Shown piece by piece: positions 1 to 64,000 of a DNA stretch of 64,000 bases. Source of the stretch: Vanrija pseudolonga. Its lineage: Eukaryota; Basidiomycota; Tremellomycetes; Trichosporonales; Trichosporonaceae. Location of the stretch: positions 1,550,001 to 1,614,000 of the forward strand of contig NC_085852.1 in assembly GCF_020906515.1 (NCBI RefSeq). The letters run 5' to 3'. Position numbers and translations under genes: made by a program. The notes below the pieces were generated by a model. It was given only the letters and a program-made list of their open reading frames with translations. It did not search any database and was not told where the DNA came from. The stretch's first letter is position 1. Each line of letters starts with the position of its first letter.

Positions 1-1469
1 TTGTTGACCTGCTCTAGTCCGTGCTCCTACCAAATCATCCTTGAGCAAACGACGTGAGAAGACGTTGGTGCCGCAGTCATCTGCAAACCAGACTCTCACA
101 CGGCGCGCCGGGACGCCAGCTCAAGATGGCGCACAGCGCTCTGCAGACGAACGACTGGGCTTGAGCCGTGGGTTTTGTGAGATCCGACATAAGCTTACCA
201 CCAGGCATCCCCCGCGCAGCGGTGACACACGCGGTGTCGCTCCACCCAGGTGCACCGCGTCTAGGCCCCAGTCCGGCACCCTCCGAGGCCGACCCAGGAG
301 ACTCTCAGTACATTCAAACCCCAAGCTCCAGTCCGTTAGCAGGCAAAGGCCCGCCTTTTGTTGGCCTCAGTCCACACACTCCAGGCTCCGCGTCTCGCCC
401 GGCGCCCGCGTCGGCCGGCAAGAGCTCACGGATGATCGACGCCCTCCAAACCGAGCTAGAATCGACAAAAGCACAGCTTGAGCGGGCCAAGGGCGAGGTT
501 CGGAACTGCCGTAGAGAGATTGGCACGGTGGGTTGTGTTGGCGTCGTTGCTCAAGTTGAACTGTACCACTGACAGATTCGCAGCTTACACGACGGAGCGA
601 GGATCTCCGCGAGACGCGAGACCGCATGCGCAGCGAGGCCGAGTCGCTCAACAATGTCATCAGTCGCAAGGAGCGCATGATTGCCGGTGGGTCGGTCACC
701 AATTGAACAACCCTGACCAGCAGATATCCTTGGTCGAGCTCGCACGGCCGAAGCCGCCGTCGCCCAGCATGCCAGCGAACGCAAGGAGCTCGAGGCGAAG
801 ACAAAGAAGGCGGTCGCAGACGCTGCCGCCGAGGTTGTCAATGCGGTGGCCGCACGGGAGAAGGCCGAATCCGAGAGCGATTCTCTCAGAGATTCTGTCA
901 GATCTCTTCGCGACGAGTGGGGTAGACAGGCCAAAGGCTACCGTGACGAGCTGTCCCAGCTGCGCGATGAGCGAGACAACGTCGCCGGGAAGAGCCAGGC
1001 GGTTCTGACCCTGGTGGAGAAGCAATCGTGAGGGTCGTGACGCCGGACTGTATACTGACCTCCGCAGGGAGGAGCACAAGAATGTTGTCGCCCTTGTTGA
1101 TGAGGTCAATGCCAAGCATCTTGCTGCGACCAAGGCATTTGAGGTTGAAGTCAAGAGCCTTCGAGGAGAGTTGTCAAAGAGCGTTAAAGAAGCCGAAGAT
1201 GCGCGGTACATTGCTCGGTGAGTGCCTCGCGACGCGCGCACAGCTGACGACTCAGCACACTTGCGGCCGAACTCGCAAGACTTAGACGGCTTGCGCGCCA
1301 GCCGCCGCGCGCAGACCTGGAGGCTGTTATTGCCGCCGAAGTTCAGGCAGTTGTTAGCGGAAGGGACCTCCTCGAGAGTGAACCCGACCAACTGGATCAC
1401 CTTAGCATTATCACCCCCGCCGCCCCTCCCCCCACCCCCGTAGGCATTCAGAATGGGTCGTCGACCTAG
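1..1469 (+). CDS. She3-like coiled-coil protein (5' end not resolved)
   Basis: Spliced reading gives about 380 residues: a Ser/Pro-rich head, then an almost unbroken coiled coil rich in Glu, Arg, Ala and Lys, then a short Pro-rich tail ending at TAG 1467-1469. Introns that keep the heptads in frame are 528-583, 687-723, 1028-1067 and 1218-1255; one at 168-204 is likely. Characteristic stretches are MIDALQTELESTKAQLERAK, ERMIADILGRARTAEAAVAQ and the Arg/Glu run between them. This matches my memory of basidiomycete proteins labelled SWI5-dependent HO expression protein 3; budding-yeast She3 is an adaptor for myosin-driven mRNA transport. Whether the fungal relatives share that job is unknown. 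No in-frame ATG is visible at the 5' side, so the start lies upstream of the window or behind another intron. The coiled-coil reading is firm; the family name is moderate. Confidence 0.55.
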
Positions 1470-2265
1470 ATTAGCAGCCATTCCATTTGAACATAGACAC
1501 AGCACAACACTACACACCATGTCACTTGTATGCATTCTTGACTGTGCCGGCTGTGGCGGTCGCCGCGGTGCCACTCTTCCTAGAGAGGTCCGGACACCTG
1601 TGCCCAGCCTGGATACCGGGAACGTTCTCGGCAGACCGGGACAGGGAGTGCCTCATGATGAGGACGTCGCGACGACGCACGACGCTCTTCATTTATGCGT
1701 GGGCGGAGGGGCCGTAGCGAACCTTACTGTTTGTCTTGAGACCAGGCACTTAAAGAGAGCTTGTTTCTTGCTCTCTCTCCTTCTCGCCTCAGGCAACGAA
1801 GGTAGTCGTGGCATGGGACAGAGTGTCAATCCCAGACCAGAGGCAAAGGCTAATAATACGTCCGGCGGATGTTGTAGTGACTGGGTTGGAGGGGTAGTGT
1901 CCATTGCAACAGTGTGAACTGCGACGGAGGTATGATGTTCGTGGCAATGAAGAGACTGCATTTCTAGTGTGTCCCACATCAACTGGTGCGGTAGCAGCAT
2001 TAACTCACAGAGTGATCTGGATAGCCTCTATCCATCAGCATCCCAGTGCCTGCATGTATCCATGCATCACGTCTTGACTCACCTGCCATGGCAACATGAC
2101 ATGTCCTTCCCCTGAGGCCAGAGGCAGTTGATGCCACGAGGAAGTGCTGTGACCCCCACCGTGGGAAACTTGCTGCCAACCCTGCAGCATTACTCCGAGT
2201 CGACCTCCACTTGGTAGCGAAAGACCAAGAAAACGAAATCACACCACGGACACGCAGCAGTAGTC
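1470..2265. other. Intergenic, no gene seen
   Basis: Holds the 3' flank of the She3-like gene and the promoter of the CCDC43-type gene. Open frames here are short and lack coding character. A small hairpin (AGAGAGC 1754-1760 with GCTCTCT 1770-1776, 9-nt loop) is the only structure noticed. Confidence 0.5.
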
Positions 2266-3188
2266 ATGTCGGGCGACGCAGAGAGCTCGGCGCAGGCCTT
2301 GGAGCGGTTCATCACGGCGCAACTCGAGGGCCTGAGTCTGGTCGTGCCATCCGACGATGTGGGTCAGCTTGCGGGCTCCTCCTCGCTAACTTCCAGGTCG
2401 AGATGATGGCCCGGTTCGTTGAGGAGGACGGCATGGAGCGCGAGGAGAAGGTCGAGGGCGTGCGCGGCATGCTTGAGGGTGTTGTCGAGGGCGTAAGTTT
2501 CCATGTGGGGGCGCACAGCTGACCCCAGGGCGAGCTCCCAGCGACTGGCGTGGACGAGGCGCTCGACGGCATCGTCGACGAGTTTGAGCGTCTCAAGGCA
2601 GCAGACGAGGCAGCGGCCGAGGCGGCGCGCGAGCGCACGCCGACCCCACCACCAGACACGGCGGCGGTGCTCGCGAGCATGACGGAGGAGGAGCTCAAGG
2701 CGGCGCGCAAGGCTGCCCTACTGCGGCAGTACGCTTACGTCGAGGGCGGGCCGGAGGAAGACCCGCTCGCGCGGCCCGGCGGTGCGCCGCCCCGCGGAGC
2801 CGCCGCGCAGGAGTCGGAGGAGAAGAAGAAGGCCGAGGAGCGCCGCCGGCTGGTGGAGGAGGCGCTGCGGCTCGATGGCAGGAAGAAGAAGTACAAGAAG
2901 CAGCAGACGAGTGGGTGTGCCCCGCCGGGTCCGTGCTCACACGCCCAGTCACCGACCCGCTCCAGTGGGAAAACCTCAACAAGGACAAGGTCAACGCCGC
3001 CAACCAGATGGCGCGCGAGGCGGCCAAGAAGACGGCCAACGACAAGAAGGACCGCGACCGGCTCGCGCTGGAGAAGCAGCGGTGGGTTTGGGGTACTGCG
3101 CGTGGCTGGGCTGACGGACAGCGCCGACCAGGCCAAGGCCAAGGCCGACAAGCAGAAGAAGGCGCAGAAGCAGGAGCGGAGGGCATAG
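2266..3188 (+). CDS. CCDC43-family coiled-coil protein
   Basis: Five exons joined over introns 2359-2396, 2493-2528, 2911-2948 and 3082-3121 give about 256 residues from ATG 2266 to TAG 3188. The N-terminal third (LERFITAQLEGLSL, then ARFVEEDGMEREEKVEGVRG) fits the PWI-like fold of CCDC43. The middle carries the family hallmark of a basic helix followed by ALLRQYAYVEGG, and the C-terminus is a highly charged Lys/Arg/Glu coiled coil (DPLQWENLNKDKVNAANQ, then Ala/Lys/Gln-rich). CCDC43 proteins are conserved but poorly characterised; I infer no activity. All introns are 36-40 nt and have GTGGGT or GTAAGT donors, a clean example of the short-intron style of this genome. Confidence 0.75.
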
Positions 3189-4049
3189 GCGGAGGCGGGG
3201 GTCATTGCATGCATTGTTGCGGCACCAGGACGCTGGGACTCACGAGACACTTGGAGTCAGTAAACGAGGTCGCCGACACAATGATTTTGGTACGAAACTG
3301 GCAACACCATGGAGGATTTTGGACGAGTGGTCTCGAGAGCACAGTCTGTAGGGCCCCGCGCCCTCGCTATGTGGTCTCCAGCGCCCCTCGCCTCGCACCC
3401 TACCCTCGCGCGACTGATTTGGCGTGGAGGGCGCGCGAGTCAGACTGAGCCCCGTTCGCTGTCAGCATCAGATGCTACGACGTATGGCAGACGACGTGCT
3501 TCTGGTGACTGCCTGGCTGGCGGTTGTCACCAAGCCTCATGGTGACGCCTCGGCGCCACAACATGCCCCTTGGAGCGCCATTTACCACTTGGCCCGAGCT
3601 GCGCGGCGTGCCGTCAGTACAGCAACAGCACAACCGAGAAGGCCAGCTTGTCAACGGCGTGTCCGCCAACGCTGGAGGAGAAGGTGAGAGCCAGCCAGGC
3701 CACGGTCGCTGGCCGGCTCGGAATGAAGGAACACGACGTGTGAGAACCACCGAGCTTGTGCGCCCCGCTAGTAACGGCATGTCGGTTGTTGTCAACAAGC
3801 AAACAAGTCAATTGGTTGCCAGGCACTTGTGACGAGCGGGTGGGCGCGGGCCCCACGATCATGGTTTATGATGCGACTCGCCTCTTGTCGAGCAGGCGAC
3901 GGTGCTTGAGTTTCATCTGTTGCTGGATGCATAGCGACCCGTGCTGGTGATGGAGACGGTTGAGCTTGGCGCGCGCGGTGGCGAGCTCGACATTGCCAGC
4001 TCGAACATGGCGATGTCACGAGTGCCACACTTTGCGCCTGCTGCCCACC

Positions 4050-4085
4050 GTACCAGGCCGAGTACCAGGCCACGTACCAGGCCGC
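4050..4085. repeat. Three-copy 12-nt tandem repeat
   Basis: Three direct copies of GTACCAGGCC plus two variable bases lie head to tail. It is too short to be a recognised element and sits in the gene-poor stretch. Confidence 0.8.
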
Positions 4086-4483
4086 GGGATCCGATCCTGC
4101 TACCTGGATTCTGCGCTTGTATCCACTCACTTTGCCATGTGAGAGCCAATCCGCTGCAGAGGGAGTCCGGATGGACCGGGGCTGGACTTTAATATCAGTG
4201 AAGCGCACGGAGGAGGCCACGGGCAACCTGAAACTCGCTTCGCCACAGTGTGCCAGACCACAACAGCTAAAGAGCGTCGTCAAACTTTGTTTCCGGGCGT
4301 CGCAAGTCATCTCTCCTGTGCCTGCCAAACGTCCTTCGGTGCCATTGCATTTCGACTCTGAGGCACACACGCCGAGGGACACCCGCCTGCCCGGGCCGCG
4401 AGGGACACACTGGAGGGGGGAATCCCGTGAGCGTCGGCGTCGACACTCTCTCTCTGCGGGGCGGACAAGCTCATCCTCGCATG

Positions 4484-4515
4484 TACGCACGCACACACGC
4501 ACGCACGCAAGCATA
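4484..4515. repeat. ACGC/ACAC microsatellite
   Basis: Alternating purine-pyrimidine run of ACGC and ACAC units ending in GCAAGCATACGC. Simple sequence; likely length-variable between strains. Confidence 0.75.
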
Positions 4516-6460
4516 CGCGGGAGCGAGTCCGCTGTCAGCGGTGCGCGGGTGACGAGCGCTGGAGCGCCACTGCGCCACTTGGGTGCTGCGACGAGGACGT
4601 CGTGCATGGGCGGCGTGGTGGTCAGCAGACGGCAACGTGCGTTGAGCCAATGTCGTGCACGCGAGCGCGGACGCGTGCGACTCGTTTGCTCCGTCGCGAT
4701 CTGGTCGCTGCCTCACTGGTTGTCGCCTCGCTGTCGCCTCGTCGCGTCATGGCACCAGGTTCCGGATGAAGCCAGAGTTTACATTTGGAACACTGTCACG
4801 TCTGACGGAACTCCCCGCCTGAGTTTGCTGGCTTAAAATATAGACGCCGCGCCGAATCTAGAAGAGGACGTAGTGGCCGTAGTGGCCGCCGCTGTTCTCG
4901 GGGCCGGAGACGACACGGGAAGGGGGGCGGTGCAACCGCTAGGCTGCTGGGTGGGCACCGTGCTTCTTTGCATGCAGTTGGCCGGCCAAAGCACCCACAA
5001 GCTTCGCGGCGGCCCCTGGTCCTCGGCGTCGTCAACAGGCCCGTGAGGTCCGTGGCTTGACGGGTATGCATGCAGAAGGAACAGGGGTAAGCGGCGTACG
5101 CTTTGTAGTCGTCGTCGACAACCACGACTCGAGCAGCCTCGTCGCAGTTTCATGCCCAGCCCTGCCCACCGTTGGCTGTCGCTGCAACCGTATGCATTTC
5201 AGCGGTTGAAACGACGGCTGACTTCGCGGTTACCTGACTGGAAGCGTCGGATCGTTGATTGGACACTCAGAGTGGACTCGCATGGGCCAGGCTAGTCATT
5301 ACAGTCCCGCATGTCGGCATCTGCACATGACAACTGCGGATGGAGCCGCAACAGCACCGCCTCCTCACGTCTGTACTGTTCCCCTGTCCAGAACGGGTAC
5401 TGCGGATGGGAAGAGAGCGCAGCAGCATGGGTTGCGGATGGCCACGGAGCAGAGTGGGGCCACTGTCTGCAGGCCAGCCAGCCTCGAACCCTGACAGTCC
5501 TGCTGTTTCAGCCAAAACCGGCATAGGCAATTGGATGGTCTGTTTGCTGTTTTGTCCTCGGCTCTCATGCTCTCAGCCCTGAGTTTGTCGTCGCCTTGGT
5601 TGTGCGTGTGCTGCTAAATTAGTCGCGGCCAGGGACTTGGGAGGTGACTTTGCTTCGGGGCAGAAGCAGAGACCTGCTTCCCCGCACATTGCAACTGGCA
5701 ACAGCCCAGGACAACACCAACAGTCGAGCCAGCCCATTCCACCAGTCGCATAGACTACCGGGCAGGCCCTAGGCTGCCGAGCCAGTCTCGAGCGCTAGTC
5801 ATCCCCCGATGCCGGCATGGCCTGGGGCCTGCTCTACCAACTGCCCAACACAGGCTGCAGTCGCAGACACCCACGCCTCCCCTCCACCAATCTGCTCCAG
5901 GAACAGTCGGCATACCTTCGCATTGCTGGCGCGAAACCCACACTACCTTTTGCCCGCCGACACCCATCTCGTCGTGCTCTTCTGCTTCGACTCACTTGCC
6001 AAAGCTCTAAACCTGCGGCGACTCTCTGGTCGGCAGCCCCGTCGTGCCGTCCCAACCTCACTACCAGGTCCCACATCGCGTCCTCGCCTTCTCGTCACTG
6101 CCGGCCTCGGAGATAACACCCTTCATTCCGCACCTTCGCCTTCCCCCATATATTACCCAGCGACTGTGCGATCCCCCCCCCTCGCCGCTCTCATATCTAC
6201 TTCACAACGGACACGTCCCCCATATCTCTGTGACTACCAAACGTCTGCGAGCACCACGCACCCACTCCGCCAGTAACCTCAACAACAACAACCGCCAACC
6301 GCCTCAGCGTTCCTGCCGGCACTACCTGTGACAACAACCCTCGCGCTTGTCCCACACCTACACCCACCACCCCCCACCTCCCCCCGCTAGGTCCTTAGTG
6401 ACCACCGCCAAGGTGCGACTCCTTGCCAGCTACCCTCATCCCCTCCCCAAGTCCGCCACC

Positions 6461-6847
6461 ATGCTCCGCACGCCACCAGCACCGGTGCCCCTCGACCTCC
6501 CCATGTCCCACTTTGACGAGAAGAAGGACTCGATCGTCATTGCGCCACCACGATACGACTCGGAGGCCCGCGTCTTCTGGGACGTCGAGCACGGCAATCT
6601 TGACGAGTCGGACGAGTGGGACAACCGCACATGGCGCCGTTCAGACGTCTTCGACTGCCTCCTCTACGCCTTCATCGCCATCAACACCCTCCTCTGGCCC
6701 GCAGTCATCTGGGCCTACTCTGGCGACTGGAACATGCCCCCCGACTCGGTATGGCACTCGGCCGACAGCCCCGGTGTCGTCGACGACGTCCTCGGCATTG
6801 CAAGAATCTGCTCGGGGGGCATCTGTCGCTGGACTGCCGTTCAATGA
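6461..6847 (+). CDS. Small single-pass membrane protein, unknown function
   Basis: Unspliced 128-residue frame with a strong start context (GCCACC before ATG) and stop TGA 6845-6847. The first 70 residues are acidic and hydrophilic. Then comes one hydrophobic helix (FDCLLYAFIAINTLLWPAVI, about residues 66-88) ending in Trp/Tyr, then a short acidic and Gly/Cys-containing tail. I recognise no family. The 340 bases before the start are strongly pyrimidine-rich, common in leaders of well-expressed fungal genes, and may hold a leader intron. The same frame is open back to 6347, but the CT-rich codons there look like leader. It converges on EXO5, whose stop is 356 bp away. Confidence 0.6.
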   Translation: MLRTPPAPVPLDLPMSHFDEKKDSIVIAPPRYDSEARVFWDVEHGNLDESDEWDNRTWRRSDVFDCLLYAFIAINTLLWPAVIWAYSGDWNMPPDSVWHSADSPGVVDDVLGIARICSGGICRWTAVQ

Positions 6848-7203
6848 CCCGTCCCCGAGTCGTTCTTCTTCACTTTTTTTCGTCTTCCGTGTGCATCCTG
6901 TTCGGTGAAACAGGCGCGACTGCCCGCTCAAAAGCGGCGCGTGTATTTCATAGACTCCAACCCAGTGTATACTACGACCCAGTGGACGGGTTTTACAAGC
7001 ATTGTAGAGACATAATGAATTGTCACAACATCCCCGGAACAGTGCTAAAAAACGAGGGCGCCTGCCCAGCGGAGAAACAAATAACGTACAAGCCGGCTAG
7101 TAGACCAGGGGGCAAACGCCACGCCAACCTCGTCCTACAGCGCGCCGGTAGCTGGTGTTCTATTAATGGCGAGCATTCCACCTATGATGTGACAACACAA
7201 TGG
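6848..7203. other. Convergent intergenic region
   Basis: 3' flanks of the small membrane-protein gene and of EXO5. Nothing coding is seen. Confidence 0.5.
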
Positions 7204-9459
7204 TCACAGCGCACGTTCAATGTACCGCTGCCATGCCTCATTCGCCTTTTGTGCCCTGTGACGCGTCAGAAATACATTCGAGTATCGTAGACATGTTGGT
7301 ACTCACCTCCACTCGCAACCATCTTCAAACTCGCACCAGGCGCAGCGACTCGCTTCGCTGGGTGCCACTCCCCGAGGCGCCCGAGTCCCTTTCCAGTAGT
7401 CGAGCACACTGTCCAGATGGGATGCCAGGAGCCGTCGGTTGTGGCCGAACCTGGTGCGCCCGATGATGGACCCGGACGTCGATCCGCTGGACGCCTCGGT
7501 TTCCGTGGTGATCTTTGGGTTTGAGGGGGCGCGCGAAACCTCTTGGGATGCACGCAGTGGCACCTCGGCACTAGTGTGTGCTTCCGGTGACTGAGTGGCA
7601 CCGAGACTAAGTTCAACAGCCCACGCTAGCTCGTCTTCCTCTCGCTCGGCGTCGCTTTCCCCTGAAGCACGTTGATCAGGCCCGTGGGACATGCTCCTTC
7701 GCAGACCTTGGCGCGGTGGCGTTTGGGGACTAGGGTCTCCAGAGGACGCGATATCGGTAGCTGTCAAGAGGTTCGCGTGGGTCAGAGTCGATTGCAATTG
7801 CGACGCTGTCGTCGTATGCACGTTGTGAAACGCGGCTGGCGTCGACGGTTGAACCGTGCTAGGAGGTAGTGTGTCATTGGTCTGGGATAGTGTCGACGAG
7901 GGAGGGGTCACTGGGGGTAGTTCGAACTGAATGACGTTCGCTGGTTCAGAAGATGTGCCTGCGCCAGAGACTTGGAGGCTTAGAGCAATTGCCAGCTGGA
8001 GGTCGGCATCTTCTTCCTCGGCCAAGGCGGCTTCCAATTTCAGTGCAGTGTCGCCAGTTGCAACATCTCTGTCGTCTTCGCTCGCCTCCGCCTTTCTCCT
8101 GGTTCGGCGTTTTTTACGCTTCGCCCCATCTTTGGGCTTGACTGGACCGGCACGGCGGTATACCAGCTCCATGGTGTCGTCGGTGGCGCCATCGCCCTGC
8201 TTCGCGTCGGATCCGAGACCGAGGAGCTCGACGTAACGGCCCCATACGGCTACCATGTCGGCGAGATTGACAGCGTTGCCGATATCAAAACGCAGCCCGT
8301 TGGAGATAATGACCGGTCGGATTTGCTGCAGGAAGACATCGGTAAATGCCGTTTCCATATCAACACCGAGGTGAGCGAGCACGACGTCAAAGCCAGACGG
8401 ATTGTCGGTTGGCAGGGGTGACCCATGCCCTGCCGCCTGGACTTCGGGGACGAGAGGTTTTGGCCGCAGAAGCGCGTCGAACAGCTCTTTGTAGAGCATG
8501 ACTTGCAGTCTGCCCGAAAGTGTGTCTGATTCGCGCGGTAGAGTACCACTCGCACGCGTCTTGGAGTCGCTGACCATGAGTCGGTGGGTTCGTGGTCGTG
8601 GAGCGGAGATGTTTAAAAAGGCATCGAGGGACGCCTGGCGCGACGCGTCGCGAGTTGCGCGGCGCTTGGGCGGAGTGTCCTCGACTGACACGCGGGTTAT
8701 CTCATCCTGTGCTGTCAGATACGCACGCGCATGTCGCCTCACAATGATGCCCATTATCGGCACGCCGCGCACTATGCCCACGACAGGAATTTCGCGGCAC
8801 TTGCCCAGCGAGATGAGCGTTTCGAGTGAGACGACCATGTTGAGGAGCCTGGCCGTCAGCACCAGTCCACTCCTCGTACCTCACCTCAGTCCCCAAGCAT
8901 CTTCGCGCGACTCGCATGCTATCGTGACCTCGGCCGGGTGAATCTCGCGCTCAAGCCTCTTGTGGATTTTCTGCGGTCAGCCAACTGAGCACCGTATCTA
9001 GCTTACTTCTCCACGCTTGAGGATTCGCTCCTTCCCCTCCACCTTCACTTTGTCGACTTTGATTTCGGCGCCTTTGGACGTCGTGATGCGCTCTGGGCGC
9101 GCGGCAGGGGGTAGGAAAGGGAGGGTACGGAGGCGGCTGTACGGTCAGCCAAGTGATACGATCGACTATACCCACTAGTCGTATTGCACCTCACACCACA
9201 CAGTACCAACGAGATCAGATACGGAGAGGACCCCGCGCTTCCGAAACTCGTCCATAGGCGACAGGCCGACGACATCCTCAATGTCCTGCACGCCGCCGGA
9301 CAAGGACGCGTGTCGCGACTCGCCGCCCTGCTCGACCGTGCGGAGAGTCTCCTCGAGGTCCGAATCGTACGCTACCTCGGAGCCGTAGTCGTCATCGCTG
9401 TTTGTGGCTGCCACCGTGTCGCCTGGATGTGGATCCATGGCGGCAGGTGCATTGTCCAT
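7204..9459 (-). CDS. EXO5: Exonuclease V (EXO5/Dem1 family) with UIM insert
   Basis: Single-strand DNA exonuclease of the PD-(D/E)XK fold with a 4Fe-4S cluster; family members act in mitochondrial or nuclear genome maintenance. Exon 1 starts at ATG 9459 with an acidic leader and reaches GTVWCEVQYDY, whose Cys is the first cluster ligand. Short exons follow with KRLEREIHPAEVTIACESRE, LLNMVVSLETLISLGKCREI and VRGVPIMGII joined to DEITRV, the family's metal-binding core. The C-terminus has LDYWKGTRAPRGVAPSE and RCAWCEFEDGCEWR, giving the other three Cys, then a last exon ending QRYIERAL. About 200 residues are inserted before the C-terminal cluster and contain two ubiquitin-interacting motifs, DADLQLAIALSLQ and EEDELAWAVELSLG. 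Five introns of 36-55 nt are inferred. Family assignment is very secure. Confidence 0.9.
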
Positions 9460-9999
9460 GCGATGGTGCTGTTAAGAATGTCGAGATGTCGAGAAGCTCT
9501 AACTGCCAGACATGTCAAAACAAAGATCGACCTCCACCGGCTACGACCGATCCAGTCATCTGGGCCACGTGGAGAGGACGGAAGCAATAAAGCACCTGCT
9601 GTCGTGGCCAATGTGGCAAGGTGGCGGAATTATCGTGTGTCTTAAGGTGATTCGTTGAATGCACGCCCGAACAACAAACAGGCCCTCGACCTCTCGCCCA
9701 CTAGACGACGACCCTGTTGTGCTCCCTAGCATCCTTCCATTCTTTCCATGTGGCCCTATTCGTTGCCCTCGTGGGAGGATGTCTCTGGTACTGAACAGAT
9801 GCTGACCCATCACTGCTACTAACCGCAGTCAAACTGCTGCTCGATCTGTGCGCCGTCAGTTTGTTTACCAGAGTGTTGCTCACAAGGCGGCGTGGTTTCT
9901 GATAGTGGATTGGGTTGAGCGAGGTGCGACCCCTGCCCAACTTGGGGCGATCTGGCGGCTGCTCCATGTCAACAGTGACCAGGCGGGCCTTCGTTGGAC
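9460..9999. other. EXO5 upstream region
   Basis: Promoter side of EXO5. No supported gene; small frames on both strands lack recognisable features. Confidence 0.45.
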
Positions 10000-10296
10000 T
10001 TACCATGACCGAGAGTAACGCCCACTGTCCTTGTTCTGGGAAAGTAGGAAGGAAGGAATGTTGGTGATGTGGAAAAAGCAATCGTTGGTCAAGACATGAC
10101 GATCTTCCTCGATAGTCCCGCGTCCGCGGGCAAAGGGCACCCGGGCCTCTAACAGCAGGCCAACCGCCCTGCGCCCCAGGGGGGTGAGGCCGCGTACCGG
10201 GGTGGTCGTCTCAACCTGCACGCGGTCGACCACGCCCCACCGTCCCGGTCTGGCACACTCTGACGGCCTGGTCCACATGGGCAGAATGATATCCAT
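10000..10296 (-). pseudogene. Possible orphan coding fragment
   Basis: A minus-strand frame starting near 10296 reads with coding-like composition for about 65 residues (GVVDRVQVETTTPVRGLTPL, then GRRAVGLLLEARVPFARGR) before turning into low-quality sequence. It has no recognised domain. It lies directly downstream of the homing-endonuclease remnant on the same strand, so it could be a further piece of that element, a separate small gene, or chance. Confidence 0.25.
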
Positions 10297-10426
10297 AGTG
10301 TCTACACTGCCGAAACGATAGCCTAGAGCAGCTGTCTACCCCGGAAATCGAGCACTGCGCCCGAAATCGAGAACTTGGACGAGCATCGGAGGTACATCCC
10401 CCTCATCCACGGAACCCCGCCTTCCT

Positions 10427-12670
10427 TCATGCGCCGGCCACCATCTGCTCGAGGCACTTGACCTCCTCATATGCCTTGATGTAGTCATGCAGGACCTGCA
10501 TGTATGCTTGCAAGGGTAAGCAAATCGAACGAGAACCCGGAAAACACTCACGACGCGCCCTCTTTGCCTTGGGGTCGTACTCCTCCATTGCAGTCTCCGC
10601 GATCTTGAGACGCTCACGGGCGTCCTCGAGCATGATGACGAGTTGAGCTGCACAGGTATCAGACTTACTCTTGGCTGACTCCTTCTTACGTGGGGTCGAC
10701 CCATATGCCATTTGGGGGTCTGCCAAAGCTGAAAGATGTTGATGGAGAACTCGTCCGAGTCGTCGGCATCGATGAGCCCGGCCAGCAGATCCTGTCGCAC
10801 CGCCCGGGAGTTGAACATGTACTCCGGTGGGACGCGCTTGGAGTCACGGGCCGGGCCCTTGCCATACTTCCTGTAGTCGTAAATGAGCTTCAAGTTCTTC
10901 ATGGCCGTCAACAGGCGATTGCAGCCCTTGCCGGTTGGCATGTGGGCATCGGGCTCGAATGATCGTGATGTTGCAGCGGGGGGATGGAGCATGTTGTCCG
11001 CGATGTCGTCCGCTTCATGCTGTGAGACCTTCCGCACTATGCGGCGGACATGACGGAATCGCTTCTTGGACTGCAGTACGTTGTCGTCGATGTCCACGTC
11101 CTCGAAGATGCCATCGGTGCTGGGCGGTGGAACAGGCGGAGCGCCGTCAATTGACGGGGTGGTGGATGAGGTGGATGCGGAGGAAGCGGGGCCCAGCCGT
11201 CGCTTCTTGGCTGGGCGCGGTGAGTCCGAGTTGGACGGACCTGTTTCCGCCGGGGGATTGAAATTTGCCGCCTTACTCCCACCCTTGTACCCGTCATCCC
11301 CCCGGCGCACGCGAGTATAGCCCTCATCCATCAACTCCTTCATCTCCCGCCTCCGGAGTCGCGGTTCCAGCTCTCCACGTTCCTCTGCGTCCTTGGTTTC
11401 CGGCAACGCCTTTGACGAGCGGGTACCCGACGTCAAGCCGTACTGCACACCGCTGTAGTACTTCAAGTGCAGGTCGAACATGCCGCAAATCTCGTGGAGG
11501 TAGTCGATGATTTCCTTCTGGTGATTGTTGGTGATACCGGTGTTGGCGCGATTTCCGTCGCCGAGCCAGAGACCGATGAACTTGGCGGGCACGGGCACTG
11601 GAGCCTCAGGATAGTCCAGTGCGGCCGGCTTGTGCACCCGGAACCGCTGCATGTCCTCCACAGCCATGCCCCGGAGCTGGTCAACCGTGAGCTGGGCCTT
11701 GACAACGTCGTCGTCCGAAACGGAGAGGTTGCTGAGATTGACCACCGGTGTGAACCAAGGGGTTTCGACAGCCGTCGTGAACGACGCCGCCATGCCGAAC
11801 CGGTGGTAGGGGTTGGGGAAGTAGTAGTACCGGATGGTCGACTTCCCCCTCACTGCGACCTCCAGCGCGACGCACCACGACATCCGCTGCGGATGGTAGC
11901 GCACCGAGATGCCGTGGAGGTGGTCGTCCACTTTCAGGCAGAGCCTCGCATGGAACCCCTACCGCTTGCCTCGGAGTCGTTGCGAGAGTTTGGCAAGCGT
12001 GTTGCCACCGGTCGACGTGAGTTGTCGAGCAAAGACGACGGCCGCAGCATAGACCTCCTGGCGCTCAGCGAACCCCTGGACCGTCTCCTTGTCGAAGACA
12101 TTCGAGACCTGGTCCTCTGGCCAGCAGAACGCCCACTTCTTCAAGCCATCGGCGTGTCGGCTATGCCCGGCATTCACGATGAAGCATTGAACCGTCTCCG
12201 ACACATAGGCTGTGCCGGTGAGTGCCCGAATGAACTTGGCCGCCGCGGCCTCTCCACGGATGTGGTGACGGGCGAGAGAGTCGCTGATGACCTGACGCAT
12301 TGCTGCACCAAAGTCGGGGTAGTGGAAGCCGGTGGTGCTGCCGCCCTCCGTGAAGCGCGGCTCCGATGGCCCAGGCAACCCGGGGATCAGGCCTTCCGAG
12401 ATGCGAGCCTTGATGGCGTCGAAGTCCGTGTCCTCATGCGCGGCCACGCTGTGGCGCTACTCCGACACAGAAATGACGTCGAGGATGTGGTCACCAGTGA
12501 GGATGGGATCGGCGCGGTGCGGCTCGAGGGCGGTCGACTTGCCCTTCCCCGTCAATTCCAGGCGCATGCAGCACAGCCGGCGGTGCCCGTTGGCTCTCGG
12601 CCAGGTCCAACAAGTCCGAACTGGTATCCATTTTGAGATGTAGCAGATGGTTGATCGTACGGTCACTGTT
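10427..12670 (-). pseudogene. Decayed intein-like LAGLIDADG homing endonuclease
   Basis: One minus-strand reading frame, broken by in-frame TAG codons at 12457-12459 and 11959-11961, carries intein-style blocks in order. A block-B-like LTGDHILDV is at 12475-12501. A linker ending PEAPVPVPAKFIGLWLGDGN supplies the first endonuclease helix (11551-11580). Then NRLLTAMKNLKL and RVPPEYMFNSRAVRQ lead to the second motif, LLAGLIDADD (10759-10788). Both catalytic acidic positions remain. Between the two motifs lies about 250 residues of mostly disordered sequence with a nuclear-localisation-like PAKKRRLG. The endonuclease half after motif 2 and the C-terminal splicing blocks are absent; a different frame then encodes a coiled coil (LVIMLEDARERLKIAETAME) with a 45-nt intron at 10507-10551, ending at 10427. 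No extein sequence flanks it. DOD endonuclease ancestry is secure; its status as broken gene versus domesticated protein is inferred. Confidence 0.72.
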
Positions 12671-13131
12671 GATCAGGATGAGCGACCGTATTCCCGCCCA
12701 CTGATAGGTCGCTGATCGCTCAGTGGGTTGAGGATCGGAGGAAGAAGAGGGAGACGACGATAAGACGACATCCATCAACCGCCTCAGAAGTAATGGTTGG
12801 TTGCTTCAATGACGTCACACCACGTGACTGATTTCGACCAATGTGGCAGTTTGAGCATCATATCAACCAGCAGGCCATCCGAGAATCTCTACTCCAGAAA
12901 CTCCAGATTCACATGTGACAGTTGCGTGCTCCTCAAGCTGCACTCTCTGGCACAGACGGCACCACCGAAACGCCACAATACTACGTGCATAAAGCTCATC
13001 ATCAAACAGCCCCAGAACGAGGCACTTTGAACGACACGCACAGGGTGCGCATCTATGTGGGGTGGATAGCTGTTTATCCGGAGCCTGCGGGTGGTGTCAG
13101 CATGTCTTGCACGAGTTATCGGGCTCTGAGT
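12671..13131. other. Intergenic, no gene seen
   Basis: Lies between the homing-endonuclease remnant and the 3' end of the ADP/ATP carrier gene. A minus-strand frame from 12778 joins the remnant at its 5' side through an apparent frame change and may be its original N-terminal part. Confidence 0.4.
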
Positions 13132-14751
13132 CTATTCACCTCCCGAGTAGACCTTGCCGAAGACGAGCTCCTGGAGCTTCTGTTTGACGTTAGCAACTCT
13201 TCCAAGGACATAAATCGTATACTGACGTCGTACATGGAGAGCACACCAGCACCGGCGACACCACCTGCGCATTGTTAGCCCATAGCCAGGCGCGCAAGGA
13301 TGTTAACTTACGGAGGATGTTAGCGCCAGCGCCCTTGAACAGAGACTTGACGCCCTCAGCCTTGATGATCTGGGCACCGGCGTCGAACATCGACTGGCCG
13401 GGTGTCAGTTACTTGTCTCTTTACAGAAGGTTTGACATGGGTGACGTACCTTGTAGTGGACCTTGGCACCCGAGGTCATCATCATACGACGACGGATGGT
13501 GTCGAGGGGGTACGAAGCAAGACCGGCCGAGGTGGTGACGGTCCAGCCGAGGAGGAACGAAGCAAGGAAGTTACCCTCAAGAGGGCCAACGAGGACAACG
13601 GGCTTGATCGAGTCGTAGAGACCGAAGTAGAGACCACGGTAGACAATGATACCAACAACCGACGGGACGAAGCCACGGTAGAGACCGGCGATACCGTCAG
13701 TGGCAAGGGTCTTGCGGTAGACGTCGATCAGACCGTTGAACTGGCGCTGGCCACCCTTGCCGGCCGACTTGTTGTCGTTGGCAAGACGGGTACGGGCGTA
13801 GTCGAGCGAGTAGACGAAGAGGAGCTGGGGTTGTTAGTTGTGCCTCAATGCTGGTGTGTAGGGGCAGTGCTAGTGTGTAGGGGTAGTGCTGGTCTGTAGG
13901 GGCAGTGATGGTGTGTAGAGGTATTGGTAAGGGGTGGGTAGGTGGGGAAGGGTGCATGAGGCCGAGTACACGATGGCTGAGCGGGGACAATCGTAGCATT
14001 TGTTGACAGGAGTCGCTCCACAGAGGATCCTGGACAGCAGCCATGGAAACCCATCCGCTTGTCAACAGCAAGCGCTCCAGGGGTATGCTAGACAGCAACG
14101 GTCAAAGGTGACCGTGTTGTAACAGTAACCGCTGGAGACGCATGCTGGACGATCATCGGTTTTGTAATTGTCGTTACTCGACACCATGTTGTCGTTTCCG
14201 CCCGAAACTCAACGACAACAACCGAAAGATGGCCCCAAGATGCGAGGAAGAAGAGAAAACCCGAAGACTCACCGACGAGGCACCGGCAGCACCACCCGAG
14301 GCGATGTTACCAGCGAACCACTTCCAGTAGCCGTCCTGCTTGCGGAAGCCGAAGAGGGACTTGAAGTAGTCCTTGAAGGCGAAGTTGAGCGCCTGGGTGG
14401 GGAAGTAACGGATGACGTTGGCAGTGTTGCCGCGCCAGAGCGAAACGAGACCCTCCTCAGCGTAGGTGCGCTGGAAGCAGTCGACGATGCCCTTGTAAGG
14501 CTTAGAGAGACGGCCCTGCTTGATCCTAGACGCATGTCAGTGACATGCAAACAGAGGTTGAACGGTGCAACATGGGGCCGATCATGCCACATGCGCCGAT
14601 CATGCCACACTCACATCTCGTCCTGGTTCTGGACAAGGAGCTTGACACGCTCAATGGGGGCAGCGGCGGTCTTGGCGACAGCGGCCGAGACACCACCCAT
14701 GAGGAAGTCGGTGGCGAAAGCCTTGAAGTCCTTCTGCTTAGGCTGGGACAT
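13132..14751 (-). CDS. AAC: Mitochondrial ADP/ATP carrier
   Basis: Exchanges cytosolic ADP for matrix ATP across the inner mitochondrial membrane. It starts [20 protein letters not shown] and has three mitochondrial-carrier repeats. Their signatures include [27 protein letters not shown] and the nucleotide-carrier hallmark RRRMMM within [15 protein letters not shown]. It ends GAGVLSMYD joined to [15 protein letters not shown], stop TAG at 13132-13134. Length, near 310 residues, is normal for the family. The introns are short except one of 448 nt (13825-14272) that is unusually long for this genome and contains two sets of tandem repeats. The upstream DNA has no clear TATA box but carries G-runs about 500 bp away. 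Confidence 0.93.
13851..13926. repeat. Four-copy 19-nt tandem repeat inside AAC intron
   Basis: Four head-to-tail copies of CTGGTGTGTAGGGGCAGTG, each differing by a few bases, lie close to the intron acceptor. They enlarge an intron that is otherwise untypically long. Confidence 0.85.
13999..14158. repeat. Diverged ~55-nt repeat, three copies, in AAC intron
   Basis: Three related segments begin at about 13999, 14058 and 14116, sharing the order TTGT-(T/C)(A)ACAG, then CGCT(C/G)(C/G)A, then ATGCT(A/G)GAC or its diverged form. They are clearly older than the 19-nt repeat beside them. Confidence 0.5.
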
Positions 14752-16853
14752 TTTGACTGCTGTGGATGTGTTAGAACGTTGCCTGGGTGAAAAAAAGTAA
14801 AGGGCCAATGACGTGCTCGGAACGGATAGGATAGGGGATCGTCAAGCGGTGACGACTGCAATGCAGTTGATCGCTAGCTCAACGCCCTCATAAGCCAGCA
14901 AGAGCACAGACTGTGGTCGTCGAGTGACAGCTTTGACTTTGCTAGGCTGAGAACCGCAGTTGCTTTGGTTGCAACGTGGCCCTGTCCATTCCGAGATAAC
15001 GAGCAGTGGTGGGATTTTCAGAGACCCGGCAAGCAAAAACGCTGCCGATCCATCGACGGAAATGGGCTTTGCGCCCGGGCAACATGATTGCGCCGGGGCT
15101 GAGATGCCCAGGCATGATGACGAGGCGAGGTCAGTTGCTCACCTTCTTTTCAACGGGGTGGAAAGAAGAGAAAGAGTGGTGGGTTGGAGAAGAGAAAGAA
15201 GGGAGAAAAACGAGGTGGTCTTATGAAAAGGGTGGGGCGCGGACAGCGCGAAGGCAAGGGGGGGGAAGGGGGGACGGAGGGCTAAGGGGGGGGTCAACGG
15301 GGGGACGGCGGCTGAAGGGGAGAATGTCTTTCCGGAGCGTGCAAAGCTGCGCGGTGTCAGGGTCCAGCGAGGTTTGTAGTACCGCTCCGTCCAAGCCCAG
15401 CGCGCGCAACCAGCCAGCCAACCCAGCCAACCGGCCCGCCCGCCAGCCTAGCCAGGCGAGAGTCCCTTCACCCAGGAAAATCACTCCTTCATAGTCGGGA
15501 CAAACCGGGCCACTAAACGGTGTTTCACGGAGTTAACGCTATCCAGCGCAGGTGAGCTGAGCCTGGGTGCGCGCAAAAGACGCGTGCAATGGCAGGCGAG
15601 GCGAGGCGAGGCGAGCCAGTGACGAGGGCAGAGTGACAACCACCGGTTGGCCAGTCGTCGACAACGGCAAACTTCGACCGACGCGCCGACGATCTGCCCC
15701 TCGCTCACTGGGCGGACCACCAACGACACCGCGCCCCTCGCCGCCGTGTCCACTGCCGCCGGCATATGCCGCACAACGCTTGACCAATGAATCCAAACCA
15801 CATTTGTGATCATGCATACTAGTGTTCATGCCGCGGCTGCTACTGCTGCTATGTATGTCTAATGCAGCGTTGCACTGTCATGCGCCCCACGTAGCCCCTC
15901 GGACATGCGTATCTCTGTGATAGCCTTGACCGACCGGGCGCCTCTCCGACGAAACCTGGCGACGGGTCTGACGATTTTGCGCCTTCCGTTTCGCCGAGGG
16001 GCTTGGGTGCATGGCATGGCTGATTGCTGCTGTTTGAGCGAGGAACAAACGAAATCGATCCGATCCAATGGTGACTGACTTGGCCGCCGAGCATGCCATG
16101 CAGCAGCAGCAGCGATCATAACCGGGCAGAGATGCAACCGGCTGCACACGGCACGACTGTCTGCAGGCAGATAAAGGATCTCGCACGCGGCGTCTGCCCC
16201 CAACCCTGCACACACTGACGGCGACGTCACCTTGCCTGGCAGTCACGACGACGTCCTCCGGCCCCACCACGCCGCTACACATGCTCACTCGCTCACTCAC
16301 GCCCATGCACATGGCGACGGGCGGCGTGCTTGCAACAGCAGCTCCAACCTCTTGGCAGGACACATTCCGTTCCGCCCCCCACCCACCTGCCCCACCCACT
16401 CCGCCCTCTCGCCTAGCTGCGCCACAAGGGCCGCACATCCGATGCGCAAAGTGGGGCAGCAGGCAAGGATGGCCGATGTGTGCCGTGCCGCGCCGTCGGC
16501 CAGCATGATTTGCAGCGATTCTGCGCATTCCACTCGTCGTCACAGTCCAGCCCGCTTGCACGCTCTGCTCTGCGACTCTCTTTGCAGAAAGACTCCCGAC
16601 TCTGACGCGTTCTCGGGGCCCTCCTCCAGCGACAACCACGGGGCCAGGAGCCCCAACACCATGCGAACGTTACGTGATCGCCCAGATCTAGGCCCATGTC
16701 TCGAAGCAACAGCCGAGGGAAGCACCTGCGACGCTCTCATCGTCGCGATCAGATGGAGCCACGCGCTCTTGTGGTGGTGAACAAGGATACATGTGCGATG
16801 GGTCTATCAAGGACCGCCTCGCACACAGCCAGCGTCACAGCCGGCACAGTCGC
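14752..16853. other. 2.1-kb intergenic region with G-rich tract
   Basis: Promoter side of the ADP/ATP carrier and 3' flank of NudC. No coding sequence is supported. It contains G-runs at 15258-15306, a C-rich CCAGC/CCCG tract near 15400-15450 and four tandem GGCGA units at 15595-15615. Confidence 0.5.
15258..15306. repeat. G-rich tract with several G-runs
   Basis: Plus strand shows successive runs of eight, six, three, eight and six G within 49 bases, separated by two to six bases. That is a textbook pattern for G-quadruplex potential. It lies about 500 bp upstream of the minus-strand ADP/ATP carrier start. Confidence 0.7.
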
Positions 16854-17720
16854 CTACTCAATCTTAGCCTGGTCGTCAGCGCGGTCACCCACGACACCCT
16901 CACGTTGCTAAAGTCCATTTCTGGGTGCTGCCGCTTGAACTTTTCAATCATCTCGAGCTTCTTGAGCTCGTCGGACGTGGGCTCGCCGAGCTGCTTCTGC
17001 TTATTGTCGTGCTTGCGGGGTCAGCCACGCCCACGCGCCCGCGCCCAAAGCGCCGACCACCCACCATCATCTTCTCGACCATGGCGCGGGTTTCACCATC
17101 GAGGTCCGAGAGCTTGGTGTTCTCAGGCTGGATCTTGGTCGTGTCAATCTTGGGGTCCTTGGTGAGGACGTGAGGCCACCACCGGTGCGAGTTGATGTGG
17201 GCGCTGCGGCGCGTTAGTGTCGCCAGAACCCCCCCCCCCCCCCCCCGGCGCGCCGCTACTCACGAGAACTTTTCCAGCTCAAACGTGAGCACACCAGAGT
17301 CTGAGCACCGTGTTAGAGTATTCCACCGCTAGTGCACCAACCAATGGTCCACGACGAGTCGTCCTTTGCAATGTCCTCGAACAGCTCGCCCTCCATGATC
17401 GGCTCGGGCGCCCCCTTGACCTGGACCTGGGCACATTAGTCTCCCCCCAGCACCCACGCCCCCTACCTTGAGCTTTCTCCTGTCCATGACAACGATGAGG
17501 TCCTTGCTCTTGATCCCCTTGGGCAGGGGAACGTTGACCGTCACGGTCTGGAGGTCCTGCGACCACGAGTAAGGAAGCGCTGGGTCATCAGCATCAGCAT
17601 TTCCGCGGAAATCCCCCCGCAACACTTACCGGCCTGCTCCTGCCTCTCGCGCTCGCGGTCCTTTGCGTCCTGAACATTCCTCTCCTCCTCGGTCAAGCTG
17701 TCATAGTCCTTGGCTGACAT
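16854..17720 (-). CDS. nudC: NudC domain protein (nuclear distribution protein C)
   Basis: CS-domain cochaperone that helps dynein and Lis1 function in nuclear movement. From ATG 17720 it reads [20 protein letters not shown], then a CS/p23 fold with [33 protein letters not shown] and [16 protein letters not shown]. After it come [20 protein letters not shown] and the family tail [14 protein letters not shown] joined to AKIE, stop TAG 16854-16856. The first half is shorter than in animal NudC, as usual in fungi. At least five short introns interrupt it. One of them, about 60 nt long, contains 18 consecutive C on the plus strand (G in the transcript) at 17229-17246. Confidence 0.9.
17229..17246. 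repeat. Homopolymer of 18 C in a nudC intron
   Basis: An uninterrupted C run (G in the minus-strand transcript) takes up nearly a third of a minimal intron. It may be length-unstable and its exact count could be a sequencing artefact. Confidence 0.8.
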
Positions 17721-18069
17721 GTTGCTGGCTGGTACGGGGTGAGTGAGGTCAAGAGTCGAAGCGTGGATGACCTCCACCGAGCTCGCAGTCAGTTTTGGGC
17801 AGCGGGAGTATTTTTACTGGGATGTGTCTGTGTCATGATGGGTTGTGAATCTGGCGGCGGCGGCGGCGGCGCGTCGACCACCCCATACTGCTCTGACTGT
17901 TGCTTGTCCGATCAACTTTATGGCAGGCGCTCGATCTTCCTTCCTCTTCATTCTTCAACACGCCTCGTAGTCGGGTTACCATCGGGGAGCTGCACACTCA
18001 GCTTCAACCTCGGTCCACTATTCCAGACACAGGCAGCGACAACAACAAGCCGTTGGGCGCTCTGCCATC
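17721..18069. promoter_or_regulatory. Divergent promoter, nudC and SIZ1
   Basis: The 349 bp between two outward-facing start codons must carry both promoters. No canonical TATA box is evident; a GGC-repeat run lies near 17853-17872. Confidence 0.4.
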
Positions 18070-20609
18070 ATGGCGTCGAGCTCAACATGGAGCGACTTTG
18101 ACGTGAGTCGTGCCCCCCCGGACCTTGCTGTCGGCTAGACTTGTCTCGGTACAGCGATTACCAGTGCTAATAACTGCTCAGAACTTTGTCAACGTGTTCG
18201 TTCCCAAGCAAACGATCGCAAGGCTGCGACAGTTCGCAGAGAAGATTCGTTTGTACGCGGGCATCGACCTCCACATAAAGAGCCAGGAGCGCAAGCAGGA
18301 CCTGGTCAGCAAGTGAGTCGGTGCATGCTTGTGACAGTGCTAACCCCGTAGGATCACTCTTGCGTTCCAAACCATCAGGAAGCAGAACAATGAGCGTGTT
18401 TACGTGTCAATCAGAAGAGAGTGCGAGGCCATTGCTGGCAGCGCTCGGCCCAGTCCAGTCATGCCGACCCCGACTTTTGGAGGCGTAGTTACCGCAGCCT
18501 CTAGCAGTCACGCGACGCCTGCACACCAGCGGTATGGGTCAACGGCCCCCATCAACTACTCTTCGGGTGTGAAGCCACCTGGAGGCTCTGCTCCGGGCTG
18601 GCAGCAGGCGAGCACGTCTGCCTCCGGGTTGTACAACCGTGCCCAAACTTCCTCTCGTGAGTAGACAGTTTTCATGGGTCAGCGCGGCTGCTAATTGTGC
18701 CAGGTCCCCCTCCAACTCTGGTAGAGTGGAAGACGAGCCCCATGTGGAAGCCCATCAAGGCACTGACATATATGGAATCCTTGCCTGGTAGGTCGTCTGA
18801 CTCTGCCACTGCCTCGAGGTACTGAGCTCATCAATCCAGACATCGCGAGTTCCGAGAGCTCATCAACACGGCGAGAGAGACGCATTCACTTCTCACTCCC
18901 AACCGACGTCATCGAGAAGCTCAACTTGGCAAAGTGAGCCACAATAGCGCAGTGTTGGGTGGTGCTGACCATTAGATCCAACCCAAGAGCAAGGCCTCTC
19001 TACTCGGTGCGCATGTTCTGCGCGTCGTCCGACTACTATCGCCCATCCAACATGCCTCTTGCCCCTGGTATGGCTCCAGTATCGAACCGCAACGTCCCCA
19101 TCGAGTATCCCTTGGTCCCAGATGTGATGCTCGACGATCACATGGTGCCGTTCAAGGAGAGGGGCCTTAGAGGCAAGGCTGGAAGTGCGCCACCACTTGA
19201 TCTGGACAAGGGGTCCAAAGGTCTCATCAGGATAGCGGGAAGAATGGCCAGCTTGACCTTTGGACACACGGGGCCGACGGTTGGCAAGAAGAAGGAGCTC
19301 TCAAAGGTACAGAAAGCTAGTCGGGGCGTTGACTGACGGTAGAAATTCTGGTTCCAGATTGTCTTTGCCGAGATTACGACCATTGACGACCTCTTGGCAA
19401 AGCTCGAGCAGCTGGTGCCCACGGACGCCGCCATGGAGCTCGACAAGCGTGAGTCTGCCAACCCCTGAATCATCTCAGCTGACTCTGCCAGTGAGAAAAC
19501 GAGCCGCCGAGGACGATGACATTGAAGTTGGGACATCCTCCCTATCACTCAAGGATCCTGTAGGTCCCCCGCCCCTATACCATTTGGTGCTGACCTATCG
19601 CAGCTATCTGGTATGCGCATAACCAAGCCTGTACGATCGTCACAGTGCCGACACCTGCAATGCTTCGACGCCAAGTGGTGGCTTGAGGCCAACCGTAGTC
19701 ATCCTCAGTGGCTTTGCCCACACTGCAGCAAGGAGCTCAAGTTTGAGGACGTCATCTGTGATGGGTTCGTTGTTACTTGTCTTGCAACTCTGACACCCCA
19801 GATACTTCTTAAGTATACTTCAGGCAGTCCCGGACTCGTACGACGAGGTCGTCCTCGAGTCGACGGGTGACTGGCACACTCAAGACAACACGTACGGAAC
19901 GCCAGGCTGGCTTGCCAAGAACGGCGCAGCGACCACCAACGGCAACGGCAACAGCAACGGCGATTCTAACGGTGGAGCCACCCCTGCTACCCCAAACTTT
20001 GGTATCTCCATCCCCATTAAGCGTTCCCACTCAGAGATCCCTTCACCTCCAGACAAGGGCAAGCGCCGAGCCATCGAGATCTTATCCGACTCGGACGACG
20101 ACGACGACGATGACGACTTACCTCTGACGAATGGACGGAGCCAGCCCAATGGCCAGCTCAACGGCTCAACCTACACCCCTCAACCATCACTTCCCCCCGT
20201 CTCCACATCGCGCCAATCGTCTGCATCACACGCCACTACCTCCCGGCCTGCGTCTACCGCTCCCGGGGCATCACGGCCACGGCCTTCGGTCATCGACTTG
20301 ACGTTATCCTCGGACGAGGAGGACAACGACTCGGAGACGGCGGTGCAGCAGCCGTATTTTCGCCAGCCGGACGGCGGATCTTCGAGTCGCGACGTCGCCG
20401 CCTCGGAACCTCGCCCGGCTGAATCGATTCGGACTAGCGACGGCGGTTGGAACCGCACGGGAGCTCCAGCAGCTCCGCGGGCCTATGTCCCACAGATGCC
20501 CGCTCCCGTCAATACTACCAACCTGGTCGGCATTTCTCGCGCTCGCGCCAGCGACTGGATGGACGAGTACCCCGAGACACCTCTCGACCAACCTAATGGC
20601 CTCTACTAG
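18070..20609 (+). CDS. SIZ1: SIZ1/PIAS-type SUMO E3 ligase
   Basis: Transfers SUMO to nuclear targets. About ten exons from ATG 18070 ([11 protein letters not shown]) to TAG 20609. Order: a SAP-like helical segment ([27 protein letters not shown]); a linker rich in Ser/Pro; the PINIT domain ([38 protein letters not shown]); then the SP-RING zinc finger with [12 protein letters not shown] and WLCPHC; then a long disordered tail. The tail carries two SUMO-interacting motifs, [11 protein letters not shown] beside an Asp run and [12 protein letters not shown]. These are what one expects of a full-length Siz/PIAS protein. The N-terminal SAP match is weaker than the rest. The gene runs tail-to-tail with serine dehydratase (137 bp apart). 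Confidence 0.9.
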
Positions 20610-20746
20610 GCGCGGAATATGCTTAAACGCAACACACACTCTCCGCCCCACGCACACTACTCGCAGCATGCTGCTCAGATAGTCCATGTGATAATTGTAC
20701 ATGTTTGTGAACCCCTGTACCCATTCCTCCCACTGTAGATCATGCA

Positions 20747-23076
20747 TTAACATGCGGGTGATGCTGGGGACGGTCAGCAGAGAAGCTCGGCGGCAGTGGA
20801 GTGGCGACTTACACAAAGGAATCTTGACGCTTGCTGCCAGGCCGCCGAGACTCGTCTCCTTGTAGTGCGAGTGCATGTCCATTGCTGTGGTGCGGCAAGC
20901 CTCGATCGCGTCATCGAGGGAGACGGTGTGCTCGCCGCTGCCTGCCATGGCGAGCTGGGCGGCCGTGACGGCCTTGACGGCGCCGAGCGAGTTACGCTCG
21001 ATGCATGGCACCTGGACGAGGCCGCCGAGCGGGTCGCAGGTGAGGCCGAGGTTGTGCCTGCCGTCGTTAGCGCGTGTCTCTTTCCGCGCGACTCACTCGA
21101 TGCCAATCTCCGCAGCCTGGAGGATCACGGGCGGCTCGGCACCCAGGATGGCAGTCAGCCCCGCCGCGGCCATGCTGCACGCGACGCCGACTTCAGCCAT
21201 GCAGCCGCCCTCGGCGGCTGAGATTGTCGCTCCTCGCTTGAAGAGCATGCCGACGGCCGAGGCAGTCAGGAGGAAGGTCATGATGCTGTCGTGCGTGGTT
21301 AGGAGGTTGTGGCGTCCTCGCTGGGCAGGGGTACTCACTCGCGGTGCGCGTTCTGCGAGATGAACTCGGTGACATACTTGAGCGTGGCGGGGATGACACC
21401 AGCCGCGCCGTTGGTGCTGGAGCCGTTAGCCAGTGCTCTCTTGGGGGCAGGTAGGCACTCACGGAGCAGTCACCACACGACCGCCGCTCGCGTTCACCTC
21501 GTTGACCGCAATAGCCATGCACGAGAGGTACTCGATACCGGGGAACACGGGCCGGGTGTGCTTCGGCACGAGCTCGAGGTAGTGTCCCTGTCGTCCGGTA
21601 CGCTTGCCGTTCTTTGGCGCCGGCTCGACGGCGGTGCCCGGCCCGAGGGAGGGGTTACGGGGCACGCCGACGCTGAGGTAGAAGCCCTGCTGGAGGCGCT
21701 TGTAGAGGCCTGGTGCGCGGCGGCGCACATTAAGACCGCCGGGAAGATGCTTGTCGCTCGAGGTCACGCCGTTTCGGATACACCCGTCCATTGTCTCCCA
21801 CACTGGAGTTGGTTAGCCTTGTTCACCGCTGCCGAACTCACGGGCCATGAGACCAGCCTCGATCTCGGCCTCGGAGCGGAATGCGCGCTCGTTCTCCCAC
21901 ACGACCTGAGCAATGGTGAGGTTTTCGCGCTCACAGATGGCGAGCAGCTCCTCGGCCGTCGCGAAGATGAACGGCAGGCGCTTGGGCTCGGCCTTGCCCT
22001 CGATCTCGGCGGCGTTACCGTCGCCCTTGCCGTCCGTGATGGCGGGCAGCAGGCCGTCCGCCGTTGTCGCCGCAAAGCCCTGGCCCTGGTCTCGGCGCGC
22101 GGGTGTGGCATCGTCGGCGTGCGTCTCGCGGTAGTACAGGTTCTGGTTGGCCGTCTGGGTCTCCTTGTTGACGACAAAGCCACCACCGACAGAAAAGTAC
22201 TCGTTGGTCGCGAGCATGTCGCCGTTCTTGTCGAACACGGTGAAGACGACGCCGTTGGGGTGCGCGGGCAGCGGGTTGAGGTGCCATGTCATGTCGCGGT
22301 CCAGGTCAAACTTGACGCGCTTGTGTGCGCCGTGGTCGAGCCCGAGGTCGACCTCGCCCACGGCGCGGACCTCGTCGAGCACGCGCCCCAGCCGTCCGAC
22401 CTCGACCGACTCTGGGTCCTCGCCCATCAGGCCGAGGAGGACGGCATGGGGCGTCATGTGGCCCATGCCTGTGGCGGCGAGCGAGCCGTGGAGGGAGACC
22501 TTGAGGCTGTGGACGTGCTTGTGCATCGCCTTGGGGAGGGAGAAGGTGAAGATCTTCGCGGCGCTGGGATGTCAGCGGGGTTGGGGCTGAGGCAAAACGG
22601 TGCTCGGACGGGAGTCGGGCGTTACCTCCTCGCCGACTGCAAGGAAGGATTGAAAGCGCGTACAGCCCGTCGACGACTTCCCACATACCCCACGCAGCAC
22701 TCACCGCATCGGACCAACCGTGTGACTCGAGCTTGGGCCAATGCCAATGGAGAACAGGTCGAATGTCGAGATGACGGCGTGCTCTGCGCGCGGCTTGTCC
22801 TCGGCCCCGGGGCGCTGCGACGGCGGGAGCTCGGACAGGGGGATCTGACCCATGTTCGGGGTGGCGGGGGCGACGGCGGTCGAGTTGGCGCGGGTGAGGG
22901 TAAAGGCTGCTGGCGTCGCTGATGGCAGCGACAGCGCCGCTGGGCGGGGGACGGCGCGCGCGGCGAGCGCGATGCGCGGAGTGAGCTGTGGGAGTGGTTA
23001 GCGAGGGCGAGCGACGACGCGCGCGCGCGCCACTCACGACGACCCGGGCAGCGCGGCGTGGTGCAGAGCGGAGCAT
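20747..23076 (-). CDS. L-serine dehydratase, iron-sulfur type
   Basis: Deaminates L-serine to pyruvate and ammonia with a 4Fe-4S cluster, the bacterial SdaA type rather than the PLP type of yeast Cha1. It starts at ATG 23076 with an Arg/Ala/Ser-rich mitochondrial-style leader ([13 protein letters not shown]). The beta part carries [20 protein letters not shown] and [20 protein letters not shown]. The alpha part carries [14 protein letters not shown] joined to [15 protein letters not shown], and the cluster region [17 protein letters not shown] with [20 protein letters not shown]. After splicing it ends ASVKIPLSSPAC, stop TAA 20747-20749. Both halves are fused in one chain of about 550 residues, as in other fungal copies. 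Roughly seven short introns are inferred. Mitochondrial location is inference from the leader. Confidence 0.9.
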
Positions 23077-23671
23077 GGTGTAGCGGTCTGTGGATGGGGG
23101 GAGAAGAAGAGTCGTAGTAATCGTCGACGAGGCCGCTACTTTGAGCAGCTAGAGCGATACCCGCTTTCCGTCGACGATGTTGGCCATGGAGTGCGATGTC
23201 CAACAGGTCGGCTTGTTTTTCCAATCTGGGCACTGCGTGGTGTGGGTCGCCTGCTGGTGGCTGGGGCTCCGGCCGACAGCTGATAAGCGGGGCGGTGGGT
23301 GGGTGGGTGCCTGTGACTGACGGGGCGAATGGTGGGCTGCGAGTTTGGCACCGTGAGGGCGAGTCGGCGACAGCCGGCAATCTTCGGGCAGTCGTACAAT
23401 GTCAACAAAGGCGAGCAGACGACCGAGGTATGCATGCAGACGAGGCAGTGTGGCAATGATAAGACGAAACAAAGCAAGTATGTAGTAGAGCGGCGGGGCG
23501 GGACAAGCCCAAAGGCACTGCTCGCACCGCCCGCCGAGCCATGGGCCAATGGGTTGGGCGGGCGAGAGATAAGCGCTGATTGTGATGGAGTCGATGGAGT
23601 TGATTTCTGACTCGAGCCGAGCGTGCGCCAGCGTGCGCCGGCGTGAGCCCGGATCATGCAACAATCCCAGT
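23077..23671. other. Serine dehydratase promoter region
   Basis: Between the start of the serine dehydratase and the stop of the sugar kinase, both minus strand. No coding sequence is supported. Confidence 0.5.
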
Positions 23672-24828
23672 CTAGAGGTGGAGCGCAGCGAGTGCCGCTG
23701 CGCCCCGGCGCGCAGGGCTAGTGACCGTCTCGACCCAGTCAAACTGCACCCCCATACGATCGAGCGCAGCTTCCAGCGCGGCGCCGTACGCCGGCTGCAC
23801 CCCAAGACCACCAGTGATGGCCAGCCCGCCGCGCACGCGGCCGTCACGCTTGGCCTGGCGCGCGAGGGACGCAATGTCCACCGCGAGGCCGGCAGCGCAC
23901 TCGGCCAGCGCGGCAGCCGCGAGCTCGTCGCTGCCTGCGCGCGACAACACCTCCGGTGCCAGCCCCGCAATGCGCAGCTTGCGCGCGTTGCTCGCGGACA
24001 CGGGGTCGAGGTCGGTCGGGACGTCGTGCTGCGTGTGTCAGTCAGCTTGCTGCTCAACACCTCAAGCCCACGCACACATCTAGCCGGCACGTCGTCGGTC
24101 GACTCGGCGCCGAACCGTTCCCTAATAAGCTGCGCGACGCCGTCGACCTCACGCCCCTCGTCGTACGCCTCGCACGCGCGCCGGATGGCGACAAGGCCAA
24201 GATGGTATCCCGAGCCCGGGTCGCCGAAGAGGAAGCCGAAGCCGCCACGCTTGCCCCACTGTCCCTGGGCGTCGACGCCGAGCGCGACGCTCCCGGTGCC
24301 GCTGACGACCGCGGCACACCACTCTGCGCGCCGCTCGCGCATCACGAGCGACAGTATCAGCGCGTCGTTCATCACCTCCACTGGGCGGGGGAAGACGGGC
24401 GCGAGGGCCGCGCTGAGGCGCGCGACGTCGGTCGGCGTGTCGCATCCGGATACCTGGGGTCAGCTGCGGCGGAGGAGGCAACTTACCCCGACCCACGCCT
24501 CCTCGAATGCGATAGGGCAGCGGTACGGCTCTGACGACGCCGGCTCGCTCGACGAAGAGGGCAGCGCGGCGACGGCCTGCGCGACGGCCTTCAAGATCCT
24601 GTTGGTCAGCGCCGGTGTTGTGACTCTACTCACTCGCCGACGGCAACGCCGACGCCCAGCTCGGCCATGTTCGCCGGCCCCGCGAACCCCTCAGCCACGA
24701 TGCTCCCCTCGTGGTCGGCGATCGCGACGGCGACCTTGGTGCCCCCTGCCTGTGGTGTCAGCGCCGGACAAAGCCCGCACACTCACGTCGACGCAGAGGT
24801 ACAGTCTTTCCAGGCGCATTGCCGGCAT
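23672..24828 (-). CDS. N-acetylglucosamine kinase-like ATPase (BadF/BadG family)
   Basis: ASKHA-fold sugar kinase expected to phosphorylate GlcNAc. From ATG 24828 it reads MPAMRLERLYLCVD joined to AGGTKVAVAIADHEG (phosphate-1 motif). Next come EGFAGPANMAELGVGVA, the substrate-side EVMNDALILSLV, the phosphate-2 loop CAAVVSGTGSVALG, GGFGFLFGDPGSGYHLG, and near the end GLAITGGLGVQPAYGAAL (adenosine loop), stop TAG 23672-23674. Length near 345 residues fits NAGK. Four short introns are inferred. Two Gly-rich glycines of the Asp-Gly-Gly-Gly-Thr motif are reduced to Ala-Gly-Gly-Thr, within family variation. Its neighbour upstream is a Zn2Cys6 regulator on the same strand. Confidence 0.82.
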
Positions 24829-25382
24829 GGTGGTGGAGGTGGGCGGGTGGGGGGAGTCGAGGAGGTCAAGGAGGGGGGGGAGGAAGACTGTCCCCCTGTA
24901 ACCAGTTATGAGCAATCCTGAGCAGCGACGACGGTGATAGAAAACCAACGACGGCGCAGTACCACTCGCATGACCCCTCACCTCCTCGCCATGCATGCTG
25001 CTCGTCGTCTCGCCGCCCGTCCACCGACCCCCCACTCTGGCTCGCTCGCTCGCCGATAGGAATTCCGGCGGTTTGGCCGGACCAGAGACCCGGCTACAAC
25101 CTCGGTTGCCCGCCTGGACCGCGTCGTCGTCGCCAAGCCACCCACCCAGTCGTGCCGCTGCCGCTGCCGCCGCATGGGGTCTCCGCAGTCGCGCGGTCGC
25201 GACTGGCATTCCGTTTTCAAACCACGCGCAGCAATTTCCACGACAGGAGCGCGACTAATTGGCCACAGGCGATTTCCCATATTACATCCTGGCCGAGGCG
25301 CGATACATACAAACACGGAGTGTGCATTCCCAAATAGCTACATTGCGTCCTGTCCTGGCCCTCGCCACCTACATACTTGCTC
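24829..25382. other. Kinase promoter region
   Basis: Upstream of the GlcNAc-kinase-like gene and downstream of the Zn2Cys6 gene. No gene seen. A purine-rich GGAGG/GGGG tract sits at 24835-24890. Confidence 0.5.
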
Positions 25383-27626
25383 CTACGCCGCCTGGCCGTC
25401 GTCTGCGCCGTCACCGAATATGTTCAGAAGGTACGGAGGCCACTCGGCGAGCGTTGCCGGGTCAGCCATGTCGTCGAATATGGGCAGGTCCTGCAAGATG
25501 CCGAGCGTCGGCGCCTGGTCCATGAACAGGAAGCCGCCGCGGGGGGAGAACGAGCCGGATGACAGCGCTGTCTGCGAGAGCAGCGAGAGGGTGTTGGCCG
25601 TGTCGAGGACAGTGGGCTCGCCGCCCGCTGCTGGTGGCCCCGACGGCCCGCTAAAGCTCTGCGACGGCGACACGGTCGGCAGCGTCGCGAGGTTGCGCTG
25701 CGTCGGCGTGCGGACCTCCTGCAGCGCTGACTCGAGCCGCGCTGCCAGCGTGTGCCGCAGGCTCGGGGCAGACTGCTGCGTGCACGACAGGCATTGCAGG
25801 TGGTTCTGGATGAGATTGAGGTCTGGGGGGTGAGCTCGCGTCCCTGTTCAACACCCACCATCATCGGTCGCCGAGCCCGACGACCACGCCTGCAGCAGGA
25901 TCAACGACGCCTGCGTGATAATCGTCAAGTCCCAGCTGCTCCACACCTCGAAGCCTGTGGCCTCAATCTTGAGCACGACCCTCGCCGAGTCGAGCAGCTC
26001 CTCCCGGTCCGAGGCGGCCGTCGCGTTTAGCCCCCGCAACGGAAAGAAGATGGAGAGGACGAGCAGCTTGTGCAGGTGGTAGTTGAGCAGCGTGATGCTG
26101 CGGACATACATGCTCGAGTTTGTGGCTGGGGCGTCAGCTCTGGTCGGGCATTTGACCCACTTGTGACTGCCACTCTGGAATACCAGGTGTCAATCTCTAC
26201 TGCCCACGCGCGGATGGCCGCCATATCGTCCGGGTCAGCTGTGATTGACGGCGCGGCCGTCGGGATGGGCGACGACACCGTCTCCCACACGGTCGGGATG
26301 CCGCGGCCAACAAAGTGCGGCATGCGGTGCTGCATGATGGCCAGAAGCTCGCCGATGCTGCTCGCTGCGCTGGTGGGGATCGCCGGCGCCGACTGGGGCA
26401 CGAACGGCGGGTCGGGTGGGGCGAACGGAAGCGACGGGCACTTGAGATGCAGAGACGAATGCTCGAGCTCGATGGTCTGGAGTTAGCAATGCCAATGCAG
26501 CCCAACTCACCCGTAAACCCTCCCACAGCCCGCGCCACTCTGCCTGCCGTCGCCCACGCTCCTCAGCCATGCCGTCTAGCAACAAGCGGTAGGCAGCATT
26601 AACCCACAGCCCGACTGTATCCACCCAGCCGATGGCGAGCAGCCCACACAAGATGATGCCGAGCACGTCGTCAAACTTGCCGCTCACAGCGCCGTTGCCC
26701 TCGTCCTTGAGCGCGCCGACGATTGCCGAGCCGGGAATCGACAGTGTCCCAACCGCGCGGGTGAACGCCTCGAAATACACTGGCTGGTGGTGCGCGAGGT
26801 CGGCCGACGGGAAGTGCGCCGCTGCAACGTACAGGATCGCGACCGACAGCAGCGGTGACGGCGCCGTGAATGACACCTGGCTCTCGCTGAGAAAGTGCAG
26901 CCCGGGCATGTGTTTCCGGAATCTGCCATCATCAGCACCGCTTCCTTCCATCGCATCGGCGGCACTCACGAGTCGTACAGCTGGCACACGGCAGGGAGGG
27001 CCCAGGCGTCGCTGCCCGCCAGCGACGCGGGCAGCTCCTGCTTGAGCCTGTCGAGCGCGTCCCACACGCCGCGAAACTCGGGCGGCACGGGGCCGGGGGG
27101 CATGATGAGCCCAAGAGATCCTGGCGGGTCGCTCTGCGGGGTCGGGATATGTGTCCTCGACGTAGATGGGCCGGCCGCGCGGCTATCTCCCCTCTCCATT
27201 CGCGCCAGCAGCCCCTCGAGCCTTGCGTTCGTCGTCTCGAGTGCCTTGAGCCGCTCCGTCACGTCGTTGCGCCACAGCTCGGTGCACGTGTGCGATGGGT
27301 ACGGGCCCGGTGAGAGCGGCACCGCGGCGTTGCGGCGCGCGACAAACTCGCATGTCGCGCCGGTGCGCCGGCACCGTCGGCACGGCGGGTCGAGCGCCCC
27401 GATACACCGCATCTTGAGGCTGCGGCAGCGTGCTGAGCAGATGTCAGATTTCACAGCAACGAGCAAGAGCAAAGTACCCACTGCATGCCTGCGATGTGCG
27501 GTTCGATTCCAGCCGCCGCTTCTTGTCTGGCCGCCCGGATCCGTCACCTCCCTCGCCGTCGGGCGATGAGCCTGACCGTTGCTCGCGCGACCTCGGCGTC
27601 GAATGGGGTGGGGACCTGGGCGTCAT
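25383..27626 (-). CDS. Zn2Cys6 fungal transcription factor
   Basis: Binuclear zinc-cluster regulator of unknown target. After a basic Ser/Pro-rich start (MTPRSPPHSTPRSREQ, PDKKRRLESNR) the cluster reads ACTRCRSLKMRC then PPCRRCRRTGATC, giving Cys spacing 2-6-7-2-6; an intron falls just after the first Cys. A short coiled coil (VTERLKALETTNARLEGLLA) should mediate dimerisation. The fungal-TF middle region follows with SPLLSVAILYVAAAHFP, GLLAIGWVDTVGLWVNAAYR and MYVRSITLLNYHLHKLLVL. The tail (FLFMDQAPTLGILQDLPIFD, LLNIFGDG) is acidic and aromatic, plausible as activation domain. Stop TAG 25383-25385. An in-frame ATG at 27740 would add 38 residues; I prefer 27626 because the zinc-finger leader is then typical in length. 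Confidence 0.85.
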
Positions 27627-29078
27627 GTGCGCGTGAGTTGAACGTTTTGTATTGCTGAAGGGGTGCTGTACGAGCTGCTCTGACGAGTGTAAAGTCACAC
27701 GTTTGGTTGCAGATCGCTTGGTTGGAATCACTGGTCGCATCTGTATCTCGATTTAGACTCGCGTCGATTGGGATGAACGCCAATTGAATCCTAGCCAGGT
27801 TTGGCCGGCCACAAAGCTGAGCCCCGGACTAATCTTTGGCTTGGAGCACGGCGGGGTAAGCGGCGCGCGGCGCGCGGCGCCCTGGGCCAATGTCCGGCAA
27901 AGGCGACCGGTTGACCCGGCAAAGTGGGGGAGGGCAGCGAGAGATACCTGCGCGTCTGCGGGCAACGACCGATGCACGCGACTGACCGATGCATGCAGAG
28001 TACAAATACACAAAGAATGCCAAGACGACGCATGCACCCCTTTGTCGCGTTGTCGGCTCGTCGGTACTCGGGACGAAGCCGACCCCCCCTTGCCCAACTG
28101 CCGGCGGATCTTGTCGCTGCCACATTCCCTCCCCGTCCTCGACAAACAGGTTCACAACGCCTCCCCGCGTCTGTCAACGTCGTTATTTCTCGTTTAGGCA
28201 AGGGTGCCACTGGTCTCGAGGACATAGGTGGTATCTCGAGACATGGCAGCCCAGCGAGCGACGAGGGCGGACCCGCCTGGCTGGCTCTGGCTGCCTGTGA
28301 ACAGCGTGACGCCGCCTTGTCACGTTGGGCTGGAGGGGCGTCCTGGATCGTCCGTGGATCCGTGGCGCAGGTGGGAGCTGAGAGTCCATTGGCATTTTTG
28401 CTGCTGGGTCAACGAACTTTGGCTGGCGCTGTCAGTGCCGCCTGGTCGCTATCGTCTCCACGACGCTGCTGACATCACTGGGCTGTGCCCTCGCGAAGCT
28501 TGATGCGCGCATACGACTCGTTAATCGTCGCACGATGCTTAGATCTCGCATAATTAGCACTGACGTTATATGCGCCAACGGCGAAGCGCCTTGTTCGGCC
28601 CCTGCTACCAAGGCCGTGGTGACGCTCTACAGCCCCGCTGGGCGCCGCACACACTGGCGTCGCAGGTCCGTCGTCATCATGCTGTGTATCATCATCTGTC
28701 GTCGTCTGACCTTCATTGCTCGGCGCCGACGTTCCTCCGACATGTCCGGAGAGCTGCTGCTGCCTGCCTGCCTTGCTGTCGTCACGTCCGCCAAAGTCGC
28801 GCGAAGGGCGCATGCGCGTCGCGACTGTGTTTGATCCCCCCTCATTGTGACTTTGCGGTTACGTCACAGTCGCCGGGATGTGCGCATTCCAAGTTCCGCC
28901 GCTGCCGCCCTGCCTGCCAGCTGCTGCCCTTCACTGTCGCCGCCGCCGCGTCGATCGCCTCTCGGTTCGGTTTGACCTGCCTGGTACAATCAAAAGCAGC
29001 ACGACGAGGCTATTTCAACCCATCACAGCTTTCTTCTTCTCTCCCCCATCCACACAAAAACATCACATCCACCTCACA
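27627..29078. other. 1.4-kb divergent intergenic region
   Basis: Carries the promoters of the Zn2Cys6 gene (minus) and of VIP1 (plus). Open frames present are low-quality and mutually overlapping. The last 60 bases before VIP1 are CT- and CA-rich, a common fungal leader. Confidence 0.5.
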
Positions 29079-30435
29079 ATGTCTACCGGCTACACCATCC
29101 ACGTCTCGGGCCTCTCGGCCACCACTGACGAGACCAAGCTCGCCGACTTCTTCTCGTGAGTGATCGGCGGCGATTGTTGCCCTCGCCCGCGCGCCAGTGT
29201 TAACCCAACCAGCTTCTGCGGCAAGCTCACTTCCGTCAAGAAGTCGGGCACTGAGGCCGACATCACGTTCGAGAAGCTCTCGGCTCAGAAGACTGCCTTG
29301 TGAGTACTGGATGATCGCCACTGGTGCCAGCAGCTAACAAGCCCAGGATGCTCAACGGCGGTACTGTGAGTTGCGATGGGCCCGATAAGCTATAGCGACA
29401 GCCCAACTGACCCCCTCCAGCTCGACGGCGCCCACCTCGAGGTCACGTCGACGACCCCCGAAGGAGAGACTGCCAAGAACGTCCTCCCCACCGGCGGACA
29501 GACGCCCACGGGTGCCACTCCCACGTTCGACCAGGAGGACAAGCCCAAGGTACGTCATCGGTGGTCCATTGGTGTCGTCTGCGTTCGATAAGGCGATGCG
29601 TGCGACGCGCCTGATGTGAAACGAACACGTCGAGCTCGTGTGCTGACTCGCATCCACAGGCGGCTATTGCCGCCGAGTACCTCGCCCACGGCTACCTCCT
29701 CGGCGACCACATCATCCAGAAGGCCATCGAGGTCGACAGTGAGTAGTTGGAAGGCACGGTTCGTCCCTGACATCATCACCAGACAAGCAGGGCATCTCGA
29801 CGCGCTTCCTCTCGTTCATCAACCACATTGACAAGCGCGCTGGTGAGCGCCTCGTCGGCGAGAACCAGACCGTCTCGGGCAACGTGCACGCCCAGGCCTC
29901 CCAGGTCTACTCCAAGGTCCGCGAGGCCGACCAGCAGCGTGGTGTCAGCACCAAGTTCCACGAGTACTACACCAAGGCGATTGCTACGCCTGTTGGCCAG
30001 CGGTAAGTCTGACGTGCGTTGTGCGGTGTTGTGCGGCGGTGCCAGGTTGGCTGCTACAGTCAGAATTGGCCCTGCCGCCACCGCCACCACCGGCTACTCG
30101 CCAAGCTGGCATACTAACACACCCCAGCGTGTCCCAGTTCTACACCGAGACCTCGAAGCAGGTCCTTGACGTCCACGAGGAGGCCAAGCGCATTGCCGTG
30201 AGTGGCCCGCGCCGGGTGCTAAGGCCGCACTGACGACATGCAGAACCAGAAGAAGGGTGCCAGCCGCACCACGAGCCCCCCTCCTCCTCCCTCGGCCGCT
30301 GACGCCAAGGCGGCTGAGGCTGGCGCTTCCGCCCCCGCCCCCGCCCCCGCCCCCGCCCCCGCTGCCGCTGCCGCTGCTGCTCCTGCCGAGCCTGAGAAGG
30401 CTGCCGCTGCCGCCGCGACTGCCCCCAAGTCGTAA
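29079..30435 (+). CDS. VIP1: Vip1-like RRM protein
   Basis: RNA-recognition-motif protein of the fission-yeast Vip1 family, whose role is not settled. Eight exons from ATG 29079 to TAA 30435. The RRM is residues 5-80: YTIHVSGLSATTDETKLADF, FCGKLTSVKKSG, ADITFEKLSAQKTALMLNG. It is followed by AAEYLAHGYLLGDHIIQKAI, a helical middle region (ISTRFLSFINHIDKRAGERL, YSKVREADQQRG) and a low-complexity tail of repeated Pro-Ala. A 5' leader near 28990-29078 is CT-rich. Splicing introns are 38-120 nt. A strong inverted repeat lies 25 bp after the stop. Confidence 0.85.
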
Positions 30436-30459
30436 CCTTTTATAGTGTAGGGTATTGGT

Positions 30460-30496
30460 ACCGCACGCGGCGCGATATATGGCTTCCGCGTGCGGT
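30460..30496 (+). terminator. Perfect 11-bp inverted repeat in VIP1 3' flank
   Basis: ACCGCACGCGG (30460-30470) pairs exactly with CCGCGTGCGGT (30486-30496) around a 15-nt loop that is partly AT-rich (GATATATGG). It would form a stable hairpin in the VIP1 transcript 3' end. A role in RNA 3'-end stability or processing is inference. Confidence 0.5.
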
Positions 30497-30825
30497 TTAA
30501 GGAATGTAATGCATTAGCGTTGCTGCAACCAGCGCACCGCGTCGCACTAATCGACGCATCCGGCAAAGCTAACCGTGGTCATTACAAAATTTGATTCCGC
30601 ACCACGCCATTTCCGGCGTTTTGTAACCCCGCTCTGCGCACGGACCTCCTCCCAGAATGATATACATTGCGTCGGTGTCAACAACTTTCTCTTTCTTTCT
30701 CTCAACCCACCACTGGTCAGTATACCTTCCCCTCGCCCTTCCCTCGCCACCCACTGCGCCCTCCCCACGCACGCACGTCACCCTCTACCACTCACTCCCA
30801 CCCCAACGCAGCCGCTGACTCCCCC

Positions 30826-31283
30826 AGGCCCAAGGTCACAATGCTCGCTACTAGCAGATGCGCGTTTGTGTCTAGTCCACGCATCGTGTATTCTCCCCTC
30901 GCGAGCGGGTTAAGGTCCTGGCATTCAAACCCCCACAACCGGCCCCAAAGGGTCTGCGCGTAACCGCGTACCGTGCTCGACCAGCAATGCGCCCCGGCGG
31001 CCTGCTTCGGCGACCCAGAGACGCTGGCGGCTTGCCCGCCACCAGCAGAGGGTAGAGGCCGCTCGGGGCTTGGTAGGAGCTCGGGGGTAGCCTCGTGCCC
31101 CGTACGGGGGGTGGCCCCCTCCCGCAGCCACGGTTCGCCGTCGGTAGTTTTCCCTCGGGAATCCGGGCACAGAGACTTTAGTGCAATTTGGTGACAATCC
31201 TGCTCGCAAGAGCAACTGCTGGTCGCAGCAGGGGATTAACTCGATCAGGACTACTCTGGGTCGTGGTGGCTCTTCACACTTTT
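30826..31283 (+). ncRNA. Nuclear RNase P RNA
   Basis: RNA subunit of the enzyme that trims tRNA 5' ends. The sequence order matches eukaryotic RNase P RNA as I recall it from human H1. A P3-like double stem comes first (GCTCGC 30843-30848 with GCGAGC 30901-30906; GATGCG 30857-30862 with CGCATC 30880-30885). Then CR-I with AAGGTC, a long stem (CCCCGGCGGCC 30992-31002 with GGCCGCTCGGGG 31057-31068), several short hairpins, a CR-IV-like GGCACAGAG, and CR-V with CAGGACTACTCT. The defining P4 long-range helix forms as GTCCTG 30915-30920 with CAGGAC 31246-31251, and its bases differ from human in a compensating way. A TTTT at 31280-31283 suits Pol III termination. The 5' end is uncertain (GGCCCA near 30828 can pair with TGGGTC). 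RNase MRP RNA is the main alternative. Confidence 0.75.
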
Positions 31284-31769
31284 ATGGCTCTCCGAGCCTA
31301 GATTTCTTCCCCCCTCTCTTCACTTTGTTGTTGTACTTGGACATCATGCATTCTTGACACTCAGACGCATTCGGTGGTGGGCGAGGAAGGTGTAGTCTCA
31401 AGTTTGTTGACTCACTCGGCGTGTTCGCACCCCGCCGCTGACGCACTCGGCGCGCACGGTCCTCTGTCTGAGCTTCTCTCGTGCGCCCCCTCGTGTGCCC
31501 CTCGTCTGCTTCTCGTCAGTCACACGCTGGTACACGGCACACTCGCGCACGCTCAGCTCACCGCCCTTGCTCGAGTGACAAACTGGCAACAAGAAGGCAC
31601 AGTGAGCAGGGCCCAGTCACCACGGCGCACCAGCCCCGCGCGCAATGCTCATTCGCATGCATAACACATCCAATTACCACCACTCTACGCTCGCCGGGTA
31701 TCCATAGGTATAATCTTCGATGGCTCGTCCTCTTTTCCAAATGCAATGGCAATGGCCAAATGATCGCGA
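31284..31769. other. Intergenic, no gene seen
   Basis: 3' flanks of the RNase P RNA gene and of VTS1, which point towards each other. No supported coding sequence. Confidence 0.5.
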
Positions 31770-34026
31770 CTACTTCTCGTCCTTGCCTCCGGCACCAGGC
31801 GCGTACTCCTCCTGGCCAGGCGGGTGGGGGATGTCGTACTTTGTGCGCACATTGTAGAACACCTTGAGGAACTTGGAGCGCGCGCCCTGAGCGGCGACAC
31901 CCTTGTCCTGCAGGTCCTGGTCGGTCATGACAGTCATCTCGTGCCAGTTGGAACGCTCAAAGTTGGAAGTGTATTTCTGGACATGTCAGCAAAGGCCGCC
32001 TGCTTGGCACACGAGTTGGCACGAGCACTTACGTGAAGCCTGAGAACACGGAGCCATGTTGACACGTCCTCGAGGACCTTGGGGTCGACATCGTCGGGAC
32101 CAGCCACACCAGCACCACCGCCGGCACCGCCACCGCCCTGCTGAGGAGCGGCCTGAGGACCAGGCGAGCCGGCCTTGCCACCAGGAAGTGGGCTGCGGCG
32201 ACCAGACGAAGGAATGCGGTTGCCGCCACGAGGAGCGTTGAGACTGCTGCCACCAGGGTAGCCGTAGCCACCAAGCTGAGCAGCTTGGGCGGCCTGAGAG
32301 AGCTGGGCAGCTTGCGCCTGCGCCTGAGCCTGGGCGAGGGCGAGCATCTGAACAGCATTAGGCGTAAGAGGGTTGAGGCCACCCAGGTTGACATTGGCGA
32401 GGTTCATGCTCAGGTTGGCAAGAGCGGCAGGGTCACCGAGACCAAGGCTGCCAAAGTCGCCACCGGAGCGCGAGCCAGCGTTCCAGCCGCCAAAAGCGCC
32501 GTTGCCAGGGAACGGCGACGTGCTTCCATCATCGTCACCACCGTACGACGCGCCAGAGACGTTGCGGCTGTTACCAGTGCTGCTGGTAGCGCTGGGAGCA
32601 CGGCGGTACTTGCGAGCATCGTCAAGCTGAACACGGTTCGCGGCGGTGGCAGCACCAGCAGCCAGCTGGAGACTGGCAAGGGACATGGCGGTCGAGCTGA
32701 GGTTCTCCTTGCCACCGTCGTTGAACATGGGCGCGAGCGGCGTGTTGACCATCGAGGCCCAGTTGCCAGAGTTGACAAGCGGCGAACTGGGGTTGATAGG
32801 CGAGGCCTCAACACCAGAGGGGAGGCCGAGGCCGAGGCCACCGGGGCCAACGCTCAAGCGCGGAGTCGTCGAGCGAGAGTAGCCCGACGGCTCGTGGCCC
32901 GAACCACCGGTAAAGTCTGTGCTCTTGGGGCGAATGTCGGGCTGCGGCGAGCGGGAGCGAACGCTGGCCTCGTCGAGGCCGGGCGACGGGCCGCGCTCCA
33001 TGACCTGGTCAAGCTGGCTCGACCAGCGTGCCTCGGTCGAGATAAGGGTTCCCGGGGCGCTGATGCGGTTGGTACGCAGCGACTTGGCCTTGTTTGCGTT
33101 GGGGTCAAACGCCGACTCGGGTGCAAGGTAGTGGTTGCCAGTGGGCGATCCAGTGAAGCCCGAGCCGCCACCAGCCGAAGGCGACTTGAGGCCCATCCCG
33201 GCGAGCTTCGACTCCATGCCGGCCGTAACACCGGCGGGCGAAGGCGAGAGCATGGCCGTCATGGGATCCGCCTGCGCCATGTGCTGAAGCACACTGAGGA
33301 AGAAGCGAATCTGCACTGGCGTCGAGTGCTGAAGAAGCGAGTAAAGGGCGGCAGTACGCTCAGCCTCACTGAGGACACGGAACCCTGCACGCCGTCAGCC
33401 TACATTGCGCCCAGCTCTGGTTCGTTTCCCCTTGCTGCCCGTCGTCGGGCTGGGTGGCGGCGGGGTATCAACCACTCACACTGCTCAATCGCTCCCAACT
33501 CCTCGGTAAAGTTCTGGTCCGTGCTCGCGGCAGCCATCTCCTCCTGGCGTGTCAGCCGTCGGCACTATGCACTTTTGACGTACCAGAGTGGCCTCCCACG
33601 ACGCCAGATGCTTGAACCACTGGTCAATCTGCTCGGCTTCGGGGGTGCGTGCGGCCTCACGTGCCGCGCCGGTAGGCAGGAACTCGGAGGACGGACGACC
33701 AGCACCACCGGACACGGCGCGGCCGGTACCGATGCTGGGGCGGGGGGAGAGCGAGTCGCGCTGGGCGCCCATGGACCCAAGACCTCCGACGACCGAGCTC
33801 GATACATGGCGAGGCTGGCTCAGACCAGACGAGCTGCCGCCGGGCGACGAGGCAATGTTGGCACTGGGGCCGAGGCCGAACCCGCGCGCCGCAGCACTGC
33901 TCGACGTTGTGGGCGGGCCAAGGGACTGGCGGGTCAGCTTGGCCGGGTTGGCCGGGTTGATGGGTGGCGCCGGCGCCGTCGGCGAGGGAGACGGGCTACG
34001 GTGAGGGCGGAGGGTCGACGAGGCCA
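31770..34026 (-). CDS. VTS1: Vts1/Smaug-type SAM-domain RNA-binding protein
   Basis: Post-transcriptional regulator that binds Smaug-recognition hairpins in mRNAs and recruits the CCR4-NOT deadenylase. Four exons from ATG 34026. After a disordered Ser/Pro/Gly-rich head comes a conserved helical block (QIDQWFKHLASWEATLEEMA, EQWFRVLSEAERTAALYSLL, PVQIRFFLSVLQHMAQADPM). A long low-complexity middle follows, with Ala/Gln runs (LALAQAQAQAQAAQLSQAAQ). The C-terminal SAM domain reads VLEDVSTWLRVLRLHKYTSN, then FERSNWHEMTVMTDQDLQDK and GARSKFLKVFYNVRTKYDIP, ending near the stop TAG 31770-31772. SAM at the extreme C-terminus is the normal Vts1 layout. Confidence 0.92.
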
Positions 34027-35270
34027 TTGTGAAAGGGGGTTTGTTGGGTACGGACCAGCCGGGGACCTGTGGGAACGGGCGCGGTGTGAGCGTGTGTTTA
34101 GCCAAGTGAAGGAATAGGGTGGGTGGTGAAGAGATGGGATGTTGTTGGTGATGTGGAAGATGAGTGTGGGATCTGGGAAGCAGCAATAAAGTGTCCGACA
34201 CGGTATTGTTCTCGTCGTGGCATGGGGGACGAGGTGTGCCAGCCAGTTGCCAGTTTGGGGTGGTGGCCGCGGGTTGCGCAGTGTCGACGACACGCGCGCG
34301 CGCGCGCGCGCACGCGCTTGGCCGCGCAGCGCCGTGTGGCCCAAAGGTCGAGCTGGCGACGCACGAGCCCTCCGGCGCAGGACCCAACGTCCCTCGGCGT
34401 GCACTGGCCTTGGGCTGGCGGGTGACGCGCGCGCGCGCCAGCGCCTTTGTCCCGAGACGCCGCAGTGGGTGGGTGGGTGGCCACTGGTTGGGCGGGCGGC
34501 GGCGGCGGCGGCGTCGTCGCAAAGGCCTCCCGGGCAACAGGTGTGCTTCTTACTCACCTCGTATATGAGGACAGGTGGAGAAGTTTGAAAGAAAGGAAGG
34601 TGGGGTAGTTGGTGATAGAGAGATTATTGACTGGGGACGACGATGTGTCAAGGAGCGTTATGGGTTGAGATGAGACGTGGGTACGTGGGGTGGGTGGGTA
34701 GGGAGGGGGACGAGGGGGACGACGAGGCAGACGCGTGACCCGGTCACAGCTCACTGTAGCTGCAGCTGCCCAGAACTGGTAGCGCGACGACCCTCCTGCG
34801 ACTTCAGACTCCGCGCGTCAAGGCTCACCTCACTTGGACAAAATGGGCCCAAACCCTGACTCCTCAACCCAGTGACACTTGAAAATGCTTGCCTTGGCCC
34901 AGGGTAACCCACGATTCCAAAGGCACTTAGAGCTGATCCCGTCTGGCGTCTTGGGGTGGTGGCCACTCCACCAGCGAGCATGACACCCATCACACTCGTT
35001 CCTCTTTTGCCTTCCCGTAAAGTCCACTTGTGGTCCACTCCGAGCCTAGCCTAGAGCATATCCCTCACGAGCATGAGGTCATCACGCTTTACTCCAACAA
35101 CGACAATGTCCCGATTCGTCTTGCATCCATGCCTTATTCTATAACACGCCGTTGCTCATGACGCAGCATTGTAATATCCCTCTATGACGAGCGCGCAGTG
35201 GAACTCCAGGTCCTTATGTCTGTCTCACTTCTCTCTATTCGAGCTCACAATCAAGCTCTGTTTTACAGTT
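34027..35270. promoter_or_regulatory. VTS1 upstream region
   Basis: Long upstream region of VTS1 reaching to the stop of YHM2. It contains an alternating CG tract (34291-34317), a GGC run (34498-34512) and a purine-rich GAAAGAAAGGAAGG tract near 34590. No coding sequence is supported. Confidence 0.4.
34291..34317. repeat. Alternating (CG)n tract
   Basis: Near-perfect CGCG alternation over 27 bp with one CA step. Such purine-pyrimidine alternation favours left-handed DNA under supercoiling. A shorter one (35948-35961) lies in a YHM2 intron. Confidence 0.85.
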
Positions 35271-36537
35271 TTACTTGAGAGGCTTGGGCACCTCGGTCGA
35301 GCCGAGAGGGGCGCCGGCAATGCTGGGCACGAGCGTCAGGACGAGTCACAAACCCTCGAGCAGCAAACAAAAAAAAACTCACAATGCCTTGACGTAGTCG
35401 GCAAACGAGACCATGCAGACAGTCTGCCAGATGCCGAGGCCGATACGGGGCGAGACACCACGGTACAGGCCCTTGATGCCGTTCTTCTCGTAGATGTACT
35501 TGAGCGTGTTGCCAATCGTCTTCTTGGTGGGCGCGTTGGGGTCGGGGTTCTTGATGGCTGACTGCATCTCGACACGGACGACCTCAATGGGCTGGTTCCA
35601 GGTAGCAAGAGCACCACCGATGGACGACGAGAGGATCTTGTCAAAGGCCGAGAGCTTCTCGTCCTCCTTGAGGCCCTTGGTCTTGCGGATCAGGCTCTCA
35701 CCGAGACGGGCGAAACCCATACGCGAGCCCCAGTTGGTGGCCTGGCGGACGGCGACGGCGTTGACACCCTTGTTGATGCCCTTGATGCCCTCGCGCTTGT
35801 AAATGTCCATGAAGACCTTGAAGGTTGACTCGGGCTTTGCGCCAGACTCCATCTGCTTGTGGCGGGTGATCTCGACCGTCTTCATGCAGGTGCAGAAGCC
35901 TGTCAGGGTGTGTTAGCTGGTGCGATGGTGCTCCGCACGCGGCGCCGCGCGCGCGCGCGTTGTAGCGCTCCAACCGAGCTGTTGACAAACGTACCCATAG
36001 TGGCGTAGGCCTGGGCGACACCACCGCCGATACCGCCGAGCATACCCGCAACCGCAGGCGACACGGCGAGCTTGTCGATCGTGTACTTTTCGATTTCCGA
36101 CGAGGTGAAGATGAGGACTGCTCCCTTAGTGGATGCCTCGATCCATGCCTGCACGGTTGTGTCAGTACCCGAGTAAGGGGCTAGCGCGTATTGTTCCGTC
36201 GTCGGTTTCCAGCAGCAAGAGCAGCCAGTTGCCGACGACGTCCGGGAGCCACAGTTCTACACACCCATGGGATGAGGCCCTGGTAAAAGCCCTTGATGCC
36301 ACCGCGCGACCAGACAGTCTTGATCGCCTGCGCCATAGACTGGGTACGGTTGGCGGCCATCTGTGTCTTGAGGACCTCGAGCGGCTGGCCGAGGGTGGTG
36401 ACCTCGAACTGGAGGGTGGTTAGTACAGTCACGCGACGTTCTGCCAGCGGTTGAGAGAATGCTGACAAACGCACCATGTTCATGGTCGCGCCAACGGCGA
36501 TGTTGGACCAGGAGAAGCCCTTCTCAGCAGGAGCCAT
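35271..36537 (-). CDS. YHM2: Mitochondrial citrate/oxoglutarate carrier
   Basis: Mitochondrial-carrier-family antiporter of citrate and oxoglutarate, supporting NADPH supply in the cytosol. It starts [20 protein letters not shown]. The atypical repeats follow: [33 protein letters not shown] joined to [37 protein letters not shown], and [15 protein letters not shown]. These are diagnostic of Yhm2 rather than Ctp1. If the final GTGAGT at 35375-35380 is read through, the protein stops at 35379 after DYVKAL. If it is spliced to the acceptor near 35335, the end becomes [19 protein letters not shown] with TAA 35271-35273, which I prefer because donor, branch and acceptor are all canonical. Confidence 0.9.
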
Positions 36538-37953
36538 TGTGAATGTTGTTGATTATTACGTGGTGTGTGGGGAGAGTGACAAATACAGTGGAAGTGGAGA
36601 GAGAGGCAGACGAAATAAGAGTCGGGCAGAGAGAGTTAGCTGCTAAGAGCTTGGGTATAGACGCGCGCAGAGTGGGTGTCTAAGGAAGAAGAAGAAGCAC
36701 GGTTGCCGTCAGTGACTAGTATTTATACATGACACGACTGGCTCGCCTCCGCGAGTCAATCGTGGCTATCATCCCCAACTGCAGCAAGCGTGGGGCGGGG
36801 GCCAGCTCAGATTCAGGGAAGATGTGACGCCTGGCTGCCTGGGGAACGGCCAGCCAGCCAGGCCAGTTCTACACGCCGACAACCTGGGCTGCCAGTTCCC
36901 ACCCAGCACAGGACAATCACCAGCAAACCGAAATTTTACTTCCGTGACCATATCGACTCCCTCCCTGTGGCCCTCGTCAATCTCTAAGCGCGGCGGCGCA
37001 TTGCACACAGTCGCCCTATCCCCAGCCATGAGTTGCCGTTCTAATGGGGATGCGATGCTCGAGTTGCCTGCCGTTCCTTAGTATTCCGTCAAACCCTGCG
37101 ACAAGGAAGTCCGCGGTAGATGACCGTCGCATTCTGCTGCCGCCAAAGCCCGAATCACATGCCTGGCCCTAATCACGGACAGCCGTGTCCGCGGTCACGG
37201 TCACGGTCACTCACAGCCACGAGGAGGAGCTTGAGATTAAGCCATAAAGCTGCCTTTGGCATATGCAGGCCATTGTTGATCAAACATGTGTCGTTGAGGA
37301 CTGGCTTGGTCGTGCGTGACTGCACTTGACGGTACCCAGCAGCGTCAGGCGCCTTTGTAGTCACCCATCAAGCTACCTCGTCCAAGCCGACCTTCCCCGT
37401 GCCATGGCCGACGTGACTGACTCTGATAACAACGTCCCGAGAGGCATCTGGCACAGGCAGACTGGCCCCTCCAGCGCCTACATCTAGAACGCCGATTCAC
37501 TGTCGCCGACACCTAAGCCTCGACGCCGAGCTCATCAGTGTCCTCGTGCTCCAATGTCAGTGCGAGTGCTACCCTCACTACCTGCCAGTCTGTCACCACC
37601 GCCACCTGCCAACGTCTCAGTAAGAGGGCGGCGGACATGAGCCAGCGGATCTCAAAGGCGATTGGAAACACCAAGTTGCCCTCACGCAGTGGGTCAGCGC
37701 GTCGCTCAGAGCGAGCAAACGCCAAAAGCAAGTGGACGAGGCTGACTTGCAAGCCAACCCCAGCAAGCCGCCACCTCCAGCCATCCTCAGTGCCTCCACA
37801 GACTTGCAGCTCACCCCTCCATATCAACCCACCACCTCACACACCAGTTGTATAGCCTCCGGCCCGTCACGGATCCGGTCATGTAAGGTGCATCCCGGCA
37901 TAAGAATACACAGCTCCAGCGCCCTATAAGAAACCAAGTCGCAAATGAGTGTT
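36538..37953. other. 1.4-kb intergenic region
   Basis: YHM2 promoter side and RPL13 3' flank. Contains a TATA box for YHM2 (36720-36727) and a 9-bp inverted repeat (GCCTGGCTG 36829-36837 with CAGCCAGGC 36855-36863). No coding sequence is supported. Confidence 0.5.
36720..36727 (-). promoter_or_regulatory. TATA box candidate for YHM2
   Basis: Reads TATAAATA on the minus strand, 183-190 bp upstream of the YHM2 start. It is one of few canonical TATA elements near genes here. The distance allows a leader of about 100-150 nt. Confidence 0.5.
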
Positions 37954-38742
37954 TTACTTCTTGGCCTCCTCGGCGGCAGCCTTCTTCTCGGCGGCGCGCT
38001 TGGCACGCTTGCCAGCGTTGCGGGCGTCCGAGCGGGCGACACGGAGGGTGCGGAAGGCCTCGAACTCCTTCTCCTCGGCGGTGATGGCGCGGGGGGCCTC
38101 GGCCTTGTACGAGGCGGGGAGGGCAGGGAGGTCGCGGGTGATGTGGGCGGTGAGGTCCTCGCCCTGGGCGTCGCCGGCCTTGGGCTTGCCGTGGACGCGG
38201 GGGAAGACGACGAGGCGCTGGCGGTAGGCCTTCAGGCGCTCGACGTTGAGGGTCTGGCCCTCCTCCGACTTGGAGCGGCGGCGGTGGTCGACAACAATGC
38301 CGAGACCCTTGGCCTCCTTCTTGCGGATGCCGGCGAGCTTGAGCTCCGAGATGGTGAAGCCACGGCCCTCTGTGAGCATTGTCAGTTCCATGTCCTTGTC
38401 CCTCGTCGTCGCCCTCCTTCCTCGCTCAAATCTTTACGCACCACGGATGCGGATGTTGTAGCGCTGGGTGGGGCAGCGGACAGCGGGGCGGAGGCGCTGG
38501 AGGGGGGCGGCACCCGAGGCGAGGGCCTTCTTGGAACGAGCGACACGGCGAGACTTCTTCTTGCCGGGCTGGTCGAACTGTGGAGAGTGTCAGACGACGT
38601 GACCCAAAACCTCAAATCTTCGTGCGCGGCGACACCCCTTGTGCAGCCGCCGACGCTCTCGTCCACGCACCCAGGTCTTGACCCGCCTCTGCCAGTCCTT
38701 GTGGAAGTGGTTGCCGGGGAGCTGGTTGTTGTGCTTGACCAT
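37954..38742 (-). CDS. RPL13: 60S ribosomal protein L13
   Basis: Large-subunit ribosomal protein eL13. Three exons from ATG 38742: MVKHNNQLPGNHFHKDWQRR, then FDQPGKKKSRRVARSKKALA and LRPAVRCPTQRYNIRIR, then GRGFTISELKLAGIRKKEAK, LGIVVDHRRRSKSEEGQTLN, AYRQRLVVFPRVHGKPKAGD. It ends in an Ala/Lys-rich tail EKKAAAEEAKK, stop TAA 37954-37956. About 205 residues, normal for fungi. Codon use is strongly biased to C-ending codons, as for highly expressed genes. Introns are about 90 and 65 nt; I saw no snoRNA boxes in them. Confidence 0.96.
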
Positions 38743-39813
38743 TTTTGCTGTTGGTGGGTGATGGGTTCAACGTCGACACAAAAGTTGGCGGGTTGTGGAC
38801 AATTTCGACGGCGAGCAGACGAGTCGCAAATGTGCAGATTGAGACGGGGAGGCGGAGTGGGCGACGATGAGGAAGACGTTGTCAGCGCTACGAGTCGATG
38901 TCGGCTGTTGGGTCTCTACTAACCTCCTTTCTTGCTGGATAGCTAGAACAAGATCGTGAGGTCGTCGAGATGGCAAGTGGTGGTGCGTTCCCGCCGCGGT
39001 GGTGGTGGTGGTCCAGTGGTTGCAGCAGCCTGCAGTCGCCTCCCAGCCCAGCCCAGGCGCAGGACTGCACCCAGCAGCCAGAGTGTCGAAATGCTCATGG
39101 CCAAATTTCCGCCAAACTCCGGCGAGAAATGTCTTGTGGCGTTTTGGAAAGTGATAATGAATTAACACGTCAATTACCACGTGGCTTGAAATCTTCGTTC
39201 TGTTGCTCGCACCCCGGCCGGCACCCAGCGCCTGCTCATAAACGCAACAACCTGCAGTTCTTGATCTCCAACAAACGCATTTTAAATCTACTCAAAAGCA
39301 CCCACGCGCCGCCGCACCTCTCCCGCTTGCGGGGTCGATGGAGCACCTGGCGTTTGGGCCGTCATAATGTAGAAGAGACGGATGAGCTACGGCTCGCAGA
39401 CGGGTTTTGGGTGGACCGCCTACTTTCACGGTGGTAGGGGGTCCAAGCCTTGTTTGACAGTTTAGTCGCGACGCGCGACCGGTGCGATGAATGGCATGGC
39501 ATGGGATTGAGAGAGCTGCGCTGTGGGACGGACGTTGAGGATGGGAGGTGGGATGGGGTTGGAGCCGGTAGTAGGTCAATTCTGGCAAGGGCCGGTGTGA
39601 TGCGGCCCGCATCTCTCGGCTTGTGGCTGCTTGGGTGGCGGACTCGAACCTGGCTGTCATTCAAACAACGTTGATCTGGGCGCCTGGCTGGGTGGATGGG
39701 TGGGATGTTCCCAAAGCATGCCAACAAGTTGTCCCTCCCCACCTCGACCAATATCATAAACAAGTGGTATGCATGTGCAGGGTATCGACTACTGGGCTAC
39801 TCCCAACTAATCA
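38743..39813. promoter_or_regulatory. RPL13 upstream region
   Basis: 1.07 kb between the RPL13 start and the MED7 stop, both minus strand. No gene is supported. A tRNA-like arm at 39641 was examined and rejected. Confidence 0.45.
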
Positions 39814-40805
39814 CTAGGCGTCGACCTCGATGAGGTCGTCTGCGTCTTCTGCCTCCTCTGCTGGCTCGGCTTCGGTTTCGACCGCGACCTCGACCTCGAC
39901 CGGGTCAGCCTCGTCCGCTCCTGTCAGACCAGCCGCTTCCTTCTTTAATCTCTCGATCGTGGCAGCGACCTCACGGCATTTACTGGTGCATGTCAGTTGC
40001 AGCGCGCGATAATCCGGACAACTGAGCACACTCACGCCCTCAACTTAGTCGTCTGGTCACGCCTCTCGGCGAGCTGCTTCTCCATGAGCATGACAAGAGT
40101 GGCTTCAGCCTGCAAGAAGTGTCAGTTACACATCACACCGATTGAGGCAACTGACCTGTACACCGCGGAGCTGGTTTGCCGAGACCATCATCGTCGCCGC
40201 GAGGTTACTGAGATGCTGGATGTACTGCGCGGGTTAGCACGTATTCGCAGTGCATGTAACCCACCTGATCGCCTTCACTCGCGCGGCCAGTGAGCTCGAG
40301 CTCGCCAGGAATACGCGCCGTGCCGGTCAACACGTCGAGTAGCGCCACAAGGGTGTGGAGGAAGCTCTGGAGGAGGGCGGGCAGTGCCGCGCGCTCAGCA
40401 TCGCCGCCCGTCGATACTGGGTCTGACACGAGCGCTGGGAGGCCTATCTCACGCGCCGTAGCGATATGTGGCTTGGCCTGGCGCGTCAGCTTGAAGGATG
40501 CACACGGTCCCAAAGCTCACAGTGTACATCTGCCCAAAGAGCATCCACCGCCCGTCCTCGAGCACCCAGTCGGCGCGTGGTGGTTTCAACGAGGTCTCGA
40601 GCGCCTCGAGCTCTCCCGGTTCTGCAGGGGCCGCAGCCGACTCTGAGATCTCGACATCATCACCCGGCGCGGCGTCGCCATTGTCGGCGACCTTGCCGCC
40701 CTCGAGCTCGGCGAGGCGCTCGAGCGCCGCGGGCGTGAACGCCTTGTAGTAGCCCGGCGGCGGGGGGAAGAGAGTGTTGGTAATGGGCACGCCTGCCTCG
40801 GCCAT
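39814..40805 (-). CDS. MED7: Mediator complex subunit 7
   Basis: Middle-module subunit of the RNA polymerase II Mediator, paired with Med21. From ATG 40805: TNTLFPPPPGYYKAFTPAAL and WVLEDGRWMLFGQMYT are the family signature at the N-terminus. Then comes a helical part (ALPALLQSFLHTLVALLDVL, YIQHLSNLAATMMVSANQLR), then a coiled coil (ATLVMLMEKQLAERRDQTTK, REVAATIERLKKEAAGL). The tail is acidic and Glu/Ala-rich, ending DLIEVDA, stop TAG 39814-39816. Five exons. The central segment is less conserved than in ascomycetes, so the identification rests on the two N-terminal motifs and the overall helical layout. Confidence 0.82.
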
Positions 40806-41001
40806 GGTATTCTGTTGCTGTGAGTAGAGTAGAGGAGCGAAGGAAGGAGCAACAACTGAACTCTTGTTGTTCGCAGAGTGTGGAGGTCAGTCGTCGGTGA
40901 CGTTTGTGTGGAATTTGGTCCCGCGAGGTTCAATACGATCTCAAGAGGTGGAGGAAGGACACTTGACGCAATAACAATCAGAATCGACACTCTACGCCGG
41001 A
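40806..41001. promoter_or_regulatory. Divergent promoter, MED7 and NRDE2
   Basis: 196 bp separate the two outward-facing start codons, so the genes very likely share promoter DNA. No TATA box is evident. Confidence 0.55.
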
Positions 41002-44000
41002 ATGGCAGCACCGCAGGCGTTCCTCTCCTTTCCGGACCTGCCCGGACTCTCGGCAGGCAAGGAGGAGGGCAAGGCGAGCGCCCCGGCGCCGGCGTCGTCG
41101 TTCTCGTCGTTCCCCGACCTCGACCTCGGTGGCGGCAAGGAAGGCCGGGAACGCGACGATCGCGAGCGGAGGAAGCGGCCACGGGACGACGAGTCGGGTC
41201 ATCTGCCACGAGATCGAGATCGCGAGCGCGAGCGTGAGCGGGACCGTGACCGTGATGGCGAACGCGACCGCGAGCGAGACAAGCGGAGAGATCGAGACCG
41301 CCACAGGGAACGAGACGCGCATCGCTCGCGGCGGAGTAGCCGGGAACGAGAGCGAGATCGAGAACGACCACGAGATCGGGATCGCGAACGTGACCGACAC
41401 CGCGACCGTGGACATGATGACGACCGGAATAGGGAAGAGAGGAGGAAGGAGAGGAAGCGCGAGCGTGAACGCGAGCTGGCGTACGACCTGGTCAAGAAGG
41501 ACGACAGGGGCTCAAGGGAGAAGAAGGACGACGCCGGGGCGTGGTACGAGAGCTCAAGCAAGGCGAAGGACGAACGAGTAAGTTGTCGTTATTGGCCCCA
41601 ACTGACCTCAGACCCCGTCCAAGGAGTTCTTTATCGATACGGCCGGCGATAAGAGCGTTATCCAGTACGCCGTCTCGTCGTCCTCCTCCGCACCACGGTA
41701 CTACCGCGATGGCCGTGAGTTATGCTGTTCGCTGACCTGCTAACTCTCCAGGAGGGCGAGTACTTGGTCTCTCAGACGGGATTCGCATTGTGCACTCGCG
41801 CGACAGGACACAGAAGGGCATCGAGGTTGCGCGGCTCGGCCGGCCATATGTAAGCTTGGCCCTTTGGAAGAGCGAGCTGACCCCAGATACCGCGGTACTC
41901 GACCCGGCAGACGGCATCGCAGGCGCGTATCCTCCTCCGGCCAGCGGAGGCTGACGGTGACCTGCTGTCCAACTTCACGCCGTTTGACAGTGCGCCGCGC
42001 CGCCGAATTGAGGAAGACACACTGCCGTCCTACCGCGCCATTACGAAAGAAGACTCGAGCGACGAGGACGAGTTCACCGCGTTGCAGACCGTTCTTGGCG
42101 CCGCGTCGACTCTCGAAGATGACGTGAAGTCTCGCACTGTCGAGTTCGAGCGGCATCTGGCATCCCACCCAGACGACGTGGACGAATGGATCAAGTTCTC
42201 GAAGCTGCATCTTCGCCTCGCTCCGGACGCAGCATCCAGCGCATTCCTCGACCCAGCGACGCAGCCAACGACGCGCGCAAACGCTGAGGTGACGCTCGCG
42301 ATGCTTACGAGGGCATTTGAAGCACACCCCTCCAACTTCCTCTCGGCGGACCTCCACCAGGCGTTCCTCGATGCTGCGGCAGTCTACTGGCCACCGGCCA
42401 AGGTCACTGAACGGTGGGTCAACGTCCTCCGTGCTCTGACGGAGCGCGGTGCGACGGAGGAGAGCATGATGCCCCTGTACCTCGGGTACATTGCTTGGCG
42501 GGAGGGCCAGGGGTTCGGCCAGGCAGGCGACGGCTCTGGGGGTGGCGGTGGCGTGGACAAGGTCGTCGAGGTGTACCTCGAGTGTCTTGACAGGCTGCGG
42601 TTGTCGGGCGAGCAAGACGCGCCGAGCGAGGCAAGGGAAGAGAACCAGGTGTACCTTCTCCTCCGGGCCTGCCTATTCCTCAAGCAGACGGGGTACACCG
42701 AGCGCGCGCTGGCCATCTTCCAGGCGCTCATGGAGATGTAAGTGGCATGCTGCAGGCAGCACTGACGCGCAGCACATTCTTCAAGCCCGACCACCTGCGT
42801 GCCCCTCGGCCACCGTTCGACCAACAGCGCTGGTTTCGGGGCGTGCTCGAGGACTTTGAGTACTTCTGGGACTCGGAGCTGCCGCGCTTGGGTGAAGCAG
42901 GCTGCAAAGGGTGGAAGGCGACCCACTCTGCCGATGACGACGGCGAGGTGCTGACCGAGCCGAGCATGCCCCGCCCAAAGACCGGCACCGAGGACCCATA
43001 CACCCGATGGCTCGAGGCGGAGCGGCACGCCGAGTCGGCCTATCCCTTGCCTGGACGGGCTCGCGTCGTCGACACGCTGGAGGACGACCCGTTCCACACC
43101 ATTCTCTTCTCTGATGTCGAGCCGTTCCTCTTCCCAGTGCAGACACCGACCGCACGGCTACAGCTCATCTACGCGTTCTTCAACTTCCTGGGATTGCCAT
43201 TCACACCGGCTGATGTGCCCACATCCTCGCCGTCGAGTACCGACCCCCACCTCCGATGGGCGATATCCCAGAACGCCGGCCTGCGGAACGCCTTCTGGCC
43301 GCCCCGCCCGAGCACCAAGAAGATCCTATGGCAGACAGTCGGCGGTGAGCCAATGGACCCCGAGCAGCCGCGCTCCCTCACATCGCCCTTCGGCGCGCCC
43401 GTCAAGTCGTGGATGTCAGACCGAAGGACCCTGTTTGGTGGGAAGGACTGGTTCCGCGACCTGTCTGCCGTCGACCTGGAGCATGTCAACATCGATGTCG
43501 CAAGGTAAGCTGCTAGAGGAGAGCACGCTGACGAGTAGAAATGGCCTCACCATGTTACGTCCACTGGTGCCCGACCCGTCGTTTGTACTCTCGACGTTTG
43601 CCTTTGAGGCGGCGCTGTCACCGAAAGCGTGGGTAGTCCTAGCCCGATGACGCTGACCCGCACAGAGCGGTCAAGGTCGCCAAGTCTGTCCTTTCCAGCG
43701 ACCGGGACAATCTCGCCTTATGGGACGGCTACGCCCGGCTCGAACGACAACGCGGAAACCTTGCTGCTGCTCGGCAGGTGTACGTCACAGCGATTCAAGC
43801 TGCCCAGCAGCGCGCCGGTGTTGCCGGTGCCAACCAGGCCGACTTACAGCTCGACACGGTAGAGCTATGGGCCGCCTGGGCTGAGATGGAGTGGGAGAGC
43901 GGTGAGGAGGCCCGATGTGTAGAGGTACTCGGCATGGCCGCGGGTCAGAACCTGGGACAGTTGGGTGAGTGGAAGCAAGCGATGCCTTCTGACTCCTCAG

Positions 44001-45037
44001 ATGTTGCCGCAAACCCTTCTCATGACCCCAGACCGCTATCTGCCGTCGCCATACTTAAGGCCAGACAGGTAAGCTCCCTAGCCGGAAGCATAGCTGATGC
44101 CCAGTACTATGCCACCAAGCCAGCCGATTCTACAAGCCACCTGGCACTCACCTCCCTGTTCTTCTACCTCATGGATGGCATCGAGGCGGTCAGGAGCCTG
44201 CTACTGGGCCTGATCAAGTCGCTGCCTACCGGCCACCCACAGGCGGAGGAGGCCTACCAGCTCCTGATTCGCATCGTGTATGTTCATACCTCGCAGCACG
44301 CATCCCCGGCCCCACTTGCCCGCGACATCCTCGAGCAGGCGATCGAGGCGTTCCCGAACAACACCATGTTCCTCGGCCTGTACCTCTGGGGCGAGGCGGG
44401 GGCACGAGTATACGGACGGATCCAGCGACTGGTATCGCAGCTCACGAGCAAGGACAGTGGGGTTGTCAGTCTCCTCTGGTCCGTCTGGGCCGAAGGCGTG
44501 GGATCAAGCCGCACATTCTGGGACGAAGGCGGTGGAGGTGCCGAGCGGGTCCGGCGCGCGCTCGACCGGGCCATCAATTCGACAAAGTAAGTGGTGCCGA
44601 TTGCGTTTCTGACACCACACAGTGGGAAGCACTCGGCCGCGCTGTGGATGCTGTACATCGAGTTTGAGACGCATATGGGCAAGCCTGCGGCCGCCAAGGC
44701 GCTGGTCTACCGAGCGATTGCTGCGATCGGGGGCTGCAAGGGTAGGTACAAGCTCCGCGAATTACAACACCTGCTAACGAGTTCAGATCTGTATCTTGCG
44801 GCCTTCTCCCCGTTGTTGCGTCCGAGCTTCTCTCCGCGCGAGCTGCGTGCACTGTCCGAGCTCATGGCTGAGCGTGGCATCCGAACACGGGTGCCGACCG
44901 AGACGTACTGGGAGGATGGCGACTATGACGAGGCGGATGTGGTGGAGGGCGAGGATGAGGAGGACATCGAGGAGTTTGACAACGGCGATTACGAGTACAA
45001 GAATCTGCGTGATCGCGAGGAGTTGAAGCCATACTAG
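41002..45037 (+). CDS. NRDE2: NRDE2 nuclear RNA-surveillance protein
   Basis: NRDE2 binds the Mtr4 helicase and acts in nuclear RNA decay, splicing and RNAi-linked silencing. From ATG 41002 it has LSFPDLPGLSAG, then about 120 residues of Arg-Glu/Arg-Asp repeats (41150-41520). The conserved block ELAYDLVKKDDRG, ESSSKAKDER, EFFIDTAGDKSVIQYA, GRVLGLSDGIRIVHSR and SYRAITKEDSSDEDEF follows. The rest is HAT-type helical repeats, such as RTVEFERHLASHPDDVDEWI, AMLTRAFEAHPSNFLSADLH, DNLALWDGYARLERQRGNLA and LWMLYIEFETHMGKPAAAKA. It ends with an acidic tail and NLRDREELKPY, stop TAG 45037. About ten short introns are inferred. Length near 1,230 residues fits the family. Confidence 0.92.
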
Positions 45038-45248
45038 CATATCTAGCAAGCATTGCATTGGACTGAGCTGTCGCGAGGCAGGAGGTTGCACCCACAATCT
45101 CACCCCGCCGTGCCAGCCTCACGCTATCTGCTTCCGCCGCCACTCGGCACCTCCACGCGATCATCGCAGACTACGCCCCCACGTCACCGGGTTAACAACA
45201 TGGCAACGTCGCGCATTGCCCAACCACCACCACCAACAACCAAATAAC

Positions 45249-46185
45249 ATGTCCTCCTCCGCGCCCCTACTAGGCGGCACCATCGAGGCCGACGACGACG
45301 TCCCGACGTCGTCCTACCCGACCGGCAACATCGGGCAGTCGACAGCGCCGAAGCCGGCCGCGGCGCGCGAGCCTGTCGTCCTGGTCCCCGGGACCACCGC
45401 GTCGTCCGCCGAGCAGGGCGGTATTGTGCGTCGTTGTCGTCGTGTGTGCTGCCTTGGCTGACTTGCTCCAGGCGGGCATCCTCAAGGCGTCGTCCCACCC
45501 CGTGGCGCTCTTCTTCCTCTTCTTCTTCCGCTCGGCCGCGATCGCGGTGTATGTGCTGTGCGGGCTGTGTGAGTTGGCTCTGGCGGCGGCGGCGGCGAGG
45601 TACTGACACAACGCGCAGTCACAAAAGACTACGTCCTGTCGATCGTGCTGGTCGTCGTGCTGCTGTCGCTCGACTTCTGGAACACGAGGGTGTGTTGGCG
45701 TGGCTGGGTGTGGGCGGCGGGGGAGTGCGCAGCTAACGTCGCACCGTAGAACGTCGCCGGCCGGACCCTCGTCGGCCTGCGATACTGGAACGAGGTGGAC
45801 GAGGACGGCGAGAGCTCGTGGGTGTTCGAGTCGCGCGACGCGAGCCACGTCGCCAACGCCATCGACTCGAAGATGTTCTGGGTGGGTTGGGTGAGGGCGA
45901 CCAAGCTAACGCTGCCAGATCGCGCTCTACACCTTCCCGGTCGGCTGGATCGCGCTCCTCATCTTCTCCATCTTCTCCTTCTCCATCAGCTTCATCCCCA
46001 TCGTGCTCCTCGCGCTCGTGTTCAACCTCTCCAACGTCGTCGGCTTCACCTATGCCGACAGAGACGCGCAGAAGCGCTTCCAGAACGCCAGCTCCAACCT
46101 CTTTGCGCTCGGCGGGCTCGGCGGACTCGGCGGCCAGGTGCTTGGCGGCGTCGTGCGTAACTCGGTCGGACGCGTCTTTAGGTAG
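45249..46185 (+). CDS. TVP23: TVP23 Golgi membrane protein
   Basis: Late-Golgi membrane protein of the TVP23/FAM18 family, involved in vesicle transport. Start ATG 45249 gives [10 protein letters not shown] and a disordered head of about 60 residues. Then [20 protein letters not shown] (TM1), [17 protein letters not shown] (TM2), the family core [20 protein letters not shown] and SWVFESRD, then [20 protein letters not shown] and [20 protein letters not shown] (TM3-4), ending with [10 protein letters not shown] and a Gly-Leu repeat tail, stop TAG 46185. Four or five introns. The conserved Trp-Asn-Glu core makes the call secure. Confidence 0.93.
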
Positions 46186-46286
46186 TACTAGCAGCGCGCA
46201 ACTAGCATATGCATGGCCCGTTCTCTATACTGTCGGCGGCGCTGGCCCGGCGCCCCGCCCCCTGCCTGCTCTACTGTACACACAGC

Positions 46287-47137
46287 CTACCGCTTCAGCT
46301 GCTGGGGAAAGTTGCCCCGACCGCGCTTGAACTGCCGCGGCGGCGCAGCAGCCTGCACCTCTGCTGCTGGCCCCTGGTGACCTTGCTGTCCCTGCCCCGG
46401 ACCAGAAGCCCGCGCAACGCCCATCCAGTACCCGGCCCAATACTGCGCATGCAGCGCGTACCCGATCGCCTCGTCGCGGCTGCCGGCAGCGGCACCCCAC
46501 GCACCCTGCGGCGGGGGGAAGACGTACGCGTCGTCCTGATCGGCATACTCGGGTGCTCCCCACTCGTCTCCCTCGCCGTCGTACCCCTGCCACTGGCCGT
46601 ATCCCTCGTCCTCGTCCTCCTCGCCCTCTCCCTCGCCCTCGCCGTCTTCTGGTCCGGCCGGCGACGGCGGGCTATACGACGGCGACTCTTGCCTGCTCGT
46701 TCCCGCCTGCGACGTGTACGGGTTGTCCTGGCGCGAGGTGCGCGCGCGCTTGTTCTGCCGTGGGGTTGGCGTTGACGAGCTCGCTGCGGCCGCGGCAGTC
46801 ACTTGGGGCTTGGAGGCCGAGTACCACCTGGGCTGTTAGCTGCTGAGTGATGTGCTCGTGGCTCACTCCGTGTCGAATGCGTTGGCACCGGGAAGAGGCT
46901 GTCCCTTGGCGAGTGCGGCGGTCGCCTTGTCCAGCCACGAGCCGGGCCCGGGGTTGTGCAACTGGGAGCGGGCGTCAGTCGGCGGCCAGAAAGAAGGGCA
47001 CAATATGAACCCACGTGAAACTCGAGCAGTGCCGCGTCGTACGCGTTGACGAGCTCGCGGTCGTCCCATGCACCACCCGACTTGTTGTTAAAGTCGAGGG
47101 TGACCGTGGGGAGGGGTTCTGTTGATGCTGATGCCAT
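46287..47137 (-). CDS. SMN1: SMN (survival of motor neuron) ortholog
   Basis: Core of the complex that loads Sm proteins onto spliceosomal snRNAs. Three exons from ATG 47137. The N-terminal Gemin2-binding helix is GAWDDRELVNAYDAALLEFH. Next come PGPGSWLDKATAALAKGQPL and a disordered Glu/Gly/Pro-rich middle; there is no Tudor domain, as in fission yeast. The C-terminal oligomerising YG box is AIGYALHAQYWAGYWMGVAR, with the Tyr/Trp-x-x-Gly-Tyr/Trp repeats. A Gln/Gly/Arg-rich tail ends FPQQLKR, stop TAG 46287-46289. The two diagnostic ends are both present, so the call is good although the middle is unconserved. It converges on TVP23 (101 bp). Confidence 0.85.
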
Positions 47138-47963
47138 TTGGAGTGAGTGGGTGGCGGCGAAGTGGTGGGAGGTTGTGGTCGTTGAATCTTTGGGTACAGA
47201 GGGTTTTGGATGATGATGGCAACTGGGTGCTGCGGCTCAGGCACACAAGTTGATTAGGGCACGCTGGTCAAGAAACCTAATGCGTGTGGCGAGTATGCTA
47301 ATGGTCGGAATGCTATTCCGCCAAAACTATGACGCCTGTTGCCGCGCGCGCTTCCTCCCCCCAAGTCCCTTAGCCTTGGCCCCTTGTCTTCGCCGCCGGC
47401 GGAGGTGCCAAGGGGTGAGCGAGCGCGGGTGCGCGAGGTCCAAGCGTCGTCGTTCTCAAACGCGCCGAGGGGCCGGCCAGCAGCAACCAACAGCCGCGGT
47501 CACGGCCGATGACCACGACACGCACAGACCCACTACTGCTACCACCACCACCACGGCTCTGCCTGCTGCACTCTGCCCAGCTCAGTCTGCTCTTTCGCTT
47601 TTCTACTCGGTCTAGCTGCTCTCTACAAGACTGCAATCTCCAGTGGATCATCGCCTGCCGTGCCACCTTTCGGACAAGGCTAATCATCATCAACAACACG
47701 TGGCTTGGATCCCTTACAGCTTACGGCGCTACGGCCGCCCCCGCGCCCGATTCCTCCTTGTTGTCGTCACCAGCACCGCCCTCCCTCCCAGCCTCGACTC
47801 TTATCCGCCCGCACACACTGCCCCGTGTCTTTCATCTCACATCTCTCCAAGTCGCACACCACGGGCACCGCAACGGCGACGATAGACAGTGCGTCGGGCA
47901 GTTTCATTCTTGTGGTGATTTGAGACGCTAGTCGACCATTGGCATCTTGCAAACGCCCGCGTC
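47138..47963. promoter_or_regulatory. Divergent promoter, SMN and ROM2-like gene
   Basis: 826 bp between outward-facing starts. CT/CA-rich sequence before 47964 looks like a transcribed leader. No other gene is supported. Confidence 0.45.
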
Positions 47964-50900
47964 ATGCCGCCGCCTGCCCAGGATCGCCCGTCGTCAGAGA
48001 ATGTCGACTACCTCAACTTTGACTTTGGATCGACGTTGCCCCCCGGTGCCCTCAACCCGGCCATTCCAGGCTACGCCCCCTCCCCATCCCAGTCTCGCGC
48101 AGCCTATGACCGAGCGTCAGTCGCAGGACGCGACTCGCGTCTTCCCCAGCCGACACCGCCGCCTCCGCCTCCTCAGGACCAGCGCTACCAGTCCCACCAG
48201 CAAAGCCAGCTCCCTCCTCTGGACAACTATGGCGGCTATGCAAGGGACCACCGCCAAGTGACGCCCGAGCAGCAGAGGTTGCCGCCGTTGCAGCCACAAC
48301 AGCAGCAACAGCAGCCGCAGCAACAGTATGGCTACCCCTACCGTGATCAGCCCGACCAGGGCTTCGCCGCCGCGTCGCCCGTAGCCGCATATGACAGCCC
48401 CGCCGCCTCGACCCAGGTTCGCAAGCAGTTACCCCAGCTGCCACCGCAGCCCGAGCTCGCGTCTGCGCTTCCTCCGTCTCGCCCCGGTCGAGCTCTGCCA
48501 ACTCCACCCTCTGCGCCTGCCCAGAGCACCGCACCCTCCCAGAGCCCGAGCGCAGCTCGCTTCTCTAGTGCACAGCGTGCCCCATCTGGCGGCGTGGAGA
48601 CACAGAGACTTCCCTCGACCCCCACCAAGCAACCTTCGTCCTCATCACATCAATATCCTACATCATCAGCTCAAGGTCCCAACGCCAATCACCAACCTTA
48701 CGGTTCCTCGCGGGAGCCACCGCCTGTCCAGTCTCTGCGAGACTTGAGCATCAACGGCGATAGGGGCAACGGCGTCAGCGACTCGCCTGTTGCACCAAGG
48801 CAGTCATCTCTCCCACAGGCCCCACCGCCGCAAAAGGCTCCTACTGCCTCTTCGGCCCAAGCCGCGCCTTCCTCGTACGCCGGCCACACCATCGACAACC
48901 ACATCTCTACCGACTGGTCCAGAACCGCAAGTTCACCGCAGCAGATGTCAGCGTCCGGCAGTGGGCCTTCGGCTGGGGGCAGCCACATCCCTTACCAGCA
49001 GTCGTCCCGTGGAGGCTACGCCGACTCCGACTACCTGGTCCCTCGTTCTTCGGAGGGGACCTACGGTGCAAGAACTGCCACTCCAGACATCATTCGCAAC
49101 ACCTCTGCGTATGTGGACCACGTGCAGCAGCAGCGGGGCTATGCCGGTGGCGCGGCTGCCAGTGGGTCCGACCGCGTCAACATGCCCGCCCCTCACCCAG
49201 CCCCTTCTCAGCCAGTCAGCTTCCCCACGGCTCATCCGAGCAACAGCGCGGTTGACCGTCAATCGCCGATCAGCCGTGGTCGCCCCTCGAATGAGCTCTC
49301 TCCATCTTGGGGAGAGCAGTCCCAACAACCATCTCGATGGGTTCAGAACAAGCTCGCTCAACACCAAAGCCAGTACTATGACGAGAATGACGGCTACGAC
49401 GAGTACGTCTCGAGCGAAGGAGAGGACGACGTAGACGACGAGGTCAACGGCATCCGATTCTTCAACCCTGCGTTCCTCAGTGAGACTGCCTTGCAGCTCA
49501 CCGACCGTGTGCCCAGAGCCACACACAACAAGGGTGGTGTGCCGTATCCTCAGACATTTACCGGAGCCGACATGGTGGTAAGTCGTTGGCGCGTTTACGA
49601 CGGCGCTGACCCCCCAAGCTCACTATTCAATCCCTCCTGCCATCGTTCACTCGCGAGTCGCCATACGACCGGCGCTTTGCCCTTGTCGTCGCACGTTCCA
49701 TTGCCGCCCAGCGCATGTGGGTTGTGCCTGTGGACTGGGACTTGGACAAGCTGCTTCGCGACACGGCCGATGACGTCTTTACCTTTGTTGGTGATGTCGA
49801 GGGCTTCCAAGGCGAGGTTCCCACCGGTGTCCAGACCATGGCCACAAAGTGTTACTCGGCGAGCTGTACTGGAAATGGGGAGTGTTACGCTCCGCGGTGT
49901 CCTTACAAGACATCCGCCAACACTTTCCTCCAAGTTGCCAACGCAGTCGAGGACGAGGCAAGCTCCAGCCAAGCTGCTACCTCACTCGTCAAGAATGCTG
50001 AAGACTGGACGCACGAGCTCGACCCTGCTCTGCTCTCAGAGCTGACAGAGGACCAGCGAAAGCGCCAGGTTCTCATTCGACAGGCGATCATGGCAGAGGA
50101 GAGGTTTGAGGCCGACCTGGCGACCATTGAAACCGTCTTCCTCACGCCGCTGCAGATGGCCAACCCGCCCATCATTCAGCCTTACCACAAGCTTGACACG
50201 TTCCTCAGAGAGCTCTTCAGCAACATTGTCCAGATCCGCTTGGCTTCTCGACGTCTCATTGCCAACTTTGGTGCCAGGCTTCACGAAGAAGCCCCTCTTG
50301 TCCACCGCGTTGGCGACATCTTCCTCGAGGCCGCGACCGACTTCCGGAGACTGTATCCCGAGTACACGGACAACATGCCGCGTGCAGACCTCCTCTTGAC
50401 ACATGCCCTCGCCGAGCATACGCCGTTCCGTAACTGGGCAGAGGCTGTTTCCAAGACTGGAAGCCCTTCGTATGACCTGAGGCTGCTCCTCAAGCAGCCC
50501 GCCGCCCACCTCCAGCAGTACCCGGCTCTCATCGAAGGCATCCTCAAAGTCACGCCCTCAGATGACGTCGACATCGACTTCCTCAACGAGGCCCTTACCT
50601 CTATCCAAAACATCTCATACATCTCTCAACTCAAGCTTTGGCACGCTTCCAAGGGCAGGGGCGCCGTCGGCAAGCTTCAGTGGCACCAGATTGTTCCGAA
50701 GCAGATTCAGGAGCAGATGCAGCTGGAGCGCAAGAAGGAGGTCAAGCGCCAACAGTAAGCCACTCATTCACAGCAGTCACCTCTCTAACCACCCCAGCCA
50801 CATTTGGGAGCTGATTGAAGGTGAAATGAAGTATGTTGCCGATCTTGAGGCTATGGACACTGTACGTTTTGTGATCAATCTATACAGGGGCTAACGTGAA

Positions 50901-53900
50901 CAGCTCTATATCACGCCATTGCGTGAGGCCGAACATGGTCCAGTGATCGATAGGTCGAGACTGGACGACTTCATCGACGAAGTGTTCCACAACTACAGGT
51001 CCATTCTTGAGGTGCACCAGCGCCTGCTCGAAGACCTGCAGGAGAGGCAGATTGAACAGCATCCCAACTTTGGCATGGTGTCCGACTTGTTGTTGAATGC
51101 TGCGCTCAATTGGAACGCGGCATACCTAGAGTACACGCCTCACTATCCTTTGGCCAAGGCAAAGGTGGACAGGGAGACTGAGGAGAACCCCCGTTTCAAG
51201 GCTTTCTTGGATGTGAGCACTAGCCAAGGAAGCCAAGCTGACTGTCCCAGGAAGCCTACAAGAAGCCAGAAGCCGACCGACAGGGTATCAACCATTTCCT
51301 GTACCGACCAGTCGCGCGTCTCCTTCGTTACCAGCTCCTTTTGAAGGACATCCTACAGGCTCAAAAGGCCGTGGGACCGGATGATCACCCTGATATCGAG
51401 GCCATTCCTCAGCTTCTCGAGATTATCGACAACCTTGCCAAGGCTACAGAGAGGGGTGTCGAAGTCAACGAAGCCAAGGTGGCCTTATGGAAGCTCAAGG
51501 CCACTCTTGACGGTGGCAAGTTTGGCTCCCGAGCTGTTCGTACTAGTAACATGGGCAGTGACTGACAACAACAGGTTCGGGATCTCGACTTGATGAACCC
51601 CATGCGAGAGCTCATTCACCAGGGCAAGGTGTACAGGCAACCTGAATCCAAGGCACCAGGCCAGTCGTGGACCCAGCTCAACCTCCTTCTATTTGACAAC
51701 TACTTTGTCCTTGTCAAGCCGCAAACCAAGACGAAGAGGGGAGAGAGGGATGGCGCCGCAGAGCGGTCCATTGTCAACCGTCGTGTGAGTCCCCGTCACG
51801 GTTATCAGTCTGACAAAGCAGCCTATCCCTCTCGAGCTCATGTCATTGAACGACTTTTCCGCTGCAGCGCAGAACCGTTCTCTGGGTCTTCTCAAGAACA
51901 TTCGTGGCGGCGGTGGAAACGAAGATGGCACCACCCAGGTGCAGTCCGACTCGCGCTTGGTCTACCCCTTCACCTTCACGTTCATCGGTCAAGGCCCTGC
52001 CGGCCAAGGCGCCGGTCAGTACACGCTGTGGACCGACTCGGACAAGGACCGCCAAACATGGCAGGAGAAGCTCCAGCATGCCAAGGTTCTGCGGGCAGAG
52101 GTCAACGACGCGAGCAAGGTTGGTCCCTATTGAAAGGTTCATGTGTGCTGACCCCACAGGTCTTTGAAATGACCCCTCTCAGCCTTGAGGCGTTCTATCA
52201 GCCTGCTGGATACTATGCGCCTGCGACCAAGGGCAAGACTCAGCCTACAAGTGACGAGTTCACTGGCCGTGTGACATGCTCGGTGCCGTTCCGTGAGTGA
52301 TCACCAGCCAACATCCGACTGACCCGCAGTTACTGTGGACGGGCGATCGCTGGTGGCCATCGGCTGCCAGGAGGGAGTCTGGATTGGAGTCAGGCATGAG
52401 ACAGCCTCTCTGCGCAAGGTTCTTCACGTCAGGGGAGTTCAGCAAATCGCGGTGCTCGAGGAGTTTGGCCTATTCCTTGTGCTGGCGGAGAAGGTGAGTT
52501 GGAGACAGGCGGTGGTACATGGCGCAAGACTCACACTTGTACAGAGCTTGCTGGCATATCAGCTCGAAGCCCTTGTGCCAACAGCACAATCCCCACCTGT
52601 GCGTGCGACACCACAGCGCCTCAGTGGGGACCGCGACATTTCATTCTTCACGGTGGGCCAGATCAACAACCGCACCCTGGTGCTGTACATGAAGAAGAAA
52701 GGAGTGAGTCGATGGAAGGTGTGCCAATCTAACGTCATAGCTCGACTCGGTCTTCCGCATCCTCGAGCCCATTCACGCTCGCGGGGCAGAAGACACACGG
52801 CAGAGGAGGACGCCATTCAACCTACTTGTTGGTCAGCGACCTGATTGGTTCAGAGTATACAAGGACTTCTTCATCCCTACCGAGGCCCAGCATGTCTACT
52901 TCCTCAAGGCCAAGCTGGCTGTCGTGTGCCCCAAGGCATTTGAGATCATGGACCTCACCGATCTCAAGGGTGGCTCCATCCCAATCTTTGAGCCGAACCG
53001 ACAGCGTGAAAAGCCCGCACTTGCTGAGCTGGCTCAGAAGTGTGAACGCGCCAAGCCGCTCGCCATGTTCCGCTCCACTGAGGCCGAGTTCTTGCTCTGC
53101 TATGACACCTTTGGCATCTATGTCGACCGTCATGGCGAGCCCAACCGTGACCTTACGGCAATCGAGTGGGAAGGCAAGCCAGAGAGCGTGGTCTTCCACC
53201 CGCCATACGTCCTTCTTGTCTCGCCGTCGTTCATCGAGGTCCGACATATCGATACCGCCAAGTTGCTGCAGATCTACACCGGATCCGACATTCGCTGCAC
53301 GTGGGATGGCACTGGTGGCCAAGCCAACCCTCCACAGGACCACCCTACGTCGAAGGGTTGGGGTGACGAGGTCAAGTCGCAGGAGCCGCGCATTCACATC
53401 TGCAAGCGTATCGACCCTCCTCATGGCCGAGGCCAGAACCGCGTGGAGCAGCGAGTGTAAGTTGGACGTGGGAACTCTTGTGTCGAGTGTCGACTTACCC
53501 GCCTCAGCTTTGAGCTCACCCCGACGCTTCTACTCAACAACCCGCTGCTCAACCCTGTGCCCAACGTGACGGACCCCAACTACTTCCCTCCGGCGCTTGA
53601 CCACGTAAGTTGGACCACCTGTTGCCCGGGCCGGTTACTGATCATCCTACAGCGGGCGAGCATGCGCAGCACTGGCAGCCACAACTACAATGGTTACAGT
53701 GAGGGCAACTACTTCCCGCCCGAACCCTCCATCAGTTCCATCAGTACGGCCAATTACAACACCAACGGCGGGGGCCAGTACGGTGGTGGGTACGCAGCAC
53801 AGTCGCCTGGTGGCTACAACCACGGTGGGGCGTTTGCTGGCGCTGCCGGATTCTCGACCATGGATCAAGGAGCATACCAAGGAGGAGGAGGCCGGCCTGG

Positions 53901-54009
53901 TCAGCAGCCGTCTGGTGGCGGAGCATACGCCAACGACCAGTATGGCGGCCAAGGACACCCCCAGCGACAGGCGTCGCACGGATCGAACCGCTATGGGGGT
54001 TATGTGTAA
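47964..54009 (+). CDS. ROM2: Rho1 guanine-nucleotide exchange factor, Rom2 type
   Basis: Activates Rho1 in the cell-wall-integrity pathway. ATG 47964 opens a 500-residue disordered head rich in Pro, Gln and Ser. Then a DEP domain (ALQLTDRVPRATHNKGGVPY, FALVVARSIAAQRMWVVPVD). A first DH-like domain runs about 50045-50640 (RQVLIRQAIMAEERFEADLA, IIQPYHKLDTFLRELFSNIV, LIEGILKVTPSDDVDIDFLN). A second DH runs about 50800-51500 (HIWELIEGEMKYVADLEAMD, LYRPVARLLRYQLLLKDILQ). A PH domain follows (MRELIHQGKVYR, LNLLLFDNYFVLVKPQ, YTLWTDSDKDRQTWQEKL), then a CNH/citron domain (VDGRSLVAIGCQEGVWIGVR to SFIEVRHIDTAKLLQIYTGS). It closes with a Gly/Tyr/Gln-rich tail, stop TAA 54009. A dozen short introns, all after the head. 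The double DH is not part of the standard Rom2 layout. Confidence 0.88.
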
Positions 54010-54526
54010 ATTTTGTAATGTGCAACCAGTGCTCTTGGTTGTTTGTGTGCGTGCTCCAAAGGTTTGCATCGGTATTGCTCAAACATGTACAAAGTGTGAC
54101 GAAGGAGTGCCCAGCGGCAGGTAGAAAGAAGGTGGGAGGCAGCAGCAGCAGGCACCGGGAGGTGAGTGTGGCGCATTGAGTCTCCAGAGTGGCGCGTGGG
54201 CCGGGTAGAGGACCGAGCGAGGTGGGCGTGGGCGGGCGAGTGGGAGGCCGGTGCGCTGCTGGGCTTGCTGGGCGGCGGCGGCGACCTGGCGATCTGTCAC
54301 GACAATGATGGCGACGACGCCCGAAGGACGATGCAGCGCATTGTGCGACATCTCCCAGCATGCATCAGTCTGTAGGTGCAAAAACAAACAAGTAGAATCC
54401 CATCACTCATCACCACTACGGTCAAGAGCTATATCAACCAACCCTGTCGCTAGCCTGGCCGCCACAACCACCACCACCCCTGCTACCATCAACAACACCC
54501 TTAGACCCCATCTTCGCCTCTCGCCA
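54010..54526. other. Intergenic, no gene seen
   Basis: 3' flank of the ROM2-like gene and leader of the next gene. A GGC-rich run lies at 54270-54285. Nothing else is supported. Confidence 0.45.
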
Positions 54527-56075
54527 ATGCTCAACCGACTCCGCCAGTCGGTGTACCACGCCCCGTCGGCGTCCCTCCCCGGCAGCAGCAGCGAGGACGC
54601 ACGCTCACCAACGCGCATCAAGACGTGGCCCACGCTACCTGGACTGTGGGGGGAAAGCGGCGGCAGCATGTCGTCTCCAGCATCGTCCTCATCAACACCA
54701 CGGCCGAGCCGCACGCCGCACGGCTCCGTGTCTGCTTCGGCCCCAGCAAGCCCACGACCACCACGGCCTGACCCGGCGACCGCGGCCGCAATGCAGCACT
54801 TTGCGCGCGAGCTCGCGTCAATCAAGTCGGCGCTCGAGGCGCGTGACGACGAGTGTAGGTGCTGGTGATGAAAATTCGGCCGGTGGTCTGGCTGACACAG
54901 CCCCGCAGGCGAGGCCCTCAAACGCCAGTTGGAACAGGTCGACAGCTACAAGGCGCAGCTCGAGGCCGAGGTACGGCACCTGCGCGCGGCGCGCGGGTCG
55001 ACGAGCCTGTCGACGAGCCCGACGACACCGAGCTCGGCCGTCATGCCCCTCACGACCGCGTCGGACGGGTCGGGGTCCGGGTCCGGGCCGCGCCCGCTCG
55101 AGAGCATCGAGGTGGCGTCGGACGCGTCGTCGTCGTCGTCTGCTGGGGCGGGATACCCCTCGCGAGCGTACGCCCCCGTCGCGCTCCTCCCGCCGCCGAA
55201 ACGCCGCTCACTAGAAGCCAAGGGGCGCGAGCTGGCGCCGCTCCAGCCGCTGGTGATTCGCCCGGCGGCGGCCACAGCGGCGGCAGCCACTACCTCGCCA
55301 GTCACTTCGCCCTCGCCCTCGCACTCACCACGGCCGCCCTCATCGCCCTCCCCTGCGGCATCGTCCCCGCCCCCGACGCCGCCGGCCAAGACGCAGCTCC
55401 CGTCGTCGTGGCTGAGCACGGCGCGCGCGCAGCAGGAGCTCATGTCGCACCAGTCTGCATCGCACGCGGGCAGCGCGTCAGACGAGATGATCCAAGCGCT
55501 GCAGGACATGCTGGACACGGTGCCCGAGGGCGTCACGATCGGGAACCACGGCCCGCTGCTGGTGCTCTTTGAGCGCGAGGTGGCGCGCCGCGAGGCGGCC
55601 GACCGCAAGGTCGCGCGCGAGATATACCGCCGCGTCACTGTCGAGGGCCAGCTCGCCGTCGCGCAGCACCGCGCCGCTGTCCTCGAGCGCCAGGTGAACG
55701 TGCGCGATGCGCAGCTCGAGGTCGCCGAGCTCCGCCAGGCGGCCGCAGAGCGCGACAAGACGCGCGCAGAGCACGACCTCGTGCTCATCAAGTCGCAGTT
55801 CGACTTTATCGAGGCCCGTCTCCGCGGATACATGGTGCAGGAGCGCACGACGCGACCAGGGTTTGAGAGCCCGGCGTCTGCTGCAGCACCACAGAGCCCA
55901 CCACCACTGCCGGCCACACCGCCCACCCGCGCCATTCGCAACACGCTCACATCACGCATGCAAGGCGCACTGGGTCAGTCCACGCCATCGACAGCACTAA
56001 CTTGCAGCCAGAGTTGAGGAACATGCCCAACATCGCCCTGGCGGTGTTACTTCTCCTCCAAGCCTGCGGTCGTAG
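54527..56075 (+). CDS. Serine-rich coiled-coil protein, unknown function
   Basis: Three exons from ATG 54527 (MLNRLRQSVYHAPSASLPGS) to TAG 56075, about 480 residues. A Ser/Pro/Ala-rich head is followed by a short coiled coil (FARELASIKSALEARDDECE, LKRQLEQVDSYKAQLEAEVR), then a long Ser/Pro/Thr-rich disordered stretch. A second, longer coiled coil (EMIQALQDMLDTVPEGVTIG, LLVLFEREVARREAADRKVA, LAVAQHRAAVLERQVNVRDA) carries the most conserved-looking sequence, ending with IKSQFDFIEARLRGYMVQE. I do not recognise the family. The long coiled coil with an unstructured head suggests a scaffold or septum/cytoskeleton role, but that is a guess. Confidence 0.65.
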
Positions 56076-56281
56076 ACCCCTTGCGCTAGAGTATACCCTG
56101 TTCTCGAGATGGTGCGTGTGGGCAGTCTCCGAGACAAGTGCTGACGCCGTCGCCAGACCAGTTGCATGTACCTACCCCTAGCTCCTGGCGCTGCAAACAC
56201 CGCCGCCGCAGCTACCCTGTCACACAATACCCCCTCACGACGTCGTAATAATGAATATGCCATGACTACTTGTACTCTACT

Positions 56282-57339
56282 CTACGCTATGATACAGTCC
56301 TTGTCTTTGCCTCCCCCACTGCCACCTTTGCGTCTTGACGACTCTTGCTGCCCCACGAGCTCGGCGTATCGGAGCTGGGCGATCAGGCGGGCCGCGCGGC
56401 GGGTGGGCGGCTTATCTCACCTGCTCGGCCTTGGTCAGTAATCCCTTGTCGTGGCGCGCCTTGAGCGACTTGATCGTGGACTGGAGTTCTGCGTCGGCGC
56501 GTCTAGCGGCATGTCAGCACTAGCTCAGCCTCCCAGCACCACACGCTACTCACTTCTCCGTCTTGGTCTTGACGAACGGCACCTTGGCGTCCTGGCCAGC
56601 ACGCTTCAGCGCCGCCTGGGCGGCCGCGGCGCGCGCCTCGAGCTGGGCCGATACGGGCTGTGATGGCGGCTGCTGGGGCTTGGGCGCGGCGATAGGCTTG
56701 GCGGCAGGCTTGGACGACGAGCTGGACGACGAAGACTGCAGCAGGCGCGACATGGCGCTCTTGCCGGCGCCCTGCTGTTGTGCTGGGGCAGGCGAGCCGA
56801 CCGGCGTGGGCGTACAGCTGTGGCTCTGCGCGCTGCGGTGCGACGGGCAGAACTTGTGCGTACAGGTTCCGCAGGCCATGGGCACGACCAGCACCTTGGT
56901 GCACCCGCGGCGGAAGCACACCTCGCCGCGGTCCTTTCTCGCCTTGAGCAGCGCCTTCTTGCGCGCCTCGCCGCCCTCCATGCCGGTGCATGTCCCGCTC
57001 ATGATGTGTGCCTCGACGGCGTGATTTGGGCCCCGGTGGCCGGTGGACGAGACAACCTCGTTGCACAGCGGGCAGGTTGGCGCGATGCGGTCGACCATTG
57101 AGGCCGGGAGCGGCGCGGTGCAGGTGTGGTGGCTGGGCAGGAAGTGGTCTTGGCAGAAGGCGAGCATGCATGCTGGGCACTGCGGAGTGTCAGCTTGGAC
57201 ACAAGGAAGGACAAGCTGTACTCACGCTGAATGGCAGAAAGTCGTGCAGGTGGCACGCGTCGTGGTGACACTCTGTCCCGAGGGACATGAGCTCAGGCTT
57301 GTAGCCATCTGGTGGTGTTGGTGTCGACGACGAGCTCAT
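56282..57339 (-). CDS. AN1-type zinc-finger protein (ZFAND2-like) with CaaX tail
   Basis: Two-AN1 protein of the family that links the proteasome and Cdc48/p97 to misfolded-protein handling. From ATG 57339: finger 1 is LGTECHHDACHLHDFLPFSC joined to PACMLAFCQDHFLPSHHTC. The ZFAND2-style link is PTCPLCNEVVSSTGHRGPNH. Finger 2 is CFRRGCTKVLVVPMACGTCT then HKFCPSHRSAQSHSC. A Ser/Ala/Pro-rich region and a basic coiled coil (RADAELQSTIKSLKARHDKG) follow. Reading through the last GTGAGA gives a stop two codons later; splicing it to the acceptor near 56371 gives RYAELVGQQESSRRK and the end DKDCIIA, a CaaX prenylation box, stop TAG 56282-56284. Human ZFAND2B is also prenylated and membrane-bound, which supports the spliced form. 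Confidence 0.83.
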
Positions 57340-57763
57340 AGTGGTGAATGTTGTGTTTGTGGTGGTGTTGTGGGTGATGTTCAAGTCTGTACCTGTGATG
57401 AATGCTCAGTTATAATACCCGAGGTCAGTATCCTGGCCGCGTTGCTCGCTGCCCTCGTCGCCGCCGCCGTCGTAAGCGTTGTTGTTGATGCGATGGATGC
57501 TTCGAGCAATCAGTCAGTGTCAGTCAGCGGGCCACCAGCGCCAAGGGGAACTGGGACGCCGAGGCGATGACGCGTTGAAAACCCACCGTGGGAAAGTAGT
57601 CGGCTTATCAAGCGGCACTCGCCCTGGGTGATCAAGTTCGGTCTCTGATCGGCTGAGTAATGGCGATCGAAGGTTATCTCGCTTCTCACACACACCCAGT
57701 GCTAAAGTAATGGTGCAAAGTCGGCATCTACAAACAAGAAAATCATGATATGGTGGCTGGCGC
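57340..57763. promoter_or_regulatory. AN1 gene promoter region
   Basis: 424 bp upstream of the AN1 gene, reaching to the stop of TPA1. No gene seen. Confidence 0.45.
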
Positions 57764-59871
57764 TTACGCCTCGGCCTCGCCCTCGCCGTCCTCCTCCTCC
57801 TCCTCCAGCACTCCCACCTCCCACTCGCCGCCAACGTCCCATCGCGAGCCGGGTGCGCCAGCGCTGAGGTACTTGACGAAGCGCATAACACCGGGGTCGC
57901 GGAGCACTAGCAGGAGCTTGTTGAACGACGTGCCGAGTGTCAGAAGCGGTCCCTCGTCGTCGTCGCCGGCCTCCTCCTCGTCAGAGTCAAAGTCGGATGG
58001 CGAGAACTGATCAGGGTCAAACTCGAGCTCAACGCCGCCCATGCTGATCGAGGGGCCAGATGGTGCCTCCTCAGCTTCGCCCTCAGCATCCGCCTCAGCT
58101 TCGGGCTCAGCGGCATCCTTCTCCTCGCTGGTGGCCTTGGAAGCCTGCTTGGCGTATCCACTCTGGTACGTCTCGGGGTCCTCCGACTCATCCGGCGACG
58201 CGAGGTAGCACTCCCAGCCGCCGAGCTCAAGGAGCGCGTCCTCCTCGTCGCTACCAGGCGCGACGTCGGCCCACCACGTCAGGCCGAGGAACGCGTCGAG
58301 GCGCACCTCGCCCTCGCGGTCCTCGCCGTTTGCGAGCGTGTAGTCGAGGCCCCGGCGGAAGCGGCGCGCCTCGGCACGGTGACCAACAGGGGCGAGCGAC
58401 GAGACGACCGAGAGCCAGGCGCGGAAGGCCTCGGATGGGAGGAGCTCCTTGAGAACCGACTCGAGCGCGGGCGTCGACTTGGAGGCCGACTTGAGCGACA
58501 GGTAGCGGTGCTTGGACGACGGGCCCTGGATCTCCCAGCCGTCACCCTCGCCCGCACCCTGCCCCGGGATGAGCTTCGAGTCGCCAAAGTCGCGCTTGTC
58601 GACAGCAGCGGTCTCGGCCTTGATCTTGGCAGCCAGATCGGGGTGAAGGAAGTTGTGCAGCACGATCTCGGACGCCTCGACAAACTGGCCGCCGAGCTTC
58701 TCAAGAGTCGCGGTGGTGAGGTACGAGGAGGCGAGGAAAGGGGCGAGGACCTTGAGGTGCGCAGGGGTCAGGCCCGCGGGGGGCTCGGCAGTGTAAGGGG
58801 TAAAGGGGAGAGTGGGGGCAGAGGTCTGGTCTTGTTAGCATTGGTTCATCCACCCTTCGGCTCACAATCTGCGACAGCGAGCTCAGAGCCGCGCGGTTGG
58901 CCTTCTCGTCGTCGTACGCGCCGAAGCCCTCCTCGCCCTCGATGGGGCGGTGGAACCAGCCGCTGATGCCGAGACGTCTCCTGCCGTCGCCGACAATGAC
59001 CTCCTCAACGGCGTGGTAGCTGCGTCCGGGCTGGACCTGGAAGAAGATGATCTGGCCCCACTGGACCGGCAGCGAGGCAACGGCCTTGACGCCAGGCATA
59101 CCGCGCTCCTCGCCGCTCTCGACGGGGAAGAGCTCGAGCGAGCCGCCCCACTTGGGGTCCCATCCCTTCAGGAACTTGCCACTGTCAAACGGCTTGGTGT
59201 ACTCGGACTCTGGGGCCTCGAGCGGCGAGTTGGGCAGGTACAGGATCCACGAGATGACACGGGTCGAGATACTGTCGTCGTGCAGGAGGAGGTGCGAGCC
59301 CTGGGTGTACAGGCCGACCGAGGCGTCCGTCTTCTTGCCCGACAGCGGGCCACAGCCAGTGACGTCGCGAACGAAGTTGCGGAACTCGCTCGAGTAGAGC
59401 GCCTCCTTGAGGCGCTGGACCTGCGGCAGAGCGGCGAGGGTCTCCTCTGGGAGGTGCTCGGGGTCGAGCGAGGCAAGGTCGGGCGTCTGCTGGATCTGAC
59501 TGGGTTAGGAGCTTCCGAAGATCGCACCCACCTTGTAAATGTCCGTCTCCTTCTGCTCCCAGCCCCACCCGAGAAGGCTGTTCTCCTCGCCACGGACACC
59601 GTAAGTGGTCGTCTCCTCAACAACGGCCTCGAGCTGGCAGAGTGAGCTGTAGTTCCGTCTTTCAGCACCTCAGCACACTCACCAGCTCGTCGCTCAGAAG
59701 ACCCGGCACTACGATGTGCTTGTACGGCGTCGACGCCTCGTACTTGTCATTGAGGGACTTGCGGCCCGCTCCGTCGGGGAGGTGGATGGGCTGCTCGGTC
59801 TCGGCCTTGGCCTTCTTGGCCGCGCGGCCAGGCTCAGCGCTCAAAGATCGTGGGCGGACGGCACTGGGCAT
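57764..59871 (-). CDS. TPA1: Prolyl 3,4-dihydroxylase, Tpa1/Ofd1 family
   Basis: Fe(II)/2-oxoglutarate dioxygenase that hydroxylates a proline of ribosomal protein uS12 and links oxygen level to translation. From ATG 59871: a basic head, then DKYEASTPYKHIVVPGLLSD. The catalytic double-stranded beta helix has the iron ligands in SHLLLHDDSISTRVISWILY (His-x-Asp) and GRSYHAVEEV, and the oxoglutarate Arg in RRRLGISGWFHRP. A second, non-catalytic domain follows with SSYLTTATLEKLGGQFVEAS, IVLHNFLHPDLAAKIKAETA, SSKHRYLSLKSASKSTP and RFRRGLDYTLANGEDREGEV. The last part is acidic, with VMRFVKYLSAGAPGSRWDVG before a Glu-rich tail, stop TAA 57764-57766. Four introns. Residues for catalysis are all in place. 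Confidence 0.92.
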
Positions 59872-60110
59872 GCTGTATATGCTGCTTTGCTTGTAGAATT
59901 TGCGAATGCAAGGCTGTGGATGGCTCGATGGCGGGTTAAACCGGGCTGCTACGGTGCTCGACGGAACTCTCGACGATCAAAATATCGAGGGTCGAGGTGG
60001 AGGTGCACGTGACGAAAGTCAGAAACCATTGTGGAGGCAAACACATCTTGTTCGAGATCGACATCTTCCTCGACAACTCTCTTATCTCAACAACATCCGC
60101 GACTAGTGCC
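59872..60110. promoter_or_regulatory. Divergent promoter, TPA1 and CDK11
   Basis: 239 bp between two outward-facing start codons; the two genes probably share promoter elements. No TATA box is seen. Confidence 0.5.
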
Positions 60111-61702
60111 ATGGCGAGCACCGACGGCGAGCCTTCGACCCAGCTGCCCTCCAAACGGGCGCTGGGGTCCGACGACGTGGGCAGCTCGAACGAGGCCTCG
60201 TCCTCGCGCACAGCCGAGATCAAGCGTCGGCTAGTCAGAGCCAAGAGGTTGCGGCGGCCTGACGACTCGGCGCAGGACGATGAGCCGACGCAGGAGAAGG
60301 CCGAGGCTGAATCTGCAGATGCTGCCGAACCCGAGGCGTCGGTATCAGCAAGCCAGCCGCCAGATCCGGCGCCTTCTTCTCCTCCTCGCAAGAACTCGCC
60401 GTCCCCGCGACCCCCATCCCCGCCGCGAGGCTTCCCCCGCTCGATCTACGCACCACCACGGGACAAGCACCCCCCACTCGCGTCCTGCCGCTCAGTGTAC
60501 AATTACACGCGGCTCAACCACATCGAGGAGGGCACATATGGCGTCGTCTTCCGCGCGCGGTGTAACGACACGAACGAAATCTATGCCCTCAAGAAGCTCA
60601 AGCTCGATGAGGAGCGGCATGGATTTCCTATCACGAGCTTGCGCGAGATCATGGCGCTAATGACGGCTGGAGATCATGAGAATGTCGTGGGGGTCCGCGA
60701 GGTCGTCGTCGGCGACACGCTCAACCAGTAAGCTGGAAACTGTGGGAATCCAGCTGACGGCAGAATCTTCATCGTCATGCCGTTCATAGAGCACGACCTC
60801 AAGACGCTGTTGGCCGACATGCCGCACGCCTTCCTCCAGTCCGAGGTCAAGACGATCATGCGGCAGCTCCTGTCCGCCGTGGCACACTGTCACTCGAACT
60901 GGATTGTGCGTACTCCCTCTGACTCCGCTGACGATAGCTCCACCGCGATCTCAAGACCTCGAACCTGCTCATGAACAACCGCGGGCAGATCAAGGTCGCC
61001 GACTTTGGACTGGCCCGCAAGTTTGGTGACCCGCTTGGCGAAATGACCCAGCTGGTCGTGACACTGTGGTACCGGTGAGTTAGCTTCACTGTCCATGAAT
61101 CCTAGCTCATCTCTCAGCGCGCCTGAACTCCTCCTCGGCGCGAAAGAGTACACCACCGCCATCGACATGTGGTCTGTGGGCTGCATTTTTGCCGAGTTGA
61201 TGCAGAAGGACCCACTGTTCCCAGGCCGAGGGGAGATTGACCAGCTCAGCAAGGTGGGTTGATTGCAGTGTGCGATCCTGACCCGCCAGATCTTCAACCT
61301 CCTCGGAAAACCCAATGACGACGTGTGGCCTGGCTACTCGAAGCTGCCTAATGCTAAGAGCATCAACCCTGTGGGACCAACGTGGGTGACATTTCCCGAT
61401 TGCCTTTCTGACCCACCAGGTTCTCCACACTTAGACAAAAGTTCAAGCACCTGTCCTCGGAGGGGCACTACCTAATGACCGCCTTGCTCTGCTACGACCC
61501 TGACAGGCGTATCTCGGCAGCAGAGGGGTACGACCACCCGTACTTTAGCGAGTCGCCGCTGCCAAAGCACCCCGACTTGTTCCCCTCTTACCCAAGTGTG
61601 GCGTCGGGAGAGCGGCGACACCGGCTGCTCGCAAGCCCGCCAGCACCAGCCCACGTCGAGAAGGGCGACGACGACAAGATAGATCTGGAATCCTTCGTGT
61701 AG
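60111..61702 (+). CDS. CDK11: CDK11 (PITSLRE) protein kinase
   Basis: Cyclin-dependent kinase acting in transcription and splicing with cyclin L. From ATG 60111 a disordered Ser/Pro/Glu-rich head of about 125 residues, then the kinase. Features are [20 protein letters not shown] (Gly loop), IYALKKLKL (ATP lysine), the cyclin helix [24 protein letters not shown] (catalytic loop, split by an intron just before), [13 protein letters not shown] (DFG), and [18 protein letters not shown] (activation loop). Then [20 protein letters not shown] and the CDK11-style C-lobe [20 protein letters not shown], with [15 protein letters not shown], stop TAG 61702. Six short introns. All catalytic residues are present. 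The next gene converges with only 79 bp between stops. Confidence 0.94.
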
Positions 61703-61781
61703 CCGCTACGAGGCCTCATTGCATGCGACAAGACGATACATATGTAACACTACACTATACAATGCAACAGGTACTATGTCA

Positions 61782-64000
61782 TCAGATGAAGGCAGTGTCG
61801 ATGCCCTCAGAAAAGTCGACGATGGCGATACGGGCATCCAGTCCCGAGCTCGCCACGCGCATACGGTTGCCAGTGATGGCGAATACACGACCCGAGTGGC
61901 AGCCCTCAAAGTCGAAGATGAGTCTGCCCGTCTGGCGGTCCCACATCTGACGTGTCAGCTGGTTCAAACTCGACTTCCTCACCTTGATTGTCGAGTCGTA
62001 ACTAGCAGAAAGGGTGACTTGCTCGCCGAGGTGGAGGCTACGGACAAGCTCGGTGTGGCCTCTGTTAAGGCAGCGAGAACAGCCCGCTGGGGATGTGCGG
62101 GTCATGGGCATGGGGCATGAGCAGGTAGCGTGGTAAACAACGCCTGGCTGGATGACGATGCGGGGTCTCGTGCCGGTTAACACCTCGGACTGGAGGCGCT
62201 CGTCAAAGCCCAGCATGTCGCGGAAGGTCAGAGTCTCATTGTCCTCTGCCGAGGGCGGCAACTGGACAACGTGGAACGTCTTGATTGACCAGTCGGACGA
62301 GCCGGTTACAATGGTGCCCCGGAGCACAGAGCCTGGCACCTCCTGCTTCCATCCGGATAGCGGCGAGGCGTAGGGCTCAAAGCCGATACACGAGATGCCG
62401 CGGACATGGGCATCAATCGTGGCGAGGAGGCGGCCGTCATTGATATCCCACACCTTGATCGAGCGGTCACCTGAGGCAGAGATGCTGGTAGGTCAGCGAC
62501 CAGCGAGTCGGAGCACCTACATCAAATCCTTCGTTAGCCCCACAGCGTTGACCGCTCCTCGGTGTCCGTCATCATTCATGCTGCCAGTAATGACGAGCTT
62601 GCGCTCCAGGGTACGGATGTCAAAGACCCGAATAGTACGGTCTGCGGGTCAGCGACTTGCCTCGACGATTGCACTCACCCTTCGAGCAGCTAATGAGCCG
62701 CTCATTATCGCCGCGCAGGAAGAGAACCGAGTCGGTGTGCGCCTCGATGACCTTCTCTGGCGTGCCATTGCCATGCTCCAAGTCCCAAAGGCAGATCCGT
62801 CCGTCACTACCACCGCTAAGTGCCATCAGGCGCTTCCGACGGCGCGGTGTGCCTGAAGGACCGGGCGACTTGGACGGCGACTTTGAGAATCTACCACCGC
62901 TCGTCTTGGTTGGGCTCGAACCCGCCGACTTGACCTCGGCAGGCTCAAGATCCTCAAGCTCAATAACGAAATGCGTTAAAATGGATCCGGTGTGGCCGCC
63001 TGAGAAGATCTTGACCACACGCGGAGTCTCGCAGTCCATTTGCCACAGCCTGAGGGTGTGGTCACGCGACCCGGACAAGAGCCAGTCGCGACCGCTGATC
63101 ATTGTGGTGGACGGCGGTCGTGGAACGCCGGGGTTGCCGATCCCGGGCCAGCTCGAAGACACAGGTGTTCCGAACACGTCCGTCTGGCCGTACGATGGTG
63201 AAGGGAACACAGTATTGAGTGCGGTTTGCAGCGTGTACATGAAGTCGTCTTGATCGCCCGTGACCATTGTGAGCTTCATGTGGTAACGGAAGAGCTGGAG
63301 AGAGTAGATACTCTCCGAGTGTCCAGGCAGCCCGCCGGCGGTACTCGAGGACACAGAGGTGAGGATCGTGACGCGCGGGTTCCATGAACCCGTACGACGG
63401 CTGCCGCCGGACGTTTCGACATCGCTTGGTCGCGAGTCGGTCATGCGGCGGCTGAGGATTCGCCGCGCCAAGTACAGGTGCTTGTAATTGACCTTTGGCA
63501 GGACAGTCGGGAGGTGCAAGTGTGATGCAATCGGCGGGTCATGTGGCGAGTCGGAGGGCGGAAATGCAGATGGTGACGCGGTGGCCGAGGCTCTCTGGTA
63601 TGTGGGCAGACCACCCTGCGGACGTTCCCACACGAGCTGGCGCAACCCATGAGGCAGACCTCGGGGTCCGGGCGTACTTGTGCCACTTGGGACAAGGTGC
63701 CCCGTCCTGGGGGAGGGCACGCCGACATCGTCATCCGAAGTATACTCGAAGCTCTCGTCGCCAAACGTCCTCGAATCTTCAGTCGGGGCATTGCCAGCCT
63801 GAAGCAGCTGGCGGTGGAACGTGAGGTCCTGCCATGTTGTATGCGCGGGAGCGATGGGAGGGGAGTGCGACCGACAGAGCTTGAGCCATATGGCTGGAGG
63901 GGGTTGTCAGTCAGGGTGGCGGGCGTGACGTTGGGGTCCAAAGGACATACTCTGGTCGTCACACAACAGTGCCCATGTCCGGTTAACCAGCTTGCACTGC
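61782..64000 (-). CDS. F-box/WD40 protein (5' end outside window)
   Basis: Substrate receptor of an SCF ubiquitin ligase by architecture. The most 5' exon in the window (plus coordinates 63951-64000) reads CKLVNRTWALLCDDQ, joined to IWLKLCRSHSPP, the C-terminal half of an F-box. A linker follows with EYTSDDDVGVPSPR and VNYKHLYLARRILSRRMTDS. Seven or so WD40 repeats then appear: GHSESIYSLQLF, SGRDWLLSGSRDHTLRLWQM, RLMALSGGSDGRICLWDLEH, DRTIRVFDIRTL, SASGDRSIKVWDI, GSSDWSIKTFHV, SASYDSTIKMWDRQTGRL. It ends SEGIDTAFI, stop TGA 61782-61784. The remaining F-box and N-terminus lie beyond 64000. It resembles fungal Pof1/Met30-type proteins in layout, but I cannot assign an ortholog. Confidence 0.87.

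Follow-up and report, generated by a model that had tools for sequence, protein, structure and literature searches.

Gene structure and neighbourhood of the locus

The window, a stretch of 64,000 nucleotides from contig NC_085852.1 of the yeast-like fungus Vanrija pseudolonga (Trichosporonales, Tremellomycetes), belongs to a genome of 24.87 Mb in nine contigs. The feature under study was read on the minus strand, and the plus-strand frame held 22 stops. It was placed between a mitochondrial-carrier gene (Pfam Mito_carr), which we take to encode an ADP/ATP carrier, and an EXO5-like gene, and it was located downstream of the carrier gene on the same strand. The EXO5-like gene (7303-9471, minus strand) contained a 525-aa frame with a partial Exo5 match, followed by ubiquitin-interaction motifs (PF02809, E 1.9e-6).

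A single near-identical protein was found, the uncharacterized LOC62_04G005857 of V. pseudolonga (435 aa, P0001 hereafter), and a four-exon splice of the minus strand reproduced it letter for letter (Table 1). The exon ends were deduced from the protein sequence, and the resulting coding sequence comprised 1308 nt with a TGA stop, of which position 10427 was the last base. All inferred introns carried GT-AG ends. The frame 11958-10690 contained 423 codons without a stop, for which the chance was about 3e-6 by base composition, and its codon usage was ordinary compared with the long ORFs of this genome. The start of P0001 was situated inside a coding-like region that extended upstream beyond a TAG.

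Table 1. Features of the endonuclease-like locus, with coordinates in the window
Feature	Position	Strand	Remarks
Gene of P0001 (LOC62_04G005857)	exons 11883-11283, 11210-10680, 10647-10552, 10506-10427	minus	four-exon splice identical to P0001
Inferred introns of the P0001 gene	11282-11211 (72 nt), 10679-10648 (32 nt), 10551-10507 (45 nt)	minus	
LTGDHILDV	12475..12501	minus	not significant as block B
In-frame TAG heading the upstream frame	12457..12459	minus	candidate introns at most 4/8, including 12574-12457 with a frame change
Upstream open frame, 165 codons	11962..12456	minus	same frame as the endonuclease; codon model 0.045
In-frame TAG between upstream and endonuclease frames	11959..11961	minus	best candidate intron 3/8, without branch point
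Segment preceding the endonuclease	11731..11958	minus	four predicted strands; considered as an AP2- or PUR-like DNA-binding domain
Block C and first LAGLIDADG helix (FIGLWLGDGN)	11458..11628	minus	44.7 bits against the seven-intein profile; Asp codon 11559-11557 corresponds to PI-SceI D218
Loop insert between blocks C and D	10921..11424	minus	about 168 codons, about 144 residues when spliced; low-complexity; ends set by eye
Blocks D and E (SKRVPPEYM...LLAGLIDAD)	10762..10842	minus	20.8 bits; Lys codon 10839-10837 corresponds to K301, Asp codon 10764-10762 to D326
C-terminal tail, helical-looking by eye	10427..10647 (exons 10647-10552, 10506-10427)	minus	replaces the second endonuclease half

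Retained and missing parts of the endonuclease

The initial annotation had read FIGLWLGDGN, RVPPEYMFNSRAVRQ and LLAGLIDADD as intein blocks in the correct order, and these motifs were indeed found in one minus-strand frame, in that order and above chance. When the frame 11955-10768 was searched against 5.77 billion proteins, P0001 and four intein-bearing proteins were obtained at E up to 1 (five of 4928 candidates), and the E-values of the latter were 1.8e-7, 1.1e-3, 9.8e-3 and 0.1. The closest relative was P0002, a DnaB protein with an intein, which showed 50% identity over 54 residues of block C and 56% over 27 residues of blocks D-E. For the profile comparison, seven inteins out of 13 proteins were picked by their likeness to this locus. 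Among 200 shuffled six-frame sets, 85 gave a match to this seven-intein profile, all below 0 and the best at -0.3 bits. Since the seven inteins had been found via this locus, the E-value of 1.8e-7 was taken as the independent measure.

The intein family profile matched PI-SceI in the PDB at E 1.1e-37, and through this family alignment the Asp, Lys and Asp of the locus corresponded to PI-SceI positions 218, 301 and 326, which we take to be the catalytic residues. Blocks C, D and E were thus present in the right order with Asp, Lys and Asp retained, as in the Hom_end lineage; the Asp of block E was followed by another Asp, where inteins have Gly. The match-bearing part comprised only about 80-85 residues (fewer than 90 alignable), the locus was not reported by Pfam's own models PF05203, PF05204 and PF14528, and PI-SceI was absent from a direct phmmer search of P0001 against the PDB at E up to 10. 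Judged by its sequence, the match to an intein-type LAGLIDADG endonuclease is genuine. A weak match to Mediator subunit 27 (E 0.005) was also seen in P0001 residues 273-341, which cover the end of the insert and block D, and was probably due to chance.

In the six frames of 9500-13100, neither the Hint N-part nor block B nor blocks F/G gave a profile score above shuffles, which agrees with the earlier statement that the C-terminal splicing blocks are missing. The same statement had assigned LTGDHILDV to block B, and this assignment was not borne out: its core scored -4.2 bits against the block-B profile, inside the shuffled range (168 of 200 shuffles gave a match, with a median best of -3.5 and a maximum of 1.4). 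Nothing of the second endonuclease half was detected past block E in the six frames of 9500-13100. The profile starting at block E matched residues of that block and no others (1.0 bit, against a shuffle maximum of 0.6), and hhalign aligned block C only. No host protein was recognised around the element in domain libraries, the PDB or the length-limited protein search, in keeping with the initial annotation.

There was no CxxC motif in P0001. One CRSC was located at 10500-10489 in frame 0 (of 12672-10339), outside the frame used by P0001 there, and this stretch was not coding-like (-0.083). No repeat over 24 nt linked the carrier gene to the element within 9400-15000, a range that covers the EXO5-like gene partly, and the only longer repeat in it was tandem and confined to the region of the carrier gene. 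This array, at 13849-13943, had a 19-base unit, and four copies of its 38-nt register were 63-100% alike.

A DNA search revealed one copy of the element in this genome. The protein search of the genome gave one place, besides three weak matches judged to be chance, and the intein P0004 found only this locus at E up to 10 (E 3.1e-5). Among the rows from the large protein collection, none apart from P0001 bore a fungal name at lengths of about 218-693 (five rows of 4928 candidates) or about 388-1235 (three of 2313), and none did at about 1320-4200 aa (seven rows of 4702 candidates, at E up to 10, best E 0.28); these searches need shared 5-residue words and a length range, most rows were unnamed, and distant relatives may be missed. 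No relative was confirmed in viral and prokaryote contigs. Among the matches listed for the open-licence literature, none reported a free-standing endonuclease of the intein type from Tremellomycetes.

Upstream frame, loop insert and tail

The codon score of the upstream frame was reached by 6 of 145 shadow ORFs, and 37 of 62 long-ORF chunks scored at or below it. The codon model separates moderately, as the neighbouring EXO5-like frame scored 0.001, a value reached by 20 of 145 shadow ORFs. The upstream frame had no relative in three domain libraries, the PDB or the length-limited protein search, and the genome yielded no further copy of it that could be an uninterrupted host gene. The flanks of the endonuclease were partly coding-like, with no relatives found. 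A region of about 150 residues of unknown fold had been placed between block B and the endonuclease; this part is more aptly termed an N-terminal region of unknown fold.

Both in-frame TAG codons reported previously were confirmed, and the candidate introns over them were rated on an ad hoc 8-point scale (Table 1). The stretch 12573-12460, which holds LTGDHILDV, was coding-like in frame (0.045). An ATG at 12631 opened a short frame (frame 1, minus strand, 12491-12631, MDTSSDLL...) with a weak coding score ahead of the upstream frame, and the gene may originally have begun there. Were the upstream frame a separate gene, the two TAGs would not count as damage.

The insert between the catalytic motifs contained KKRR at 11208-11197, as the initial annotation had noticed, and the 72-nt intron was inferred within it. 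Its codon scores in frame 0 were 0.041 for 11208-10770 and 0.000 for 11460-11283. The widened spacing that had been pointed out was also observed: the distance from catalytic Asp to Asp was 265 codons unspliced and 241 residues in P0001, compared with 108 in PI-SceI and 100 in P0002. After block E, the frame shifted through the 32-nt intron and led into the tail. The spliced coiled coil that the initial annotation had seen in another frame corresponds to this helical-looking tail, which the public protein P0001 uses. The region 10648-10552 was coding-like in frame 1 (0.092), and 10506-10427 was not clearly so (-0.024).

Origin and state of the gene

HO and WHO of Saccharomycetaceae are the known free-standing members of the intein-type endonuclease lineage, and PMC7282813 describes them as intein-type LAGLIDADG endonucleases without exteins and without motif G, which carry a C-terminal zinc finger with 3-5 CxxC motifs. 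According to the same paper, WHO genes are mostly found downstream of a conserved gene such as FBA1, many of them are pseudogenes, and duplicated FBA1 3' fragments occur at some, not all, WHO loci; HO/WHO are proposed to have arisen through mis-homing into a gene (PMC7282813). The Vanrija gene resembles HO/WHO, as described there, in being free-standing with no recognised extein, in the lack of motif G and in its position downstream of a conserved gene. In a comparison by description only, it differs from HO/WHO in its basidiomycete host, in the loop insert of about 144 residues, in an endonuclease reduced to its first segment plus the second LAGLIDADG helix, with no detectable Hint, and in the lack of CxxC in P0001 and of a duplicated carrier-gene fragment over 24 nt. 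Because of these last two absences it was regarded as HO/WHO-like and was not filed as a member; by analogy, it may work, or may once have worked, like an HO/WHO-type free gene.

Other relatives are inteins proper. PI-SceI, the VMA1 intein (VDE), shares blocks C, D and E and, as seen through the intein family alignment, the residues D218, K301 and D326, whereas the Vanrija gene lacks the splicing blocks, the host protein and the second endonuclease half. The DnaB and other Hom_end inteins (P0002-P0008) are closest by sequence and, unlike the Vanrija gene, sit inside helicases and other proteins. Fungal Prp8 mini-inteins in the PDB matched the same intein family profile. They reside in Prp8, and 0 of the 7 rows at 1320-4200 aa (E up to 10) was named Prp8, with 6 of the 7 unnamed. 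At the Prp8 locus of this genome (near 1730737-1730895), the residues preceding the match were not contiguous in ORFs, probably owing to an intron. Fungal Prp8 inteins are treated in PMC5784728, which surveys eukaryotic inteins, and in PMC1508164; in the former, Cryptococcus neoformans and C. gattii are the sole intein-bearing species among the tremellomycetous yeasts analysed, and extra-large Prp8 inteins hold linker sequences of unknown function.

On balance, we favour, with some reservation, the explanation that the locus holds a free-standing gene derived from a PI-SceI/VMA1-DnaB-type intein endonuclease (Pfam Hom_end), truncated, recently decayed and joined to other coding pieces. In all likelihood the lone gene is a selfish element that broke recently, and the fungus may have put it to another use. 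Of the two origins that the initial annotation had offered, an escaped and damaged free-standing endonuclease fits best, because the significant match covered only endonuclease blocks, with no Hint or second half detected and no host protein recognised, and two TAGs interrupted a coding-like frame; the nuclear-targeted family gained no support, with one genomic copy found and no other row named fungal in the length- and word-limited searches (most were unnamed). An intein-type endonuclease gene would have left its host protein, as has been proposed for yeast HO/WHO, and would have persisted alone between the carrier and EXO5-like genes; a recent loss of function would then have come with upstream nonsense changes, loss of the start and replacement of the 3' half. 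The two TAGs in the coding-like upstream frame, with no good intron over the one at 11959-11961, support decay, but the long stop-free frame, ordinary codon usage, kept catalytic residues and GT-AG introns count against it. Given these latter features, either the decay must be young or the truncated gene still functions.

The second of these possibilities leads to domestication, which we regard as unlikely. Here the endonuclease remnant would be a DNA-binding module to which the insert, helical tail and N-terminal part were added, like WhiA. The long, stop-free and coding-like frame, its match to the public protein P0001, the KKRR motif and the coding-like tail exon are consistent with this, and WhiA (DUF199), a LAGLIDADG-derived bacterial regulator that has lost cutting (PMC7282813), provides a precedent, by description only, for an endonuclease turned regulator. 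However, no ortholog was found in the length- and word-limited protein searches, and thus there was no sign of conservation; the catalytic residues were kept although no selection for them would be expected; and the P0001 start was inside a coding-like region running upstream past a TAG.

It is less probable still that the element was a true intein of a now broken host gene, with the 165-codon N-terminal region and the tail as exteins. The coding-like character of both flanks and of the stretch holding LTGDHILDV would suit such an origin, and PMC7282813 gives mis-homing into a gene as the proposed route to HO/WHO. Against it, Hint blocks A, B, F and G were not above shuffles in any frame, and the upstream frame lacked both a relative in the three domain libraries, the PDB and the length-limited protein search and a second uninterrupted host-gene copy in the genome. 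Slightly more doubtful again is a new nuclear homodimeric protein that would bind or cut DNA, derived from an intein endonuclease and built from one LAGLIDADG half that keeps its catalytic residues, a disordered NLS-bearing loop and a dimerising helical tail.

An active HO/WHO-like homing element with a wrong gene model, in which the true splice product would be a complete nuclease that homes next to the carrier gene, is very improbable. The element stands alone, with a conserved gene upstream of it on the same strand, much like WHO beside FBA1, and the three catalytic residues were kept, but the six frames of 9500-13100 offered no second half past block E, P0001 had no CxxC while the CRSC lay in a stretch that was not coding-like, no carrier-gene fragment longer than 24 nt was duplicated, and one copy was found in the genome. 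Chance or contamination, to which the match of only about 80-85 residues and the silence of Pfam's own models might point, can hardly be credited in view of E 1.8e-7 in 5.77 billion proteins, 0 of 200 shuffles reaching 0 bits, and a position inside a 3.42 Mb contig, between ordinary genes and in the genome's codon style.

Returning to the truncated endonuclease that we favour, LAGLIDADG nucleases with two motifs depend on both halves for contacting and cutting the target site, and the missing half would presumably carry the lysine matching PI-SceI K403. Cutting of DNA by the predicted P0001 monomer is unlikely, because both this lysine and half of the saddle that binds DNA are missing. If the homodimeric protein did exist, it would represent an independent domestication in a basidiomycete, parallel to that of HO. 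Yeast HO and WHO exemplify intein-type endonucleases that live in nuclear genomes without being part of another protein. Finding one in Tremellomycetes, whether damaged or intact, would suggest that such escapes have happened more than once. The Vanrija gene would also serve as an entry point for the search for intact relatives and for tracing the steps from intein to free gene.
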